64,000 nt of DNA, from positions 806,001 to 870,000 of the forward strand of contig NZ_AFBG01000018.1 in the NCBI RefSeq assembly GCF_000204195.1, in the 5' to 3' direction. Source of the stretch: Acidovorax radicis N35 (GTDB lineage Bacteria; Pseudomonadota; Gammaproteobacteria; Burkholderiales; Burkholderiaceae_C). A program made the position numbers and the translations under genes. Positions 1-64,000 of the stretch are shown one piece after another. Numbering within the stretch: position 1 is the first letter of the stretch; each line of letters starts with the position of its first letter. The notes under the pieces were generated by a model that saw nothing but the letters and a program-made list of their open reading frames with translations, had not been told where the DNA came from and did not search any database.

Positions 1-210
1 CACCACCGGTTGGCCCAGCGCGCTGGCAAGGCCGTTGGTGATGAAGCGCGCGCCAGCGTCGGTCAAGCCGCCGGGCGGGTAGCCGACAAGCAGCGAGACG
101 GGTTTGGAGGGCCAGGCCGGTGCAGCGGCCACGGCAGATGTGGCGCCCAGCGCGGACAAGGCACTGCCGGCTGCCGCGGTGAGAATGGTGCGTCGGGAGG
201 GGGACCGCAT
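1..210 (-). CDS. Bug-family (TctC-like) tricarboxylate/solute receptor, N-terminal part
   Basis: Only the first 70 codons lie in the window; the gene runs off the left edge. The protein begins with a Tat-like stretch (SRRTILTAAAG) and an Ala-rich export segment. The mature start WPSKPVSLLVGYPPGG then follows, the conserved first beta strand and glycine loop of Bug periplasmic receptors, which bind carboxylates or sugar acids. The stop of the dehydratase ahead of it is 34 bases away on the same strand, so it is probably the last visible gene of the sugar operon and may serve uptake of a sugar acid or a downstream acid. The ligand cannot be deduced. Confidence 0.85.
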   Translation of the reverse strand, partial: MRSPSRRTILTAAAGSALSALGATSAVAAAPAWPSKPVSLLVGYPPGGLTDAGARFITNGLASALGQPVV

Positions 211-244
211 GGAGTCTCCTTGTTCTTGTTTCAAGGGGGCGTGA

Positions 245-1978
245 TCAGTGCGAATGGCGCGGCACGGCCGAGCCGCGGCAGCCCACCAGAAAGTCGAAGT
301 CGCAGCCCTCGTCCGCCTGCAGCACATGGTCTACATACAGGCGCTGGTAACCACCGCGGCCACCCTGGTCGGTGGTGGACAGCGCATCCAGGCGAGCGGC
401 CAGCTCTTCGTCGCTGATGTCGAGGTGCAGGCGACCTTGTTCGCAGTCGAGCTCGATGAAGTCACCATCTCGCACGGCGGCCAGCGGGCCACCGTCAGCG
501 GCCTCGGGCGCCACGTGCAGCACGACGGTGCCGTAGGCGGTACCGCTCATGCGCGCGTCGGAGATGCGCACCATGTCCTTCACGCCCTGGCGCAGCAGCT
601 TGGGGGGCAGGCCCATGTTGCCCACCTCGGCCATGCCGGGGTAGCCCTTGGGGCCGCAGTTCTTCATCACCATCACGCAGCTGGCGTCGATGTCCAGGTT
701 CTCATCGACGATGCGCTCCTTGTAGTGCTCCAGGTTCTCGAACACCACAGCGCGGCCCCGGTGCTTGAGCAGCTCGGGCGATGCGGCGGAGGGTTTCAGC
801 ACCGCGCCACGCGGCGACAGGTTGCCGCGCAGGATGCAGATGCCGCCGTCTGCGATCAGCGGGTTGTCGATCGTGCGGATCACCTCGTCGTTGTACTGGG
901 GCGCCTCGCGCACGTTGTCCCACAGCGTCTTGCCGTTGACGGTCAGTGCGTTGGGGTGGGGCAGCAGGTTGTTCTCGCCCAGTCGGCGGAGCACGGCAGG
1001 CAAACCGCCAGCGTAGTAGAACTCTTCCATCAGGAAACGGCCCGAGGGTTGCAGGTCCACCAACGTGGGCGTGCCGCGGCCCACTCGCGTCCAGTCTTCC
1101 AGGTCGAGCTGCACGCCCATGCGTCCGGCAATCGCCTTGAGGTGGATGACCGCGTTGGTCGAGCCGCCGATGGCGGCGTTGGTGCGGATGGCGTTCTCGA
1201 AAGCTTCGCGGGTCAGGATCTTGGACAGCGTCAGGCCTTCGTGCGCCATCTCCACAATGCGTTTGCCCGACATGTGGGCCAGCACATAGCGGCGCGAGTC
1301 CACCGCCGGTATGGCCGCGTTGTGCGGCAGCGAGGTGCCCAGCGACTCGGCCATGCAGGCCATGGTGCTGGCCGTGCCCATGGTGTTGCACGTGCCGGCG
1401 GAGCGGGACATGCCCGCTTCGGCCGCGAAGAACTGGTGCTCGTTGATTTCGCCGGCCTTCAGCGATTCGTGCAGCTGCCACACGGCCGTGCCCGAACCGA
1501 TGTTCTTGCCTTCGAGCTTGCCGTTGAGCATGGGGCCGCCGGTGACCACGATGGCGGGCACGTCGCAGCTGGCCGCGCCCATCAGCAGCGCGGGCGTGGT
1601 CTTGTCGCAGCCCACCAGCAGCACCACCGCATCGATGGGGTTGCCGCGAATGGCTTCTTCCACATCCATGCTGGCCAGGTTGCGCGTGAGCATGGCCGTG
1701 GGGCGCAGGTTGGATTCGCCGTTGGAGAACACCGGGAACTCGACCGGAAAGCCGCCCGCCTCGTAGATGCCGCGCTTCACATGCTCGGCGATCTTGCGAA
1801 AGTGGGCGTTGCAGGGCGTGAGCTCGGACCAGGTGTTGCAGATGCCGATGATGGGGCGGCCGTCGAACTCATGGTCGGGGATGCCCTGGTTCTTCATCCA
1901 GCTGCGGTACATGAAGCCGTTCTTGTCGGCCGTGCCGAACCAGGCAGTGGAGCGGAGTTTGCGCGGGGTGGTGGTCAT
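245..1978 (-). CDS. IlvD/EDD-family sugar-acid dehydratase, probably L-arabinonate (pentonate) dehydratase
   Basis: 577 residues, the normal length for the sugar-acid branch of the IlvD/EDD family, which dehydrates aldonates to 2-keto-3-deoxy acids with a [2Fe-2S] cluster and Mg2+. Likely cluster cysteines are Cys56 (TPCNAHF), Cys124 (GCDKTTPALLMGAAS) and Cys197 (GTCNTMGTAST), spaced as in characterised L-arabinonate dehydratases. The early sequence STAWFGTADKNGFMYRSW is typical of the pentonate enzymes rather than of dihydroxy-acid dehydratase IlvD. It follows two ABC permease genes by 35 bases in the sugar operon. With the aldose dehydrogenase, lactonase and semialdehyde dehydrogenase nearby it would catalyse step three of an oxidative pentose pathway. 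A galactonate or other aldonate substrate cannot be excluded. Confidence 0.93.
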   Translation of the reverse strand: MTTTPRKLRSTAWFGTADKNGFMYRSWMKNQGIPDHEFDGRPIIGICNTWSELTPCNAHFRKIAEHVKRGIYEAGGFPVEFPVFSNGESNLRPTAMLTRNLASMDVEEAIRGNPIDAVVLLVGCDKTTPALLMGAASCDVPAIVVTGGPMLNGKLEGKNIGSGTAVWQLHESLKAGEINEHQFFAAEAGMSRSAGTCNTMGTASTMACMAESLGTSLPHNAAIPAVDSRRYVLAHMSGKRIVEMAHEGLTLSKILTREAFENAIRTNAAIGGSTNAVIHLKAIAGRMGVQLDLEDWTRVGRGTPTLVDLQPSGRFLMEEFYYAGGLPAVLRRLGENNLLPHPNALTVNGKTLWDNVREAPQYNDEVIRTIDNPLIADGGICILRGNLSPRGAVLKPSAASPELLKHRGRAVVFENLEHYKERIVDENLDIDASCVMVMKNCGPKGYPGMAEVGNMGLPPKLLRQGVKDMVRISDARMSGTAYGTVVLHVAPEAADGGPLAAVRDGDFIELDCEQGRLHLDISDEELAARLDALSTTDQGGRGGYQRLYVDHVLQADEGCDFDFLVGCRGSAVPRHSH

Positions 1979-2013
1979 TGTGATTGCGGGTCAGAGAGAT
2001 GATGGAAAGAAGG

Positions 2014-3048
2014 TCAGGACCGCTTGGCGGCGCGGCGCGTGAGCAGGCGCTGCAGCAGGCAGAAAACAAACAGCAGCACGCCGACGACGATGCGCGTCCA
2101 CCACGAGCTGAGCGTTCCGTCGAACGAGATCAGGGTCTGGATGATTCCGAGCATGAGCACGCCAAACAGCGTGCCGGCCACATAGCCCACGCCGCCCGTG
2201 AGCAACGTGCCGCCGATCACCACGGCGGCGATGGCGTCGAGCTCCATGCCCACGGCGTGCAGGCCGTAGCCCGAGAGCATGTAGAACGTAAACACCACGC
2301 CCGCCAGGGCAGAGCAAAAGCCCGAGAGCGTGTACACGCCGATGACCGTGGCGCGCACGGGCAGGCCCATGAGCACGGCGGAGTTCTCGCTGCCGCCCAC
2401 GGCATACACCGCGCGGCCAAACGGCGTGCAGTGCGCGATGAACAGGGCGGCCAACAGCACCGCGGTGGCGATCAGCGCGCCGAGGGACAGCGAAGCGCCT
2501 TCCCACAACTCCAGCCGCCATTGCGACAGCTCGGAATACGCTTCGTTGGTGATGCTGATCGAGTCGATGCTGATGAGGTAGCACAGCCCGCGTGCAAGGA
2601 ACATGCCGGCCAGCGTCACGATGAAGGGCTGCAGCTTGAAGCGCTCGATCAGGACGCCCATGAACGCGCCGAACAGCGTGCCCATCAGCAGCACGACCGG
2701 CACGGCCACCAGCGGGCTCCAGCCTTTGTGCTCCACCAGCGCGGCGAGCACCATGGTGGTCAGCGCCACCACCGAGCCCACCGACAGGTCGATGCCACCC
2801 GACAGGATGACAAACGTCATGCCCACCGCCACGATGATGAGGAAGGCGTTGTCAATCAGCAGGTTGAGGAACACCTGGGCCGAGAAGAAACCGGTGTACA
2901 TCACCGAGCCCAGCGTGGCCATGGCCACAAAGAGCGAAATGGTGGCGGCGAGCGGCAGGTACTTGGGGTTCCACCGGGCGCGCGCTGCGCCTGGCTGAGG
3001 CGCCACCTCGGCGGCAGCACCGAAAGAAGTCTTGGGCACGGCGCTCAT
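2014..3048 (-). CDS. yjfF: Sugar ABC transporter permease, YjfF type
   Basis: 344-residue integral membrane protein of the BPD_transp_2 (ribose/galactose) permease family. About eight to nine hydrophobic helices are visible and the family motif GGIDLSVG sits at residues 84-91. It resembles YjfF, one of two permeases of the YtfQ-YtfR-YtfT-YjfF furanose importer of E. coli. Its ATG overlaps the TGA of the ytfT-like gene by four bases (ATGA), indicating translational coupling and a heterodimeric channel. The ligand of the E. coli system is galactofuranose; here the pentose-oxidation context makes an arabinose-type sugar equally likely. Confidence 0.92.
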   Translation of the reverse strand: MSAVPKTSFGAAAEVAPQPGAARARWNPKYLPLAATISLFVAMATLGSVMYTGFFSAQVFLNLLIDNAFLIIVAVGMTFVILSGGIDLSVGSVVALTTMVLAALVEHKGWSPLVAVPVVLLMGTLFGAFMGVLIERFKLQPFIVTLAGMFLARGLCYLISIDSISITNEAYSELSQWRLELWEGASLSLGALIATAVLLAALFIAHCTPFGRAVYAVGGSENSAVLMGLPVRATVIGVYTLSGFCSALAGVVFTFYMLSGYGLHAVGMELDAIAAVVIGGTLLTGGVGYVAGTLFGVLMLGIIQTLISFDGTLSSWWTRIVVGVLLFVFCLLQRLLTRRAAKRS

Positions 3049-4106
3049 GACACGGCTCCTGCGCCCGGGCGGCGCGCGATGGCGCCAATCTGCGCGCGGA
3101 ACTCTGGCGACTGCAGCAGCATCACGATGAACACCACCACCGCCTTGACCACCAGGTTGACCTCGGGCGGTACGCCCAGCGAATAGATGGCGTACGTCAG
3201 CGTCTGGATGATGAGCGCACCGATCACGCTGCCGACTAGGCTGAATCGCCCGCCGGTCAGGGCGGTGCCGCCCAGTGTCACGGCCAGGATGGCGTCAAGC
3301 TCCAGCAGCTGGCCGGCGTTGTTGCCGTCGGCGCTTTTCACGTTGGAGCTGATCAACAGACCCGCGATGCCCGCGCACACGCCGCAGAAAACATAGGCCG
3401 CTACGGTAAGCCGGCCCGCCTGCACGCCCGCCACCCGCGCCGCCGTGGGGTTGATGCCCACCGCCTGCACGAACAGGCCCAGCGCCGTGCGCGTGACGGC
3501 CAGGTACAGCACGGCAAACACCGCCGCCACGATGAACAGCGAGAACGGCAGCCCTGCCAGGTACCCGCCGCCGATGAAGAAGTAGGGCGTGTAGTAGATG
3601 GTGATGATCTGCCCGTCGGTGATCAGCTGGGCGATGCCCCGGCCCGCCACCATGAGGATCAGCGTGGCAATGATGGGCTGCATGCCCACGCGCGCCACCA
3701 GCACGCCGTTCCACAACCCGCAGAGCAAGGCCACACCAAGGGCGCCCAGGATGGCCACGGGCAGCGGAAAGCGGCTCTCGGTGCCCGACACCGAGCCGCC
3801 GATCATCCAGGCCGCCACGGCGGCGGCAATGGCCACCACCGCACCCACCGAGATGTCGATGCCGCGCGTGGCGATCACCATCGTCATGCCCAGCGACACC
3901 AGCACCAGCGGCGCCGCGCGGTTGAGGATGTCGATCAGGCTGCCGTACAGGTGCCCGTCGCGCCATTCGATGTGCAAGAAGCTGGCGTTGAAGGCCGTGT
4001 TGACGGCCAGCAGGAGCAGCAGCGTGATGATGGGCCACGCCAGGCGGTGGCGCATCAGCGCTGCAAAAGGGGAAGGGGTATTGCGTTCGTCAGACATACA
4101 AGTCAT
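3045..4106 (-). CDS. ytfT: Sugar ABC transporter permease, YtfT type
   Basis: 353 residues with repeated hydrophobic helices and the BPD_transp_2 motif RGIDISVG at about 81-88. GSLIDILNRAAP, ATLILMVAGRG and LELDAILAVTLGG match the YtfT permease of the galactofuranose importer closely. An alternative ATG at 4097 would shorten the N-terminus by three residues; neither start has a convincing ribosome binding site. It is coupled by overlap to the YjfF-type permease after it. It is separated from the ATPase gene by a 150-base gap that holds a dispersed palindromic repeat. Confidence 0.92.
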   Translation of the reverse strand: MTCMSDERNTPSPFAALMRHRLAWPIITLLLLLAVNTAFNASFLHIEWRDGHLYGSLIDILNRAAPLVLVSLGMTMVIATRGIDISVGAVVAIAAAVAAWMIGGSVSGTESRFPLPVAILGALGVALLCGLWNGVLVARVGMQPIIATLILMVAGRGIAQLITDGQIITIYYTPYFFIGGGYLAGLPFSLFIVAAVFAVLYLAVTRTALGLFVQAVGINPTAARVAGVQAGRLTVAAYVFCGVCAGIAGLLISSNVKSADGNNAGQLLELDAILAVTLGGTALTGGRFSLVGSVIGALIIQTLTYAIYSLGVPPEVNLVVKAVVVFIVMLLQSPEFRAQIGAIARRPGAGAVS

Positions 4107-4125
4107 TCATGGCGTAGCGCACGAC

Positions 4126-4258
4126 ACTGGCGCGGCCTAGGCCAGGGCGGCCGCGCAAGGGCCGCCCCGCCGCGCTGGCTGCGTCCCCCTGCCCGCAGCG
4201 CATAGCGATGCGAGAGCGGGGGGAAGACGCGAAGCGGCTCAGGGGGGTGTTCTCTATT
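4126..4258. repeat. Dispersed repeat family 2, copy 1
   Basis: Fills the gap between the ytfR- and ytfT-like genes. On the + strand it starts ACTGGCGCGG, has a core GCAAGGGCCGCCCCGCCG then GGCTGCGTCCCCCT, and ends near GAAGCGGCTCAGGGGG. The same order of blocks recurs at 7073, 31427 and, inverted, 54150. Confidence 0.85.
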
Positions 4259-5797
4259 TCAAGCATGTTGTTCAGCGGCGATCAGTTCGTAGACGGCGTC
4301 TTCGGTGCTGCCGGCGGGCAGCTCGCCGACCTTGCGGCGGTCGCGCAGCACGACGATGCGGTGGGATACGCGCACCACCTCGCTCATCTCGGATGAGATG
4401 AACAGCACGGCCATGCCGGCCTGGGCCAGTCGCAGGATCTGCTCCATGATTTCCTGCTTGGCCGCCACGTCGATGCCCCGGGTGGGCTCGTCCAGGATCA
4501 AGAGGCGCGGCTCGATGGCCATCCAGCGCGCGAGGATGGCCTTTTGCTGGTTGCCGCCCGACAGCAGGCCGATGGGGGTGTCCACGCTGGCGGTCTTGAT
4601 GCCCAGCAGCTGCACGTAGCGGTCGGCAATGGCCGTCTGTTCGGCGCGTGACAGGAACTTGCCCACGCCCATGCGGGCCTGCAGCGCCAGCGCAATGTTC
4701 TCGCGCACCGACAGTTCGGCCACGATGCCGTCGGTCTTGCGCTCTTCGGGGCACAGGGCCAGGCCCTGGCGAATCGCATCCATGGGGTTGGAGAAACTCA
4801 CGGCTTTGCCGTCGATGCGCAGCATGCCGCGGTCAGGCTGCTCTAGCCCGAAGAGCAGGCGCGCCAGTTCGGTGCGGCCCGCGCCCAGCAGGCCTGCGAG
4901 TCCAACGACTTCGCCTGCTCGGATCTGTAGGTCCAGCGGTTGCAACTGTCCGGCCTGCCCCAGGCCTTCGGTTTGCAGCAGCGCGGTATCCGACGCGTTC
5001 GCCGGCGGCGGCGGCGATGTCTGCGCGGCCTGTGCGGCCAGGTCGCGGCCCAGCATGGCGGCGATCAAGGCTTGGGGCCCCAGGTCTTTGACAGGCCATT
5101 CGCCCACCCAGCTGCCGTTGCGCAGCACGGTGATGCGGTCCGACACGGCATACACCTGGTTCAAAAAGTGCGTCACGAACACGATGGACAGGCCCTCGCC
5201 ACGCAGCCGGCGCAGCACCTCGAAGAGTTTTTGCACCTCGTCGTCGTCCAGGCTGGAGGTGGGCTCGTCCAGGATCAGCACGCGCGCTTCAATGCTGAGT
5301 GCGCGGGCAATGGCCACCAGCTGCTGCACGGCCACGGGGTAGTCCGACAGCAGGCGCGTCACATCAATGGACAGGCCGATGCGCTCCACCAGCTCGCGCG
5401 AGCGCTGGTGCATCTGAGCCCAGTCGATGCGGAATCCCTGCGCGATGCCGCAACGCGGATAGCGGCCTGCAAAGATGTTCTCGGCCACCGAGAGGTTGGG
5501 GCAGAGGTTGACCTCCTGGTACACGGTGCTGATGCCCAGGCGCTGCGCGGCCAGGGGCGAATCGGGCCACACCGGCTCGCCGCCCAGTTGCATCTGGCCG
5601 CCGCTGGGCTTGATCACACCCGTGAGCACCTTGATGAGCGTGGACTTGCCCGCGCCGTTCTGCCCCATCAGCGCATGGATCTCGCCGGGGTACAGGCGCA
5701 GCTGCACATCGCGCAGCACGGGGATGCCCGCAAACTGCTTGTGAATGCCCGCGAGTTCGAGCACGGGGGCAGGGGTGTGAGCGGTGGCCGCGTCCAT
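4259..5797 (-). CDS. ytfR: Sugar ABC transporter ATP-binding protein, YtfR type (duplicated ATPase)
   Basis: 512 residues with two fused ABC domains, as in ribose/xylose-class ATPases. The first carries Walker A GQNGAGKST at 45-53 and Walker B LILDEPTSSLD. The second has the degenerate P-loop GLLGAGRTE, a LSGGNQQKA signature and [12 protein letters not shown], the usual asymmetric arrangement. It energises the YtfT/YjfF permease pair at the cytoplasmic face. The preceding gguB gene ends only four bases before its ATG, so the two transporters are co-transcribed and probably translationally coupled. An alanine-rich lead (residues 1-10) precedes the domain. Confidence 0.93.
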   Translation of the reverse strand: MDAATAHTPAPVLELAGIHKQFAGIPVLRDVQLRLYPGEIHALMGQNGAGKSTLIKVLTGVIKPSGGQMQLGGEPVWPDSPLAAQRLGISTVYQEVNLCPNLSVAENIFAGRYPRCGIAQGFRIDWAQMHQRSRELVERIGLSIDVTRLLSDYPVAVQQLVAIARALSIEARVLILDEPTSSLDDDEVQKLFEVLRRLRGEGLSIVFVTHFLNQVYAVSDRITVLRNGSWVGEWPVKDLGPQALIAAMLGRDLAAQAAQTSPPPPANASDTALLQTEGLGQAGQLQPLDLQIRAGEVVGLAGLLGAGRTELARLLFGLEQPDRGMLRIDGKAVSFSNPMDAIRQGLALCPEERKTDGIVAELSVRENIALALQARMGVGKFLSRAEQTAIADRYVQLLGIKTASVDTPIGLLSGGNQQKAILARWMAIEPRLLILDEPTRGIDVAAKQEIMEQILRLAQAGMAVLFISSEMSEVVRVSHRIVVLRDRRKVGELPAGSTEDAVYELIAAEQHA

Positions 5798-5801
5798 GGG
5801 A

Positions 5802-7031
5802 TCAGGCTTTGTTCTTGTTGTAAACGTCGACCAGCACGGCAGCCAGCAGCACCACGCCCTTGATGACTTGCTGGTAGTCGATGCCGATGCCCAGGATCGA
5901 CATGCCGTTGTTCATCACGCCCATCACAAAGGCGCCGATGACAGCACCCATCACCTTGCCCACACCGCCCGAGGCCGAGGCGCCGCCGATGAAGCAGGCC
6001 GCGATGACATCGAGCTCGAAGCCCAGGCCCGCCTTGGGCGTGGCGGTGTTCAGGCGCGCTGCAAACACCAAGCCTGCCAGCGCGGCCAACACGCCCATGT
6101 TGACGAAGGCATAGAACGACAGTCGTTCGGTCTTGATGCCCGAGAGCTTGGCCGCCTTTTCGTTGCCGCCCATGGCGTAGATGCGCCGGCCGATGGTGGT
6201 GCGGCTGGTGATGAAGTCGAACAGCACGATCAGCAGCGCCATCACGATGAGCACGTTGGGTAGGCCCTTGTACGAAGCGAGCAGATAGCTGAAGTAGATG
6301 AGCAGCGCTGCAAATACTGCGTTGCGCGCCACGAAGAAGGCGGTGGGCTCCACGTGCACACCGTGGCGCAGCCGGTTGGACCGGGCCCGGATGCCTGCCA
6401 CCACCAGCGCTGCGGCCACGGCCACGCCCAGCAGCAGCGACGTGAGCTTGACGCCCTCCACACTGAACAGGTCGGGCATAAAGCCCGAGCTCAGCATCTG
6501 AAACGCCTCTGGGAAGGGGCCGACCGATTGCCCGGCCAGCAGCGCCAGCGCCAGGCCCTTGAAGACCAGCATGCCGGCCAGCGTGACGATGAACGAAGGA
6601 ATCCGCGAGAACGCCACAAACCACCCCTGCACTGCGCCAATGAGGCCGCCGCACACCAGGCAGGCCAGCGTGGCGGGCACAAAGTGCCACTGGTACTGCA
6701 CCATCAGCACGGCCGCCAGCGCGCCGATGAAGCCGCACACGGACCCCACCGACAGGTCGATGTGCCCGGCCACGATCACGAGCAGCATGCCCAGCGCCAT
6801 GATGACGATGTAGCTGTTTTGCAGCACCAGGTTGGTGAGGTTGAGCGGCTGCATCAGCGTGCCGTCCGTCATGTACTGGAAGAAGCCCATGATGGCGACC
6901 AGCGTGATCAACATGCCGTACTCGCGCAGATTGTGCTTGGCGTGGTCTAGCAGCGAACGGGTGGGGTTGGCCGGTGCACCCATTGCAGGCGCGGCCGAGG
7001 CCGTGGGGGAGGGATTGGTCATCTGGCTCAT
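5802..7031 (-). CDS. gguB: Multiple-sugar ABC transporter permease, GguB/MmsB/XylH type
   Basis: 409 residues, longer than ribose-type permeases and typical of GguB/XylH proteins, which have extra helices. GHIDLSVGSV early in the protein and GGNEKAAKLSGI plus FIGGASASGGVGKVMGAVIG near the end are family hallmarks. It is the membrane channel of the ChvE-GguA-GguB importer, which carries arabinose, xylose, galactose, glucose or fucose in relatives. The ATPase gene precedes it with a five-base gap and a second ATPase gene follows four bases later. Confidence 0.93.
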   Translation of the reverse strand: MSQMTNPSPTASAAPAMGAPANPTRSLLDHAKHNLREYGMLITLVAIMGFFQYMTDGTLMQPLNLTNLVLQNSYIVIMALGMLLVIVAGHIDLSVGSVCGFIGALAAVLMVQYQWHFVPATLACLVCGGLIGAVQGWFVAFSRIPSFIVTLAGMLVFKGLALALLAGQSVGPFPEAFQMLSSGFMPDLFSVEGVKLTSLLLGVAVAAALVVAGIRARSNRLRHGVHVEPTAFFVARNAVFAALLIYFSYLLASYKGLPNVLIVMALLIVLFDFITSRTTIGRRIYAMGGNEKAAKLSGIKTERLSFYAFVNMGVLAALAGLVFAARLNTATPKAGLGFELDVIAACFIGGASASGGVGKVMGAVIGAFVMGVMNNGMSILGIGIDYQQVIKGVVLLAAVLVDVYNKNKA

Positions 7032-7036
7032 GTTTG

Positions 7037-8680
7037 TTATGCGTTGCGCTGGTTGCTGTTCGATGCGTCCACACTGGCGCTGCCCAGACCAGGGCCGCCG
7101 TGCAAGGGCCGCCCCGCCGCACGGGCTGCGTCCCCCTTGGGGGGGATGGCGCGAAGCGCCTCAGGGGGGGCATTTACTATGACGCGCATGATCTTTTCCT
7201 GCGTTGCCTCGGCGGTGGGCATCTCGGCGACAAAGCGGCCTTCGTTCATCACGTACAGGCGGTCGGTGATGCCCAGCAGCTCGGGCATTTCTGAAGAGAT
7301 CACGATCACGCACTTGCCCTCGGCCGCCAGCTGGGCGATGAGGGTGTAGATCTCGTACTTGGCGCCCACGTCAATTCCGCGCGTGGGCTCGTCGAGGATC
7401 AGCACTTCGGGGTTGGTAAAGAGCCATTTGCTCAGCACCACTTTTTGCTGGTTGCCACCTGATAGGTTCAGCGTTTTCTGGTCCACGCCCGAGCAGCGGA
7501 TGCGCAGCTTCTCGCGGTAGTCCTGCGCCACGCGGTGCTCGCGGCCGCTGTCGATCACGGCGGCCGTGGAGACGCCACCCAGGTTGGCCAGCGACACGTT
7601 GAACTGGATGTCTTCGCTCAGCACCAACCCGTTGCCCTTGCGGTCTTCAGTCACGTAGGCCAGGCCATGGGCCACGGCCTTCTCTACCGTACCCACGTCG
7701 ATGGGGCGGCCGTGCAGCAGCACCTGCCCACCGATGCGCTCGCCCCAGGAGCGGCCAAAGATGCTCATGGCCAGCTCGGTGCGGCCTGCGCCCATCAGCC
7801 CGGCAATGCCCACGATCTCGCCTTTGCGGACCTGCAGGTTGATGTTTTTGATAAAGGCGCGCTCGGGGCGCTGCGGGTGGTATGCGTTCCAGTCGCGCAC
7901 CTCAAACACCGTCTCGCCGATGCACGGCTCGCGCGGGGGGTAGCGGTCGGCCATCTCGCGGCCGACCATGGCCTTGATCACGCGGTCTTCGCTCACGGGC
8001 GCTGCGCGGCAGTCCATCGTCTCGACGGTGCTGCCGTCGCGCAGCACGGTGATGGAGTCCGCCACGCGCGAGATCTCGTTGAGCTTGTGCGAGATCAGGA
8101 TGCAGGTGATTCCCTGGGCCTTGAGCTCCAGCAGCAAATCCAGCAGTGCCTGGCTGTCGTTTTCGTTCAGGCTCGCGGTGGGTTCGTCCAGGATCAACAG
8201 GCGCACCTGGCGTGACAGCGCCTTGGCGATCTCCACCAGTTGCTGCTTGCCCACGCCCAGGTGGGTGATCAGTGTTTCGGGCGATTCGCGCAGGCCCACC
8301 TTGTGCAGCAGTGCTTGCGTTTTGCTGTGCGCCGCCATCCAGTCGATGACGCCGTACTGCGCGGTCTCGTTGCCCAGGAAGATGTTTTCTGCGATGGAGA
8401 GCAGGGGCACCAGGGCCAGCTCCTGGTGGATGATGATCACGCCCAGGTGTTCGCTGTCGCGGATGCCGCCGAACTGGCGTTCTTCGCCGTCATAGACAAT
8501 CTCGCCGCTGTAGCTGCCGTGCGGGTATACGCCGGAGAGCACCTTCATCAGCGTGGACTTGCCAGCGCCGTTCTCGCCGACGATGGCGTGGATTTCACCC
8601 GCCTTCACGCGCAGGTTCACTTGGTTCAGTGCCACCACACCAGGGAATGTTTTGCGGATATTCCGCATTTCAAGAAGCAT
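7037..8680 (-). CDS. gguA: Multiple-sugar ABC transporter ATP-binding protein, GguA/XylG type, with a repeat-derived tail
   Basis: 547 residues from the ATG at 8680, chosen because [15 protein letters not shown] is the usual family start and GAGAC lies just before it; the open frame continues upstream but without similarity. Two ABC domains are present: Walker [10 protein letters not shown] at 35-43, [12 protein letters not shown], then [18 protein letters not shown] and [11 protein letters not shown]. It powers sugar uptake with GguB and ChvE. Family members normally end soon after the last helix. Here about 45 extra residues, starting near residue 502 ([13 protein letters not shown]), are encoded by a copy of a dispersed palindromic repeat and run up to five bases before the gguB start. 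Confidence 0.93.
7073..7176. repeat. Dispersed repeat family 2, copy 2 (inside the gguA reading frame)
   Basis: Same blocks as copy 1: ACTGGCGC, GTGCAAGGGCCGCCCCGCCG, GGGCTGCGTCCCCCTT, GGCGCGAAGCGCCTCAGG. It lies within the last codons of the minus-strand GguA gene and supplies the C-terminal tail. Confidence 0.85.
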
Positions 8681-8818
8681 GGTCTCGGAGTCTCTTGGCG
8701 GGCCGTGGGCCCATCGTCGCATCTGTTGCACGGCCGCCTGCAAGGCCTGTGGGGTGCACTTGCAGGCGGCCAGTCCCACGCCGCTTCGGGAGCGGCTTGG
8801 AGCTTCTTACTTACCTAC

Positions 8819-9889
8819 TTACTTGACCTGCGATTCCTTGTAGTAGCCGCTGCCCACCAGGATGGAGTTCCAGTTGGAGGCATCCACCGACACGGGCTTG
8901 AGCAGGTACGAGGGCACCACCTTCACGCCGTTGTTGTAGGTCTTGGTGTCGTTGATTTCGGGCTGCTTGCCCGACAAGGTGGCGTCCACCATGTTGGCGG
9001 CGACCTTGGCCAGCTCGCGCGTGTCCTTGAACACGGTGGAGTACTGCTCACCCTTCAAGATGGACTTGACCGAGGGCACCTCGGCATCCTGGCCGCTGAC
9101 CACGGGGCAGGGCTGCTGGGCCGTGCAGTAACCGACGCCCTTCAGGGATGACAGGATGCCGATCGACAGACCGTCATACGGCGACAGCACCGCGTGGACC
9201 TTGTCCTTGCCGTAGTAGGCCGACAGCAGGTTGTCCATGCGCGCCTGGGCCACCGAGCCATCCCAGCGCAGCGTGCCCACCTTGTTCATGCCAGTCTGCT
9301 TGCTGCGCACCACCAGCTTGCCGCTGTCGATGTACGGTTGCAGCACGCTCATGGCGCCGTCGTAGAAGAAGAAGGCGTTGTTGTCGTCGGGCGAGCCGCC
9401 GAAGAGTTCGATGTTGAATGGACCCTTGCCCTGCTTGAGGCCGAGCTTGTCGACGATGGAGGTGGCCTGGAGCACACCCACCTGGAAGTTGTCGAACGTG
9501 GCGTAGTAGTCCACGTTCTTGGAGCCCTTAATCAGGCGGTCATACGCGATGACCTTCACGCCCTTGTCGGCTGCGCTTTGCAGCACGCGCGAGAGGGTGG
9601 TGCCATCGATGGAGGCAATCACCAGCACCTTGGCGCCCTTGGTGATCATGTTCTCGATCTGAGCGAGCTGGTTCGGGATGTCGTCGTCGGCGTACTGCAG
9701 ATCGGTCTTGTAGCCGCGCTCCTTGAGCACCTTGACCATGTTGTCGCCGTCGGCGATCCAGCGCGACGAGGATTTGGTGGGCATCGAGATGCCGATGCTG
9801 CCCTTGTCCTGCGCCAGTAGCAGGGGCGATGCGCCCATGGCGGAAAGGGCCACAGTGGCCAGCACGGTCTTGAAAATTGCACGCTTCAT
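8819..9889 (-). CDS. chvE: Periplasmic multiple-sugar-binding protein, ChvE type
   Basis: 356 residues from the ATG at 9889, preceded by GGAGA at good distance; a longer open frame upstream would overlap the ytfQ-like gene and is rejected. It has a signal peptide ([19 protein letters not shown], cleavage near LLAQ), then [20 protein letters not shown], the hallmark of ChvE/MmsE receptors. The later stretches [19 protein letters not shown] and [15 protein letters not shown] also fit. ChvE-type proteins bind arabinose, xylose, galactose, glucose or fucose and deliver them to GguAB; in Agrobacterium ChvE also signals to VirA. It stands directly ahead of gguA, as in other genomes. A 138-base gap after gguA's start may allow processing or differential expression of receptor and ATPase. 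Confidence 0.95.
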
Positions 9890-10026
9890 TGAAGTGTCTC
9901 CAGGTGTTGTTGTGTTTTTGCGCTTGCACGCGCCAGGGCTTTTTTTGAAACTGACGCTCATCCAACCAGAGCCGCCAGGCAGCGAAGTGGGCTTTCCTTC
10001 TGCATGCGCTGGCCGCTCAATGGCTG

Positions 10027-10995
10027 TTAGTACTTCCGGTTCGGAAACTCTTTGGCAGCCACTTCCATCGGGAAGATGCCTTCTTCCGTCACGATGCGCT
10101 TTTGCACCGCCTTGCCGGCCTTGATGTCCTTGACCGCGCTCATCAGTTGCGGACCCAGCAGGGGGCTGCACTCCACGCTCACGTTGAGCTTGCCGGCGAT
10201 CATGGCTTCGAAGGCGCCCTTGACCGCGTCGATGGAGATGATGGTGATGTCCTTGGCGGGCTTGAGGCCGGCTTCTTCGATGGCCTGGATCGCACCGATG
10301 GCCATGTCGTCGTTGTGCGCGTACAGCACGTTGATCTTCTTGCCCTCGGCCTTCAGGAAGGCTTCCATCACTTCCTTGCCCTTGGCGCGCGTGAAGTCGC
10401 CGGTCTGCGAGCGCAGGATCTTGAACTTTGGGTCGGCCTTGATGACTTCTTCAAAGCCCTTCTTGCGGTCGATGGCGGGGGCGGAGCCCACGGTGCCTTG
10501 CAGTTCGACGATGTTGACCTCGCCCTTTTGGTCCTTCATCTTCTCGACCAGCCAGCGGCCGGCCTTGCGGCCTTCTTCCACAAAGTCCGATCCCATGAAG
10601 GTGACGTACAGCGAGGTGTCCTTGGTGTTCACCGCACGGTCGGTCAGCACCACGGGGATCTTGGCGGCCTTGGCTTCGCGCAGCACGGGTTCCCAGCCGG
10701 ACTCGACCACGGGCGAGAACGCAATCACGTCCACCTTCTGGGCGATGAAGGAGCGGATGGCCTTGATCTGGTTTTCCTGCTTTTGCTGGGCGTCCGAGAA
10801 TTTCAGCTCAATCCCGGCCTCCTTGGCGGCGGACTTGATCGACTCGGTATTGGCGGTGCGCCACTCGCTCTCGGCCCCCACCTGGCTGAAACCCAGCACG
10901 ATGGGCTTTTGGGCCCATGCAGCTGCGGGGAGCAGTGCGGCCACGGGCGCGCAAGCAAGGGCTGCGGCAACAGTGCGGCGGTTCAATTTCATCAT
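10027..10995 (-). CDS. ytfQ: Periplasmic sugar-binding protein, YtfQ type
   Basis: 322 residues with a cleavable signal peptide (LAAAWAQ), then [20 protein letters not shown], the unmistakable start of YtfQ-type furanose receptors. [20 protein letters not shown] and [20 protein letters not shown] also fit periplasmic binding protein group 4. It would deliver a furanose sugar (galactofuranose in E. coli; L-arabinofuranose is plausible here) to YtfR/YtfT/YjfF. Those partner genes are not adjacent: the whole chvE-gguA-gguB set lies between the receptor and its ATPase, so one operon carries two interleaved importers. Confidence 0.95.
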
Positions 10996-11064
10996 CTTGT
11001 CTCCTGTCTTTAATGGTTGGTTGACGATGGGTTGCGGGATCGGTGACCGGGGAGAGGCTGGGGC

Positions 11065-12516
11065 TCAGGCCAGCATGTAGCCTGTCTTGACGGTGGTGTA
11101 GAACTCGGCAGCGTAGCGGCCCTGTTCGCGCGGGCCATGGCTCGACTCCTTGCGGCCGCCAAAGGGCACGTGGAAGTCCACACCCGCCGTGGGCAGGTTC
11201 ACCATGGTCATGCCCACCACGGCGTGGCGCTTGAAGTGCATGGCGTGCTTGAGCGACGTGGTGCAGATGCCTGCACACAGGCCAAACGGCGTGTCGTTGG
11301 CCAGGGCCAGCGCGTGTTCGTAGTCGTCCGCGCGCAGCACGCAGGCCACCGGGCCAAAAACTTCTTCGCGGGCGATGCGGTGCTCGGGCCGGGCCAGGAA
11401 CAGCGCCGGGCTCATGTAGTGGCCGGGTGTGGCGCGCTCCAGGCGCTCGCCGCCCCACACATGCTCGGCGCCTTCATTGCGAGCGATCTCCACGTAACCC
11501 AGGTTCTGCTCCAGCTGGCTGCTGTCCACCACCGGGCCCATTTCGGTGCCACGCTCCAGCGCGTGGCCCACCTTCAGGCTGACCAGCCGCTGGCGCAGCC
11601 GGGCCACAAAGGCGTCGTGCACGCTGGATTCCACAATCAGGCGGCTGGACGCCGTGCAGCGCTGGCCGGTGGAGAAGTACGAGCCCTGCAGTGCGCAGTC
11701 GATGGCCTGGTCCATGTCGGCGTCGGCCAGGACGATGAGTGGGTTCTTGCCCCCCATCTCCAGCTGCACCTTGGCGCGGCGTTGACTGGCGGCGCGCAGG
11801 ATGCGGTCGCCCGTGGCAACCGACCCGGTGAAGCTCAGCGCATTGACCAGCGGGTGGTCCACCAGCGTCTGCCCCACCTCGCGGCCGCTGCCCATGATGA
11901 GGTTGAATGCGCCGGCGGGCAGGCCGCTGCGGCTGATGATCTCGGCCAGCGCCCAGCCACAGGCGGGTACCAGCTCGGCGGGCTTGAAGACCACCGTGTT
12001 GCCGTAGGCCAGCGCCGGGGCGATCTTCCAGGCCGGGATGGCAAACGGGAAGTTCCACGGCGCGATGATGCCCACCACGCCCACGGGTTCGCGGGTCACG
12101 TCCACCTGCACGCCCTGGCGCACCGATGCCATCAGTTCGCCCGGGATGCGCAGGGCCTCGCCTGCGAAGAACTTGAAGATCTGTCCGCTGCGGGCGACCT
12201 CGGCCACGGCCTCGGGCAGGGTCTTGCCTTCTTCGCGGGCCAGCAGGGCGCCCAGTTCGTCCTTGCGGGCCAGCAGCTCGCTGCCGATCAGGTCCAGCAC
12301 ATCGGCACGGCGTTGCGGGGTGCTTTGGCTCCAGGTGGGCAGGGCATCCACGGCAGCCCGCACGGCCAGCTCGGTCTGGTTGCGGTCCGCCCGGGCGTAT
12401 TCGGCCACCACTTCGCGGGTGTCCGACGGGTTGGTGCTCACGCCTGTGGTGGTGCCGATTTCCCACCGGCCGTTGATCAGGTGCCGGGGGCTGAGCTGGA
12501 GGTCGCCGAGCTTCAT
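11065..12516 (-). CDS. NAD(P)-dependent aldehyde dehydrogenase, probably 2-ketoglutarate semialdehyde dehydrogenase
   Basis: 483 residues, standard ALDH length. Visible active-site elements are Asn155 (PWNFPFA), Glu253 (LEMGGKNP) and nucleophile Cys287 (GQRCTAS). As the first gene of the sugar operon and next to a dehydratase for sugar acids, it most likely oxidises 2-ketoglutarate semialdehyde to 2-ketoglutarate, the last step of the Weimberg-type pentose pathway. A glycolaldehyde or other aldehyde substrate remains possible because ALDH subfamilies are hard to separate by eye. The gene is divergent from a GbpR-like LysR gene across a 137-base promoter region. Confidence 0.9.
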   Translation of the reverse strand: MKLGDLQLSPRHLINGRWEIGTTTGVSTNPSDTREVVAEYARADRNQTELAVRAAVDALPTWSQSTPQRRADVLDLIGSELLARKDELGALLAREEGKTLPEAVAEVARSGQIFKFFAGEALRIPGELMASVRQGVQVDVTREPVGVVGIIAPWNFPFAIPAWKIAPALAYGNTVVFKPAELVPACGWALAEIISRSGLPAGAFNLIMGSGREVGQTLVDHPLVNALSFTGSVATGDRILRAASQRRAKVQLEMGGKNPLIVLADADMDQAIDCALQGSYFSTGQRCTASSRLIVESSVHDAFVARLRQRLVSLKVGHALERGTEMGPVVDSSQLEQNLGYVEIARNEGAEHVWGGERLERATPGHYMSPALFLARPEHRIAREEVFGPVACVLRADDYEHALALANDTPFGLCAGICTTSLKHAMHFKRHAVVGMTMVNLPTAGVDFHVPFGGRKESSHGPREQGRYAAEFYTTVKTGYMLA

Positions 12517-12561
12517 GGAGAGAGGCCTTTGTTGCTGTTGCGGCGAAGTCTATGGAGGATT

Positions 12562-12580
12562 TTGATATCAATCCAATCAT
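12562..12580. promoter_or_regulatory. Candidate LysR operator in the divergent promoter
   Basis: The short palindrome TTGATATCAA (12562-12571), followed by TCCAATCAT, lies in an AT-rich stretch between the ALDH gene and the GbpR-like regulator. Related ATCAAT elements lie between the SDR and lactonase genes at 15397-15450. Inference from shared pattern and position only. Confidence 0.45.
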
Positions 12581-12653
12581 TTTTTAGACAAAATAGATAT
12601 CTTTCTTCGCATTCTGGAAAACCCCTCCTTCGCTTCCGCCACCCCATCCATCC

Positions 12654-13616
12654 ATGAGCACCTACAACCACTGGTTCATCCGCGCCCGCCTCAAGACGCG
12701 CCAACTGCTGCTGCTGGTGGCGCTGGCCGAGGAAGGCAACATCCACCGCGCCGCCCAGGTGCTGAGCATGACGCAGCCTGCTGCGTCCAAGCTGCTCAAG
12801 GACCTGGAGGACGTGCTGGAGGTGCCGCTGTTCGAGCGCCTGCCGCGCGGCATGCGGCCCACTTGGTATGGCGAAACCATGATCCGCCACGCCCGCATGG
12901 CCCTGGCCAGCCTGAACCAGGCGCACGACGAGATCGGCGCGCTCAAGACCGGCCACTACGGCCAGGTGGGCATCGGCGCTATCACCTCACCGGGCCTGAG
13001 CCTGCTGCCCGCCGCCGTGGCGCTGGTCAAGCAGGAGCACCCCAGCCTGCGCATCTCGCTCGACATTGAAACCAGCCCGGTGCTGCTGGAGCGGCTGGAG
13101 CAGGGCAAGCTCGACATCGTGGTGGGCCGCCTGTATGAAGAGCACGACAAAGGCAACCTGCGCTACGAACCGCTGACGGAGGAGCTGGTCTGCGCCATCA
13201 CCCGGCCCGGCCATCCGCTGTCGAGCATGAGCGGGCTGACGCTGCGCGACGTGGTCTCAGCCGGCTGGATCGTGCCGCCTGCCGGCAGTGTGCTGCGCCA
13301 TCGGTTCGACCTGATGTTCCAGCAGGATGGGCTGGCGCCGCCGCTGCACACGGTGGAGACATCGGCGCTGTTGTTCATCACGCGCATGCTGCAGCAGAGC
13401 GACATGATTGCAGTGGTGGGGGCGGATGTGGCGCACTACTACGCGGCGCACGGCCTTGTGACGGTGTTGCCGCTGGAGATGCCTTGCCATATGGATGCGT
13501 TCGGGATCATCACGCGGTCGGATAGGCTGTTGTCACCTGCGGCCAAGGTGATGATGAGGGCGTTGAAGCAGACGAGTCTGGTGCAGTACGGGCGGAGGCT
13601 GGAGGCGGGGGATTGA
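12654..13616 (+). CDS. gbpR: LysR-family regulator, GbpR-like (sugar-binding-protein regulator)
   Basis: 320 residues with an N-terminal winged helix (LLLLVALAEEGNIHRAAQVL, QPAASKLLKDLEDVL) and a C-terminal effector domain. The start FIRARLKTRQL and the phrase ERLPRGMRPTWYGE are typical of GbpR, the LysR protein that controls chvE-type galactose/arabinose uptake genes in Rhizobiales and Azospirillum. It is divergent from the ALDH-ytfQ-chvE operon and so is the natural candidate for its sugar-responsive regulator; it may also control the SDR/lactonase pair. The effector is unknown. Confidence 0.9.
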   Translation: MSTYNHWFIRARLKTRQLLLLVALAEEGNIHRAAQVLSMTQPAASKLLKDLEDVLEVPLFERLPRGMRPTWYGETMIRHARMALASLNQAHDEIGALKTGHYGQVGIGAITSPGLSLLPAAVALVKQEHPSLRISLDIETSPVLLERLEQGKLDIVVGRLYEEHDKGNLRYEPLTEELVCAITRPGHPLSSMSGLTLRDVVSAGWIVPPAGSVLRHRFDLMFQQDGLAPPLHTVETSALLFITRMLQQSDMIAVVGADVAHYYAAHGLVTVLPLEMPCHMDAFGIITRSDRLLSPAAKVMMRALKQTSLVQYGRRLEAGD

Positions 13617-13627
13617 TTTTTTGAATC

Positions 13628-13680
13628 GAATTGGTTGCTGGCGCTTTCTGGCAAAGCGCTAGCAGCTATTGTTTTTGTAG
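13628..13680. repeat. Dispersed repeat family 1, copy 1 (left arm of composite palindrome)
   Basis: Core GCTGGCGCTTTCTGGCAAAG then CGCTAGCAGCTATTG. Inverted relative to copy 2 at 14501. Confidence 0.8.
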
Positions 13681-14500
13681 TCCTTTGTTCTTGCGGACCC
13701 GTTCGGGCTGAGCCTGCCGAAGCCAGTGCTTGTGCGCTGGTTTGGTGGTGTGCTTGTGTGGAGGGCGGGAGCCGGGTCTCGCCCCGGCGGGCGAGGTACT
13801 TGTTCTTTGCTTCGCCAAAGAAAAGTACCCAAAAGAAAGGCGACCCCCAGTCTGCGACCCCTTCGCTTCGCTGCGGGGCAACCTGCGTCGGGGCGGTTGC
13901 GGGGTGCGCCGCAGAACTCACTTCGCTGCTTTGCAGCTCCGTTCGGACAACTGCGGCGAGTCAGTTCACGAAGCACGCGCGCTCCGACGCGCGTGCCACC
14001 CCGCAACCGCCCCGCCGCAGGCGCAGCCAGCAGGGGGTGGACAGCCGAACATCCAACAGCCGAACAGCCGCACGGGCCTTTGCTTCGCTCGGCCGCGCCT
14101 GCGCAGCGCGTGGCGCTTGCGCCCGCGAGGTGGGGCCGAGCGCAGCGACGGCCCGAATGGATGTCCGATCCCGGTGGGTTCCCTTCAGGATGCGCCGAGG
14201 AGCGGAGGTTTTGGCGGATCAGGGCTCGCGTCTGTTTGAGTGACGCGAAGCGGCGCGAGTTTAGCGAGACCCCGTCAAAACTGAGCACCGCAGGTTGCCC
14301 GTAGCGAAGCGAAGGGACGCAGCGTGTAGGGTCGCCTTCTCTTTGGTGACTTTCTCTTGGCGATCCAAGAAAAAGTTACTGCGCCGCCGGGCGCACACCC
14401 CGGCCTCCGCCCTCAAACCAGGCACGCCGCACAGATCAGCGAACGAGCGTGCCCCGGCTCCGACAAGCTCAGTCGAACGGACGAGGGCCCCGCAGGAACT

Positions 14501-14545
14501 GCAAAAACCATAGCTGCCAGCGCTTGATAGAAAAGCGCTGGAGCC
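14501..14545. repeat. Dispersed repeat family 1, copy 2 (right arm of composite palindrome)
   Basis: Core CATAGCTGCCAGCGCTTGAT then AGAAAAGCGCTGGAGCC. It ends close to the stop codon of the SDR gene. Confidence 0.8.
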
Positions 14546-14562
14546 TAAAAAGACCTAAAAAC

Positions 14563-15396
14563 TCAAACCCACCCCGCATCCACCTTGAACTCCTGCGCCG
14601 TACACATTGCCCCATCGTCCGACGCCAAGAACAGCACCATGCGCGCAATATCATGCGGCCGCAGTTTGTCCGGCAAACACTGGTTCCGTGCAATCTCCTC
14701 CTCGCCCTTCGCATCGAGCCACAGCTTGATCTGCCGCTCCGTCATCACCCAGCCGGGCGACACGGTGTTGATGCGGATGCGGTCCTGCCCCAGCGTCTTG
14801 GCCAGCCCGCGCGTGAGGCCGTTCACCGACGACTTGGCGATCGCATAGCAGGGGTAGCCCGTGCCCTTGCCCTGCCAGCCGGTGGAGCCCAGGTTGACCA
14901 CCGAGCCGCCGCCCAGCTTGCGCATGCCTGGCACCACGGACTGGATGGCGAAGAAGGCCGGGCGTTCGTTGATGGCCATGCGCTCGTCGTAGTAGGCGGG
15001 CGTGACGGATTCCAGCGTGTGGCGGTCGTCGCTGGCCACGTTGTTCACCAGCACCGAAAAGTCGCCCAGCTCGGCGGCGGCCTCGGCAATGCAGGCCTGC
15101 AGTGCCCCGATATCGCGCACATCGCAGGTGCGCCACCAGGGGCGCTCCATGCCGGCGTCGGCCAGTTGCTGCGCCAGGGCCTCGCTGGCCTCGCGGGCCA
15201 CGTCCACAAAGGCTACGCGGGCGCCTTGTTCTGCAAACGCGGCCACGATGGCGGCGCCAATGCCGCTGCCGCCGCCCGTGATGAACACCGAGCGCCCGCG
15301 CAGGCTGGGAAAGCGCGACAAGCCCTGCGACCCTGCCGCCGTGGTGGTGCTGGAGGAGGAAGAGGAGGGGAGATACGTGTCGGAAGAATGTGACAT
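14563..15396 (-). CDS. SDR-family aldose (pentose/galactose) 1-dehydrogenase
   Basis: 277-residue classical short-chain dehydrogenase. The NAD(P) motif TGGGSGIG is at 40-47, an Asp65 at the end of strand two suggests NAD preference, and NNV is at 118-120. The catalytic set is Ser171, Tyr184 and Lys188 (YAIAK). A serine-rich, poorly conserved lead of about 30 residues precedes the fold. Next to an SMP-30 lactonase (divergent) and aldose epimerase it most likely oxidises an aldopyranose such as L-arabinose, D-xylose or D-galactose at C1 to the lactone. The exact sugar cannot be read from the sequence. The stop codon abuts the composite palindrome. Confidence 0.88.
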   Translation of the reverse strand: MSHSSDTYLPSSSSSSTTTAAGSQGLSRFPSLRGRSVFITGGGSGIGAAIVAAFAEQGARVAFVDVAREASEALAQQLADAGMERPWWRTCDVRDIGALQACIAEAAAELGDFSVLVNNVASDDRHTLESVTPAYYDERMAINERPAFFAIQSVVPGMRKLGGGSVVNLGSTGWQGKGTGYPCYAIAKSSVNGLTRGLAKTLGQDRIRINTVSPGWVMTERQIKLWLDAKGEEEIARNQCLPDKLRPHDIARMVLFLASDDGAMCTAQEFKVDAGWV

Positions 15397-15517
15397 ATCA
15401 ATATATATATCAATTGATGGTAAAAATATTCATTACAGGCATCAATTGGCGTTGATAAGATGCCGTCCGTCAAGTGCCTGGCAGCAGGCAAGTGCAAAAA
15501 AACTACCGGAGACAAGC
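15397..15517. promoter_or_regulatory. Divergent promoter region between SDR and lactonase genes
   Basis: AT-rich 121 bases with CATATCAATATATATATC and the palindrome ATCAATTGAT (15409-15418), plus a further ATCAATTG at 15441. The ATCAAT half-sites resemble the element in front of the GbpR-like gene, suggesting common control. Boxes for RNA polymerase cannot be fixed with confidence. Confidence 0.5.
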
Positions 15518-16465
15518 GTGCACCACCTGGATAACCCCCTCCAACCGCTTGCGGGCGCTGCCTTTGCTACCCCCGTGGCCGGGGCCGTGCGCTGTGTGCA
15601 GGCGCTGGGCTGCGAACTGGGCGAAGGCCTGCTGTGGTCTGTGCGCGAACAAGCCCTGTACTGGGTGGACATCCTTGCATGCCACCTGCACCGGTGGGAC
15701 CCCGCCAGCGGCGCGCTGCAGCGCTGGACCTTTGCCGAAGAAATCTCTGCCTTGGCCGAACGTGCCCAGGCACCGGGCCTCATCGTGACCCTGCGCCGGG
15801 GTTTTGCCCTGTTCGACCCAGCCACCGATGCCGTACCCCGCTACCTGCACCAGCCCGAGCCCGAGCGCCTGGGCAACCGCTTCAACGACGGCAAGTGCGA
15901 TGCGCAGGGCCGCTTCTGGGCGGGCTCCATGGACTTTGCCTGCGAGGCCCCCACCGGCGCGCTCTACCGCTACGACCCCGATGGACGCTGCACGCGCCAC
16001 GACGACGGTTTTGCTGTGACCAACGGCCCCACCTGGTCTGGCACGGGGCAGGGCACGGCCATGTATTTCAACGCCACCATCGAAGGCAACACCTACCGCT
16101 ACGACAGCGACCCCGCCACGGGCACCGTGTCGAACAAAACGCTGTGGAAACACTGGCTGCCCGAAGACGGCTTGCCCGATGGCATGACGACCGACGCCCA
16201 GGGCCGCGTGTGGATTGCGCACTGGGGCGGCTGGTGCGTCACCTGCCACGACCCCGTCACCGCCGCCGAGCTGGGCCGTGTGACCTTGCCCGTGAGCCAG
16301 GTCACCACCTGCGCCTTTGGCGGCGCCGACCTGCGCACGCTGTTCATCACTTCGGCGCGGGTGGGCCTCACCCCCGAGCAGCTCGCTGCCGAGCCCCTGG
16401 CCGGCGCTCTGTTTGCGGTGGACACCGACAGCCTGGGCCTGCCGGCCCATCCGTTTGGCGGCTGA
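15518..16465 (+). CDS. SMP-30/gluconolactonase-family sugar lactonase
   Basis: 315 residues starting at GTG 15518, chosen because GGAG lies six bases before it and the protein then begins at normal family length; the open frame extends upstream into the divergent SDR gene. Six-bladed beta-propeller family. Metal ligands are visible as Glu36 (LGEGLLW), Asn169 (VTNGPTW) and Asp221 (LPDGMT), with substrate loop RFNDGKCD at 121-128. It hydrolyses the sugar lactone made by the SDR dehydrogenase to the free aldonate, the dehydratase substrate. The aldose epimerase gene follows after about 110 bases. Confidence 0.9.
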   Translation: MHHLDNPLQPLAGAAFATPVAGAVRCVQALGCELGEGLLWSVREQALYWVDILACHLHRWDPASGALQRWTFAEEISALAERAQAPGLIVTLRRGFALFDPATDAVPRYLHQPEPERLGNRFNDGKCDAQGRFWAGSMDFACEAPTGALYRYDPDGRCTRHDDGFAVTNGPTWSGTGQGTAMYFNATIEGNTYRYDSDPATGTVSNKTLWKHWLPEDGLPDGMTTDAQGRVWIAHWGGWCVTCHDPVTAAELGRVTLPVSQVTTCAFGGADLRTLFITSARVGLTPEQLAAEPLAGALFAVDTDSLGLPAHPFGG

Positions 16466-16573
16466 GAGCCCTGCACCTGGCATTGCCTGTGTTCCTGCAG
16501 GCCCGTCAGCGTGCCGGACAGCCCCCGCCCGTCCTGCCATTCCTTTTTTCAACCCTTTTCAGAAAGCCCACCC

Positions 16574-17521
16574 ATGACCGAGGCCTCCCACCCCATCGTC
16601 TGGCTGCACCACGCCGGCCAGCATCTTGGCCTGGTGCCCTCGCTGGGCGGCAGCGTTGCGGCCTGGCAGATCGACGACCCGGAGGGTTCGCAGGCCCGCA
16701 TCGACCTGTGGCGGCTGTGGGACGGCAAGACGCCGGACCTGTACCAGATGGCGTCCTTTGCCATGGTGCCCTGGTCCAACCGCATCAGCGGCGGCGGGTT
16801 TGAGCACGCCGGGCAGTTCCACCCCATGCAGCCCAACCGCGCGGGCGAGCCCTATCCCATCCATGGCGACGGCTGGCTGCAGCCCTGGCAGATCACCCAG
16901 CCAGCGGCCGACACGCTGCAGATGACCTTGCGCTCGCAGCACTTTGACGGCAACCCGTACGACTACGAATGTGTGCAGACCTTCCGCCTGGTGGATGGCG
17001 GCCTGGACCAGTCGGTGCAGGTGCGCCACCTGGGGCCAGAGCCGCTGCCCTACGGCCTGGGCCTGCACCCCTGGTTTCCGCGCACGCCTGCCACGCGTAT
17101 CACGGCCCCGGTGCAGGCCGTCTGGCTGTGCGGCAACGACCCGTTGCCCACGGAGCTGACCCCGCAATTCCCCCCCGGTTGGGACCTGAATGCCGGTGCT
17201 TCGGCCCATGGCGGCCTGATCGACAACGCCTACACGGGCTGGGGCGGCACGGCGCAAATCGACTGGCCCGAGCGCGGCCTGCGCCTGACCGCCCACATGC
17301 CCGACTTTGCGCAAGACGGTGGCACCGCCCGGCACTACTGCCTGATCTACCGCCCGCCCCAGGGCTCCGCCTTCTGTTTTGAACCCATCACCCAGCCCAT
17401 CGACGCTTTCCACCAGCCCGGGCAGCCCGGGCTGCGCACCCTGGCGCAGGGGGAGGCGACGGCACTGAAGGTGGAGTGGCGCTACCGCAGCGGCGCGGGG
17501 GCAGCGGGTTCGGGTCAGTAG
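16574..17521 (+). CDS. galM: Aldose 1-epimerase family protein (GalM-like)
   Basis: 315 residues from ATG 16574; an earlier in-frame GTG at 16511 is less likely. It shows VPWSNRISGG (Asn69, Arg70), YPIHGDGW (His97) and GLGLHPWF (His165), with a Glu in the late FEPITQPIDAF segment, the binding and catalytic positions of galactose mutarotases. It interconverts alpha and beta anomers, supplying the anomer the dehydrogenase uses. It lies in the same direction behind the lactonase and is probably co-transcribed with it. The downstream gap carries a family 1 palindrome. Confidence 0.9.
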   Translation: MTEASHPIVWLHHAGQHLGLVPSLGGSVAAWQIDDPEGSQARIDLWRLWDGKTPDLYQMASFAMVPWSNRISGGGFEHAGQFHPMQPNRAGEPYPIHGDGWLQPWQITQPAADTLQMTLRSQHFDGNPYDYECVQTFRLVDGGLDQSVQVRHLGPEPLPYGLGLHPWFPRTPATRITAPVQAVWLCGNDPLPTELTPQFPPGWDLNAGASAHGGLIDNAYTGWGGTAQIDWPERGLRLTAHMPDFAQDGGTARHYCLIYRPPQGSAFCFEPITQPIDAFHQPGQPGLRTLAQGEATALKVEWRYRSGAGAAGSGQ

Positions 17522-17524
17522 ATT

Positions 17525-17598
17525 TTGATAAAAATTGGCCCTGGCGCTTGATGGGTAAAGTTTTATTGCTATTTAAAAAGTAGCAATCAAGCTAGGCC
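17525..17598. repeat. Dispersed repeat family 1, copy 3
   Basis: Blocks GGCCCTGGCGCTTGATGG, TTATTGCTATTT and TAGCAATCAAGC directly behind the epimerase stop codon. The hairpin part is less regular than in other copies. It may act as a bidirectional terminator. Confidence 0.7.
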
Positions 17599-17637
17599 AT
17601 TCCGCGCAGGCCTTTCGGGCCTGGCTAACGGACCTGA

Positions 17638-18072
17638 CTAATGGGCTGCCCCTGCCGCCCGCGCCGGTTTTGCCTTGGCCTTGGCTCCCTCGGCATTCAA
17701 GGCCACCGCTGCACGGATCAGCGCCTTGAAGGCCTCCGCGTCCACGGTGTCCCCTTCGTGGATATCAATGGCGCGCCGGGCGTTGCCGTCCAGGCTGGCG
17801 TTGAAGAGTTTTGCCGGGTCTGGCAACGAAGCACCTTTCAGAAAGGTCAGCTTCACCGCCGTTTTGTACGACTCGCCCGTGCACAGAATGCCGCCCAGCG
17901 ACCACACGGGCGTGCCTTTCCACTTCCACTCCTCCACCACCTCGGGCGCCGCCTCGTGGATCAGCTGGCGCATGCGGCCCAGCGCGGGCCCGCGCCAGTC
18001 CTGAAGGCTGGCGATGCGCTCGTCGATCAGCGCCGATGCGGGCGGGCCTTCGGGGGTTTTCGCGATGCTCAT
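17638..18072 (-). CDS. DUF1801 domain protein
   Basis: 144 residues. EEWKWKGTPVWSLGGILCTG and KTAVKLTFLKGASLPDP are hallmarks of the DUF1801 (YdhG-like, iron-chaperone-like fold) family of small cytoplasmic proteins, whose biochemical role is not established. The tail after residue 125 is a low-complexity Ala/Lys stretch. Its ATG overlaps the stop of the upstream SRPBCC gene by four bases, so the two are translated together. The pairing of DUF1801 and AHSA1-type genes is common in proteobacteria. Confidence 0.88.
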   Translation of the reverse strand: MSIAKTPEGPPASALIDERIASLQDWRGPALGRMRQLIHEAAPEVVEEWKWKGTPVWSLGGILCTGESYKTAVKLTFLKGASLPDPAKLFNASLDGNARRAIDIHEGDTVDAEAFKALIRAAVALNAEGAKAKAKPARAAGAAH

Positions 18073-18530
18073 GGGGTCTCCTTGTCGGTCAATGTGGCCA
18101 GCACCGCCTCCAGCCGGTCCAGATTCTGCTCATTGGCGGGGATGACCAGCTCGCGCAGCCTGGCCGCCAGTTCAGCGCTGGCAAATTCCTGTACCCAGGC
18201 CATATGGGTGTGGTGTTCGCCGTGGGGGGCCAGCTCCACCGTCAGCGTGAACAGCGGCGCCATCACATGCTCGATCACGATCCGCGTGTCGGGCTCGATG
18301 GCGCGGAACACGTTCTCGTTGGGGTAGTGCGTGCCGTCTGGGCCGTGCATCACAAACACCCACCGCCCGCTCAGCGCAAAGTCAAACCGCTCGAACGTGT
18401 TGGTAAACCCCGCCGGCCCCCACCAGCGTGCCAGCAGCTCTGGCTGCCGGAAGGCGGCAAACACCTGGCTTGGGCTGGCGTGCAGCAGGCGTTGGGTGGC
18501 AAGGGTGGCGTCTGGATGGTGGCTGGGCAT
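18069..18530 (-). CDS. SRPBCC/AHSA1-type START-fold protein
   Basis: 153 residues from ATG 18530 (GGAG seven bases before); an in-frame ATG twelve codons earlier lacks a ribosome binding site. The sequence shows RLLHASPSQVFAAFRQPELL, ARWWGPAGFTNTFERFDF and a final NLDRLEAVLA helix, as in AHSA1/Aha1-like hydrophobic-cavity proteins. A small-molecule binding role is inferred from the fold only. It is coupled to the DUF1801 gene. Confidence 0.88.
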   Translation of the reverse strand: MPSHHPDATLATQRLLHASPSQVFAAFRQPELLARWWGPAGFTNTFERFDFALSGRWVFVMHGPDGTHYPNENVFRAIEPDTRIVIEHVMAPLFTLTVELAPHGEHHTHMAWVQEFASAELAARLRELVIPANEQNLDRLEAVLATLTDKETP

Positions 18531-18783
18531 GGGCAACTCCCTGGGGTGATGCGGATGGGCTGGCAAATGGCGGCGTCGGGACGCAATGATGCCAGCCAGA
18601 CCGGGTTAGGAGCGTGCTGCAAGCGTGTTCAGCATGGGGCTTCATGCCCAGGCGCTGTATGGCTTGGGCGGTGCTTCGGGCCACCTCCACGCGCCACATC
18701 CGCCCCCGCTTCAGCGATTGTGATAATTTGCAACTATCTCGCCGCCACCCCAACCACCCCAACCACCCCAGAGGCATCAACTG

Positions 18784-20637
18784 ATGAACACCAAACCCGG
18801 AAGCACTGGCCCGTTGGCACTGCTGGCAATGCTGGTGGCCGCGCTGCCCTTTGCCGCCTCGGCCCAAACGATCTCCAGTGGTGCCCCTGCCGTGGCCAAT
18901 GTGCCGGTGGACAACCCGCTGGCGCTGGTCGCCTTGCTGGTGGCGGTTGCGCTGGCCGGGTGGTGGTCGCTGCGCCGCAGCCACGGTGTGCGGCGTGTGG
19001 TATCGCTGCTTTTGGTGGCTGCGGTGGCGGGCCTGGCGGGGCAGGGGTCGGGCCTGATGGCGCAGGTTGTCAGCGCGTTCACCCATCCTGCTGGCGAGAC
19101 CCTGCCCATCACCGTCAGCCCGATCACGGCCGGTGGCTTCACGGGCTTCCAACCTGCGGACTTCAGCAATAACTCAGGCGCTGCGCTGCGGATTGCAGCG
19201 ATCGCCCCTCCCAACCTGGCCCAGTGTTTTGCCACCAACCCGGCCAACACCTTGCTGCCCCCCGGGCCGCCCACGCCATCGCCCCATCCCGCCTGCGGCG
19301 TGGGGGCCATGCTGGCCAACGGCGCCACCTGCCGGGTGGATGTCGAGGCCATCTGCCGCAGCCTCTATGCCTCTGGCGCCACGCTGACCGCCCTCAGCCC
19401 CAGCTCCGGCACCGCATCGGGCGGGGTCGGCGTCACGCTGACTGGCACCGGGTTCACCGGTGCCACCAGCGTCACATTTGACGGGGTGCCTGCAACCTCG
19501 GTCAACGTGGTCAACGCCACCACCATCACCGCCGTCACACCAGCGCACGCAGCCGGTGCCGTCAATGTGGTGGTCATCACCCCGGGCGGGGCCGCCCAGC
19601 TGGCTGGTGGCTACACCTACCTCACCGCAGCCGTTCTGACCAGCAGCAGCCCCAGCTCCGGCACCGAACTGGGCGGGACTGCGGTGACGCTGACCGGAAC
19701 CGGGCTGACGGGCGCCACCGGCGTGACGTTTGACGGCGTACCTGCAAACTCGGTCACCGTGGTCAACGCCACCACCATCACGGCCGTCACGCCTGCGCAC
19801 GCCGTGGGTGTGGTGGACGTGGTGGTCACCACCCCCGCCGGGGCCGCCTCGCTGGTCAACGGCTATACCTATCTCACTGCAGTCGTGCCGAGCACACTGA
19901 CCGCCATCGGCCCCAACTCCGGCACCGCATCGGGCGGGGTTGGCGTCACGCTGACCGGTACCGGGCTGACCGGCGCCACCAGCGTCACGTTTGACGGGGT
20001 GCCAGCAACGTCGGTCAACGTGATCAACTCCAGCACCATTACAGCCGTCACACCCGCACACGCGGTGGGTGTGGTGGACGTGGTGGTTAATACCCCCGCC
20101 GGGGCCGCCCAGCTGACCAACGGCTATACCTACCTTGCCACCGCTGTGGGGCAAAGCAGCGGGGGCGGCGTGATCGCGGTGATCAACGGCGGGTTGAACA
20201 ACCTGATTGCGGCCACGGCAGACAACAACACCGGGATCGGGTGGGGTGGCTTCGGCACGGCCGTGGGGCCGGGTGCGCAAAGCGACACCGACGGTGCCAG
20301 CAACACCGCCGCCGTCGGTGCGACGCTGGGTGCGGGTGTTTATGCCGCGCAACTGTGCAGCACCTACCAGGTCGATTCGCAAGGGAATACACCCTGCCAG
20401 GCGGGCAACACCTGCTACAACGACTGGTTCCTGCCCGCCCGCAACCAGCTCGCGGCGCTGTATACCAACAGGGTGGCGGTAGGCGGCTTCGCCAACGCCC
20501 TCTATTGGAGCTCCACCGAGAGCTCGGCCTCGCCCCTGACCGATGCATGGATCAATGATTTTTCCATCGGCAATCCGGTGACCATCCCCAAGAACCAAAA
20601 CCTGCAGACGCGGTGCGTGCGTGCCTTCACGCCTTGA
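18784..20637 (+). CDS. Exported IPT/TIG-repeat protein with Lcl (DUF1566) C-terminal domain and internal exosortase-like segment
   Basis: 617 residues. A signal peptide (to about 28, ending PFAASAQ) is followed by PVDNPLALVALLVAVALAGW and the basic cluster SLRRSHGVRR, that is a motif, a hydrophobic helix and arginines near residues 41-71. This is the layout of exosortase sorting signals but placed inside the protein, as in families described as midcut-by-XrtH. A second hydrophobic stretch follows. Three IPT/TIG immunoglobulin-like repeats of about 85 residues begin near 201, 285 and 372 (SPSSGTASGGVGVTLTGTGF). From about 457 comes an Lcl-type domain with CYNDWFLPARNQLAAL and YWSSTESS. Probably surface-located; ligand unknown. 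Confidence 0.85.
   Translation: MNTKPGSTGPLALLAMLVAALPFAASAQTISSGAPAVANVPVDNPLALVALLVAVALAGWWSLRRSHGVRRVVSLLLVAAVAGLAGQGSGLMAQVVSAFTHPAGETLPITVSPITAGGFTGFQPADFSNNSGAALRIAAIAPPNLAQCFATNPANTLLPPGPPTPSPHPACGVGAMLANGATCRVDVEAICRSLYASGATLTALSPSSGTASGGVGVTLTGTGFTGATSVTFDGVPATSVNVVNATTITAVTPAHAAGAVNVVVITPGGAAQLAGGYTYLTAAVLTSSSPSSGTELGGTAVTLTGTGLTGATGVTFDGVPANSVTVVNATTITAVTPAHAVGVVDVVVTTPAGAASLVNGYTYLTAVVPSTLTAIGPNSGTASGGVGVTLTGTGLTGATSVTFDGVPATSVNVINSSTITAVTPAHAVGVVDVVVNTPAGAAQLTNGYTYLATAVGQSSGGGVIAVINGGLNNLIAATADNNTGIGWGGFGTAVGPGAQSDTDGASNTAAVGATLGAGVYAAQLCSTYQVDSQGNTPCQAGNTCYNDWFLPARNQLAALYTNRVAVGGFANALYWSSTESSASPLTDAWINDFSIGNPVTIPKNQNLQTRCVRAFTP
19384..20152 (+). repeat. Three tandem IPT-domain coding repeats
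   Basis: Units start near 19384, 19636 and 19899, about 250-265 bases each, with long nearly identical stretches (for example ACCGGCGCCACCAGCGTCAC and TTTGACGGGGTGCC). Units one and three are the closest pair, suggesting recent duplication or gene conversion. Confidence 0.8.
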
Positions 20638-20680
20638 AGGCCGGGGCGCATGCCGTAAAACGCCGAAAATTTGGTTGAAA

Positions 20681-20726
20681 TATGCTCTGGCGCTTGATGG
20701 AGAAGCGCCAGAAGCTATCAAATAGT
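20681..20726. repeat. Dispersed repeat family 1, copy 4; otherwise featureless gap
   Basis: Core CTCTGGCGCTTGATGGAGAA then GCGCCAGAAGCTATCAAA, a clear hairpin. It sits in the 305-base gap between the IPT protein and the diguanylate cyclase, in which nothing else is evident. Confidence 0.8.
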
Positions 20727-20942
20727 GAGCAATCGATCTTGGGCTTATGCAGAACACCGGCCGGGCTGCAACGGCCCGTGGTTTACCCGCTTGCTGCCCA
20801 TTGCACCTGCCCACACCCTTAACGTCATCCGCAGCGGGGCGTAGGCTGCAAGTGGTGGTGCATGGCGCCCCTCATGCTCTGTCGCCTTGGCCTGTGCAGC
20901 CCATCCCCCAAACTGGAACGATTCCGGCAAACTGGCACCACC

Positions 20943-22079
20943 ATGAACGTGATAGACCCGCGCACCGCCATCGTGTTGATCAGCGCCATGAGTGCTCTGA
21001 TGGCGCTGGTGCTGTGGGCCCTCAAGCGCAGCTACCCGCCCAGCATTCAGGGTCTGGGCCAATGGGCGCAGGCGCTGTTGATCATTGTGGTGGGCGGCAT
21101 CCTGGCGGCCTCGCGTGGGCAACTGCCTGAAATCCTCACCACGGCCGTGCCCAATTTCTTGCTGTGCTGGGGCGTGTATGGCCTGTATGCGGGCACCCAG
21201 CGTTTTTACGGCGTGCGCCCAGCCACCTGGCGCTGGCTGGCAGTGACTGTCGCCGTCACGCTGGGCACCCTTTGGTTCGCCCTGGGCGACCCCAGTTACA
21301 CAGCCCGCCTGCGGCTTGTGACGGCACTCTTGGCCGTGATGTTTGCCGTGCACGCCTGGTTCATCGTGCGGCAGGGCATGGGCAGCTTTTCGCGCTGGCT
21401 CACGGTGGGGGTGATCGTGTACATCGCCGTGATTCAGCTGGTGCGGCTTGCCACCACGTTCTTCCTGCCCATGGGCGACACCATCTTGAGCGGCACGCCG
21501 CAGCACGTGCTGTTCATCGCCAGTTTTTCCGTGTCTGTCCTGCTGTTTTCGGTGGGCGCCGTGCTGATGGCTGGCGACCGCCTGCGGGCCGAGCTGGAGC
21601 TGCTGGCCACCCGCGACTCGCTCACCAACACCCTGACCCGGCGCTACATGGACGAAGCCTGCGCCATCGAGCTGGAGCGCAGCCACCGCACCGGCCAGCC
21701 CCTGGCCATGCTGATGCTGGACCTGGACCATTTCAAAACCATCAACGACACCCACGGCCACCAGGCCGGTGACCGCGTGCTGGTGGAGTTTGCCGCCAAG
21801 GTACAGCGCTGCCTGCGCAACAAGGACCTGCTGGGCCGCTTTGGCGGCGAAGAATTTGCCCTGCTGCTGCCCAACACCCCCCTGGACGCCGCCCTGCAGG
21901 TGGCCGAACGCATCCGCGCCGCCTGCGTGCCCCAGGGCAACGAGGTGGGCTGCACCGTCAGCATCGGCGTCACCCTGAGCCTGCCGCAGAACGACTCGAT
22001 GGACAAGCTGCTGGCGCGGGCGGACGCGGCGCTGTATGAAGCGAAGAACACGGGGCGGAATCGGGTGGTGGCGGGGTAA
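20943..22079 (+). CDS. Membrane diguanylate cyclase (GGDEF)
   Basis: 378 residues from ATG 20943. About six hydrophobic helices fill residues 8-200, followed by one GGDEF domain. The active-site motif is GGEEF at 301-305. An inhibitory c-di-GMP site RNKD (292-295) stands the canonical five residues before it, and LMLDLDHFKTINDTHGHQAG carries the metal and substrate residues. It should therefore make c-di-GMP from two GTP and be product-inhibited. The membrane part has no recognised sensor name. It is the last chromosomal-type gene before the integron cassettes. Confidence 0.92.
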   Translation: MNVIDPRTAIVLISAMSALMALVLWALKRSYPPSIQGLGQWAQALLIIVVGGILAASRGQLPEILTTAVPNFLLCWGVYGLYAGTQRFYGVRPATWRWLAVTVAVTLGTLWFALGDPSYTARLRLVTALLAVMFAVHAWFIVRQGMGSFSRWLTVGVIVYIAVIQLVRLATTFFLPMGDTILSGTPQHVLFIASFSVSVLLFSVGAVLMAGDRLRAELELLATRDSLTNTLTRRYMDEACAIELERSHRTGQPLAMLMLDLDHFKTINDTHGHQAGDRVLVEFAAKVQRCLRNKDLLGRFGGEEFALLLPNTPLDAALQVAERIRAACVPQGNEVGCTVSIGVTLSLPQNDSMDKLLARADAALYEAKNTGRNRVVAG

Positions 22080-22244
22080 GAGGGCTCTCTGACGAAGGGT
22101 AGAAGTGGGGCGCTTTCGGCCCGAAACGGTCCATGGAGGAGATCCGGCAGATGATCGCCCAGCAGCGATTGCTGTCATCCGCGCTTCGTCGTTGACCGCG
22201 TACTATCGGCCAAGAGCAGTCGGTGGCGGCTACCGAAAGCGGAC

Positions 22245-22313
22245 GCTCAACGTTTGAGATGAGAGGCTTGACCCGGCTTGCCGGGGCAAGTCCTCTCGAT
22301 TGAAGGGTTAGGC
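22245..22313 (-). other. attC recombination site 1 (69 bp)
   Basis: On the + strand it runs from GCTCAAC (RYYYAAC) to GTTAGGC (GTTRRRY). In between, GAGAGGCTTG pairs with CAAGTCCTCTC around ACCCGGCTTGCCGGGG, giving the imperfect hairpin expected of an attC. It follows the stop of the Tdi1-type gene by one base and is the outermost site on the left. Confidence 0.85.
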
Positions 22314-22314
22314 G

Positions 22315-22752
22315 TCATTTGATGATTCGAAGTTGTACCTGCGAGCCTTCGGGCAGATCTTTGACTTGGTGAGCTATGTCGCCTGTGACTTCGATGAGTT
22401 CTGAGAAGGCAATTGAAGCCAGATTGTCACCGCCGTACTCACCACCGAATGGCCCGGGAATCTTGAAGCAGTACTTTCGACTTGGCTCGAGTGGTCCGAC
22501 CTTTACCTTAGCCTCCTCGACGAGGGCAAACATGTTCCAGTCTTGCTGAAACTCTTCATCCTTGGTTAGTGAATCGAGTGCCGTTCGATCAGCGGCTACT
22601 ACTTTGCAAGACAGATCTTCTGGACATATGCGCCAGTACTGCCCCTGCTCATCTCGAACCATGAGATTGCCAAAGTCGTTCTCGCCGACGACTTTGACGG
22701 GATTGATGCCTGTCCAGCCCCAGGCGCGCTGAATGTGTTCGATGAGTTCCAT
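22315..22752 (-). CDS. Tdi1-type immunity protein (DUF1851), cassette-encoded
   Basis: 145 residues from ATG 22752, which lies only three bases from the core of attC2; no good ribosome binding site, as often in cassettes. FGNLMVRDEQGQYWRICPED and the C-terminal hydrophobic/acidic segment resemble the T6SS immunity protein Tdi1/DUF1851 family, whose members protect against a cognate DNase effector (Tde1 in Agrobacterium). No effector gene is nearby, so it would be an orphan immunity protein or serve another role. Codon use is much less GC-rich than in the flanking genes. Confidence 0.75.
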   Translation of the reverse strand: MELIEHIQRAWGWTGINPVKVVGENDFGNLMVRDEQGQYWRICPEDLSCKVVAADRTALDSLTKDEEFQQDWNMFALVEEAKVKVGPLEPSRKYCFKIPGPFGGEYGGDNLASIAFSELIEVTGDIAHQVKDLPEGSQVQLRIIK

Positions 22753-22755
22753 GAC

Positions 22756-22824
22756 GCCTAACGTTCGACCTAAGGGGCGGCTTGCGGCTTGCCGCAAGAC
22801 GTCCCCTTGACGGAGGGGTTAGGC
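22756..22824 (-). other. attC recombination site 2 (69 bp)
   Basis: GCCTAAC at 22756-22762 and GTTAGGC at 22818-22824. Internal pairing TAAGGGG with CCCCTTGA, and the perfect inner hairpin CTTGCGGC-TT-GCCGCAAG. It contains the TAA of the NADAR gene. Confidence 0.9.
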
Positions 22825-23364
22825 GTCACGGCGTACCTGCATGAGCGCGAAGCCCAAGAGATTGAGGCCTCGCCACTGATTGGGATTGTTGACCTTCTCG
22901 TCATCCTGGGCCAGACCGATGCCCCAGACTCTATCGACTGGGCTCGCTTCAACAAGGATGCGATCGCCAGTTTGCTGGAGAAACTGCCCAAGTTCAACGT
23001 TTTGTGTGAACTTGGCTTGATTGGCGCGGACAACGATGGAGAAGCGATGCTGAAGCCAAGTGGCTTCATCAAAACCGCGCACTTGGCGCCCCAAGGCTTT
23101 GGCGGCTCCCGGGTTTGGAGCTCGAAGAACCTGCTCTTTGGTTGCCTGATCGCCGAAGAGCGAAGCCTTCTCAGCCATCATGAAATGCTCCGCCGTGGGG
23201 TATTGCTGCCCATCTACGACGAAGGGGGCACCGTACCACTGGCTGAAGCAGGATGCGGTGACGCCATGCTTGCTGGGTTGGTGGCCCCAGAAGAAGACGA
23301 ACTTCAGCTTCTGTCCAGCATTGAAGCGGGTCCGCAAGTCTTCGAGTAGTTGTGAGTCGTTCAT
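22819..23364 (-). CDS. NADAR/YbiA-family protein, cassette-encoded
   Basis: 181 residues from ATG 23364, with GGGAG seven bases ahead; longer open frames upstream are not family sequence. Nearly the whole protein is family: FVFFWGHQP, APFVVDGQQYPTAEHFMMAE, RANQAKFTQN and WGIGLAQDDE plus WRGLNLLGFALM. YbiA-like proteins cleave N-glycosidic bonds in riboflavin-pathway intermediates or, in NADAR branches, remove ADP-ribose. Some NADAR genes occur with ADP-ribosylating toxins in defence loci. No partner is encoded here. Its stop codon lies in attC2. Confidence 0.88.
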   Translation of the reverse strand: MNDSQLLEDLRTRFNAGQKLKFVFFWGHQPSKHGVTASCFSQWYGAPFVVDGQQYPTAEHFMMAEKASLFGDQATKEQVLRAPNPGAAKALGRQVRGFDEATWLQHRFSIVVRANQAKFTQNVELGQFLQQTGDRILVEASPVDRVWGIGLAQDDEKVNNPNQWRGLNLLGFALMQVRRDA

Positions 23365-23379
23365 ATGTCTCCCATTAAC

Positions 23380-23439
23380 GCCTAACGTTGGAGTTAAGCG
23401 GAGCCGCTGTGCGGCGTCTGCTTGAACGACCTGTGAGCC
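23380..23439 (-). other. attC recombination site 3 (60 bp, one degenerate end)
   Basis: GCCTAAC at 23380-23386, then GTTAAGC (23393), GAGCCGCTGTGCGGCGTC and GCTTGAACGAC. This is very like classic 59/60-base elements of class 1 integron cassettes. The far core is GTGAGCC at 23433 rather than GTTRRRY, so one simple site is degenerate. The stop codon of the membrane-protein cassette lies inside. Confidence 0.85.
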
Positions 23440-23822
23440 TGCAGACCGACAAAAGCGGGGAAGAGTGCCAAGGGACACAGTAGGTGGAGCCACATGAGAG
23501 AAGCGACGTCCGCGAGGCTCTCTCCTGGTGCATAGTAAAAGGAAGCACCGAGTACGGTGGCCGAGGCGGCCAGACCGGCGGCAAAACCCACTGAAAGCTC
23601 GCCAAGCAACCAGGACGTGAGGATGGTTCCAAGGGCCACAAAGGGCAACCAGGAAAGGACGTGAAGGAGCGGGGCAAGCCAAGCGGTCCGCTCCGCACCG
23701 CGCCCAAAAGGATGGAATGCCACCCAAAGTCCGAAAGCGTTGAGCGCGAGCCATGCCACGCCAACGCCCAAGGCAGCGGCAATCAAGAGCGTTCGAACTC
23801 GCACAGGCGCTTCAATCTGCAA
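23394..23822 (-). CDS. Small membrane protein, cassette-encoded, unrecognised
   Basis: 142 residues if started at the TTG at 23822, which immediately follows the attC4 core; a later GTG is possible. Four hydrophobic helices can be seen (LLIAAALGVGVAWLALNAF; LLHVLSWLPFVALGTILTSW; VGFAAGLAASATVLGASFYY; LLCPLALFPAFVGLQA). The last ten or so codons and the stop are attC3 sequence, so the C-terminal tail HRSFKQTPHSGSA is a by-product of the recombination site. No family is recognised and no function is proposed. Confidence 0.7.
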   Translation of the reverse strand: MQIEAPVRVRTLLIAAALGVGVAWLALNAFGLWVAFHPFGRGAERTAWLAPLLHVLSWLPFVALGTILTSWLLGELSVGFAAGLAASATVLGASFYYAPGESLADVASLMWLHLLCPLALFPAFVGLQAHRSFKQTPHSGSA

Positions 23823-23884
23823 GCTAACGTTGGAGGTGACCCGCGTGCTGCCGGTGTGTGTCCGTATCGATCCACTGGTTAGGC
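23822..23884 (-). other. attC recombination site 4 (63 bp)
   Basis: GTTAGGC at 23878-23884 is intact; the other core reads AGCTAAC-GTT, one base off consensus. The interior hairpin is weaker than in sites 1-3. It includes the stop codon of the HEPN-motif cassette. Confidence 0.7.
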
Positions 23885-24385
23885 GGCAGCATCCGGATAC
23901 TCCCAGTCAATAAGCTTGACTCTGAACTTCTCCAGTGCCATCAAGGTCAGGGCGCAGCGGCTGCAGTCTTCTTCGAATTTCTCGGGGAGCATTTCCTCCT
24001 CTACCTCTTCTCTTATGCCCTTCTTGCCACTGAGCTCGGAGTTATACCGGATGAGGCCCTCCAAGCCGTCGACGTTGAACCAACGCATGTACTTGGAGTG
24101 AACGATTTCATTTCGCCTCTTGGCCAGCTTTAATACTTCCACCATGAGCTTGTGGAATTCAGGTTTCTCGACGGATTGCGGCGGGCGAAGCAGATCGACG
24201 TGACGAGCGAACATAACGTCAGTGGTTTTGACCCGCTTGCCAAACTCAAGCTCGTTCACAAGTATCAGAACCGCTTCGCTGTCTCCACGGGACATGCGCA
24301 CTAGCAGATCGGTCAACGTCGCTTCGATATGCTGGAACAGGAATACAAAGCGTCCGAGTTGGTGGAAAGGAGTTGGTTGTTCCAT
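23879..24385 (-). CDS. HEPN-motif protein, cassette-encoded
   Basis: 168 residues, predicted mainly helical, soluble. AKRRNEIVHSKY contains RNEIVH, which fits the R-(N/D/H)-x3-H catalytic motif of HEPN ribonucleases, and the first half (RFVFLFQHIEATLTDLLVRM) is a long amphipathic helix as in HEPN folds. Acidic segment REEVEEEMLPEKFEEDC lies in the C-terminal half. No antitoxin partner is adjacent. An RNase-toxin or defence role is inferred from the motif alone; non-catalytic HEPN proteins also exist. The TAA lies in attC4. Confidence 0.65.
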   Translation of the reverse strand: MEQPTPFHQLGRFVFLFQHIEATLTDLLVRMSRGDSEAVLILVNELEFGKRVKTTDVMFARHVDLLRPPQSVEKPEFHKLMVEVLKLAKRRNEIVHSKYMRWFNVDGLEGLIRYNSELSGKKGIREEVEEEMLPEKFEEDCSRCALTLMALEKFRVKLIDWEYPDAAA

Positions 24386-24390
24386 CTGAG

Positions 24391-24429
24391 GCCTACCGCA
24401 ATGTATCTCGCAGAACTTGCGGGATAGGC
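24391..24429 (-). other. Possible degenerate attC remnant
   Basis: GCCTACC at 24391 and GATAGGC at 24423 resemble the two attC cores with one mismatch each, separated by only 25 bases in which CGCAATG and CTTGCGGG can partly pair. It sits exactly where the upstream border of the HEPN cassette is expected, so it may be a decayed site. Weak evidence. Confidence 0.35.
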
Positions 24430-24850
24430 TGGACCGTGCGGGATATTCTGGACACTGATTTCTCCTGGAAGTGGCTTGCAGCCTGGGTTTTCATGCCTAG
24501 AGCTATGGAAACGTTCAGGTATAGAGATTTCTGCAACTCCCGCAAGCTTCAGCTGAGCAAACTATAGCCTGCGAACGCGCAAAGGCAGGGGTGGCGGCGC
24601 TTAAGGTTGGGGCGCAAGCAGAACAAATGACCGGATTGGAGAGTTGCGCTCAACGTCGCCTTCGGGACTATTGCAGCCTTTCGATTTTCTCTACGCGTTC
24701 CTCACCTGCGCGCCCAGCCTTTTTTAAGGCCCATCTCATGCCCGGCCTTCGTGCGCCGCCGTAGTACTTCTTCAATGCAGAGCACGCTCGATTGGACCTT
24801 AAAACCATGGAGCGTAGGCATGCAGCCCGGCATTTCTCACGTGGGCGATG
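24430..24850. other. Non-coding stretch right of the cassette array
   Basis: About 420 bases with no convincing gene on either strand; short open frames lack ribosome binding sites and recognisable sequence. GCTCAACGTC at 24648 resembles half of an attC core without a partner. Likely decayed cassette or insertion material. Confidence 0.5.
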
Positions 24851-25222
24851 TCATCTTTTTAGGATGAAAAAAGACATCGAAAAAACTCCTAAGGAAAAGC
24901 AAAAGGCGATGGCATGTATGCCAATGAATCTCAACAAAAAAATAGTGAAATCAACCCGTGCAGCAACTGAGCCGTCAAACTTTCGCGACTGATTTTTAAC
25001 AGAATCTCCATTGGAAAATCTGGATAAAAAATAGATCAGCACCCTGATAGTGGTCACAACAGCCAGCCCGACTGCCATGATCACACCAGACAAGAGGGAA
25101 GTTCGGTAGTACCCCAAGCCTTCAATCATGGCGAAGTAGAAAAACAGAGTTGCGCCCCCCAATACAGCCAGAAAGACGAACACCATCTGGCGCTTGATTA
25201 GAAAATCAACAACATCGTTCAT
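24851..25222 (-). CDS. Small membrane protein, low GC, unrecognised
   Basis: 123 residues with four hydrophobic stretches: MVFVFLAVLGGATLFFYFAM, LLSGVIMAVGLAVVTTIRVL, then after a polar loop (SRFSNGDSVKNQSRKF) FTIFLLRFIGIHAIAFC and SLGVFSMSFFIL. The base composition is clearly more AT-rich than that of the window, suggesting acquisition, consistent with the neighbouring cassette array. No attC was found at its ends. No family recognised; the start has only a weak ribosome binding site. Confidence 0.6.
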   Translation of the reverse strand: MNDVVDFLIKRQMVFVFLAVLGGATLFFYFAMIEGLGYYRTSLLSGVIMAVGLAVVTTIRVLIYFLSRFSNGDSVKNQSRKFDGSVAARVDFTIFLLRFIGIHAIAFCFSLGVFSMSFFILKR

Positions 25223-25529
25223 GCATCATCCCCAGCCCCAATTCCTCTCTGTCAGGAAGGTCGATCGATCACCTGGTCTATCTCAATTCGCATTTCCAAA
25301 GCCAGAGAACATGTCCAGCTAGCAACTGTAAGCCGTCTCAGCCTCACTGGCTGCGTCCTATTGCCACGCGCTGAAGTGACGTACTTCTTGACGATGAACC
25401 TCGTACGGTGGCTGATTGTTCAACCAGTCGTTTACCTCCTTCAGGGGAAGTGGCCACGTACAACAACAGGGTGCTTTCAACAGGAAGGTCGGGGCGTATC
25501 TCCGCTCCTGGCCGGCAGTCGTCGTCCGC
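25223..25529. other. Gap of 307 bases with a possible gene remnant
   Basis: Nothing intact. On the minus strand 25441-25358 reads LKEVNDWLNNQPPYEVHRQE followed by VRHFSAWQ and a stop, a well-behaved protein C-terminus with no matching N-terminus, so perhaps a broken gene. Confidence 0.35.
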
Positions 25530-26468
25530 TCAAGACACCACCCCCCGCATCCCCGCCAACCCCGGCATTGCCCCCCGCATCCCCTCCAAAAACAACCGCA
25601 ACCGCGCCGGATAAAACCGCGCATGTGGATACACCAGATACACCGGTAGCGAGGGGGCCTGCCAGGTGGGCACCAAGTGCAGCAAGCCGCCTGCGCGCAG
25701 ATCCGCATCTACGATCCACGCCGATGCAATACACGCGCCGAGCCCGGCCAGGGCGGCGCTGCGCAGGGCGTACAGGCTGTCGGTGGCCAGCCGGGGGGTG
25801 ATGGCGAAGGTGCTGGCCTCGCTGCTGTGCTGGTGGGTCAATGTGACTTCGCGCTGGTAGAAGGTGCTGAGCGCCAGCCAGGGTATATCCTTCAGATCCT
25901 GCGCGTGTTGCGGTGTGGGCCGACTTGCCATGAGGGCGGGCGATGCCAGTACGATGCGCGGCACTTCGGCCAGGCGAATGGCGACCACCGAGGGGTCTTC
26001 CACCGCACCCACCTGGATGGCGCAGTCGATACCTTCTGCGATGAAGTCAGGGCGGCGGTCGTGCAGCATCCATTCCACCGAAACATCGGGGTAGCGGCGC
26101 AGGTAGTCCATCAGCGGGGGGATGAGCTGGTTTTGCCCGAAGGCGTGGGGCGCCAGCACGCGCAAGGTGCCGCGCGGTGTGTCGGCCGTGCCGCGCAGGT
26201 CGTCTTCCATGGCGCGCCAGTCTTCCAGCAGGGCTTTGGCGTGGGCAAAGCAGCGGTCGCCGTCTTCCGTCAACTTCATCACATGGGTGGATCGCTGCAG
26301 CAGCTTGATGCCCAAGGTGCGCTCCAGCGCCTGCAGGCGGCGGCTCACGGTGGGCTGGCTGGTGCCCAGCTGCTGGGCGGCGGCAGACAGGCTGCCTGCC
26401 TCAACGATGCGGATGAAGGTCTGCATCAGCTCGATGCGGTCGGCGCCGGGTGGTAGGGCAATGGTCAT
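25530..26468 (-). CDS. LysR-family regulator
   Basis: 312 residues from ATG 26468. The winged helix shows FIRIVEAGSLSAAAQQLGTS and QPTVSRRLQALERTLGIKLL, followed by an effector domain of the CrgA/AaeR-like group (RGTLRVLAPHAFGQNQLIPP; IDCAIQVGAVEDPSVVAIRL). Divergent from an MFS exporter gene across about 100 bases, it most likely controls that transporter; this is inference from layout. The inducer is unknown. Confidence 0.9.
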   Translation of the reverse strand: MTIALPPGADRIELMQTFIRIVEAGSLSAAAQQLGTSQPTVSRRLQALERTLGIKLLQRSTHVMKLTEDGDRCFAHAKALLEDWRAMEDDLRGTADTPRGTLRVLAPHAFGQNQLIPPLMDYLRRYPDVSVEWMLHDRRPDFIAEGIDCAIQVGAVEDPSVVAIRLAEVPRIVLASPALMASRPTPQHAQDLKDIPWLALSTFYQREVTLTHQHSSEASTFAITPRLATDSLYALRSAALAGLGACIASAWIVDADLRAGGLLHLVPTWQAPSLPVYLVYPHARFYPARLRLFLEGMRGAMPGLAGMRGVVS

Positions 26469-26567
26469 GCATGAAGCGTATAACAAATCTGTAACCCAGC
26501 CCACTACCCAGCGTGCGCTTGCCTGGGAACAATCACCCCATTCTTTGGCTGAACGGGTGTTGATGCG

Positions 26568-27800
26568 ATGTCTTCCATTCAAAATTTGCATGCAAACAAC
26601 GCGATGGGCGTGGCCCCAGCGTTGCCTGCCGAGCGGGCGGTGAGCGCACCGCTGTTGCTGCTGCTGGCCACCACGGCGGGGCTGAGCGTGGCGTCGCTGT
26701 ATTACAGCCAGCCCATGCTGGGCGTGCTGGGGCCGGACATGCAGGCCGACAGCCGCGTGGTGGGCCTGGTACCCACGCTCACGCAGCTGGGGTATGCGCT
26801 GGGCATCCTGCTGCTGGCGCCGCTGGGCGACCGGTTTGACCGGCGCCGCATCATCGTCATCAAGTCCATCGCGCTGATGCTGGCCCTGCTGCTGAGCGGC
26901 CTGGCGCCCGGCATGGGCGCGCTGCTGGCGGCCAGCCTGGCCGTGGGGCTGGCGGCCACGGTGGCGCAGGACGTCGTGCCCGCTGCCGCCACGCTGGCCC
27001 CGGCCGCACAGCGCGGGCGCATGGTGGGCATTGTGATGACGGGGCTGCTGCTGGGCATTTTGTTGTCGCGTGTGGTCAGCGGCTTTGTGGCGCAGCAGTG
27101 GGGCTGGCGCACGGTGTATGTGGCGGCGGCGGTGGCCATTGCGCTGCTGACGGTGGCCGTGTGGCGTGGGCTGCCGCGCTTTGCTCCCACCACGCAGCTC
27201 GGTTATGGCGCGCTGATCGGCTCGATGGTGGCCCTGTGGCGCCAGCACAGTGCGCTGCGCCGCGCGGCTTGGGCGCAGGGGCTGCTGGCGGTGGGGTTCA
27301 GCGCGTTCTGGTCCACGCTGGCGGTGATGTTGCACAGCCAGTTTCACCTGGGAACGGCAGCAGCCGGGGCGTTTGGCCTGGCCGGGGCGGCGGGTGCCTT
27401 GGCTGCCCCGCTAGCCGGGCGCCTGGCTGACAAGCGTGGGCCCGAGGTGGTGACGCGCTATGGCGCCGGGCTGGCGGCTGCGTCGTTTGCAGTGATGGCG
27501 CTGGCGCCCTTGCTGCCCGCCCAGGCGCAGCTGGCGTTGATCGTGGTGAGTGCCATCGGTTTTGACTTTGGCGTGCAGGCCACGCTGGTGGCGCACCAGA
27601 CCATCGTGTACGGCATCGACCCCGCCGCGCGCAGCCGGCTCAATGCGCTGCTGTTCACGGGCATGTTCATCGGCATGTCGGCAGGTGCGGCGCTGGGCAG
27701 CCTGGTGCTGGCGCAGTGGGGATGGCTGGGGGTCGTGGGGCTGGCCACCCTGGGGTCGCTGGCGGCGCTGGCGGTGCGCATGGGGCGATGCCGGGGCTGA
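26568..27800 (+). CDS. MFS transporter (drug/metabolite exporter, YnfM/AraJ-like)
   Basis: 410 residues with twelve hydrophobic helices. LYYSQPMLGVLGPDM in helix one, LGYALGILLLAPLGDRFDRR for the helix 2-3 motif and AAGAFGLAGAAGALAAPLAG in the second half are typical of the DHA1-type exporters near YnfM and YbcL. Inner-membrane, proton-driven efflux is expected; the substrate is unknown. The divergent LysR gene is the likely regulator. A family 1 palindrome lies directly behind the stop codon. Confidence 0.9.
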   Translation: MSSIQNLHANNAMGVAPALPAERAVSAPLLLLLATTAGLSVASLYYSQPMLGVLGPDMQADSRVVGLVPTLTQLGYALGILLLAPLGDRFDRRRIIVIKSIALMLALLLSGLAPGMGALLAASLAVGLAATVAQDVVPAAATLAPAAQRGRMVGIVMTGLLLGILLSRVVSGFVAQQWGWRTVYVAAAVAIALLTVAVWRGLPRFAPTTQLGYGALIGSMVALWRQHSALRRAAWAQGLLAVGFSAFWSTLAVMLHSQFHLGTAAAGAFGLAGAAGALAAPLAGRLADKRGPEVVTRYGAGLAAASFAVMALAPLLPAQAQLALIVVSAIGFDFGVQATLVAHQTIVYGIDPAARSRLNALLFTGMFIGMSAGAALGSLVLAQWGWLGVVGLATLGSLAALAVRMGRCRG

Positions 27801-27810
27801 TTTAGGGAGA

Positions 27811-27860
27811 AATATGGCTGTAGCGCAAGTGGATATTGCGCTAGCAGCTATATAAATGAG
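27811..27860. repeat. Dispersed repeat family 1, copy 5
   Basis: Core GGCTGTAGCGCAAGTGGATA then TTGCGCTAGCAGCTATATAA, forming a hairpin between two convergent genes; terminator role possible. Confidence 0.75.
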
Positions 27861-27884
27861 AGCGAAATCCGCGCAAGGCAAGGG

Positions 27885-28304
27885 TTACGCTTTTTGCAGC
27901 AAGCGGTCCACCCAAACAAGGCAAGCCAGACCCAAGGGGCCAGACAGCGCCACATATCCCAGCGAGGCGATCAGTTTGGCCCACCGCGAGTAGCGTGGCA
28001 GGTTGGTGATGACATACAGCCCGGGGATGAAGATGAACAGAGCCAGTATGGCGGCCACCACCATGGGAGGGGCTCCAAGCCAGACCATGACCAGCGGCGG
28101 CACCCACAGCGGGGCCAGCAGCGACGTCCAGCGAAATGAAGCGCTTTCCAGAACATAGGGAGGCAGACCCCAGCCCGCTTCCCTTGGGCTGAGGTCATCT
28201 CGCGACGCGGAAGGGCTACCGCCTGCCCAGCGGCCGCATCTGAGGCACCTGGATGTACCTGGCGGGACGCTGGCGCGGCAGTTGAAGCAGGTGGGAAATG
28301 GCAC
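27885..28304 (-). CDS. Zinc-ribbon membrane protein
   Basis: 139 residues. The N-terminus has a four-cysteine ribbon CFNCRASVPPGTSRCLRCGR (Cys7, Cys10, Cys21, Cys24). After a polar linker come three hydrophobic helices (SLLAPLWVPPLVMVWLGAPP, VVAAILALFIFIPGLYVI, GYVALSGPLGLACLVWV). It is a small inner-membrane protein with a cytosolic or periplasmic metal ribbon. Function unknown. It follows the molybdopterin-fold gene on the same strand with only eight bases between them and is probably co-transcribed. Confidence 0.75.
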   Translation of the reverse strand: MPFPTCFNCRASVPPGTSRCLRCGRWAGGSPSASRDDLSPREAGWGLPPYVLESASFRWTSLLAPLWVPPLVMVWLGAPPMVVAAILALFIFIPGLYVITNLPRYSRWAKLIASLGYVALSGPLGLACLVWVDRLLQKA

Positions 28305-28312
28305 GTGTCCGC

Positions 28313-28912
28313 TTAGGCCTTTTTCACCTCAATGTGGTACAGCCCCCAGGGGCACAAACCAAAGCGTTCCTTCACCGGCTTGTCCTTGAAGGAGGGCAGC
28401 ACATCCGCGTCGTACACCGCCCACTGCGGGCCCAGGCCACCCAGGGCCATGGGCTGGCCGTCGATGTGGGTGGCAACGATCATGCGGTAGGCCTGCACGT
28501 CGGCCATGCTGATGGTGACGTTGTAGCCATCCACCGCGCGCAGCACCAGCTGCACGGGGCTGCCTGCGGCCACACCGGCAGCGGCCAGCACGGTGGTGAG
28601 CAGGGGGCCTTTCAGAGTGTGGGGCTTGCTGTCGTATTCCAGCGTGGGCTTGATGGTGACGGCGGCCATGCGCTGCAGCGCAGCGGCGTCGAGCGTGTGG
28701 GCGTTGGCAAACTGGATGCCGTGTTTGCCCATCATCTGGTCGATGGTGGGGTCCAGCGCGCCCCGGTTGGGCTTGGTGATGGCGCCGCTGATGGTGAGCA
28801 GGGCAGGGCTGGCGGATGCCGTTGCCGGCGGGGCGGCGTGGCTGCTGGTGGTGGCGGTCCACAGGCCTGCCAGGCCAACGCTGGCGGCGACAAAGTTGCG
28901 TTTGTTCATCAT
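28313..28912 (-). CDS. Exported molybdopterin-binding-fold (SUOX-like) protein
   Basis: 199 residues from ATG 28912 (GAGGAG before it). Signal peptide to about residue 27 (SHAAPP). LLTISGAITKPNRG followed by VQLVLRAVDGYNVTISMADV and YRMIVATHIDGQPMALGG matches the oxidoreductase molybdopterin-binding fold used by sulfite-oxidase relatives. The cysteine that ligates molybdenum in active members is not evident, so it is probably a small non-catalytic or heme/partner protein of this superfamily. The ligand is unknown. Confidence 0.78.
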   Translation of the reverse strand: MMNKRNFVAASVGLAGLWTATTSSHAAPPATASASPALLTISGAITKPNRGALDPTIDQMMGKHGIQFANAHTLDAAALQRMAAVTIKPTLEYDSKPHTLKGPLLTTVLAAAGVAAGSPVQLVLRAVDGYNVTISMADVQAYRMIVATHIDGQPMALGGLGPQWAVYDADVLPSFKDKPVKERFGLCPWGLYHIEVKKA

Positions 28913-29073
28913 GGCTCCTCGTTCAAATAAGGGGCGCATGGTAAGCGCAAGATCGCGTGGTGCCACGCAAAAAATGGCAGACGCCCGTGTGGAGCGTGCC
29001 CAACCTTCTGCAGCCAGGGTGCATGCGACACCGCGCCAGCGGCCGGGCGCGGTGGGCACCACAATCGGGTCAT

Positions 29074-30273
29074 ATGACCTCTTCCTCGACGATGCTGCGG
29101 CTGATCAGCCTTGCGGCCTTTTGCAGCATGGCCTCCATGCGTGTGTGCGACCCGATGCTGGTGGCACTGTCTCTTGAATACAAGATCACCACGGGCGATG
29201 CCTCGGCGGTGATTGCGGCGTTTGCCGTGGCCTATGGCGTGCTGCAGCTGGTGTATGGCCCGCTGGGTGACCGGGTGGGCAAGGTGCGCGTGATCATCGG
29301 CGCCACGGCGGCGTGTGCGGTGTTCAGCGCCATGACGGCGCTGGCGCCCAGCTTCAGCCTGCTGGTGGTGGCGCGTGCGGCCATGGGGGCGGCGGCGGCC
29401 GGGATCATTCCGCTGTCGATGGCGTGGATTGGCGATGAGGTGGCCTACGAGCAGCGGCAAGAGACCCTGGCGCGCCTGATGGTGGCCACGGTGACCGGGA
29501 TGATGGCGGGCCAGTGGTTTGGCGGTTTTGCCACCGAAACGCTGGGGTGGCGTGCGGCGCTGGGTGTGCTGGCCGTGCTGTTCTTCACGGCGGCCACGCT
29601 GCTGTTGCGCCATGCGCGTGCCAGCGGGGCGCTGCGCCCGGTGGTGGTGCCAGGCGCACCGGCGTTCTCGCTGGCCAACTACCTCGCGGGCACCATGGCG
29701 CTGCTGCGCATCCCGCGTGTGCGCTGGGTGCTCACAGTGGTCACGATTGAGGGCGCGCTCGCGTTTGGCACGCTGGCCTTTGTGCCCGCGCGCATGGTGG
29801 ATGGGTTTGGCCTGTCGGCCTCGGCCGCTGGCGGCGTGATGGTGCTGTATGGCGTGGGCGGGTTGATCTACAGCGTGTTTGCGCGGCGCTGGCTGGCGGC
29901 GCTGGGCGAGCGGGGGCTGGCCGTGCTGGGTGCCAGCTTCATTGCCATAGGGCTGCTCTCGCTGGCGTGGGCGCCCGCAGTGGGCTGGGCCATGCTGGGC
30001 TGCTTTTTGGCGGGCATCGGCTTTTACATGTTGCACAACACGCTGCAGGTGCAGGCCACGCAGATGGCGCCCCAGGCACGGGGCACGGCGGTGACGCTGT
30101 TTGCGTGCCTGCTGTTTCTGGGGCAGTCCACAGGCGTGCTGATGGTGGCTTTCAGTGTGGACCGGGGCTGGCTGCCACCGGTGTTCACGGTGGCGGCGGT
30201 GGGTATTTTTGGGCTGGGCCTGCTGATCTCGCGCCGGGTGCAGGCGCGGGGGGCGGTGGCGGCAGGCACCTGA
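29074..30273 (+). CDS. MFS transporter
   Basis: 399 residues from ATG 29074, twelve hydrophobic helices. LQLVYGPLGDRVGKVRVIIG is the conserved helix 2-3 loop; HNTLQVQATQMAPQARGTAV in the second half marks DHA1-like exporters. It converges with the arsenic operon (21 bases between stop codons). Being next to the ars genes does not prove an arsenic role, and no organoarsenical exporter signature was recognised. Confidence 0.88.
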   Translation: MTSSSTMLRLISLAAFCSMASMRVCDPMLVALSLEYKITTGDASAVIAAFAVAYGVLQLVYGPLGDRVGKVRVIIGATAACAVFSAMTALAPSFSLLVVARAAMGAAAAGIIPLSMAWIGDEVAYEQRQETLARLMVATVTGMMAGQWFGGFATETLGWRAALGVLAVLFFTAATLLLRHARASGALRPVVVPGAPAFSLANYLAGTMALLRIPRVRWVLTVVTIEGALAFGTLAFVPARMVDGFGLSASAAGGVMVLYGVGGLIYSVFARRWLAALGERGLAVLGASFIAIGLLSLAWAPAVGWAMLGCFLAGIGFYMLHNTLQVQATQMAPQARGTAVTLFACLLFLGQSTGVLMVAFSVDRGWLPPVFTVAAVGIFGLGLLISRRVQARGAVAAGT

Positions 30274-30294
30274 CCGTCCCAGGTGGCGTGCCTG

Positions 30295-31386
30295 TCAGCC
30301 CCGCGCTTCGTACCAGCCCTTGCTGCGGTTGACCACGGCCACCACCAGCAGCATCACGGGCACCTCGATCAATACGCCCACTACGGTGGCCAGCGCTGCG
30401 CCGGAGTGAAAACCAAACAGGCTGATGGCCGTGGCCACGGCCAGCTCGAAGAAGTTGGACGCGCCGATCAGCGCCGAGGGGCAGGCAATGCTGTGCTTTT
30501 CGCCCACGGCGCGGTTCAGGCCATAGGCCAGGGCGGAGTTGAACAGCACCTGGATCAGGATGGGCACGGCCAGCAGGGCGATCACCAGCGGTTGCTGCAG
30601 GATGGCCTCGCCCTGAAAGGCAAACAGCAGCACCAGCGTGGCCAGCAGCGCGGCGATGGACCAGGGGCCGGTGCGCGCCACGGCGGCGTCGAAGGCGGCC
30701 TGGCCCTTGCGCAGCAGGCGCTTGCGCAGCCACTGGGCGATCACCACGGGGATCAGGATGTACAGCACCACCGAGGTGAGCAGCGTGTCCCACGGCACGG
30801 TGATGGCCGACAGGCCGAGCAAAAAGGCCACCAGCGGCGCGAACGCCACGATCATGATGCTGTCGTTGAGGGCCACCTGCGACAGCGTGAACAGCGGGTC
30901 GCCGCCCGTGAGGCGGCTCCACACAAACACCATGGCCGTGCAGGGCGCGGCGGCCAGCAGGATAAGCCCTGCTATGTAGCTGTCGAGCTGCTCGGCCGGC
31001 AGGTACGGTGCAAACCAGTGGCGGATGAACAGCCAGCCCAGCAGCGCCATCGAAAACGGCTTGACCAGCCAGTTGACGAACAGCGTCACGCCAATGCCGC
31101 GCACATGCTGGCGCACCTCGGCCAGCGCGCCAAAGTCCACCTTCAGCAGCATGGGGATGACCATCACCCAGATGAGCAGGCCCACCGGCAGGTTGACGCG
31201 CGCGACTTCCATCGCGCCCACGGCGCGGGCCGCGCCAGGGAACCATTGCCCCAGCGCAATGCCCGCGACGATGCACAGCAGCACCCAGACGGTGAGGTAG
31301 CGCTCGAACACCGCCATGCCAGCGGCCGGGGAGGGGGGCAACGCGCTGGCAGCAGCGCGTTGCAAAGGGCTTGGTGGTAGGGGCAT
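30295..31386 (-). CDS. acr3: Arsenite efflux permease, ACR3 family
   Basis: 363 residues from ATG 31386; the open frame continues upstream into a dispersed repeat and is not coding there. Ten helices, with the diagnostic AAAPCTAMVFVWS segment carrying the essential Cys149, and SIACPSALIGASNFFELAVA later. ACR3 proteins export As(III) using the proton gradient. It is the last gene of the arsR-arsI-arsC-acr3 operon. The 162-base gap before it holds a family 2 repeat, so expression may depend on reading through that hairpin. Confidence 0.95.
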   Translation of the reverse strand: MPLPPSPLQRAAASALPPSPAAGMAVFERYLTVWVLLCIVAGIALGQWFPGAARAVGAMEVARVNLPVGLLIWVMVIPMLLKVDFGALAEVRQHVRGIGVTLFVNWLVKPFSMALLGWLFIRHWFAPYLPAEQLDSYIAGLILLAAAPCTAMVFVWSRLTGGDPLFTLSQVALNDSIMIVAFAPLVAFLLGLSAITVPWDTLLTSVVLYILIPVVIAQWLRKRLLRKGQAAFDAAVARTGPWSIAALLATLVLLFAFQGEAILQQPLVIALLAVPILIQVLFNSALAYGLNRAVGEKHSIACPSALIGASNFFELAVATAISLFGFHSGAALATVVGVLIEVPVMLLVVAVVNRSKGWYEARG

Positions 31387-31426
31387 TTCAGTTATCCATT
31401 GCGCTGCGCGCCACCCGCGATGCATG

Positions 31427-31545
31427 AAACTGGCGCGGCCCAAACCCGTGCACCCGTGGAACTGGCTTTGCCAGGCCACCGGGTGCGTCCCCCTCCCGCG
31501 CAGCGAGAGAGGGGTGAAGGCGCGAAGCGACTCAGGGGGTGTTTC
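31427..31545. repeat. Dispersed repeat family 2, copy 3
   Basis: AAACTGGCGCGG at the start, GGGTGCGTCCCCCTCCCGCG in the middle and GCGCGAAGCGACTCAGGGGG at the end, between arsC and acr3. The left half is more diverged than in copies 1, 2 and 4. Confidence 0.75.
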
Positions 31546-31548
31546 ATT

Positions 31549-32055
31549 TCATTGCGCGGGCAGGTTACGGGCCGTCGCTTGCAGCACGGCGGCGGCCAAC
31601 TTGTCGTGGGGCAGGTTCACCAGCAGCTCCAGGCGCCGCTGGATGGCGTGCAGGGTTTTGCGGAAGGCTTCGAGCTTGTCGGCGTCCGAGCCACCGCCCG
31701 CTGACGGGTCGGCATAGCCCCAGTGCGCCGTGGCCGGGTGGCCGGGCCAGAAGGGGCAGGCCTCGCCCGCTGCGTTGTCGCACACGGTGACGATCAGGTC
31801 CATGTGCGGCGCGCCGGGGGCGGCAAACTCGTCCCAACTTTTGCTGCGCAGTCCCTCGGTAGGGATGCCGGCCTGCGCCAGCACCTGCAGGCCGAGAGGG
31901 TGCGGTTGCTGATGCTCACGCGGGCTGCTGCCGGCCGAGTAGGCCTTGAAGCGGCCCTGGCCCATGGCGTTGAGCAGGGCTTCGGCCAGGATGCTGCGCG
32001 CGGAATTGTGCGTGCACAGAAACAGCACGTTCAAAGGGGTGCGTGGGTCGCTCAC
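31549..32055 (-). CDS. arsC: Arsenate reductase, low-molecular-weight phosphatase type
   Basis: 168 residues from GTG 32055 (GGAG seven bases before). The P-loop is CTHNSAR, Cys14-Arg20, near the N-terminus, followed by IVTVCDNAAGEACPFWPG with the additional redox cysteines, as in thioredoxin/glutaredoxin-dependent arsenate reductases of the tyrosine-phosphatase fold. It reduces As(V) to As(III) for export by ACR3. It sits between arsI (17-base gap) and acr3. Confidence 0.93.
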   Translation of the reverse strand: MSDPRTPLNVLFLCTHNSARSILAEALLNAMGQGRFKAYSAGSSPREHQQPHPLGLQVLAQAGIPTEGLRSKSWDEFAAPGAPHMDLIVTVCDNAAGEACPFWPGHPATAHWGYADPSAGGGSDADKLEAFRKTLHAIQRRLELLVNLPHDKLAAAVLQATARNLPAQ

Positions 32056-32072
32056 TGGGGGCTCCGGGCAGG

Positions 32073-32585
32073 TCAGCAGCACTTGTTGGCGACGGTGGAC
32101 TTGGGGCCGCAGCACGCCGCCTGGGCAGGAGCTGCGGCAAGGGCTTGTGCCGATGGGGCGCCGGTAGGGCAGCAGGCCGCAGCGGTAGTTGCAGCTGATG
32201 GCGCAGCCGCTTCGTTGAACACCGGTATGTTGCCCAGCGTGTGGAAGTGCTCCCACGCCACGCCTTGCGGGTCGGTGATCCAGTGCTTGTCGCTGCGGGC
32301 GTAGCAGCAGGTGGTGGCGCCTTCGTCGAGCAGCGCCATGTCGGCGCCTTCAGCACGGGCTTTCAGCTCCGCCAGCTCATCGGCCTCATCGACCTGGAAA
32401 CCCAGGTGGTCCACGCCGGGCTTGTCGCCCCGGGTGGAGATGGCGAAGTTCACGCGCGGGTCTTCGAGCATCCATTTGGCGTAGTCGCCCTCGACGCGCG
32501 CCGGCTCGGCTGCGAACAGCCTGGAGTAGAACGCGATGCTCTTGGCAAGGTCATCGACATGCATGTGGACGTGGAATCGCTTCAT
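32073..32585 (-). CDS. arsI: ArsI/CadI-type C-As lyase (glyoxalase fold) with cysteine-rich tail
   Basis: 170 residues. RFHVHMHVDDLAKSIAFYSR starts a vicinal-oxygen-chelate fold. Candidate Fe(II) ligands are His5 or His7, His60 and Glu112, and a vicinal pair Cys93-Cys94 (ATTCCYARSDKHWI) is the trivalent arsenical site of ArsI enzymes, which cleave the C-As bond of methyl and aromatic arsenicals with oxygen. After the domain (about 125) comes an Ala-rich tail with three CC pairs (AAACCPTG, AACCGPK, final NKCC), seen in some relatives and possibly arsenic-binding. A cadmium-inducible CadI role is the alternative. Confidence 0.88.
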   Translation of the reverse strand: MKRFHVHMHVDDLAKSIAFYSRLFAAEPARVEGDYAKWMLEDPRVNFAISTRGDKPGVDHLGFQVDEADELAELKARAEGADMALLDEGATTCCYARSDKHWITDPQGVAWEHFHTLGNIPVFNEAAAPSAATTAAACCPTGAPSAQALAAAPAQAACCGPKSTVANKCC

Positions 32586-32640
32586 GGTGGTTTCCTTTCG
32601 GCTGTGGGTCGTGGGGGTGGGGTCGTCGGCGGGTGATGGG

Positions 32641-32967
32641 TCAGCACTTGCAGGCGGCTGTGGCTTCGTCGGTCGCGCACTCGGAGCCCTGGCAGCAGTT
32701 CTCGGTCAGGTAGGCGAGCAGGTCGTTCATGGTGGCAAACGATGCGCGGTAGATCAGGTTGCGGCCCTGGCGCTCCTGGCTGACCAGGCCGGCGCGGGTC
32801 AGCTCCTTGAGGTGGAAGGACAGCGTGTTGGGCGCTATGCCCAATTGCTCGGCAACGGCACCGGGCGTGAGCCCGTCTTGGCCCGCCACCACCAGTGCGC
32901 GGAACACGCGAAGGCGGGCTTCCTGGGCGAGGGCGGCGAGGGATTGAATAACATCAGCTTCTTGCAT
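32641..32967 (-). CDS. arsR: ArsR-family arsenic-responsive repressor
   Basis: 108 residues from ATG 32967. Winged helix with LAQEARLRVFRALV, GAVAEQLGIAPNTLSFHLKE and GRNLIYRASF. The classical arsenic site ELCVCDL in helix three is absent. Instead cysteines cluster at the C-terminus (Cys91, Cys92, Cys97, Cys106, Cys108), like the alternative As(III) site of the Acidithiobacillus-type ArsR. Expected to repress the ars operon until As(III) binds. First gene of the operon; divergent from metN. Confidence 0.93.
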   Translation of the reverse strand: MQEADVIQSLAALAQEARLRVFRALVVAGQDGLTPGAVAEQLGIAPNTLSFHLKELTRAGLVSQERQGRNLIYRASFATMNDLLAYLTENCCQGSECATDEATAACKC

Positions 32968-32979
32968 GCTTCGATAATA

Positions 32980-32991
32980 CAACAAACGTTG
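32980..32991. promoter_or_regulatory. Candidate ArsR operator
   Basis: Interrupted palindrome CAAC-AAAC-GTTG thirteen bases before the arsR start codon, in an AT-rich stretch. Position suits a self-regulating ArsR site; inferred. Confidence 0.4.
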
Positions 32992-33040
32992 AAATATGGA
33001 AGTACCAAAATGAGCTGCAGCGAACGATTCCGTGAAAAAT

Positions 33041-33101
33041 TGAGTCTAAATGGGTGCTGGCGCTTATTGGTATTGCGCAATAAGCTATAAAAACAATAGC
33101 G
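33041..33101. repeat. Dispersed repeat family 1, copy 6
   Basis: Core GGGTGCTGGCGCTTATTGGT then ATTGCGCAATAAGCTATAAA between the divergent arsR and metN genes. The rest of the 300-base gap shows no riboswitch-like structure I can recognise. Confidence 0.7.
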
Positions 33102-33268
33102 ATTGAAGAGGGACTACCACGCGCTTCATAACCAGGCGATCTAATCACCCGATTTTTCAATCGTTTGTGAACTTACGATCTGCCACTACAGTCGCCCATC
33201 CCAACCGACCCAACCCTGACCCTGCGGCAGAGGCCACGACCCATGGCTACGCTGCGCCACTGCATTTC

Positions 33269-34315
33269 ATGATCGACTTACGGGGTATCACCCAAACCTA
33301 CCAGGGCCCACAAGGCCCGGTCGAGGCCCTGCGCGGCATCGACCTGCACATCAACCCGGGCGAAGTGTTCGGCATCATCGGCAAGAGCGGCGCGGGCAAA
33401 AGCTCGCTGGTGCGTGTCATCAACCTGCTCAACCGGCCCACCCAGGGTCAGGTTTTCGTCGATGGCCGCGACCTAACGCAACTCAATGACGCTCAATTGC
33501 GCGAGGCCCGCCGCGAAATCGGCATGGTCTTCCAGCACTTCAACCTGCTGTCGTCGCGCACGGTGTTCGACAACGCCGCGCTGCCGCTGGAGCTGGCCGG
33601 CATGAGCAAAGCCGCCATCCGCGAGCGCGTGAACCCGCTGCTGGAGCTCGTGGGCCTGTCAGCCCTGGCCGACCGCTACCCCGCGCAGATCAGCGGGGGG
33701 CAAAAGCAGCGCGTGGGGATTGCACGCGCACTGGCCAGCCGCCCCAAGGTGCTGCTGAGCGACGAAGCCACGTCGGCGCTGGACCCGGAGACCACGCGCT
33801 CCATCCTCGACCTGCTGCGCCAGGTCAATCGCGAGCTGGGCCTGACGGTGGTGCTCATCACCCACCAAATGCAGGTCATCAAGCAGGTGGCCGACCGCGT
33901 GGCGGTGATTGAGGCGGGCCGCATCGTGGAGCAGGGCCGCGTGCTGGAGGTCTTCACGCGCCCGCAGCAGACCATCACCAAGAGCCTGATCGACGAGATC
34001 CTGCCGCAAGAGCTGCCCGCCAGCGTGCTCGGCCATGTGCGCAAGCTCGCAGGCCAACTCAGCACAGGCCGCACCGGCCAGCTGTTGCGCTTGTCGTATG
34101 CGGGGGACAGCGCCTATCAGCCCATCCTGTCGCAGCTGATCCGCGAGTTCGGCGTGGACATGAGCATCCTGCACGGGCAGGTGGACGAGATCCAGGACGA
34201 AACCTTTGGCTCGCTGGCGGTGTACGCCAGTGGCGAGGCCGAGCGCCTGCGCGGCGCCGTGGCGCACCTGCGCGCGGGCGGTGTCGAGGTGCAAGAAGTG
34301 GCCGTGGCAGGCTGA
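33269..34315 (+). CDS. metN: Methionine ABC transporter ATP-binding protein MetN
   Basis: 348 residues from ATG 33269 ([13 protein letters not shown]); upstream in-frame codons lack family sequence. Walker [10 protein letters not shown], signature [10 protein letters not shown] and Walker [13 protein letters not shown] are intact. A C-terminal NIL domain of about 80 residues ([18 protein letters not shown]) is the regulatory methionine-binding domain that inhibits transport when cell methionine is high. metI follows after 15 bases. The receptor gene metQ is not here but 20 kb away at 54412. Confidence 0.95.
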
Positions 34316-34330
34316 GAAGGATAGATAACC

Positions 34331-34996
34331 ATGTTCAACAACTTCACTCCGGCCATGCTGGATCTGTTTGCCTCTTCGCTGTGGGAAACGCTCATCATGG
34401 TCGGCATCTCTGGCCTGGTGGGTGGTCTGCTGGGCGTGCCGCTGGGCGTCTTCCTGCGCCTGACCGACCACGGCGGTGTGCTCGAAAACGGGCCCGTCAA
34501 CAAGCTGGTGGGCTGGCTGGTCAACGCCGTGCGCTCCACGCCTTTCATCATCCTGCTGGTGGCCATCATCCCGTTCACGCGCTTCATCACAGGTTCGTCC
34601 ATCGGCACGGCTGCTGCCGTCGTGCCGCTGACGATTGCTGCCGCACCCTTTGTGGCCCGCCTCGTTGAAGCGGCCTTGCGCGAGGTGGACCATGGCCTGG
34701 TCGAGGCCGCCCAGGCCATGGGCGCCACCACCAGCCAGATCGTCTGGAAGGTGCTTCTGCCCGAGGCGCTGCCCGGCATCGTGGCGGGCCTGACCATCAC
34801 CTTCGTCAGCCTCACCGGTTACTCGGCCATGGCCGGAGCCATTGGCGGTGGTGGTTTGGGTGATCTGGGCATCCGCTACGGCTACCAGCGCTTTCTGCCC
34901 GAGATCATGCTGGCCGTGGTGCTGGTGCTGATCTTTTTTGTGCAGGCGGTGCAGAGCCTGGGCGACTGGGCTGTGCGCAGGCTGAGCCATCGGTGA
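34331..34996 (+). CDS. metI: Methionine ABC transporter permease MetI
   Basis: 221 residues, five hydrophobic helices, with the permease EAA loop EAAQAMGATTSQIVWKVLLP coupling to the ATPase. NAVRSTPFIILLVAIIPFTR and GYSAMAGAIGGGGLGDLGIR are diagnostic of MetI. It forms the D-/L-methionine channel with MetN. A family 1 palindrome lies 25 bases behind the stop codon. Confidence 0.95.
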   Translation: MFNNFTPAMLDLFASSLWETLIMVGISGLVGGLLGVPLGVFLRLTDHGGVLENGPVNKLVGWLVNAVRSTPFIILLVAIIPFTRFITGSSIGTAAAVVPLTIAAAPFVARLVEAALREVDHGLVEAAQAMGATTSQIVWKVLLPEALPGIVAGLTITFVSLTGYSAMAGAIGGGGLGDLGIRYGYQRFLPEIMLAVVLVLIFFVQAVQSLGDWAVRRLSHR

Positions 34997-35020
34997 TCTG
35001 GGTATTGGGCCCGGGCATTG

Positions 35021-35090
35021 TTTGCTATTGAATAAATAGCTGCTAGCGCTTGATGGTCAAGCGCCAGGGGCCAATTTCATTCAAATTTTC
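35021..35090. repeat. Dispersed repeat family 1, copy 7
   Basis: Core AATAGCTGCTAGCGCTTGAT then GGTCAAGCGCCAGGGGCC, a strong hairpin behind metI; possible terminator. Confidence 0.8.
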
Positions 35091-35128
35091 GATCTCAAAC
35101 CTCTGAGCCAGCAACGGCGCCGGTCTTC

Positions 35129-35233
35129 ACTCCCTCTCCCCTTGCGGGAGAGGACGGGGGGAGAGGGGGCAACGGAGTGTGCTGCGCTGACCTACCCCTC
35201 TCCCCAACCCTCTCCCGCAAAGGGAGAGGGAGT
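35129..35233. repeat. Long inverted repeat (family 3)
   Basis: Arms of 25 bases at 35129-35153 (ACTCCCTCTCCCCTTGCGGG..) and 35209-35233 pair with one mismatch. A second inner pair, GGGGGGAGAGGGGG against CCCCTCTCCCC, is nested inside. It lies between metI and the convergent GNAT gene, close to copy 7 of family 1. A related fragment with GGGGAGAGGGG is at 55278-55320. Confidence 0.85.
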
Positions 35234-35248
35234 CTGGAAAAAACCCCC

Positions 35249-36031
35249 TCAACCCGGCACCCGGTAGTGGTAGCCATACGCCGTCTTGAACCCCATCGAC
35301 TCATACAGCCGCAGCGCCGGAGCATTCTGCGCGCGCACCTGCAGGTAGGCACTGGTCGCCCCGGCCTCGGCCGCCCAGTGCAGCAGGGCCGTCACCAGCG
35401 CGCGCCCGCGCCCGCCGCCCCGGTGCTCGGGCGCCACGGCCAGGTCGTACAGGCCCACGGCGCCGCGCTCCAGCACCGCCAGCCCAAAGCCCACGGGTTG
35501 GCCCTGTGCGTCGTGCTGCAGTGCAAACGCGGCAGGGTGGGCGATGTGGTCCAGCATGCTGTTGTGCAGGGCGCGGTGGTGCAGGGGCACGCTGTTGGCA
35601 GCGGCAAAACCCTCCAGCCACGCATTGGAGGGGGTGGTGGCGATGGGGGTGCTGCCATCGGGCCTGCCCACGCTGCCTGCACCACCCAATGCCAGCGGCC
35701 GGTGCAGGACGAGGGAAGGGTCGAAGTGCTGGTAGCCCGCCTCGGCCAGCTCCTGGTCGGCCCCGGCCGGGGCCAGGGGCGAGATGCGGAACACGGCGGG
35801 CAGCCCATGCCGCGCATACAGCGCCGCAGCCGCTTCGCGCACCCCATCAAACGGCGCACCGGGCACGAGCGCATTGACCGAGTTGGCGCGCTTGGTGTAG
35901 CCCCCCGACAACCGGAACACCCAGCCCCGGTGAAACACCGTCTGCCGCGCTGGCCAGGCGTTGAAGGCGCGCTCTTCAAGGGCACGGATGAGGGCGACGG
36001 GAACGGTGGGCTCGATGGTGTTGGGCGTCAT
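35249..36031 (-). CDS. GNAT-family N-acetyltransferase
   Basis: 260 residues from ATG 36031. N-terminal half begins ALEERAFNAWPARQTVFHRG, a lead region common in this GNAT subfamily. The acetyl-CoA site is DLAVAPEHRGGGRGRALVTA at about 200-220, followed by the beta-bulge YLQVRAQNAPALRLYESMGF. The acceptor is unknown. It stands alone on the minus strand behind the Bug/tartrate dehydrogenase pair. Confidence 0.88.
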   Translation of the reverse strand: MTPNTIEPTVPVALIRALEERAFNAWPARQTVFHRGWVFRLSGGYTKRANSVNALVPGAPFDGVREAAAALYARHGLPAVFRISPLAPAGADQELAEAGYQHFDPSLVLHRPLALGGAGSVGRPDGSTPIATTPSNAWLEGFAAANSVPLHHRALHNSMLDHIAHPAAFALQHDAQGQPVGFGLAVLERGAVGLYDLAVAPEHRGGGRGRALVTALLHWAAEAGATSAYLQVRAQNAPALRLYESMGFKTAYGYHYRVPG

Positions 36032-36086
36032 GGCAGGCGTTATACCAACCCGCCCCGCAGGCGCACAGTCAGTCGTTTCGGTCGGT

Positions 36087-37106
36087 TCAATCGGTCGTGA
36101 TCTTGTGGTCGACCACCAGCTTGCCAAAGCGCGTGGTGTCGCTGGCAATCTGCTCGGCCATCTGCGCGGGCGTGTTGCCGATAGGCTCGGCGCCGATGTC
36201 TTGCATGCGCTTCTTGAAGTCGGGTGACTGGATCACCTTGACCATCTCGGCGTTCAGCCTGGCCACCACATCGGCGGGCGTGCGTGCCGGTGCCAGCACG
36301 CCAAACCAGGTGCCGATGTCGAAGCCCGCAAAACCACTCTCCTGCAGCGTGGGCACGTCGGGCAGCGACGAGGACCGCTTGGCCGTGGTCACGGCCAGCG
36401 CGCGCAGCTTGCCGGCCTTGATGTGGGGCAGCACGGGCGTGATGGTGTCGAACGACATGGATACCTGCCCGCCCAGCAGGTCGGTGGTGAGCGGCCCGCT
36501 GCCTTTGTAGGGCACGTGCAGCAGCGGCTGGCCGATGGCGGTGGAGAACTGCGTGCCGATCAGGTGCTGCGCCGTGCCCGCGCCGTTGGAGCCATATGAA
36601 AACTTGTCGGGCGCTGCCTTGATCAGGGCCACGAGTTCCTTCACATCCTTGGCGGGCGTGGTGGCGCTGACCGCGAGCACGTTGGGTACCAGGGCCACGG
36701 TGGTGATGGGCGCAAAGCTCTTTTGGAAGTCGTAGCTGAGCTTCTTGTACACGCTGGTGGCAATGGTGTGGTGCACTGCGCCCATCAGCAGCGTGTAGCC
36801 GTCGGCCGGTGCCTTGGCCACGTAGTCGGCACCAATGGTGGCGCCCGCGCCGCCCCGGTTTTCCACGATCACGGGCTGGCCCAGGGCCGTGCCCAGCTTT
36901 TCACCCAGCGCACGCGCCAGCACGTCGGTGGTGCCGCCCGCCGCAAACGGCACGACGATGGTGACGGGCTTGGTCGGCCAGGCCTGCGCGTGGGCGGCTG
37001 TGCTGGGCAGCAGGCAGGCGGCTGCGGCGGCGACCGCCAAGGCCATTAGATGGTGGCGGCGCAAAGGCTGGGAGATGCCGGTGTGGTGGGCAACAGGGAG
37101 GTGCAT
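36087..37106 (-). CDS. Bug-family (TctC-like) solute receptor
   Basis: 339 residues with a long export signal ending TAAHAQA. WPTKPVTIVVPFAAGGTTDV and VENRGGAGATIGADYVAKAP are the two conserved ligand-loop blocks of Bug receptors of tripartite tricarboxylate transporters. No TctA/TctB membrane genes are adjacent. Its neighbour, a tartrate/D-malate dehydrogenase, suggests a C4 hydroxy-dicarboxylate ligand; this is inference. Confidence 0.9.
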   Translation of the reverse strand: MHLPVAHHTGISQPLRRHHLMALAVAAAAACLLPSTAAHAQAWPTKPVTIVVPFAAGGTTDVLARALGEKLGTALGQPVIVENRGGAGATIGADYVAKAPADGYTLLMGAVHHTIATSVYKKLSYDFQKSFAPITTVALVPNVLAVSATTPAKDVKELVALIKAAPDKFSYGSNGAGTAQHLIGTQFSTAIGQPLLHVPYKGSGPLTTDLLGGQVSMSFDTITPVLPHIKAGKLRALAVTTAKRSSSLPDVPTLQESGFAGFDIGTWFGVLAPARTPADVVARLNAEMVKVIQSPDFKKRMQDIGAEPIGNTPAQMAEQIASDTTRFGKLVVDHKITTD

Positions 37107-37218
37107 GGTTTGTCTCCGAAAGGATGGTGGTGCGGCGAATGCATGGTCTTTGCGACCTTGTTGTTGTGTCCGCCGGGCGGTGCCCAGGCCCGTCTTTGCG
37201 GGCCGTGGGCGTGCGCGA

Positions 37219-38310
37219 TCAGGCGGCCTTGCGTGCGGCCTGTGTGCCGCTGACCAGCGCGCACACGGCGTCCGTCACCTGCGCCGTGGTGGCCGTGCCG
37301 CCCAGGTCGCGGGTGTGCAGGGCCGGGTTGGCGGTGACCTGTTCGATGGCCTGCATCACGTCGCGGGCCGCATCGGTCTCGCCCAGGTGCTCCAGCAACA
37401 TCACCACCGACCAGAAGGTGCCGATGGGGTTGGCCAGGCCCTTGCCCATGATGTCGAACGCCGAGCCGTGGATGGGCTCGAACATGCTGGGGTAGCGGCG
37501 CTCGGGGTCGATGTTGCCGGTGGGTGCAATGCCCAGGCTGCCCGCCAGCGCGGCGGCCAGGTCGCTGAGGATGTCGGCATGCAGGTTGGTGGCGACGATG
37601 GTGTCGAGCGTGGCGGGGCGGTTAACCATGCGGGCCGTGGCGGCGTCCACCAGCTCCTTGTCCCATTTCACATCGGGGAACTCGGCTGCCACCTGCGCGG
37701 CGATCTCGTCCCACATCACCATCGCGTGGCGCTGGGCATTGCTCTTGGTGATGACGGTGAGTTGCTTGCGGGGGCGCGACTGCGCCAGGCGGAAGGCAAA
37801 GCGCAGGATGCGCTCCACGCCGACGCGGGTCATGATGGACACATCGGTGGCCGCCTCGATGGGGTGGCCCTGGTGCACGCGGCCGCCCACGCCCGAGTAT
37901 TCGCCCTCGGAGTTTTCGCGCACGATGACCCAGTCCAGGTCCTTGGGCGTACAGCGTTTTAGGGGCGCATCGATGCCCGGCAGGATGCGTGTGGGCCGCA
38001 CGTTGGCGTATTGATCGAAGCCCTGGCAGATCTTCAGGCGCAGGCCCCACAGCGTGATGTGGTCGGGGATGTCCGGGTCACCGGCAGAACCGAACAGGAT
38101 GGCGTCTTTGCCGCGCAGGGCATCCAGCCCATCGGCCGGCATCATCACGCCGTGCGCGCGGTACCAGTCGCCGCCCCAGCCAAAATTTTCGAACTCGAAC
38201 TGCAGGCCGGGGTGCTGGGCGGACAGGGCTTCGAGCACGCGCTGGCCGGCGGGAATCACTTCCTTGCCGATGCCGTCTCCGGGGATGGTGGCGATTTGAT
38301 AGGTGGTCAT
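37219..38310 (-). CDS. Tartrate dehydrogenase / D-malate dehydrogenase (decarboxylating)
   Basis: 363 residues of the beta-decarboxylating dehydrogenase family with IsoCDH and LeuB. IPGDGIGKEVIPAGQRVLEA starts the nucleotide/metal fold; RENSEGEYSGVGGRVHQG is the substrate-arginine and phosphate-site region characteristic of tartrate/D-malate enzymes rather than LeuB. MFEPIHGSAFDIMGKGLANP carries the NAD and metal residues. It converts tartrate and/or D-malate, with Mn2+ or Mg2+ and NAD, giving oxaloglycolate, glycerate or pyruvate. Divergent from a DmlR-like LysR gene and followed by a Bug receptor. Confidence 0.93.
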   Translation of the reverse strand: MTTYQIATIPGDGIGKEVIPAGQRVLEALSAQHPGLQFEFENFGWGGDWYRAHGVMMPADGLDALRGKDAILFGSAGDPDIPDHITLWGLRLKICQGFDQYANVRPTRILPGIDAPLKRCTPKDLDWVIVRENSEGEYSGVGGRVHQGHPIEAATDVSIMTRVGVERILRFAFRLAQSRPRKQLTVITKSNAQRHAMVMWDEIAAQVAAEFPDVKWDKELVDAATARMVNRPATLDTIVATNLHADILSDLAAALAGSLGIAPTGNIDPERRYPSMFEPIHGSAFDIMGKGLANPIGTFWSVVMLLEHLGETDAARDVMQAIEQVTANPALHTRDLGGTATTAQVTDAVCALVSGTQAARKAA

Positions 38311-38451
38311 GCGGATGCCTTGGTGGAAAGGTCTGGGAATGCCCGTGCCGCGATGGCCGGGCGTGGAAAACGAGACACGAGAAAAGCCAAACGTTGAGAA
38401 GGACTGTAGGCCTGGACGCCCTTACGGAACGGCGCTAAAGTGAATCCATCG

Positions 38452-38466
38452 TTAACCTGCAGTTAA
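38452..38466. promoter_or_regulatory. Candidate LysR operator
   Basis: Near-palindrome TTAAC-CTGCA-GTTAA between the divergent dehydrogenase and LysR genes, eleven bases before the LysR start. It fits the T-N11-A LysR box and would allow self-repression. Confidence 0.5.
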
Positions 38467-38476
38467 GAGCTATTCG

Positions 38477-39442
38477 ATGAGTTCCACCATTCAACCCGCT
38501 GAACTGGGCTTCTTCTCTGCGCTGGCCGCCAGCCCCAGCCTGAGCGCCGCCGGGCGCGAAATGGGGGTCTCCACGGCGGCGGTCAGCAAGCACCTCACGC
38601 AGATGGAAAAGCGCCTGGGCGTGGTGCTGGTCAACCGCACCACGCGCCGCATGAGCCTCACGCCCGAGGGCGAGCTGCTGCTGGAGCACGCGCGCCGCAT
38701 CCTGCGCGAGATTGATGCGCTCGATGAACTCATCGTGCAGTCCAAGGCCAGCCCCAAGGGCCTGCTGCGCGTGAACGCCACCCTGGGCTTTGGCCGCATG
38801 CACATCGCCCCCGTGATCTCGGACTTTGTGCGCCAGTACCCCGAGGTGGATGTGCAGCTGCAACTGTCGGTGCACCCGCCGCCGATCACCGACGACGCCT
38901 ACGACGTGTGCGTGCGTTTTGGTGAGCCGCCCGATGGCCGCGTGATCGCCCGCCGCATCGCTCCCAACCGGCGCGTGCTGTGCGCCGCGCCTGCCTACCT
39001 GGACCGCCATGGCAGGCCCCGGGTGCCGCGCGACTTGATGGAGCACCACTGCATCGGCATCCGCCAAGGCGATGAGGCCTATGGCCTGTGGCGCCTGACC
39101 ACCGGGCGCGGCAGCAAGGCACACACCGAGTCGATCAAGATCACCGGCAACCTCACCACCAACGACGGCGAGATCGCCGTGTTGTGGGCCTTGCAGGGCC
39201 ATGGCATCGTGATGCGCGCGGAGTGGGACGTGAACCGCCACTTGGCGCAGGGCTTGCTGGAGCCCGTGCTGCCGCAGTACCAGACCCCGGCGGCCGACAT
39301 TTATGCCGTGTACCCCCAGCGGCACCAGTTCTCCACGCGGGTGCAGGCCTTTGTAGGGTTTCTGGCCGAGGCGCTGGCAGCGTCGGGGGCACCGGCGGGA
39401 GTGGCGGGCAGGGTGGGCAAACGCGCGTTGACGGTTTCTTGA
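38477..39442 (+). CDS. LysR-family regulator, DmlR/TtdR-like
   Basis: 321 residues. Winged helix FFSALAASPSLSAAGREMGV and VSTAAVSKHLTQMEKRLGVV, then an effector domain with VNRTTRRMSLTPEGELLLEH. Divergent from the tartrate/D-malate dehydrogenase, it most likely activates that gene and the Bug receptor in response to D-malate or tartrate, as DmlR does in E. coli. The effector is inferred from context. Confidence 0.9.
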   Translation: MSSTIQPAELGFFSALAASPSLSAAGREMGVSTAAVSKHLTQMEKRLGVVLVNRTTRRMSLTPEGELLLEHARRILREIDALDELIVQSKASPKGLLRVNATLGFGRMHIAPVISDFVRQYPEVDVQLQLSVHPPPITDDAYDVCVRFGEPPDGRVIARRIAPNRRVLCAAPAYLDRHGRPRVPRDLMEHHCIGIRQGDEAYGLWRLTTGRGSKAHTESIKITGNLTTNDGEIAVLWALQGHGIVMRAEWDVNRHLAQGLLEPVLPQYQTPAADIYAVYPQRHQFSTRVQAFVGFLAEALAASGAPAGVAGRVGKRALTVS

Positions 39443-39507
39443 TCGGAAGGGGTGGCGCTGGTGTCGCTGTGCGGGTAGGGTGTCAGCGTTCGAGTCCGTT
39501 TTTGCCC

Positions 39508-40098
39508 ATGAAACCAATTCCGCAACTTTCGACCTTGTTGGCCTGCACCCTCGCAGCCCTGCCAGTGCTGGCCGCCGACCCCACGGCATCGGCCGACTGG
39601 GCGCTGTCGGACGACGGTGCCTATGTGCTGGACCACCGCGCCGGGCTTGCCTGGCCGCGCTGCGTGGAAGGCATGCAATGGACCGGCAAGACCTGCACCG
39701 GCAAGCCCCTGCTGCTGGACCGCGCCGAAGCCACCACCCTGGCCGCCGACCGCTGGAAGGCTGAGGGTGTGGGCTGGCGCCTGCCCCGCGCGGCAGAGCT
39801 GCAGCGCCTGGTGGACAAATCGCTCTCCCCCCCGGGCACCAACCCCATCCTCTTTCCGGCCGCGCCCGGCGAGTGGCACTGGTCCGCCACCAGCAACGTG
39901 AGCGCACCCAACGTCAATCCCTACACCTACGGCAACATCGCACAAGGCCGTGCGGGCGACGGTGCGCGGCAGGCTGCCATGATCAACGGCTGGGCGGTGA
40001 ACCTTTCCACTGGCGAGGCGCGGGGCGATGCCGCAAGGGCCAGCAAACTGCCCGTCCGGCTGGTGAGGCCAAAGCCGGTGGGTGGGGCAGGGCAGTAG
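39508..40098 (+). CDS. Exported Lcl-domain (DUF1566) protein
   Basis: 196 residues from ATG 39508. Signal peptide ends near VLAADP. The rest is a single Lcl/DUF1566 domain: YVLDHRAGLAWPRCVEGMQW, WRLPRAAELQRLVDKS and GEWHWSATSNV, then KLPVRLVR. The fold is shared with the C-terminus of the IPT protein at 18784. Such proteins are secreted and often linked to surface binding. No operon partner; it lies between two convergent-leaning LysR genes. Confidence 0.85.
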   Translation: MKPIPQLSTLLACTLAALPVLAADPTASADWALSDDGAYVLDHRAGLAWPRCVEGMQWTGKTCTGKPLLLDRAEATTLAADRWKAEGVGWRLPRAAELQRLVDKSLSPPGTNPILFPAAPGEWHWSATSNVSAPNVNPYTYGNIAQGRAGDGARQAAMINGWAVNLSTGEARGDAARASKLPVRLVRPKPVGGAGQ

Positions 40099-40109
40099 AT
40101 GAGCTGCAG

Positions 40110-41027
40110 CTAGTCCCGCGCCTCGTCGCCCCGCTGGCTCAGGCGCTCCTGCAGGAACTCGATGAAGCGCTGCACCTTGGCAGGCAGCAGGCGTGTTTCC
40201 GTCAATGCATAGACCGGAGTCGGCTTGCCCTCCCAGTCCGGGAGAACCTTCTGCAGGCGACCCGCCGCCACGTCATCGGCCACGATTTCTGCAGGCAGGA
40301 GAACGATGCCCATGTCCAATGTGGCCAATCTGCGGAACATACCTACGCTGTTGACCAGGAATCGCCCCCCGACATCAACCTTCACGGTTTCTCCGCTTCG
40401 GTGCAGCTCCCAGGTTGCTGCCTTGGGGAACCCGAGACACTCGTGCCGGGACAGTTGCGATGGATGCTCCGGCGTACCCGACACCTTCAGATAGCTGGGG
40501 GATGCATAGGCCTGCACCGAGAGGCGGGCCAGCAGCCTGGCAATCAGATTGGAGTCGCTAAGGTCCCCCATGCGGATGGCCACGTCAAACGGTTCGGAGA
40601 CCAGGTCCACGCGCCGGGGAGTGAGGTCGAAATCGAAGCTGATACCGGGATAGCGGCGCGCGAAGTCTGCCACCAGCGGCGCCATGTAGATGGTCGCGAA
40701 ATCGACCGGTAGAGAAGCGCGCAGTACGCCGCTGGGCTGCGCGAGCATTTCGCTAAGCTGTTCGTGCGCAATGCGCGCTTCATCCACGATTCGTCGGCTG
40801 CGCTCGTAGTACAGCTGCCCGGCTTCCGTGAGTTCAACCTTGCGTGTCGTGCGATGCAGCAGTCGCAGGCCGATGGCTTTCTCCAGCGCGCTGATCCTGC
40901 GTGACAGGGTCGAGTTCGGTACGCCGGTCACATCGGCCGCGCCCCTGAAGCTGCGTGCGTGTGCCACCTCCACAAACAGCGCCATGTCATTCAGCAACTC
41001 CAATTGATTGCTCCATTTTTGAATCAA
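40110..41027 (-). CDS. LysR-family regulator
   Basis: 305 residues; start at ATG 41027. Winged helix FVEVAHARSFRGAADVTGVP and NSTLSRRISALEKAIGLRLL; effector domain of the CrgA-like group (LRASLPVDFATIYMAPLVAD). It is divergent from a five-gene redox cluster beginning with an Old Yellow Enzyme and is its probable regulator. The inducer may be an electrophile or aromatic; not shown by the sequence. Confidence 0.9.
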   Translation of the reverse strand: MIQKWSNQLELLNDMALFVEVAHARSFRGAADVTGVPNSTLSRRISALEKAIGLRLLHRTTRKVELTEAGQLYYERSRRIVDEARIAHEQLSEMLAQPSGVLRASLPVDFATIYMAPLVADFARRYPGISFDFDLTPRRVDLVSEPFDVAIRMGDLSDSNLIARLLARLSVQAYASPSYLKVSGTPEHPSQLSRHECLGFPKAATWELHRSGETVKVDVGGRFLVNSVGMFRRLATLDMGIVLLPAEIVADDVAAGRLQKVLPDWEGKPTPVYALTETRLLPAKVQRFIEFLQERLSQRGDEARD

Positions 41028-41253
41028 TGATTGCCATTTTTATGTATTTATCTCTTGGTGGGAATAATAAAAAATACTGACATCGCATTCAAAGGATCGA
41101 TTCGATGTTCACCAGCACGGCCGCTCTCTCCGCAGGGCCACAAAGCAAAAGGGACGGTCCCACCGGATGGGCCGTCTCCGGCTGCCAGTGCTTTTGACAT
41201 TGCCGTCGCGGCCTGTCTATCAACCCAAACCCCCAAATGCCCAAGGAATTCCA

Positions 41254-42327
41254 ATGAACCCGTTGTTCACACCCATCCGCATCGGCCGCCTTGTCGCCCC
41301 GAACCGCGTCCTCATGGCACCCATGACACGCTCTCGCGCCAGCGATGACGGTGTTGTGGGCGACATCACGGTGACCTACTACGCCCAGCGTGCCAGTGCC
41401 GGTCTGATCATCACCGAGGGCGTGTTTCCTTCGGCCTTGGGCAAGGGCTACGTCAACACGCCCGGCGTCGAGACGCAAGCCCAGGTCGTGGCCTGGAAGA
41501 ATGTGACCGAGGCGGTGCACGCCCGTGGCGGGCGCATCTTCATGCAGCTCATGCACTGCGGCCGTGTGTCGCACCCATCGCTGCTCCATGGCCAGACGCC
41601 TGTGGCGCCCTCCGCCATCCAGCCCGAGGGGCAAGCCTGGACACCTGCGGGCCAGGTGGACTTCGTGACGCCCCGTGCGCTGGGTCTGGAAGAAATTGCC
41701 GGGGTCATCGACGACTACCGCCAGGCCACCCGCCGGGCCCTCGACGCGGGCTTTGACGGTGTCGAACTGCACGCAGCGTCGGGGTACCTTCCCGAACAGT
41801 TCCTGTCCTCGGGAAGCAACCAGCGCACGGACCTGTACGGCGGCTCGGTCGAGAACCGCGCGCGGTTTGTTCTGGAGGTGCTGGACGCCATGACCGCCGA
41901 AGCCGGCGCAGACCGTGTCGGTATCAAGATTTCGCCGGAGATGAACTACAACAGCATCACGGATGCTGCGCCCCAAGAAACCTACACGTACCTCGTGGGT
42001 CAACTGCGCGACCGGGGCCTGGCGTATCTGCATGTCGCACTGTTCGGCAACCCTGCCGTGGACTACCACGCCGTGCTGCGACCCCTGTTCAGCGGCACCT
42101 ACCTGATGGGCAGCGGCCTCACGAAAGGAAGCGCCGAAAAGCTGCTGCAAGACAAGCAGGCCGACGCCGCCGTGTTTGGCGCGCCGTTCCTCGCCAACCC
42201 CGACCTGCCAGAGCGCTTTCGCGTGGGTGCTGCGCTCAACGCACCCGACCGCAACACATTCTTCGCACCACCCACTGCCAAAGGTTACATCGACTATCCC
42301 GCGCTGGTGCCCGCTGAAGCCGATTGA
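41254..42327 (+). CDS. Old Yellow Enzyme-family FMN oxidoreductase (ene-reductase)
   Basis: 357 residues, TIM-barrel OYE family. LMAPMTRSRASDDG near the N-terminus, FMQLMHCGRVSHPS and SGSNQRTDLYGGSVENRARF are hallmark FMN-binding blocks. The usual substrate-binding His-x-x-Asn/His pair reads ELHAASGYL: His173 is present but the second position is Ser176. NAD(P)H-dependent reduction of activated alkenes, quinones or nitro compounds is expected, perhaps with altered specificity. First gene of a cluster with pirin, isochorismatase-like, FAD monooxygenase and MDR genes. Confidence 0.92.
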   Translation: MNPLFTPIRIGRLVAPNRVLMAPMTRSRASDDGVVGDITVTYYAQRASAGLIITEGVFPSALGKGYVNTPGVETQAQVVAWKNVTEAVHARGGRIFMQLMHCGRVSHPSLLHGQTPVAPSAIQPEGQAWTPAGQVDFVTPRALGLEEIAGVIDDYRQATRRALDAGFDGVELHAASGYLPEQFLSSGSNQRTDLYGGSVENRARFVLEVLDAMTAEAGADRVGIKISPEMNYNSITDAAPQETYTYLVGQLRDRGLAYLHVALFGNPAVDYHAVLRPLFSGTYLMGSGLTKGSAEKLLQDKQADAAVFGAPFLANPDLPERFRVGAALNAPDRNTFFAPPTAKGYIDYPALVPAEAD

Positions 42328-42357
42328 AGTGGCCAACGCCACAAGGAGAAAGCCATC

Positions 42358-43182
42358 ATGACGACCATCGCCCGCATGCAACGCGCCAACCGGGGAACGC
42401 AGTTCCGCGCCTACCGCTTGCACGGCTCCGATCCAACGCTGCTCGATCCCTTCATGGGCATCGACCATGCCTGGATGAGCGCACCTACGTTCCCGCCGCA
42501 TCCGCATGCCGGGTTCTCTGCCGTGACCTACCTCTTCCTGGATTCGGAGACAGGCATTGCCAACCGCGATTCGCAAGGGAACAGGACGTTGATTGAGCCT
42601 GGCGGACTGCACTGGACCGCAGCAGGGCGCGGGGTGGTCCATGAAGAAAACCCGGCCGTCCTGGGAAGCACCACGCACCTGCTGCAAATCTTCGTCAACT
42701 TGCCGGAAGCTCGCCAGGCCGATGCTCCGTTTGCATTGACCTTGCGCCCGCAGGACGTGCCTGTCGTGCAACGTTCAGGGGCCAGAGTGCGTGTGCCATT
42801 GGGCAGCTTTGGAGACGTGAAGTCGCCATTGACTCCCCCGACCGACGTTACCCTGCTGGACGTCACGCTGGAGCCATGGGCATCCGTGGAGATACCCGTG
42901 CCCGCCGGTCAACGGGCGTTCTTCATGCCGGTGTTTGGCAGCGCTGAGATTGACGGGGAGGTGTTCGGTCTCGACGACCTCAGCGCCCCCGTCCTGCCAA
43001 CCAGCGCGGAGGCGACGACCCACAAGCTGATGGCCAGGACGAGCGGGGCCAAGGTTGCCGTCTTCATCGGTCAACCCTTGCACCAACCTGTTCTGTCGAA
43101 CGGACCGATGGCGTTTGCCAACCAGGATCATCTGGTTGCTGCAGCCGCCGCCTATCAACGTGGCGAGTTGGGAAGCCTTTAA
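42358..43182 (+). CDS. Pirin-family bicupin protein
   Basis: 274 residues, 30 bases behind the OYE gene. Two cupin domains; PHPHAGFSAVTYLF carries two of the metal histidines (HPHAG), GLHWTAAGRGVVHEE contributes His and Glu. Bacterial pirins bind Fe and some have quercetinase activity or modulate metabolism; the exact role is not deducible. The 85-base gap after it contains no terminator. Confidence 0.92.
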   Translation: MTTIARMQRANRGTQFRAYRLHGSDPTLLDPFMGIDHAWMSAPTFPPHPHAGFSAVTYLFLDSETGIANRDSQGNRTLIEPGGLHWTAAGRGVVHEENPAVLGSTTHLLQIFVNLPEARQADAPFALTLRPQDVPVVQRSGARVRVPLGSFGDVKSPLTPPTDVTLLDVTLEPWASVEIPVPAGQRAFFMPVFGSAEIDGEVFGLDDLSAPVLPTSAEATTHKLMARTSGAKVAVFIGQPLHQPVLSNGPMAFANQDHLVAAAAAYQRGELGSL

Positions 43183-43262
43183 GGGCGCCACACACCGCCG
43201 GGGCGGGTGTCCCCTACGCCCCATTTCATTCATTGACCACTTAGGTACTCAGGAGCTACACC

Positions 43263-43868
43263 ATGAAAGTTGAAACATTCACCGCCGAAAACTCTGCCTT
43301 GCTGCTCATCGACCACCAGGTCGGTACCATGCAACTCATCAAGAACATCGACAGGGAACTGGCGGCCAAGCAGTCGATTGCCCTGGCGAAGATGGCCAAG
43401 ATTCTCAACATGCCGGTCGTCATCACGTCCAGCCAGGAAGAGCGCGCCCAGGGCCCCATCCTTCCTGAGATTGCAAAGATTCTCCCTGAGGCCCATGACG
43501 CTCGCATCAAGCGCCCTGGCGTGGTCAACGCCTGGGCTTACCCCGACTTCAAGAAGGCGGTGCTCGCCACCGGTCGCAAGAACCTCATCATGGCTGGCGT
43601 GACCACCGACGTATGCCTTATCTTCCCCGCCATGGATGCCGCCAAGGAAGGTTTCGGCGTGCAGGCAGTGATGGACGCCTCCGGCTCGCCTAGCGATCTG
43701 TCCGAAGAGTTTTCGCGCCAGCGCATGCACGACGCAGGTGTCGTGCTCACCGCCACCAACACGCTGATGGCTGAAATTGCACAGGACTGGTCCACCCCCA
43801 CCGGCGAGCAGCTGATCACCCTGCTGTTCACGGATGTGTTCCCTGCGCTGGGCGCAGCCATCGCCTAA
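43263..43868 (+). CDS. Isochorismatase-like cysteine hydrolase (YcaC type)
   Basis: 201 residues. The catalytic triad of the family is visible: Asp17 (LLIDHQVG), Lys83 (RIKRPGVVNAW) and Cys118 (TTDVCLIFPAMDA). Length and LDHQ-type start match YcaC-like hydrolases of unknown substrate, probably amides or ureas. Third gene of the redox cluster in the same direction. Confidence 0.92.
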   Translation: MKVETFTAENSALLLIDHQVGTMQLIKNIDRELAAKQSIALAKMAKILNMPVVITSSQEERAQGPILPEIAKILPEAHDARIKRPGVVNAWAYPDFKKAVLATGRKNLIMAGVTTDVCLIFPAMDAAKEGFGVQAVMDASGSPSDLSEEFSRQRMHDAGVVLTATNTLMAEIAQDWSTPTGEQLITLLFTDVFPALGAAIA

Positions 43869-43952
43869 TGTGATTGATGTGCCTGTGAGCCTGGGCATGA
43901 GGCGCTTTGACCTGTAGGCACCATATCTTCTATCCGCGCAGATTTGCCCACG

Positions 43953-45098
43953 ATGACTTCTTCACAACCTCTGGTGGTCGTGGTGGGGGGCTCACTGGCC
44001 GGGCTGACGCTGGCCCTCGCGAGCGCTGCACGAGGGGTGCCCGTTCAGGTCGTGGAGCGGGCTGCCGGGAGGGCGCAAGGCGGAGACAGCCTGAGCGTTG
44101 ACCTCGCTGCCATTGCAAGGGCCGTGGGTCACGACCCGCGCTCCTACCCGGTGCTGCCCGTGGTGCCAGCCTACCGCGACCGGCATTTGACAACCTGGCC
44201 TGCGTTGTACGGTTGGTTGCGTGACCGGGTCGGCGAGACACCGGGCATCGTGCTTCAAGGGGGCAAAGCCGTCGCGTCGGTCCGGGCGCGGGACGGCATG
44301 GCAGAGCTGTCCTTTTCCGATGGAACCCAAACCATGGCTGATGCGGTCATTGGTGCCGACGGGTATCAGAGCGTTGTCCGCCGAGCGGTGTTGCCCGAAG
44401 CTCCCTTTGCCCGCTATGCGGGCTATCTGGTCTGGCGAGGCCTGGTGCCGGAGCAAGCGCTGAAGCACCCCGTCTCATGGCCATCGAATGGCGGGCTGTG
44501 GATTGACTTTGTGCAGGGCTATCGTCTGGTGGCTGCTGTTGTGCCGGGGCGCGATGGTTCCACCGATATCGGGCGGCGCCAGGTGACTTTTGCATGGTTC
44601 GACGCCCACCGCGATGGACTGCTGCGCGCCATGAACCGCTTGACACCCGATGGGCACCTCGTCGGCACACTGGGGCGCAGGAACATCGATGCAGATATCC
44701 GCTTGGAGCTGGTGGCCATGGTTCCGACGCTGTGGCCGCAGACATGGGCTGAGGCTGTGACGGTTGGGGTGCGATCCACAGATTCGCTCAGTGGTGCCTC
44801 CATTGCGGAGTACCTGCCCGAGAGGCTGGCTCAGGGCCCTCTGGCGCTTGTGGGGGATGCCGCCCACACCGTGTCGCCTATGACGGGGAGTGGTTTCGCA
44901 GCAGCGGTAGATGACGCCGTGGTGCTGGCCCGCATGCTTGCCGAGCGTCCTTCAAGCGAGCGCTTCTCCGCCGCCTTGCAACGCTACGAGTCCGTACGAT
45001 TGCCCTGGGTGCGTGCCCTGGTCAACCACTCGCGTCGCCTGAGCTCGGAATACGTTCAGTACGCAACCCAAGGCAGAGAGGCTGGGGTGGGGAAGTAG
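43953..45098 (+). CDS. FAD-dependent monooxygenase (hydroxylase family)
   Basis: 381 residues from ATG 43953; an in-frame TTG nine bases earlier is less likely. VVVGGSLAGLTLALASAARG is the FAD dinucleotide fold and ALVGDAAHTVSPMTGSGFAA the second FAD motif of class A flavin monooxygenases. They hydroxylate aromatics or other small molecules with NAD(P)H and oxygen. Substrate unknown. It lies in the cluster 85 bases behind the isochorismatase-like gene. Confidence 0.9.
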   Translation: MTSSQPLVVVVGGSLAGLTLALASAARGVPVQVVERAAGRAQGGDSLSVDLAAIARAVGHDPRSYPVLPVVPAYRDRHLTTWPALYGWLRDRVGETPGIVLQGGKAVASVRARDGMAELSFSDGTQTMADAVIGADGYQSVVRRAVLPEAPFARYAGYLVWRGLVPEQALKHPVSWPSNGGLWIDFVQGYRLVAAVVPGRDGSTDIGRRQVTFAWFDAHRDGLLRAMNRLTPDGHLVGTLGRRNIDADIRLELVAMVPTLWPQTWAEAVTVGVRSTDSLSGASIAEYLPERLAQGPLALVGDAAHTVSPMTGSGFAAAVDDAVVLARMLAERPSSERFSAALQRYESVRLPWVRALVNHSRRLSSEYVQYATQGREAGVGK

Positions 45099-45293
45099 TC
45101 GGAGCGGATTCAGCAGCCACCGACCGGCGCGTGTTGTGTGCGGCGAAAAACGTGGGGGACAGCAAAGCCAGCCCACTTGATCAAAAATGACGGCTGATAG
45201 CGAAGAGGCTCTGGCCAGCTCGGTCCCGCGCCTCCCTCCACACAGTCCGCCGAGCGCACGGCCCCATTTCCACACCCCTACCGCGAGTCACCC

Positions 45294-46433
45294 ATGAACC
45301 CCTCCATCCCGACTACCGCACTCCAACTGCGCTCGCTGGTTCAAGCCGACGGCACCTTGCAGATCAGCCTGGAATCCGTGTCCGTGCCCACCCCGGGGCC
45401 CGACGAGGTGTTGATCCAGGTGCAAGCCACGCCCATCAACCCGTCGGACATCGGCCTGCTGCTGGGCCCTGCCGATTTGTCCACCGTGCAGGTCGCTGGC
45501 AGTGCCGATTTGCCCGTGGCGACTGCCCGCATCCCCGAGCGCGCGATGCCGGGCATGGCTGCACGCCTCGGTCAAAGCATGCCCGTGGGCAACGAGGGCG
45601 CGGGGCTGGTGGTGGCCGCAGGAGCCTCTCCCGCCGCGCAGGCGCTGCTGGGCCGCACGGTGGCCGTGATTGGCGGAGCCATGTATGCGCAGTACCGCGC
45701 CATGCCGGCTGCGCAGTGCCTTCCATTGCCAGAAGGCACCACGGCCGCCGAAGGGGCATCGTGTTTCGTCAACCCGCTGACCGCACTGGGCATGGTCGAG
45801 ACCATGAAGCGCGAGGGCCACACGGCGCTGGTGCACACGGCGGCGGCCAGCAACCTGGGCCAGATGCTCAACAAGGTTTGCCAGAAAGACGGCATTGGCC
45901 TGGTCAACATCGTGCGCAAACCCGAACAGGCGGTGCTGCTGCGCGAGGCCGGCGCCCAGTACGTCTGCGACAGCAGTGCGCCTGGATTCATGGCCGACCT
46001 GACCGACGCGCTCGCGGCCACTGGCGCCACCATCGCCTTTGACGCCACGGGCGGTGGCACGCTGGCTGGGCAGATCCTGCAGTGCATGGAAAGCGCCATC
46101 AACCGCAGCGCCAAGGAATACAGCCGCTACGGCTCGGCCGTGCACAAGCAGGTCTACCTGTATGGCCACCTGGACACCCGCCCCACCGAGATCCAGCGCA
46201 CCTTCGGCATGGCCTGGGGCGTGGGTGGGTGGCTGCTGTTCCCGTTCCTGAACAAGATAGGCGATGTTGCCGCCCAGGCACTGCGCGCACGCGTGGCGGC
46301 CGAGTTGAAGACCACGTTCGCCAGCCACTACGCACGCACGGTATCGCTGGCGGGCGCGCTCAGTGCTGACGCCATCGCGTTTTATGGCCCGCGCAATACC
46401 GGCGCCAAGGTGCTGATTGATCCGTCGATGTAG
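45294..46433 (+). CDS. MDR-superfamily oxidoreductase (quinone-reductase-like)
   Basis: 379 residues. GroES-like first part (VPTPGPDEVLIQVQATPINP) and Rossmann part (HTAAASNLGQMLNKVCQKDG). The catalytic zinc cysteine and histidine of alcohol dehydrogenases are not seen, so it is of the zinc-free quinone-oxidoreductase kind, using NADPH. A 195-base gap separates it from the monooxygenase, so it may have its own promoter. Confidence 0.88.
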   Translation: MNPSIPTTALQLRSLVQADGTLQISLESVSVPTPGPDEVLIQVQATPINPSDIGLLLGPADLSTVQVAGSADLPVATARIPERAMPGMAARLGQSMPVGNEGAGLVVAAGASPAAQALLGRTVAVIGGAMYAQYRAMPAAQCLPLPEGTTAAEGASCFVNPLTALGMVETMKREGHTALVHTAAASNLGQMLNKVCQKDGIGLVNIVRKPEQAVLLREAGAQYVCDSSAPGFMADLTDALAATGATIAFDATGGGTLAGQILQCMESAINRSAKEYSRYGSAVHKQVYLYGHLDTRPTEIQRTFGMAWGVGGWLLFPFLNKIGDVAAQALRARVAAELKTTFASHYARTVSLAGALSADAIAFYGPRNTGAKVLIDPSM

Positions 46434-46512
46434 TTGAGGGTGGCCTGCCTCCAACGGGGAGTGGAGCAGGGTGTGGGCGGTGCAGCGGTTTTAATACTAA
46501 AAATAATATTAA

Positions 46513-46542
46513 TTGCCAATTAAATGCTTATTGGTATATAAT
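46513..46542 (+). promoter_or_regulatory. Strong sigma-70 promoter for the RRM operon
   Basis: TTGCCA at 46513-46518 and a perfect TATAAT at 46537-46542, 18 bases apart, within an AT-rich block. An inverted repeat GCCAATTA (46515) and TAATTGGC (46539) overlaps both boxes and may bind a regulator. Transcription would start near 46549, giving a leader of about 170 bases. Confidence 0.7.
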
Positions 46543-46720
46543 TGGCTTGGTTGTAGTCACGGCTCTTGACGCGTGCCGTCACCGCAACGCTTGCTCAGCG
46601 GCGTCAAGCCGCCCACGCAGGCCGCCTTTTGCGACCTTGTCGCCCAGTTGGTCTGTAGAGCTGCAGCCGACCGAGTCCTTCGATGCTCACGCAGGTCGAT
46701 TTCCAAGCCTGCGATCCTGA

Positions 46721-46960
46721 ATGAATCAGATTTCACAGACCGCCATTTCCATGGGCAAGTACGTCGTTTCGCCCGCGACACACCCGACCGACTGCGGCCG
46801 CTTTCGTGCCTCCTTCTCGGTCCATCGTTCCCAGGGCAACGGCAGCTACTGCCGCGTGTTCCGTTTTGACAAAGCCTTTGCCTCGCGCGAAGCCGCCCGG
46901 CTCTTTGCAGTCACCCAGGGCTGGCTGCAAACGTGCATGTTGCACCCTCCGGCGTGTTGA
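46721..46960 (+). CDS. Small basic protein upstream of the RRM gene
   Basis: 79 residues. KYVVSPATHPTDCGRFRASF and YCRVFRFDKAFASREAARLF have a protein-like pattern and resemble a small conserved family often found ahead of cold-shock or RRM genes in betaproteobacteria, as far as I recognise it. No signal peptide or membrane helix. A long 5' leader precedes it and the RRM gene follows after 121 bases, probably on the same transcript. It could be a true product or a leader ORF. Confidence 0.6.
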   Translation: MNQISQTAISMGKYVVSPATHPTDCGRFRASFSVHRSQGNGSYCRVFRFDKAFASREAARLFAVTQGWLQTCMLHPPAC

Positions 46961-47081
46961 TGATCTGCTGACCGCAGACTCCATCCAACCTTCCAAGTTG
47001 TGGCGGACTCCCAGTCTGCACATCCCGTATCCCCAACGGTGCGTCATTCGTTGCGCACCCTCCTTCAGAAAGGCTCTTTTC

Positions 47082-47429
47082 ATGAGCAGCAAAATCTACG
47101 TGGGCAACCTGCCTTACTCCGTGACCGACTCCGTCCTGGAAAGCAATTTCTCCGAGTTCGGCAATGTCACTTCGGCCAAGGTCATGATGGACCGCGAAAC
47201 CGGTCGCTCCAAGGGCTTCGGCTTTGTGGAAATGGCTTCGGCTGAAGTCGCCCAGGCCGCGATCAGCGCCCTGCACGGCATGTCCGTCGACGGCCGCTCG
47301 ATCGTCGTGAACCTGGCCCGCCCCCGTGAAGAAGGTGGTGTTCGTTCGGGCGGCGCGGGTGGCTACACAGCCAGCAAGCGCTCGGACGTTGGCTATGGCA
47401 CGGGTGGCTACGGCGGCGGTCGTTACTGA
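47082..47429 (+). CDS. RRM-domain RNA-binding protein with Gly-rich tail
   Basis: 115 residues from ATG 47082 (AGAAAGG before it). One RRM: RNP2 IYVGNLPYSV at 5-14 and RNP1 KGFGFVEM near 45-52, followed by a short Gly/Arg/Tyr tail (GGYTASKRSDVGYGTGGYGG). Such Rbp proteins in cyanobacteria and betaproteobacteria are typically cold-inducible RNA chaperones. The strong promoter and long leader agree with cold-shock style control. A rho-independent terminator follows. Confidence 0.93.
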   Translation: MSSKIYVGNLPYSVTDSVLESNFSEFGNVTSAKVMMDRETGRSKGFGFVEMASAEVAQAAISALHGMSVDGRSIVVNLARPREEGGVRSGGAGGYTASKRSDVGYGTGGYGGGRY

Positions 47430-47452
47430 GCTCAGCAACCTTCTGCGAAAGA

Positions 47453-47478
47453 CCGGCTCTGCGGAGCCGGTTTTTTTT
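47453..47478 (+). terminator. Rho-independent terminator behind the RRM gene
   Basis: Stem CCGGCTC-TGCG-GAGCCGG followed by eight T residues, 24 bases behind the stop codon. Confidence 0.92.
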
Positions 47479-47582
47479 CGTCCCGTGCAGGCCCGCGCCA
47501 TGGAGGGATCTGTGCAAAGGGCGCCCGTGGGGCCTGGTGAGCGTGCCATTGCCCCAGGCCGCCAACCCGGCCACGAGGTACC

Positions 47583-48488
47583 CTACCGACGGCCTTTCTC
47601 CCCCAGTTGCAACGCCTGCAGCACCAGCGAAAAAGCGGGTGATGGCTGGCGCCGGCTGGGGTAGTACAGGTGGTAGCCCGCAAACGGGGGGCACCAGTCT
47701 TCCAGCACACGCACCAGGTGGCCGTCTTCGATGTGGGAGGCCAGTTCATCCTCGGGCAGCAGCGCGATGCCCAGCCCCGCCAGTGCCGCATCGACCTGGG
47801 GCGGGGCGGTGTTGAAGATCAGCGGGCCGTCCACCCGCACATTGACCTGTTTGCCCTTGCGCGAGAAATCCCACACATACAAGCCACCCGAAGTGGGCAT
47901 GCGCTGGTTGATGCAACGGTGCGCCGTCAGGTCGTGGGGGGTCTTCGGAATGGGATGGGCAGCAAAATAGCCGGGGGAGGCCACCACGGCCATGCGCAAG
48001 GGCGGGCCGATGGGCACGGCAATCATGTCCTTGTCGATGGTGTTGCCCAGGCGCACCCCGGCGTCAAAGCGGTCGGCCACGATGTCGCGAAAGCCGTAGT
48101 TCATGTCGAACTCCAGCGTGATGTCGGGGTTCTCGTGCAGCAGCGGCATGAGCTTGGGCAGCAGCGTGGTGTGCATGACATGGTCGCCACAGGTGATGCG
48201 CACGGTGCCTGCGGGTTTGTCGCGCAGCGCGGTCAGGGCATCGAGCTCGGCCTCGATGTCGTCAAAGCGGTGGCCGATGGCGTGCATCAGGCGTTCGCCC
48301 GCTGGCGTGGGCGAGACGCTGCGTGTGGTGCGCGTGAGCAGCCGGATCTGCAGGCGCTCTTCGAGGCCACGGATGGTCTGGCTCAGCGCGGACTGCGTGA
48401 CGCCCAGAGTGGCGGCGGCCCGGGTGAAGCTGCCCTCGCGCGCCACGGTGACGAAGGCCAGCAGGTCATTCAGGTTGCGTCGCGCCAT
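47583..48488 (-). CDS. LysR-family regulator
   Basis: 301 residues from ATG 48488 (GGGGA upstream); an ATG five codons earlier is possible. Winged helix NDLLAFVTVAREGSFTRAAA and TQSALSQTIRGLEERLQIRL, with the CrgA-like effector domain (RITCGDHVMHTTLLPKLMPL). Divergent from the cyclophilin-like/hydrolase/MFS genes, which it probably controls. Confidence 0.9.
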   Translation of the reverse strand: MARRNLNDLLAFVTVAREGSFTRAAATLGVTQSALSQTIRGLEERLQIRLLTRTTRSVSPTPAGERLMHAIGHRFDDIEAELDALTALRDKPAGTVRITCGDHVMHTTLLPKLMPLLHENPDITLEFDMNYGFRDIVADRFDAGVRLGNTIDKDMIAVPIGPPLRMAVVASPGYFAAHPIPKTPHDLTAHRCINQRMPTSGGLYVWDFSRKGKQVNVRVDGPLIFNTAPPQVDAALAGLGIALLPEDELASHIEDGHLVRVLEDWCPPFAGYHLYYPSRRQPSPAFSLVLQALQLGEKGRR

Positions 48489-48585
48489 GTTCGATTTCCC
48501 CATTTGATTGGTTAGCCAGGCTTATAAAGCCATTCGGTATTCATTATCTAGTCGTGGCTCTGGAAGGAAGGCAAACTCCTTTTTC

Positions 48586-49056
48586 ATGACCTTGCGCAAC
48601 CTTCCGCCTCTCCTCCATCGCCGCTCGCTGGCGGGTTTTTCCGTTGCGTGGTGCCTGGCCGCCAGCATGGCGCCCGCACCAGCCTTTGCACAACAAAAGC
48701 CCATGAAAATCCGCCTGCACCTCGACGACGCCGTTGCCACTGCCACGTTGGAAGATTCCGTGGTCGCCCGCGATTTCGCGGCCATGCTGCCGCTTTCGGT
48801 GACGCTGAAGGACTACGCAGCGATTGAACGCATCACCGACTTGCCGCGCAAGCTGCCCACCGCGCAGGCGTCCATGGGCATGACCCCCGTGACCGGTGAC
48901 ATTGCTTACTACGCGCCATGGGGCAACCTGGCGATCTATCTGAGTGGCACCGTTTACGACCGAGGCCTGGTGCGCCTCGGCAAGGTAGACAGCGGCCTGT
49001 CTGCCTTGCAGCGGCCTGCGCCATTCACTGTGCGCATCGAGCGTGCCAGCGATTGA
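48586..49056 (+). CDS. Exported cyclophilin-like fold protein
   Basis: 156 residues from ATG 48586; signal peptide ends PAPAFAQQ. MKIRLHLDDAVATATLEDSV and TPVTGDIAYYAPWGNLAIYL are typical of the bacterial cyclophilin-like domain (PF18050 type), small beta-barrel proteins without proven isomerase activity. Residues after 75 include KLPTAQASMGMTP. Followed after 137 bases by a Tat-exported hydrolase. Function unknown. Confidence 0.85.
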   Translation: MTLRNLPPLLHRRSLAGFSVAWCLAASMAPAPAFAQQKPMKIRLHLDDAVATATLEDSVVARDFAAMLPLSVTLKDYAAIERITDLPRKLPTAQASMGMTPVTGDIAYYAPWGNLAIYLSGTVYDRGLVRLGKVDSGLSALQRPAPFTVRIERASD

Positions 49057-49193
49057 ACGGCGGCCGGACAGAAAGAAGCAAGCGGGCGGAACGCCAGCGT
49101 ATTCCCGGCCGCCGTCTTTGCCGCCCAGCGGCCTCAACGCCCACTTTTCGTCATTTCTCCCATTCATTTTCCCCATTCACAGGACCATCGAAC

Positions 49194-50342
49194 ATGGACA
49201 ACACCCTCAGCACGTTGGGCGCATTCCGCGCATTGAACACAACACCCGGCACAGATCACCCCACTTCGGACCGTCGCGACTTTCTCATCCGGGCGGGTTT
49301 CGGAGCCGCAGCCCTGGGCGGGTTGTCTGCTGTGGGCGGCAGCGCCATGGCGGCGGGGCCGCAGCCAGCACCCGGCAAGGTCAGTGGTGCCGACAATTTC
49401 TACAAGAGCGACCGGGTGGTGGTGCGCAAGGTGACCTTCAAGAACCAGTACCGCATGGCGGTGGCCGGGAACCTGTTTGTGCCCAAGAACCTGGACCGCA
49501 GCAAGAAAAGCCCGGCCATTCTGGTGGGCCACCCCATGGGCGCGGTCAAGGAACAAAGCGCCAACCTGTATGCCACCAAGATGGCGGAGCAGGGCTTCAT
49601 CGCACTGTCGCTGGACCTGCCTTTCTGGGGCGAGAGCGACGGCCAGCCGCGCAACGCCGTGGCGCCAGACATCTATGCCGAGGCTTTCAGCGCGGCGGTG
49701 GATTTTCTGGGCACGCAGGCGATGGTGGACCGCGAGCGCATCGGTGCCATTGGCGTGTGCGGCAGTGGCAGCTTTGTCGTCAGTGCCGCCAAGATTGACC
49801 CGCGCATGAAGGCCATCGCCACGGTCAGCATGTACGACATGGGCGCTGCCAACCGTGATGCGCTGAACCACTCGCAGACTGTGGAGCAGCGCAAGCAGAT
49901 CATTGCCGCCGCTGCCGAGCAGCGCTACGTGGAATTCACCGGCGGGGCCATCCAGTACACCGGTGGCACGGTGCACGCGCTGACGGCAGACACACACCCC
50001 ATTCAGCGGGAGTTCTATGACTTCTACCGCACCCCGCGTGGCGAGGTCACGCCCAAGGGCGGCTCACCCAAAACCACCACCCACCCCACGCTGACCAGCA
50101 ACGTCAAGTTCATGAACTTCTACCCGTTCAATGACATCGAGACGATTTCTCCACGCCCGATGCTCTTCATCACGGGCGACCAGGCGCATTCCAAGGAGTT
50201 CAGCGAAGACGCCTTCAAGCGCGCTGCCGAGCCCAAGGAGCTGTACATCGTCCCCGGTGCGGGCCATGTGGATCTGTACGACCGCGTGACCCTGATTCCG
50301 TGGGACAAGCTGACGGCGTTCTTCGGCAAACACCTGGCGTAA
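49194..50342 (+). CDS. Tat-exported alpha/beta hydrolase (YcjY/DLH-like)
   Basis: 382 residues from ATG 49194. Twin-arginine motif RRDFLIRAG at about 27 with a hydrophobic segment to SAMAAG. Alpha/beta fold with ILVGHPMGAVKEQ (oxyanion region) and nucleophile elbow GVCGSGSFV, in which the nucleophile would be Cys, as in YcjY/dienelactone-hydrolase relatives. Late AGHVDLYD supplies the His. Periplasmic hydrolysis of an ester or similar bond; substrate unknown. The stop codon directly precedes the ATG of the MFS gene. Confidence 0.9.
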   Translation: MDNTLSTLGAFRALNTTPGTDHPTSDRRDFLIRAGFGAAALGGLSAVGGSAMAAGPQPAPGKVSGADNFYKSDRVVVRKVTFKNQYRMAVAGNLFVPKNLDRSKKSPAILVGHPMGAVKEQSANLYATKMAEQGFIALSLDLPFWGESDGQPRNAVAPDIYAEAFSAAVDFLGTQAMVDRERIGAIGVCGSGSFVVSAAKIDPRMKAIATVSMYDMGAANRDALNHSQTVEQRKQIIAAAAEQRYVEFTGGAIQYTGGTVHALTADTHPIQREFYDFYRTPRGEVTPKGGSPKTTTHPTLTSNVKFMNFYPFNDIETISPRPMLFITGDQAHSKEFSEDAFKRAAEPKELYIVPGAGHVDLYDRVTLIPWDKLTAFFGKHLA

Positions 50343-51590
50343 ATGGTGACGACTCAGGTTTGCGGCGCGCCACCACCGGGCGACGCCGGCGACGCACGTG
50401 GTGCGGCGGTGGACCCTGCGCGCTGGAGCGGGGTATTCGCGATGACGCTCTGCGTGTTTGCGCTGATCGCCTCGGAGTTCATGCCGGTCAGCCTGCTCAC
50501 GCCGATGGCCGACGACCTGGGTGTCAGTGAAGGTTGGGCTGGGCAGGGCATTGCGGCATCCGGCGTCTTGGCGGTGCTCACCAGCCTGAGCATTGCGGCG
50601 CTCGCAGGCAGGATGGACCGCAAGACCCTGCTGCTGGGACTGACGGCGCTGATGTGCCTCTCCGGGGCGGTCATCGCGCTCGCACCAAATTACGCGGTGT
50701 ACATGGTGGGGCGCGCGCTCATCGGGGTGGTGGTGGGCGGGTTCTGGTCCTTGTCGGCAGCCACGGCCATGCGGCTGGTGCCTGTCCAGCAGGTGCCACG
50801 GGCGCTGGCCATCTTCAATGGCGGCAACGCACTCGCCACGGTGGTGGCGGCGCCGCTGGGCAGCTATCTGGGGGCTGTGATCGGCTGGCGCGGGGCCTTC
50901 TTGTGCCTGGTGCCGGTGGCGGTGGTTGCCTTCGTCTGGCAGTGGGTGAGCCTGCCGCCAATGCCTGCAGGGCCGCAGCGTGCTGGGGGCTCTGGCGCTG
51001 TTTTGAGGCTGCTCCAGCGCCGGGTGATTGCTGTCGGCATGCTGGCCGTGGGCAGTTTCTTCCTGGGGCAGTTTGTGCTGTTTACCTACTTGCGGCCGTT
51101 TCTGGAAACCGTGACGCATGTAGGCGGGTTCACCCTGTCATTCGTGCTGTTGGTGATCGGGGTGGCGGGTTTTGTGGGCACCACGCTCGTCAGTGCGGTG
51201 CTGGCCAGGGGCTTCTACCGAACCCTTTTCATGGCACCCCTCCTGATGGCGCTCATCGCCGTTGCGCTGATCTGCCTGGGCGACCGGTTGACCGCTGTGA
51301 CGGCATTGCTGGGCCTGTGGGGCCTGGTGGCCACCGCTGCGCCCGTAGGCTGGTGGACGTGGGTCGCCCGATCGATGCCGGAGGACGCCGAAGCCGGAGG
51401 TGGCCTCATGGTGGCGGTGGTTCAGCTGGCCATTGGCCTGGGCTCCACGGTGGGTGGCCTGCTGTTCGACAGCAGCGGCTACCAGAGCACCTTTGCCGTG
51501 AGCGCCGCCTTGTTGTTGCTGGCCGCTTTGCTGGTCTTCCTGACCTGGCGCACCAGCATGGCCGATGGCCGCGCCATCACAGGTGCTTGA
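50343..51590 (+). CDS. MFS transporter (NepI/AraJ-like exporter)
   Basis: 415 residues; ATG follows the previous TAA with no gap. Twelve helices. LIASEFMPVSLLTPMADDLG is the typical DHA1 (SotB/NepI/AraJ) helix-one motif, AAATMRLV-type sequence SAATAMRLVP and GGLMVAVVQLAIGLGSTVGG follow. Export of nucleosides, sugars or drugs is known for relatives. Translationally coupled to the hydrolase, so its substrate may be the hydrolase product or a compound it detoxifies. Confidence 0.92.
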   Translation: MVTTQVCGAPPPGDAGDARGAAVDPARWSGVFAMTLCVFALIASEFMPVSLLTPMADDLGVSEGWAGQGIAASGVLAVLTSLSIAALAGRMDRKTLLLGLTALMCLSGAVIALAPNYAVYMVGRALIGVVVGGFWSLSAATAMRLVPVQQVPRALAIFNGGNALATVVAAPLGSYLGAVIGWRGAFLCLVPVAVVAFVWQWVSLPPMPAGPQRAGGSGAVLRLLQRRVIAVGMLAVGSFFLGQFVLFTYLRPFLETVTHVGGFTLSFVLLVIGVAGFVGTTLVSAVLARGFYRTLFMAPLLMALIAVALICLGDRLTAVTALLGLWGLVATAAPVGWWTWVARSMPEDAEAGGGLMVAVVQLAIGLGSTVGGLLFDSSGYQSTFAVSAALLLLAALLVFLTWRTSMADGRAITGA

Positions 51591-52146
51591 AGAAAAACGT
51601 GGTGCCGCACAACGCGCCATCCGGCATCAACGCGTAGCCGGGCACCACGCCCACGCGCTGCCAGCCTGCGCGTTCGTACAGGCGCTCGGCGTCGCCGCCG
51701 GTGACGGTGTCGAGCACCAGCACGGTTTTTCCCTCTGCGCGTGCGGCGTCGTCCACGGCTGCCATGAGCTGCTGGGCGATGCCCTGGCGGCGGGCCTTGC
51801 GGTGCACCAGCATCTTGGCCACGTCGGCGCGGTGGGGCTGGTTGTCGGGCATCGCGGTGACGAGCTGCACGGTGCCCACAACGGCGCCTTGCGCGTCTTC
51901 GGCCACCAGCAGCACGCGCTCGTTGCGCGCCACGCCTTCGGCCACGTTGTGCCAGAAGGCCACAGCCTTATCGCGCGGCAGGGGCTGCATGAAGCTGACC
52001 GACGCGCCACCCTGCACGCAGTCGATCAGCACGTCGGCCAGGGCTGGCACAGTGGCGGCAGCTTCGTTGGGGCCGAGGCGGCGCACGGTGGTGGATGCGT
52101 GGGGGGCATCCACGCAGGGCGATGAAAGGGCCAGCGGGGCGGTCAT
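51577..52146 (-). CDS. GNAT-family N-acetyltransferase
   Basis: 189 residues from ATG 52146 (CGGAGA upstream). Acetyl-CoA loop KMLVHRKARRQGIAQQLMAA followed by LVLDTVTGGDAERLYERAGW, a standard GNAT core. Convergent with, and overlapping by 14 bases, the MFS gene. Its start overlaps the stop of the Cro/cupin regulator by four bases, a common pairing in which the regulator controls its own acetyltransferase. Confidence 0.9.
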   Translation of the reverse strand: MTAPLALSSPCVDAPHASTTVRRLGPNEAAATVPALADVLIDCVQGGASVSFMQPLPRDKAVAFWHNVAEGVARNERVLLVAEDAQGAVVGTVQLVTAMPDNQPHRADVAKMLVHRKARRQGIAQQLMAAVDDAARAEGKTVLVLDTVTGGDAERLYERAGWQRVGVVPGYALMPDGALCGTTFFFKHL

Positions 52147-52790
52147 GGGGATTTTCTCCGTGTTGTGGTGTTGGAGGAGGGGGATGGTGGCGCGGGGGAG
52201 GCCACGCGCGGCGCAAAACCCTGCGGCGCGAGCGTGGCCAGGGCCACGAGGTAGCGCGCGGCCTTGCGCGTGGGGTTGTGGAACACGATCGGCTGGCTCA
52301 GTTGCATGGCCAGGCAGTCGCCTGCCTCCAGCGGCCAGGTGGTGCCGCCCACGGTGAGGTCCATGCGGCCTTCGATGACCCAGACCTGCTGGTGGATGTT
52401 GGCGTCGTGCACCGCAGAGTCCAGGGCCACGCGCTGGCCGGGCGGAAACTCCACTTCCACCAGCTGCAGCGGCGAGCGCGCTGGCGGCGAGAGCTGGCGG
52501 CGCATATAGCCCGACGCCGGGTCTTGCCACAGCGGCTGGTCGGCCGCGCGGATGAACGGGGAGGGCGCCTGACCACTGCGGGCACTGTCGTCAAAAAACG
52601 AGGCCAGGGCCACGCCGAGGCCGATGGCAAGCTTGTCCAGCACAGCCGCCGTGGGGCTGCTTTGTCCGCGTTCGATGAGCGAGATGTTGGAGCGGCTAAC
52701 GCCGCTGCGTTCGGCCAGGGTGTCGAGCGAATAGCCCCGGGCGTCGCGCAGTTCGCGCAGCCTGCCGGCGATGCGGGTGTGGATGTCCAT
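52143..52790 (-). CDS. XRE/cupin transcriptional regulator
   Basis: 215 residues. HTH of the Cro/XRE type (GYSLDTLAERSGVSRSNISL, residues 19-38) and a C-terminal cupin domain (WVIEGRMDLTVGGTTWPLEA) that would sense a small ligand. The tail after about 195 is a Pro/Ser-rich low-complexity end. Coupled to the GNAT gene by an ATGA overlap. Upstream is a 266-base gap with a partial family 1 repeat. Confidence 0.92.
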   Translation of the reverse strand: MDIHTRIAGRLRELRDARGYSLDTLAERSGVSRSNISLIERGQSSPTAAVLDKLAIGLGVALASFFDDSARSGQAPSPFIRAADQPLWQDPASGYMRRQLSPPARSPLQLVEVEFPPGQRVALDSAVHDANIHQQVWVIEGRMDLTVGGTTWPLEAGDCLAMQLSQPIVFHNPTRKAARYLVALATLAPQGFAPRVASPAPPSPSSNTTTRRKSP

Positions 52791-52890
52791 GAGGTCAGTT
52801 TAATGGAAAAAAATCCATAAAACTGGAAATTGTCTGAAATGATGGCGCCACAGATTGGTGCGCGGACCGGCCATGGCACAGGATTGGCGG

Positions 52891-52921
52891 GTAGATTGCT
52901 ATTATTTGAATAGCTAAAAAT
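52891..52921. repeat. Dispersed repeat family 1, copy 8 (partial)
   Basis: TAGATTGCTATTATTTGAAT then AGCTAAAAA; only the AT-rich flank of the repeat is kept, the GCGCTTG hairpin is missing. Confidence 0.55.
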
Positions 52922-53056
52922 ACAATGTGGATAAGCGACAAGCCACTATTTTTCTTGTGATTTGATCGCGCCATGGCGAGTGGCGCAGGTCCTGGCGATG
53001 CTGATACTGTGTGTACTTTGCATTTCACGCACCTTCGACCGCCGGAGACAAAAACC

Positions 53057-54145
53057 ATGACCCTGCCGTTTCATTCCCTGGATGCTGACCTGTTCGCCCG
53101 TGCCCAGACCTTGCTGGACGAGGAGTGGCTGGCACGTGACCCGGACCTGGCCCCCGTGTTGCCCACAGTGCTGGCGCGCAATGTGGGGCAGGACTGGCAC
53201 AAGGCGGGCACCTTCCGCCACCATCTGGTGGGCGTGGCGCGCTCGCTCACCATGTGGCAGCAGCCGCGCGATGTGCGCCTGCTGGGGCTGTTGCACAGCG
53301 TGTACGGCAATGCGTTCGTGGATCTGGTGAAGTTCGACCCGGCCCAGGAGCGCGCCCGCGTGCGCGACCTGGTGGGTGAATCGGCCGAGCACCTGGTCTA
53401 TGTGTTCTGCACCCAGTCGCGCACGCAGTTTGTGCAGAAGGTGCTGGCCCATGCGCTGGAGGCCGATGGCAGCCTGGTGCTGCAAAAGGACGGCATGGAC
53501 CATGTGCTCACGCCATACGAGGTAGCCACCTTCATCATCGTCAGCATGGCCGACACCATCGAGCAGTGGTTCAGCTGGCAGGACGACATCTTCTCGCGCT
53601 TCCCGGAGGTGCAGCATCGCCACCAGAAGGCCCACTGGGCGGCATCGCTCTGGCCCGGGCCCATGCGGCCATCGGGGCGCATGGTGCACCAGATCAACGG
53701 GCTGGCCAAGGCGCTGCAGCACCCGGGCCTGAAGGGCCTGTTGCCCGTGCCACCGGTGTTTGGCCATTGCACGCAGCACCTGTCGGCCGCCAACGAGGCG
53801 GCGGCCGCCTCGCTGTACTGGTCGGTGATCCAGCAAGACCAGCCGCTGGTGGACCTGGATGTGGCCACCGGTGTGCTGGAAAGCGCCGTGCGCCACAACC
53901 CCTGGGTGGGCGAGCCGCAGATGGTGCTGGCCCAGCTGTACCTGTCGGCTGGCCGCCAGGACGACGCCAAGGCCGCCGCCGAGAGCGCGCTGCACCTGTT
54001 CAGCGCCTGGGGCAACTCGTGGGACAAACGCGTGCAATGGGACGCCTGGGTGGCCTGGACGCGCATCCTGCTGCAGGGCGCGACGGTGGAGGGCACCTGG
54101 CCGGAGCGGCTGGACAAGCTCAACAACGTTGCGCTGCGCGGCTGA
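53057..54145 (+). CDS. DUF6817 (HD-like) domain protein
   Basis: 362 residues from ATG 53057 (GGAGA eight bases before). The N-terminal part shows KAGTFRHHLVGVARSLTMW and GLLHSVYGN, His-rich blocks reminiscent of metal-dependent HD-type folds, as in DUF6817. The rest is helical; a tetratricopeptide-like pattern (VLESAVRHNPWVGEPQMVLA) is visible near residue 275. Function is not known. A family 2 repeat follows directly. Confidence 0.7.
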   Translation: MTLPFHSLDADLFARAQTLLDEEWLARDPDLAPVLPTVLARNVGQDWHKAGTFRHHLVGVARSLTMWQQPRDVRLLGLLHSVYGNAFVDLVKFDPAQERARVRDLVGESAEHLVYVFCTQSRTQFVQKVLAHALEADGSLVLQKDGMDHVLTPYEVATFIIVSMADTIEQWFSWQDDIFSRFPEVQHRHQKAHWAASLWPGPMRPSGRMVHQINGLAKALQHPGLKGLLPVPPVFGHCTQHLSAANEAAAASLYWSVIQQDQPLVDLDVATGVLESAVRHNPWVGEPQMVLAQLYLSAGRQDDAKAAAESALHLFSAWGNSWDKRVQWDAWVAWTRILLQGATVEGTWPERLDKLNNVALRG

Positions 54146-54149
54146 CTTG

Positions 54150-54281
54150 GAACATCCCCCTGAGTGGCTGCGCCACTTCCCCCTTCTCTCGAATCGCTGC
54201 GCGATTCGGGAAGGGGGACGCAGCCCTCGCTGCGGGGCGGCCCTTGCTCGGCTGCCCTCGCCGGGCGCGCGCCAGTTTCAT
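54150..54281. repeat. Dispersed repeat family 2, copy 4 (inverted)
   Basis: Begins ATCCCCCTGAGTGGCTGCGC, contains TTCTCTCGAATCGCTGCGCG with its own hairpin, then GGGGGACGCAGCC and GCGGGGCGGCCCTTGC, ending GCGCGCCAGTTTCATG. The reverse complement matches copy 1 block by block. Confidence 0.88.
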
Positions 54282-54411
54282 GAGGTGAGGGTGGGGGCAC
54301 GGGCCTTGTCTTCTTATTCGAATGGGTTGTAATGAAATGAAAACTTAGTTGTTCCAGTTTTATCGGGGAAACCCTAGGATGCGAACCATCTCTCAACGAA
54401 AGGTTTTCCCT

Positions 54412-55215
54412 GTGAACAACAACAAGCGCCTCCTCCTGCAATCTGCCCTGGCTTTGGCTGCTGCCGCCGCTTTCTCTACCGGCGCGATCGCCCAGGACAA
54501 GCCCCTCAAGATCGGCGTGACGGGCGGCCCCCACGCGCAGATCTTCGAGGTGGTCAAGAAGGTTGCCGAGAAGGACGGCCTCAAGATCCAGGTCATCGAG
54601 TTCAGCGACTATGTGCAGCCCAACGCTGCGCTCGCCGCTGGCGACCTGGACGCCAACAGCTACCAGCACAAGCCCTACCTGGACGCGCAGATTGCCGACC
54701 GGGGCTACAAGTTTGCCGCAGTGGGCTACACCGTCAACTTCCCCATCGGCCTGTATTCCAAGAAGGTCAAGAAGCTCGAAGACCTGAAGGAAGGCGCCAA
54801 GTTCGGCATCCCGAACGACCCCACCAATGGCGGCCGCGTGCTGCTGGTGCTGCAGGACAAGGGCCTGATCAAGCTGCGTGACGGCGCTGGCCTCAAGGCC
54901 ACGCCGCTGGACGTGGTGGGCAACCCCAAGAAGATCAAGTTCGTCGAGCTCGATGCCGCCCAATTGCCCCGTTCGCTGGACGACCTGGACGCTTCGGCCA
55001 TCAACACCAACTTTGCGCTGTCGGCAGGCCTGAACCCTGGCAAGGATGCCATTGCCCAGGAAAACGCCAAGAGCCCCTACGTCAACCTGATCGCCGTGCG
55101 CGATGCCGACAAGGACAAGCCCTGGGTCGCCAAGCTGGTGAAGGCCTACCACTCGGAAGAGGTGAAGAAGTTCATCCAGACCGAGTTCAAGGGTTCGGTG
55201 CTGCCGGGCTTCTGA
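54412..55215 (+). CDS. metQ: Methionine-binding protein MetQ
   Basis: 267 residues from GTG 54412, preceded at eight bases by GAAAGG; an in-frame ATG at 54379 has a weaker site. Signal peptide ends TGAIAQ, so it is a soluble periplasmic receptor, not a lipoprotein. LKIGVTGGPHAQIFEVVKKV, YVQPNAALAAGDLDANSYQH and NFALSAGLNPGKDAI are NlpA/MetQ family. It delivers methionine to MetN/MetI, encoded 20 kb away, so expression is not coupled by an operon. It could also be a duplicate with another ligand. Confidence 0.93.
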   Translation: MNNNKRLLLQSALALAAAAAFSTGAIAQDKPLKIGVTGGPHAQIFEVVKKVAEKDGLKIQVIEFSDYVQPNAALAAGDLDANSYQHKPYLDAQIADRGYKFAAVGYTVNFPIGLYSKKVKKLEDLKEGAKFGIPNDPTNGGRVLLVLQDKGLIKLRDGAGLKATPLDVVGNPKKIKFVELDAAQLPRSLDDLDASAINTNFALSAGLNPGKDAIAQENAKSPYVNLIAVRDADKDKPWVAKLVKAYHSEEVKKFIQTEFKGSVLPGF

Positions 55216-55347
55216 CCGTCTTTCCGGTGGCGCGCAGGGGCGCGCACTGTGGTCCTTCGCCGGTATGCCCTGCTGGCTTCCCCGCACCCTAACCTTCTTC
55301 CGCGAGGGGAGAGGGGCTGAGAAGGCTGCTGGAGCTACAAAGTATTC

Positions 55348-55410
55348 ATCCAAATTGGCACCTGGCGCTTATTGGTTAAGCGCAAGGTGCTATTTTATTT
55401 GTAGCTATTG
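55348..55410. repeat. Dispersed repeat family 1, copy 9, with a family 3 fragment nearby
   Basis: Core GGCACCTGGCGCTTATTGGT then TAAGCGCAAGGTGCTATTTT in the 304-base gap behind metQ. Ahead of it, 55278-55320 (CGCGAGGGGAGAGGGG) resembles the family 3 repeat. Nothing else is evident. Confidence 0.75.
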
Positions 55411-55519
55411 GCCGCGCCTAGTACCCCAGCAGTTCCGTGGGGAACTGGCGGGGCGTGGCCTGGGGCCACAATGAAGGTTAACGTTCGGTAACACACCCTC
55501 AGCCCTGCGACCCCTGCCC

Positions 55520-57826
55520 ATGCCTCTCGCGGAACGAAACCTCACAGTGGCCTGGGCCGTCGCGGCGGCGCTGTTGTTCGCCGCATCGCTGTGGGTGCCG
55601 CACCAAAGCGTGCGGGTGTTTCTCGACAACGCGTCGTGGACGCTGGCCCTGTGCCTGTCGGCCTTCTGGGCCTGGCGCGGCCGCATGCAGGTGCCGCCGG
55701 CCGAGCGTTTGCTGCACACGGGTTTGTTCGTCGGCACCTTGCTCATGGCCACCGGGCAGATGGTGTGGAACCTGCAGGTGGCCCTGGACTGGAACCCGTT
55801 CCCTGCGCCAGCCGACCTGTTCTTTCTGGCCGTGGGCCCGGTGTGGGCGGCCACCGTGATCCGCGCCACGTTTGCGCGCCTGGCCAAGGACCGCACTTAC
55901 CCGGCATCGCTCGATTTTGGGGGCGCCGTGCTGGCGCTGCTGGCCTTCACCCTGGTGATCTACCTCCCTACGGGTGAGATGCGTTCGCTGGCAGAGGGGG
56001 CGGTGCTGGTGCTGTACCCCGCCACGTTTCTGACCGCTGCGGGTGTCGGGGCTCTGGCCATTCCCACGGTCGGGGTGCGCATCACACGCTCGCATCTGTT
56101 GGTGCTGCTGGGCATGCTGGGCTACGGCCTGAGCTGGATGCAGTGGAATCTGATGGTGATCCACGGCACGGTGCAGCCCGGGCTCTGGTTCAACGCCAGT
56201 TTCAGCCTGTCGGCGCTGGCCTTTGGCTGGGGCGCGCGCTGGCTGCGTTTTGAGGTGTCGGCAGACCAGGACTACCGGCGCCAGTGCGATCAGCTCATGA
56301 ACTACGTGCCGCTGGTGTCGATGACGCTGGCGGCCATCACGCTGGTGTTGCTGTTCATCACTCCCGACGGACGTGTCGGCGTGCAGGCGCTGATCCTGGG
56401 GTGCTGCCTGCTGGTGCTGCTGCTGGCGGCCCTGCGCCAGACCATCGTGGTGGGCCTGCTCAACCGCCTGCGCACGGCGGAGGCAGCGGTGCTGCGCAAC
56501 GAAGAGCAGCTGTACCAGGTGGCGCACTTTGATGCCCTCACGGGCCTGCCCAATCGCCGCTATTTTGAAGATGCACTGGAGCGCGCCGTGGCCGATGCGT
56601 CGCGCTACGCGCACGCGCCCGACCGGCGTGTGGCGCTGCTGCTGATCGACCTGGACCACTTCAAGAGCGTCAACGAAACCTACGGCCACCGCGTGGGCGA
56701 TGCGTTGCTGAGCGAGGTGGCACAGCGCATCACCCAGCTGCTGGCGGGGCAGGGGCTGGTGTCGCGGCTGGCCAATGACCAGTTCACCGTGATGCTGCTG
56801 CGGCCCGCGTCGCGCACGGTGCTGGCGCAGCGGGCAGCTTCGCTGGTCGAGGGGCTGTCGCGGCCCTGGGAGCTGTCGGAGGTGGGCGCGCAATACATGG
56901 GCGCCAGCATCGGCATCAGCCTGTTCCCGGACGACGCCAGCAACAGCGCCGAGCTGGTGCGGCACGCGCATTCGGCACTGCATGCCACCAAAAGCGCCGG
57001 GCGCGGTTCGTACCGCTTCTACATTGAAGAGTTCACGCAGATCACGCGGGGCCGGCTGGAGCTGCGCCGCCGCTTGCACAGTGCGCTGCAGGGCGGTGAG
57101 TTCACGCTGGTGTACCAGCCGCAGCTCAACCAGCAGCGCCAGACCGTGGGAGCCGAGGCGCTGCTGCGCTGGTCGGTGGATGGCAAGGCGGTGTCGCCCG
57201 ACGAATTCATCCCGCTGGCCGAAGAAAGCGGGCTCATCGTGCCGATTGGCCTGTGGGTGTTCGAGACCGCCTGCCGCCAGGTGGCGCAGTGGCGGGCCGA
57301 AGGCTGGCAGGTGCCGGTGGTGTCGGTCAACGTCTCCACCATCCAGCTGCGCGAGCCCGGGTTCACCCAGACCCTGCTGGGCGTGACGCAGCGGGCAGGG
57401 GTGAGCCCCGCCGTTCTGGTGCTGGAGATCACCGAGTCGCAGCTGCTGGACGAGTCGCTGTATGCCATTGCGCTCGATCTGAAGAACGCAGGGTTTGCGC
57501 TGTCGATCGACGACTTTGGCACCGGGCACTCGTCGCTCATCAAGCTCAAGCGGCTGCCCGTGGGCGAGCTGAAAATCGACAAGGTCTTTGTGCGCGACAT
57601 CGTGGTGGACGTGAACGACCGCGAGATCTGCGCCACCATCAACGCGCTGGCCCGCACCCTGGGCCTGGAGGTGGTGGCCGAAGGGGTGGAGACTGAGGAA
57701 CAGCTCCAGCTCCTGATCAAGATGGGCTGCGAGCGTTTTCAGGGCTGGCTGTTTGCCCCGGCCCTGGCGCCGGAGCAACTGGCCCGGCACTGGCTGCAGC
57801 GGCAGGTGCCGTTGGCGGTCCACTGA
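55520..57826 (+). CDS. Membrane GGDEF-EAL protein with a degenerate GGDEF motif (c-di-GMP phosphodiesterase)
   Basis: 768 residues. About nine hydrophobic helices to residue 310, a GGDEF domain and an EAL domain. The cyclase motif is ANDQF at 418-422 rather than GGDEF, so the domain is probably inactive or regulatory. The EAL domain looks active: EAL at 546-548, NVS, EITES, DDFGTGHSSL (664), KIDKVF and EGVETEEQ are all in place. It would hydrolyse c-di-GMP, opposing cyclases such as the one at 20943. Confidence 0.93.
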   Translation: MPLAERNLTVAWAVAAALLFAASLWVPHQSVRVFLDNASWTLALCLSAFWAWRGRMQVPPAERLLHTGLFVGTLLMATGQMVWNLQVALDWNPFPAPADLFFLAVGPVWAATVIRATFARLAKDRTYPASLDFGGAVLALLAFTLVIYLPTGEMRSLAEGAVLVLYPATFLTAAGVGALAIPTVGVRITRSHLLVLLGMLGYGLSWMQWNLMVIHGTVQPGLWFNASFSLSALAFGWGARWLRFEVSADQDYRRQCDQLMNYVPLVSMTLAAITLVLLFITPDGRVGVQALILGCCLLVLLLAALRQTIVVGLLNRLRTAEAAVLRNEEQLYQVAHFDALTGLPNRRYFEDALERAVADASRYAHAPDRRVALLLIDLDHFKSVNETYGHRVGDALLSEVAQRITQLLAGQGLVSRLANDQFTVMLLRPASRTVLAQRAASLVEGLSRPWELSEVGAQYMGASIGISLFPDDASNSAELVRHAHSALHATKSAGRGSYRFYIEEFTQITRGRLELRRRLHSALQGGEFTLVYQPQLNQQRQTVGAEALLRWSVDGKAVSPDEFIPLAEESGLIVPIGLWVFETACRQVAQWRAEGWQVPVVSVNVSTIQLREPGFTQTLLGVTQRAGVSPAVLVLEITESQLLDESLYAIALDLKNAGFALSIDDFGTGHSSLIKLKRLPVGELKIDKVFVRDIVVDVNDREICATINALARTLGLEVVAEGVETEEQLQLLIKMGCERFQGWLFAPALAPEQLARHWLQRQVPLAVH

Positions 57827-57854
57827 AAGCCCCGAAGCTCCGAAGCGCCGGGAG

Positions 57855-57910
57855 TCAAAAATGATAGCTGCTTGCGCTTTATTTATATGCGCCAGAGACC
57901 ATTTTTATTG
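57855..57910. repeat. Dispersed repeat family 1, copy 10
   Basis: Core ATGATAGCTGCTTGCGCTTT then ATTTATATGCGCCAGAG, between the EAL and azoR genes. Confidence 0.7.
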
Positions 57911-57921
57911 GCGAAAATGAC

Positions 57922-57944
57922 AAAACCCGGTGCAGGGCCGGGTT
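57922..57944 (-). terminator. Rho-independent terminator of azoR
   Basis: On the minus strand AACCCGG-CCCTGCA-CCGGGTT is followed by TTG and an AT-rich run; 45 bases behind the azoR stop. Confidence 0.7.
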
Positions 57945-57989
57945 CTGGGGGCGCCGCAGGGCTGGCGCCCTGTGGCGGTGGGGTTGTGA

Positions 57990-58634
57990 CTACGCAGCCT
58001 GCGACACGCGGGCCTGGTTGGCGGCCACGCTGGTGTTGCTGGTGATCGCCTGCTCGGCCAAAGCCAGGGCGGCGGCCTTGGCGTCCGGGCCCATGCCCAC
58101 CCCTTCGGCGCGCACAAAACGCACGTCGGTGATGCCGAAGAAACCAAACACCACCTTCAGATAGCTCTCTTGGTGCTCCATGGCCTGGCCGCCTTCGCTG
58201 GTCGAATACACGCCGCCACGGCTGGACGCCACGATCACGGTCTTGCCACCGGCCAGGCCCACGGGGCCCTTGTCGGTGTACTTGAAGGTGCGGCCGGTTT
58301 GGGCGATGCGGTCGATCCAGGCCTTGAGCTGGCTGGGCACCGAGAAGTTGTACAGCGGCGCGCCAATCACGATCACGTCGGCCGCCAGGAACTGGCTCAC
58401 CAGCGCCTCAGACAATGCGTTTTCACGGCGCTCCACATCCGTGGCAGCGGCCTGGCCCGTGCGGAAGCCGAGCGATTCCACCGACAGGTGGGAGGGGGCC
58501 TGTGTGGCCAGGTCCAGGTAGTCCACCGTGGTGCCGGGGTGGGCGGCTTGCCAGGCGGCCACGGTGCGGGCGGTCAGTTGGCGGGACACGGATTGTTCAC
58601 CGGTGATGGCAGAGTCGATGTGAAGCAGTTGCAT
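57990..58634 (-). CDS. azoR: FMN-dependent NADH:quinone oxidoreductase / azoreductase
   Basis: 214 residues of the flavodoxin-like AzoR family. [20 protein letters not shown] is the FMN-phosphate loop, [20 protein letters not shown] the isoalloxazine and quinone site, and SSRGGVYS follows. It reduces quinones and azo dyes with NADH, protecting against electrophiles. Divergent from a LysR gene over a palindromic operator. Confidence 0.95.
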
Positions 58635-58731
58635 GGAAAACTCCTGGGAGGTCTGTGGGTGGAGCCACAGCGTGTGGCCATGGGATGAATTGTGGTTGTT
58701 CGTTCTTCTGTTGATAAGGTGGGGAACTTGC

Positions 58732-58747
58732 GATAGATTGTTCTATC
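58732..58747. promoter_or_regulatory. Candidate LysR operator between azoR and its regulator
   Basis: Perfect inverted repeat GATAGA-TTGT-TCTATC nine bases before the LysR start codon. It fits the T-N11-A LysR box. Confidence 0.6.
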
Positions 58748-58756
58748 CATAGGACG

Positions 58757-59713
58757 ATGACTGCGATGCAAGATCTCAACGACATGCTGTATTTCGCCGA
58801 AGTGGTGGAGCGGGGCGGCTTTGCCGCTGCGGGCCGAGCCCTGGGCATCCCCAAGTCGCGCCTGTCCCGGCGTGTGTCGGACCTGGAGACACAACTGGGC
58901 GTGCGCCTGCTGCAGCGCACCACCCGAAAGCTCTCGTTGACCGAGGTGGGCGAGGCGTACTTGCGCCACTGTCAGGCCATGCGCGAGTCGGCCCAGGCCG
59001 CCGCCGACACGGTGGCCCAGGTGCAGACCACCCCACGCGGCACCATCCGCGTGAGCTGTCCCGTGACGCTGGCGCAGACCGTGCTGGCCGAGCTGATGCC
59101 GCAGTTTCTGGCCAACTACCCGGAGGTGCGCATCGACATGCTGGTGAGCAACCGCGCGGTGAATCTGGTGGAAGAGGGCATTGATGTGGCGCTGCGCGTG
59201 CGCCCGTCGGTGGACGACAGCGGCAGCATGGTCGTCAAGCGCCTGGACCACACCACGCAGATCCTGGTGGCCAGCCCCGAGCTGCTGATCCGCCAGGGCA
59301 CCCCCAAGACGCTGGACGATCTTGCCAAGCTCGACAGCATTGCCATGTCCGCGCCCGAGGGCCGGTCCATCTGGAACCTCATCGGTCCTGGCGGCGTGCA
59401 CCAGATGGTGCAGCACACCCCGCGTTATGTGGCCGATGACCTGCTCACGCTCAAGTACGCCGCTGTGGCGGGCACCGGTGTGTGCTGGATGCCCGACTAC
59501 ATGTGCCAGGAAGAAATGCGCGAGCGCAAGCTGGTGCGTGTGCTGCCCGACTGGGCTCCCGCACCCGCCATCGTGCATGCCGTGTTCCCCTCCCGCCGGG
59601 GGCTGTCGCCTGCGGTGCGGCGATTTCTGGACTACCTGGGCGAGGCCATGCCCGGGCGCAGCAGCTTGAGCACCCGCCAGGCCTTGCAGGGGGTGGACGG
59701 GGCGGATATCTGA
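58757..59713 (+). CDS. LysR-family regulator of azoR
   Basis: 318 residues from ATG 58757; a second ATG at 58766 (MQDLNDMLYF) is equally possible. Winged helix YFAEVVERGGFAAAGRALGI and PKSRLSRRVSDLETQLGVRL, effector domain typical of quinone-responsive LysR proteins (PRGTIRVSCPVTLAQTVLAE). Divergent from azoR, so it is the expected quinone/electrophile-responsive regulator. Inference from layout. Confidence 0.9.
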   Translation: MTAMQDLNDMLYFAEVVERGGFAAAGRALGIPKSRLSRRVSDLETQLGVRLLQRTTRKLSLTEVGEAYLRHCQAMRESAQAAADTVAQVQTTPRGTIRVSCPVTLAQTVLAELMPQFLANYPEVRIDMLVSNRAVNLVEEGIDVALRVRPSVDDSGSMVVKRLDHTTQILVASPELLIRQGTPKTLDDLAKLDSIAMSAPEGRSIWNLIGPGGVHQMVQHTPRYVADDLLTLKYAAVAGTGVCWMPDYMCQEEMRERKLVRVLPDWAPAPAIVHAVFPSRRGLSPAVRRFLDYLGEAMPGRSSLSTRQALQGVDGADI

Positions 59714-59893
59714 GGCTGGGCGAAAGCGCGCCCCGACCGGACTGGCGTCCGCGCCGAATCCGCCGACTGCGGCAAAGACCGTATGCCGCCACGGGCTGCG
59801 TCGGCACATCGCTTTTTGGCGCCACAATGCAACGAATTGCAACTGTGCGGGCAGCCCCTGTGTTTACCGCACCGGGGCCGTCCGGGATTCCTT

Positions 59894-60763
59894 GTGACCG
59901 CTCCACACCCCATCGATCAAGATATCCGGCAAGCCCGCGTGCACCCTGCGGTGCGGGCCATCGTGGTCCCGCCATGCCCCGAGTCGCTGCTGCGCCTGCA
60001 GCAGATCATGGCCGCGCCCGAGCTGGACTCTGCCGCCCTGGATCAACTGGCGTCCTCGGACGTGGCCCTGGCCGCTGCCGTGATGCGGCTGGCCAACAGC
60101 CCGCTGTATGGCCTGGCCCAGCCGGTGCAGACCGTGGGCATGGCGCTCACGGTGCTGGGGCTCCAGCCTGCGGTGGAGCTGCTGTCGGCCTTCATCACGC
60201 GCAATGCCCTGCAGGTGCGGTCCCCGCTGCTGGAGCATTTCTGGGAAAGCTCGCAGCGCCGCGCCATTGCGTGCGAGCACATCGGCCACCAGCTCTACAG
60301 CTTTGACCCGGGCCTGGGCTACAGCTTCGGGCTGTTCTGCCATGTGGGCATGCCTGTGCTGGTGAAGGCCGTGCGGGGCTATGCCAGCACCGTGACCGAG
60401 GCCCTGGCCCGCAAGGACCGCACCTTCACCCAGACCGAAAACGCCAGCCACCGCACCGACCACGCCGTGATGGGCGCCATCGTGGCCCGCACCTGGCACC
60501 TGCCGGGGGATGTGGCGCAGGCCATCTGGCTGCACCACGACTTTGCGTGCCTGGGCGATGAGCGCTTCAACCCCACGGTGCGGCACCTTGTGGCGCTGGG
60601 CCTGCTGGCCGAGTACCTGGTGAACCACCACGACAACCTGGCCCCCACGCGCGAATGGCTGCAACACGGCCAGGCCTGCATGCAGCATCTGCACGTGACG
60701 CAGGATGAGCTGGACCACTGGATCGACGCACTGCACCCGGCCTTTGAGGCCGTGCGGTTCTGA
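59894..60763 (+). CDS. HDOD-domain protein
   Basis: 289 residues from GTG 59894, chosen because the upstream part of the frame is not protein-like. Almost all is one HDOD domain: VVPPCPESLLRLQQIMAAPE, ANSPLYGLAQPVQTVGMALT and HVGMPVLVKAVRGYASTVTE; the metal ligands of true HD hydrolases are largely missing as usual in HDOD proteins. Role in signalling, often with c-di-GMP; partner unknown. No ribosome binding site is obvious at the GTG, so the start is uncertain. Confidence 0.85.
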   Translation: MTAPHPIDQDIRQARVHPAVRAIVVPPCPESLLRLQQIMAAPELDSAALDQLASSDVALAAAVMRLANSPLYGLAQPVQTVGMALTVLGLQPAVELLSAFITRNALQVRSPLLEHFWESSQRRAIACEHIGHQLYSFDPGLGYSFGLFCHVGMPVLVKAVRGYASTVTEALARKDRTFTQTENASHRTDHAVMGAIVARTWHLPGDVAQAIWLHHDFACLGDERFNPTVRHLVALGLLAEYLVNHHDNLAPTREWLQHGQACMQHLHVTQDELDHWIDALHPAFEAVRF

Positions 60764-60815
60764 GAACGTAGACACGTTCTGACACTGGACATCGCCTGAG
60801 CTGGCGGCTTCGCGA

Positions 60816-61967
60816 CTAGCGTTGTTCAGCGTCGATCAGGTCCGCAATGCGCGTATGTCCCCGTTGCCGGGCTTGCTGAGCCGCGTTCAGTCCTTCACGG
60901 TCCACCAGGGTTCGGTTGGCGCCCAGCGCCAGGAGTTTCTGGACGGTGGTGGTCTGGCCGTGGGTGGCCGCAAGCATCAGTGCCGTCCTGCCACCACTGT
61001 CGCGGGCGTCGATGGGCGAGCCCTGGCGAACGAGGTTTTCCACCTGGAGGGGGTCGCCTGTACGGGCGGCTTCCCACAAGTGCTGCAACAACAAGACGCT
61101 GGAACCCACATCGGCGCTGGGTGTGGTGGCCGCGAGTTTGCCGCTCGCAGCGTTGCCCCCTTGTGGGCTGCGGGCAGCCGGAGCGGCGGCAGGTGCCGCA
61201 GCGGATGGCATGGCCTGGGGCTGTGGCACCACTTCCCTCGAAGCGGCACCATCTTGCACCGCGGAGCGCTCGCGCATTTCAGCGCGGGGGGCTGGCGCAG
61301 CGGAGGGCGCGGGTGGCGGTGCTGGACGGGGCGTCATGGCCTTTTCGGCGGTAATGGGCGGCGATGCGGGAAAGCCTGAAACGGCCCCGGCTGCGCTGCG
61401 GCCCGATGAGGACTCGGCTTCGGGGGCTGTGGTTGCCGGTGCGGGTGAAGGTGCTGGTGCAGTCTTGGCCAGCGGCCTGGCATGGCCTGGCGCCGCAGGT
61501 TTTTGTGCCGTGGACATGGCCGGTGGGATCGCCGTGTCGCGGGCACGGGCTGGCAAAGCTGCAGCGGCCGATGGCGCCGCGGCTGCCGCCGAGCTTGTTT
61601 CTGCGGCCGGTGCGGTAGACGGTGCTGGCGTGGGGGCCGGCAAAGCGGCAGGGGCTGGCGCCTCAGCCCGGCGGCGGCCGTAGGCGGTTTCTTGTTCTTC
61701 GGGCGTCCCGCGCTCGAATTGCAACATCAGCAAGCCGGCCAGCCCCACCACGGCCACGGTAGCCAGGGCCGAGATCTTCCAGCGTGACTGGTTGGCAGCA
61801 GTACGGCTTGGGGCTGCTGCCGTGGGCGATGGGGCCATGGCAGCTGCTGCCGCCAGCATCTGCGCATGCGCTCGCACTGCCTCGCGCACCTGCGCGCCGG
61901 GGCGGGCATCTTCCTGTGCGCTGGCTTCGCGGTATCGCCGGACCAGGTCGTCGTCTGGCGCGCTCAT
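60816..61967 (-). CDS. Membrane ankyrin-repeat protein, probable anti-sigma partner
   Basis: 383 residues. N-terminal cytosolic helix segment (residues 1-60), a single transmembrane helix ISALATVAVVGLAGLLML at about 65-82, a very long Ala/Pro-rich stretch (95-290) and two to three ankyrin repeats at the C-terminus (GGRTALMLAATHGQTTTVQK). Its start overlaps the stop of the ECF sigma gene by four bases, the usual place of an anti-sigma factor. An ankyrin-containing anti-sigma would be unusual. No zinc-binding anti-sigma motif is seen. Confidence 0.8.
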   Translation of the reverse strand: MSAPDDDLVRRYREASAQEDARPGAQVREAVRAHAQMLAAAAAMAPSPTAAAPSRTAANQSRWKISALATVAVVGLAGLLMLQFERGTPEEQETAYGRRRAEAPAPAALPAPTPAPSTAPAAETSSAAAAAPSAAAALPARARDTAIPPAMSTAQKPAAPGHARPLAKTAPAPSPAPATTAPEAESSSGRSAAGAVSGFPASPPITAEKAMTPRPAPPPAPSAAPAPRAEMRERSAVQDGAASREVVPQPQAMPSAAAPAAAPAARSPQGGNAASGKLAATTPSADVGSSVLLLQHLWEAARTGDPLQVENLVRQGSPIDARDSGGRTALMLAATHGQTTTVQKLLALGANRTLVDREGLNAAQQARQRGHTRIADLIDAEQR

Positions 61968-62581
61968 GATGCAAACTCCTTGAGATGCTGGCGAAGGCTG
62001 GCCCGCGCATAACGCAGGCGGCTCTTGGCGGTTTCAAAATTCACACCGGTAGCCTGTGCAATCTCCTGCACGCTGAGGTCACCTTCGGCCTGCAGCAGAA
62101 AGGCCTCCCGCTGCTCAAGGGGCAGTTGTTCCACGGCGGCGATCAGCGCTGCCGCCTGCTCACGCGACTGCAACTGCCGTACCGGCCCGAACCCGGAGTC
62201 GGCCACCAGCGTGTCGGCCAGGCTGCGCGCGTCCTCGTCGCTCGCGTCCAGGCTGGCGTGGTGTTTGGCGGTGCGAAGATGGTCCACCAGCCGGTTGTGC
62301 GCCAGCGTGAACAGCCAGGTGCGAAATTTCGCCTTGACCTCGTAGCCGCTGGCGTGGCGCGCCACGGAAAACCAGACATCCTGCAGCAGGTCGTCGGCCA
62401 CGGCCTGGACCTTGACGCTGCGAAACACAAACCGCCATACCGCCAGTTCGTGCCGGCCGTACAGCGTGTCGAATGCGCCCATGTCTCCCCCGGCATAACG
62501 CAGCATGAGCGTCTCGTCGGGTTCGTCCGTGTGGGCGGGGGAAGGAGCTGTTGACACCGGAGCATTATGCGAGGCCCTCAT
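61964..62581 (-). CDS. ECF-type RNA polymerase sigma factor
   Basis: 205 residues. Region 2 (LYGRHELAVWRFVFRSVKVQ, DDLLQDVWFSV, AKFRTWLFTLAHNRLVDHLR) and region 4 (LEQREAFLLQAEGDLSVQEI, GVNFETAKSRLRYARASLRQ) are clear. An N-terminal lead of about 20 residues is low-complexity. Followed by the ankyrin protein in the same operon, which probably controls it. The exported protein gene upstream at 62620-63534 may be a target or sensor. Confidence 0.95.
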   Translation of the reverse strand: MRASHNAPVSTAPSPAHTDEPDETLMLRYAGGDMGAFDTLYGRHELAVWRFVFRSVKVQAVADDLLQDVWFSVARHASGYEVKAKFRTWLFTLAHNRLVDHLRTAKHHASLDASDEDARSLADTLVADSGFGPVRQLQSREQAAALIAAVEQLPLEQREAFLLQAEGDLSVQEIAQATGVNFETAKSRLRYARASLRQHLKEFAS

Positions 62582-62619
62582 GCACCGGCGGGCCTGTGCA
62601 GAGCGGAAGCCCTCAAGGC

Positions 62620-63534
62620 CTACCTCGGGTCGGGAACATACGACAGGTTGTCCGACTGCGGAAATGCGCGGGGCACATGCGGCCGTGCCAATGGCTCGCG
62701 GATCACGCCGCTGGCGACCAGGTTTTCGCGGCTGTCGTACCGGATGCTGATCACCTCGTTGGGCTGGTCCTGCAGGCGCGTGAAGGTGGTGTGCGAGACG
62801 ACCGAGGTCTCGCGCTGGCCGTGGGCAGTGCCCAGCTTCGCCGACGGCACGGGCGCCGCCTTGGCCACACTGTCCGCAGCCATCGACCGTGCAGAGGATT
62901 CGGCTTCCGAGGAGGGGGCGGGTGCTGCAGCGGCGGGCGCTGCCGATGGCAAGGGCTGGTGGGGGGCAGGCTCCTCGCGCAAGCGCCCCAGGCTATTGCC
63001 GTTTCCACCGCTGTTTTCACGGCGCTGGCTCTGGCTGTAGGGCTCGGGGGTGACGGCGGGCGATGGCACGGGCGGCTGTTCGCGGAACAACGCCACGCCG
63101 ATCACGCCCACGTGGGCCGGGCGGCCTGTGCGGCTGGCGTAGGAGTTGGCAATGCTGGAGAACTCGAAGGCGGCGACCTGGCTGTCGCTCTTGCGCCAGC
63201 CGGTGATCTGGTAGCGCTCGTAGGGCGAGAACACATAACCACGCTGGTCCCAGGCGGCGGTTTCACCGCTGAGCACATTGACGCCATCCACTGAAGGCAC
63301 AGCCAGCACCCGTTCTCCCGAGCGGTTGCGCACCGTGATGGCGTAGCGCGCGCCGGGGCGCCCAGCCACCCAGTATTCGCCTTTGGCGTAATGCACCGGC
63401 AGGGTGGCCCCGGTATCGCGGTCCACGATGGTGACATCGGCCAGGCGGCCAATGGCCTGGGCAGGCAGGCTGGCCAGCGCCAGCAAGGCGGCCAGTGCAG
63501 TGACTGCGGGAAGGGTGAATGAACCGGGTTTCAT
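62620..63534 (-). CDS. Exported protein, unrecognised, linked to the ECF sigma operon
   Basis: 304 residues from ATG 63534. Signal peptide to LASLPAQA. A beta-rich domain follows at about 25-155 (VTIVDRDTGATLPVHYAKGE, ITGWRKSDSQVAAFEFSSIA, GRPAHVGVIGVALFREQ). The middle is a Pro/Ala/Ser-rich linker; the end has VISIRYDSRENLVASGVIRE. Same strand as, and 38 bases ahead of, the sigma gene. Not assigned to a family. Confidence 0.75.
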   Translation of the reverse strand: MKPGSFTLPAVTALAALLALASLPAQAIGRLADVTIVDRDTGATLPVHYAKGEYWVAGRPGARYAITVRNRSGERVLAVPSVDGVNVLSGETAAWDQRGYVFSPYERYQITGWRKSDSQVAAFEFSSIANSYASRTGRPAHVGVIGVALFREQPPVPSPAVTPEPYSQSQRRENSGGNGNSLGRLREEPAPHQPLPSAAPAAAAPAPSSEAESSARSMAADSVAKAAPVPSAKLGTAHGQRETSVVSHTTFTRLQDQPNEVISIRYDSRENLVASGVIREPLARPHVPRAFPQSDNLSYVPDPR

Positions 63535-63753
63535 GGCAGCTCCATCAAAGTGTTGTTGGTGCTGAGTGAAACGAACGGGGCGGGTCAATGGGGTTAAGCC
63601 TTCCACAAAAAATCGCAGGCTCGGTGGGTGCAGTAGGGCGGTCAATCAGCCTTTTGTTAGACGTTTTGGCGATTAAGTAAGAGCAATATATTCGTTTGGG
63701 TTTTAAAGACCGGATCGCAGAATGCCCCCTCAGACATTGAAGGAGCGTTTCAC

Positions 63754-64000
63754 ATGGCCACTTTGCGACTCGGCGACACCGCCCCCGACTTCACCCAGGA
63801 ATCCACTGCCGGCACCATCCGTTTTCACGAGTGGGCCGGTGATTCGTGGGTAGTGCTCTTCTCGCACCCTGCCGATTTCACGCCCGTCTGCACCACCGAA
63901 CTGGGCAAAACCGCAGCGTTGTCGGGCGAATTCGCCAAGCGCAATGTCAAGCCCATCGCCGTGAGCGTGGACCCCGTCGATTCGCACAACCGCTGGGTGG
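63754..64000 (+). CDS. 1-Cys peroxiredoxin (Prx6 type), N-terminal part
   Basis: First 82 codons; the gene runs off the right edge. AAGGAG lies eight bases before ATG 63754. RLGDTAPDFTQESTAGTIRF opens the thioredoxin fold; HPADFTPVCTTELG carries the peroxidatic Cys with Thr and Pro, and NVKPIAVSVDPVDSHNRWV is Prx6-specific, where no resolving cysteine is used. It reduces peroxides and peroxynitrite. Complete length cannot be checked. Confidence 0.93.
   Translation, partial: MATLRLGDTAPDFTQESTAGTIRFHEWAGDSWVVLFSHPADFTPVCTTELGKTAALSGEFAKRNVKPIAVSVDPVDSHNRWV

Follow-up and report, generated by a model that had tools for sequence, protein, structure and literature searches.

MITEs are dispersed intergenic elements that have inverted ends and carry no gene. 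Ribosomal RNA operons are recombination nodes, whose few dispersed copies undergo concerted evolution and may swap flanks. As far as the available parts of the sources go, REP units measure 20–40 bp (PMC3733652) or 21–65 nt with a tagged foot (PMC6006769), the Bordetella repeat BRE is a dispersed intergenic repeat of ~90 bp, often in tandem, of Betaproteobacteria including Comamonadaceae (PMC3110155), and long interrupted palindromes in E. coli, studied as laboratory constructs, are cleaved by SbcCD (PMC4245961).

The palindrome of Acidovorax radicis N35 described here resembles each of these systems in part. Like REP, BIME and REPIN elements with TnpA-REP (RAYT), as the accessible part of one source describes them (PMC3733652), it is extragenic, palindromic, dispersed and located downstream of genes or between convergent genes; it also has a composite inverted arrangement, and is rarely found between divergent genes (1 of 60 loci). 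In contrast to REP, its core is ~650 bp long, a GTAG or CGTC tag is absent at the core ends by reading, and the element lies away from the Y1_Tnp genes of the genus (14 loci) and has no G.U excess. With bacterial MITEs (ERIC, QMITE, RUP and others), so far as the available part of a review covers them (PMC10969869), it shares inverted ends, the lack of a gene, dispersal, intergenic position and the occurrence of truncated and full forms together, but no parental IS was found among the 60 loci and the copies are homogenised inside conserved sites. It is ten times longer than BRE as described, and palindromic. Its size and interrupted palindromic form are those of the E. coli palindromes cleaved by SbcCD in the part of that study available (PMC4245961), except that it is a natural multicopy family and imperfect, the arms of its outer core stems being 86% complementary. 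Few dispersed copies evolving in concert and flank exchange are shared with ribosomal RNA operons, whereas the element is non-coding, palindromic and without a known product. Judged by the partial descriptions of REP, MITE and BRE at hand, the repeat is set apart from described dispersed palindromic repeats by size, behaviour and polarity. The literature searched, preprints and subscription papers aside, held no description or name of this repeat family, and the letters of its inverted end were absent from the full text searched. We propose that the element is probably one copy in a DNA-level family of composite, non-coding palindromes that are dispersed through Acidovorax genomes and homogenised by recombination, perhaps via hairpin breakage at replication forks.

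Results

A composite palindrome fills the gap between convergent LysR and SDR genes

The window, the whole 64,000-nt stretch of DNA analysed here, contains a large palindrome at 13628–14560. It fills the gap between the stop codons of a LysR-type regulator gene (12654–13616, + strand; Pfam PF03466, PF00126), whose stop codon adjoins the element, and a short-chain dehydrogenase (SDR) gene (14563–15396, − strand; PF13561, PF00106), so the two genes are convergent. RNA folding of 13620–14570 yielded a composite palindrome in which 13633–14545 forms one hairpin, with an MFE of −560.7 kcal/mol against a shuffle mean of −413.8 (sd 9; z −16; 0 of 20 shuffles as low). A sequence-only reading had placed a large gene-free palindrome here, built of at least five nested block pairs and ending on both sides in inverted copies of a dispersed repeat, 'family 1', and separating two putative halves of a sugar catabolic module. 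Its coordinates hold. Four outer helices are indeed nested (13633–13681/14498–14545, 13689–13776/14399–14497, 13781–13792/14381–14394 and 13832–13887/14289–14344), but the blocks inside the last of these (13889–13906/13997–14014, 14061–14100/14128–14167, 14219–14238/14246–14267 and smaller ones) lie side by side. The terminal 'family 1' copies were recovered as the outermost helix, a dispersed hairpin with many matches in the genome. The best ungapped arm pair of the palindrome is 25 nt, 96% complementary.

From the outside in, terminator-like repeats that face inward come first, followed by an outer palindrome whose inverted ends measure 25 bp and then by a conserved core of ~650 bp. The left 'family 1' repeat (13633–13681, + strand) is a hairpin followed by a T-rich run and has the shape of an intrinsic terminator, putatively for the LysR gene; its partner (14498–14545, − strand), supported by the predicted helix and by the counts of inward repeats across copies, is terminator-like for the SDR gene. 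Further single copies of this repeat, 68–81% alike, occur in the window at 17524–17554, 20670–20700, 33040–33070 and 35026–35056, and from sequence it seems to be a reusable terminator module across the genome. The left inverted end, CCGTTCGGGCTGAGCCTGCCGAAGC(C) (13699–13724, + strand), has matches in the own genome and lies at the outer border of many copies; the right one (14456–14480, − strand), as read in the sequence, is degenerate in the window copy and intact in other copies.

The core occupies 13764–14412, and its orientation in the window is taken as +. A small hairpin, GCCGGG-N-CCCCGGC, can be read near each core end (13771–13788 and 14386–14404). The left arm carries a predicted hairpin block (TACTT..CTTTGCTTCGCCAAAG..AAGTA; 13795–13829) that is kin to a widespread motif, scanned below in its right-arm form. 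Further inside are a hairpin with a 25-nt stem (13882–14021; stem 13882–13906/13997–14021), which is among the stretches most conserved over copies, and a second one, seen in arm pairing and in the predicted fold, whose 40-nt arms are 75% complementary (14061–14167). The right core arm (14289–14380) is predicted to pair with 13832–13887 and has its own small hairpin at 14345–14380.

Mechanical ORFs in the palindrome reach 209 aa. Four ORFs inside it gave no Pfam match at E ≤ 1, and across copies the core showed neither period-3 variation nor a preferred length modulo 3 and no conserved frame, and a coding gene was rejected. No transposase gene is present inside the window palindrome and none was called inside any of 60 loci. 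The absence of a plausible gene or transposase noted in the sequence-only reading is thus sustained, and neither a recognised IS or MITE family nor a conserved protein emerged from Rfam, Pfam (four ORFs), a phage collection or the frame test. Rfam had no match anywhere in the window at gathering; at E ≤ 5 it returned only animal and viral miRNA and IRES models, far under their cut-offs and chance-like, and a known RNA family was therefore rejected. A phage origin was likewise rejected, there being no match among 50,697 phage records. The block motif is present in three viral contigs, and six plasmid records have partial matches to the element.

The element is a multicopy family at gene-end sites

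A 981-nt query was searched against the own genome (5.53 Mb in 30 contigs). The 55 matches comprised one copy 92% identical, three other long copies at 76–78%, an 86% identical half copy, and numerous short matches to the outer ends. Across the genus Acidovorax, matches at E ≤ 1e-100 occur in 38 of 47 genomes, and at E ≤ 0.001, where matches to the outer repeats alone are included, in 46 of 47; G001 (no match) and G008 (a single one, at E 1e-4) are in practice without the element. Among the matches listed, the complete Acidovorax genomes examined hold some 6–10 primary copies each. At the family level, a match was obtained in 91 of the 150 genomes sampled. A scan of named genomes for a 23-nt core-arm motif gave at least 120 stretches, and the matches listed include Polaromonas, Thiobacillus, Methylobacter, Lysobacter, Rheinheimera and Pseudomonas. 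Among these listed matches, 83 stretches had enough sequence around the motif; its inverted partner lay 387–628 bp off in 40 of them and within 1500 bp in 44, compared with 5 of 83 for the reversed motif. By sequence likeness, relatives of the element extend to other Beta- and Gammaproteobacteria.

Copies for comparison were selected by likeness to the window copy, giving 60 loci from 21 genomes. Alignment of 58 long copies with the window copy (59 in all; a half core, L133, and a 156-bp form, L134, were excluded from core counts) gave an agreement per 40-nt bin of 0.73–0.93 within 13764–14403 and 0.40–0.66 outside, which sets the core limits at about 13764–14412. The small hairpin of 17–19 nt occurs twice where the core is present and once in the core-less forms L134 in G000 (156 bp) and L173 in G035 (338-bp gap). 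An inward terminator-like repeat flanks 39 of 59 cores on the left, 45 on the right and 30 on both sides; none points outward on the left.

The arms outside the core end in CCGTTCGGGCTGAGCYTGTCGAAGC. This inverted end has 34 matches in the own genome at ≤3 mismatches and none for a reversed-pattern control. Terminal inverted repeats are present, but not at both ends in every copy, and no duplicated flank bases were seen at them by eye. Several matches are paired 35 bp apart and form stand-alone hairpins of ~60 bp; solo hairpins with a common centre at G000:C7:184654, C13:633547, C10:322183 and C16:18912 possibly represent a small repeat family of their own. The suggestion that the blocks are individually mobile holds only in part: the terminator-like repeat and the inverted end occur alone, but the inner ~650 bp acts as one unit in block order across copies.

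Neighbouring genes at the 60 loci are convergent in 37 cases, tandem in 22 and divergent in one; convergence is seen in only 12 of 105 other adjacent gene pairs at these loci (Fisher p 2e-11). In a wider set of named genomes, among the matches listed, the figures are 10 of 34 and 74 of 492. The LysR–SDR site could be traced in 30 loci of the genus. The core is present in 17, is cut by a contig end in L153 and is missing from L152, L159, L166 and L173, which retain outer parts only; the remaining eight have no match to the element. Among these eight, the genes are 7–20 bp apart in L167, L170 and L171, an unrelated 111 bp separates them in L177, the LysR neighbour was not found in L178, and in L168, L169 and L174 the site is occupied instead by a sequence 83–90% alike to window repeat 4110–4215. 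That repeat has a second copy at window 7060–7160, with ~90% agreement between the two over 67 nt; both belong to a dispersed G+C-rich family that may be a candidate Bordetella-type BRE. Core orientation is not fixed at every site: L176 has the core inverted relative to other LysR–SDR loci, and at sites T8 and T10 it is opposite in different species.

Cores are homogenised within genomes and outer arms remember their site

Core identity averaged 0.871 between different sites of one genome (n = 84), 0.828 at the strict same site in different genomes, for which both flanks must match (n = 89), and 0.819 for other pairs (n = 1538). Permuting genome labels 500 times gave a within-genome identity of 0.822 (sd 0.004, maximum 0.837), whereas 38 of 500 permutations of site labels reached the observed same-site identity or more. 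Within-genome identity exceeded between-genome identity in all 10 genomes with at least three copies. When matched by genome pair, same-site minus different-site identity was +0.0015 (36 of 70 positive, p 0.81), and leaving out G000 altered neither result. Paralogues in a genome are thus more alike than orthologues between genomes, the mark of a concertedly evolving family.

The outer arms behave differently. Site memory is absent in five core segments (p 0.25–1) and present in six outer segments (p 1.8e-6 to 0.011); the border is not perfectly sharp, since same-genome identity is also raised over the 60 nt of the outer arms nearest the core. The recombination-derived character that the sequence-only reading had suspected is borne out by this pattern, with the core homogenised within genomes and site memory confined to the outer arms. 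The nearest neighbour of a core (59 cores) came from the same genome in 28 cases, from the same site in 4 and from another genome and another site in 27, so homogenisation is incomplete or cores also pass between species. Core divergence was 0.171 compared with 0.242 at four-fold sites of neighbour genes, a rough neutral yardstick, and was lower in 65 of 75 pairs; the core is therefore slowed either by constraint or by exchange between species.

Arms shuffle between copies. In the outer core stems, a left arm is as complementary to its own right arm (0.856) as to one from another genome (0.855; p 0.96; shuffled letters 0.671), and left and right end types combine without preference (Fisher p 0.35, with no type assigned to 10 left arms and 6 right ones). 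On the + strand of these stems there are 170 G.T pairs and 214 A.C mismatches, hence no G.U excess. Exchange of flanks between sites was seen as a single event. Locus L105 of G023 combines site T11's left flank (an ABC-transporter gene, PF00005) with the right flank of site T7 (a molybdopterin-oxidoreductase gene, PF20256), while in G027 the two sites are separate copies ~55 kb apart in the same orientation. The reciprocal pair of neighbours, coding for a GGDEF and a VWA protein, lies at 609.5 kb of G023, with 242 bp and no element match between the two genes. The mixed flanks of L105 together with the adjoining reciprocal neighbours indicate that recombination joined T11 and T7 in G023.

The core runs with the replication fork

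Polarity was assessed in ten genomes with dnaA located, using the best match per place among the matches listed and leaving out the second contig of G027 and of G037. The origin was taken at dnaA; a dif pattern matched in 0 of the 10 genomes, and the terminus was therefore assumed to lie opposite. Among these matches, the core runs with the fork in 69 of 78 copies (p 1.4e-12) and in 55 of 61 full-length ones. It is also co-directional with the fork in 21 of 23 listed copies between convergent genes, so gene direction does not explain the polarity. Counted by site among the listed matches, because copies at shared sites are not independent, 16 of 19 run with the fork (p 0.004), two are mixed and one runs against it. 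The listed copies are unevenly distant from dnaA, with 9, 34, 24, 8 and 3 per successive fifth of the replichore. For sites T0, T1, T2, T7 and T13 the distance from dnaA in one species mirrors that in another (e.g. 0.84 and 0.16), as after origin-centred inversions.

The fork bias was not reproduced in other genera: it was 9 of 19 in G144, where both arms match the same part of the query and orientation is ambiguous, and 2 of 3 in G118. Strand asymmetry of the fold was rejected as its cause, RNA energies being equal (p 0.13); for DNA the + strand fold is the more stable by ~3 of 260 kcal/mol, with the minus strand ahead in 14 of 59, a difference too slight to carry weight.

Discussion

Overwriting of the core, its stop near the core edges, the mixed arms and the joined sites point to homologous recombination between dispersed copies. 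In the model that we favour, a ~650-bp core sits inside an older, site-specific outer palindrome framed by inward terminator-like repeats, mostly between convergent genes. Cores of one genome would evolve as one family by overwriting each other through homologous recombination, and positions and outer arms would pass down vertically. Break and recombinational repair as in the E. coli palindromes, going by the part of that study available (PMC4245961), would explain the behaviour seen: the interrupted palindrome would form a hairpin during replication, a hairpin nuclease such as SbcCD would cut it, and RecA-type repair would sometimes be templated by another copy. Hairpin breakage at forks would make fork direction matter. 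Against the recombination reading, a history in which cores were lost and re-inserted many times over at these sites would yield much the same pattern.

Such re-insertion is the core of the main rival, in which a single-strand transposase would act. The element would be a MITE-like non-autonomous transposable element, mobilised by a transposase encoded elsewhere (perhaps a single-strand one of the HUH/Y1 type) that re-inserts it repeatedly at the same hairpin tips. We regard this as rather unlikely. The 25-bp inverted ends and the small hairpins, two at the ends of a core and a single one at core-less sites, would suit it, as would orientation with the fork if the lagging-strand template is the target; IS608-like elements target the lagging strand according to the accessible part of one source (PMC6006769). 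A Y1_Tnp gene is present in 44 of 47 genus genomes. However, Y1_Tnp also occurs in G001 and G008, which are without the element, and was not found in the drafts G030, G034 and G041, two of which match the element strongly; the flanks of 14 Y1_Tnp loci have no element match better than E 0.1. No target duplication was seen outside the hairpin, no transposase-bearing copy was met among those examined, and the fork bias was not seen in G144, subject to the ambiguity given above. Moreover, the outer arms keep site memory, so the sites are old. A REP mobilised by RAYT was rejected, because Y1_Tnp distribution and flanks do not fit. One genome, G046, has 37 Y1_Tnp matches and dozens of near-identical Y1 transposase genes, an IS200-like burst absent in relatives in that search.

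A DNA site that serves chromosome replication, or acts on supercoils between convergent genes as proposed for gyrase-binding BIMEs, and whose polarity is kept by selection, appears improbable. It would account for the polarity of copies, convergent loci and sites and for the uneven distance to dnaA (all among the matches listed), and for a core less diverged than neighbouring four-fold sites; yet copies at shared sites are not independent and the yardstick is rough. The element is absent or nearly so in the whole genomes G001 and G008 and without a match in the 8 of 30 orthologous LysR–SDR loci, and two sites carry it in opposite orientations in different species. An RNA element or oversized bidirectional terminator in transcripts of the flanking genes is very unlikely: the convergent position, the inward repeats on both sides of 30 of 59 copies and the very stable fold, which upholds the single large hairpin foreseen by the sequence-only reading, would fit an RNA role, but the arms of the outer core stems show no compensatory coupling, G.T pairs on the + strand do not outnumber A.C mismatches, the terminator-like part is external to the core, other sites manage without a core, and Rfam had no match at gathering.

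Homologous recombination between copies thus remains our preferred reading, and it allows a broader conjecture, possible if speculative. Forks would break a few large, uniformly oriented palindromes, and mutual repair would make distant intergenic sites evolve as one sequence across both chromosome arms, able to exchange flanks, in a protein-free recombination network whose fixed polarity would let the exchanges be survived. Although instability is expected of long palindromes in bacteria, several are carried by most of the Acidovorax genomes examined, at sites that different species have in common. Orthologous spacers without site memory, beside flanks that have it, offer a natural system in which to measure how dispersed palindromes convert one another and repair breaks, and the uniform polarity makes it directly testable whether fork direction bears on the survival of a palindrome. 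Such spacers can also mislead strain comparison, assembly and small-RNA annotation. Elsewhere in the window, at 19380–20160, a unit of ~255 nt is repeated three times in tandem (77–81% alike) and probably represents repeat domains of a coding sequence.
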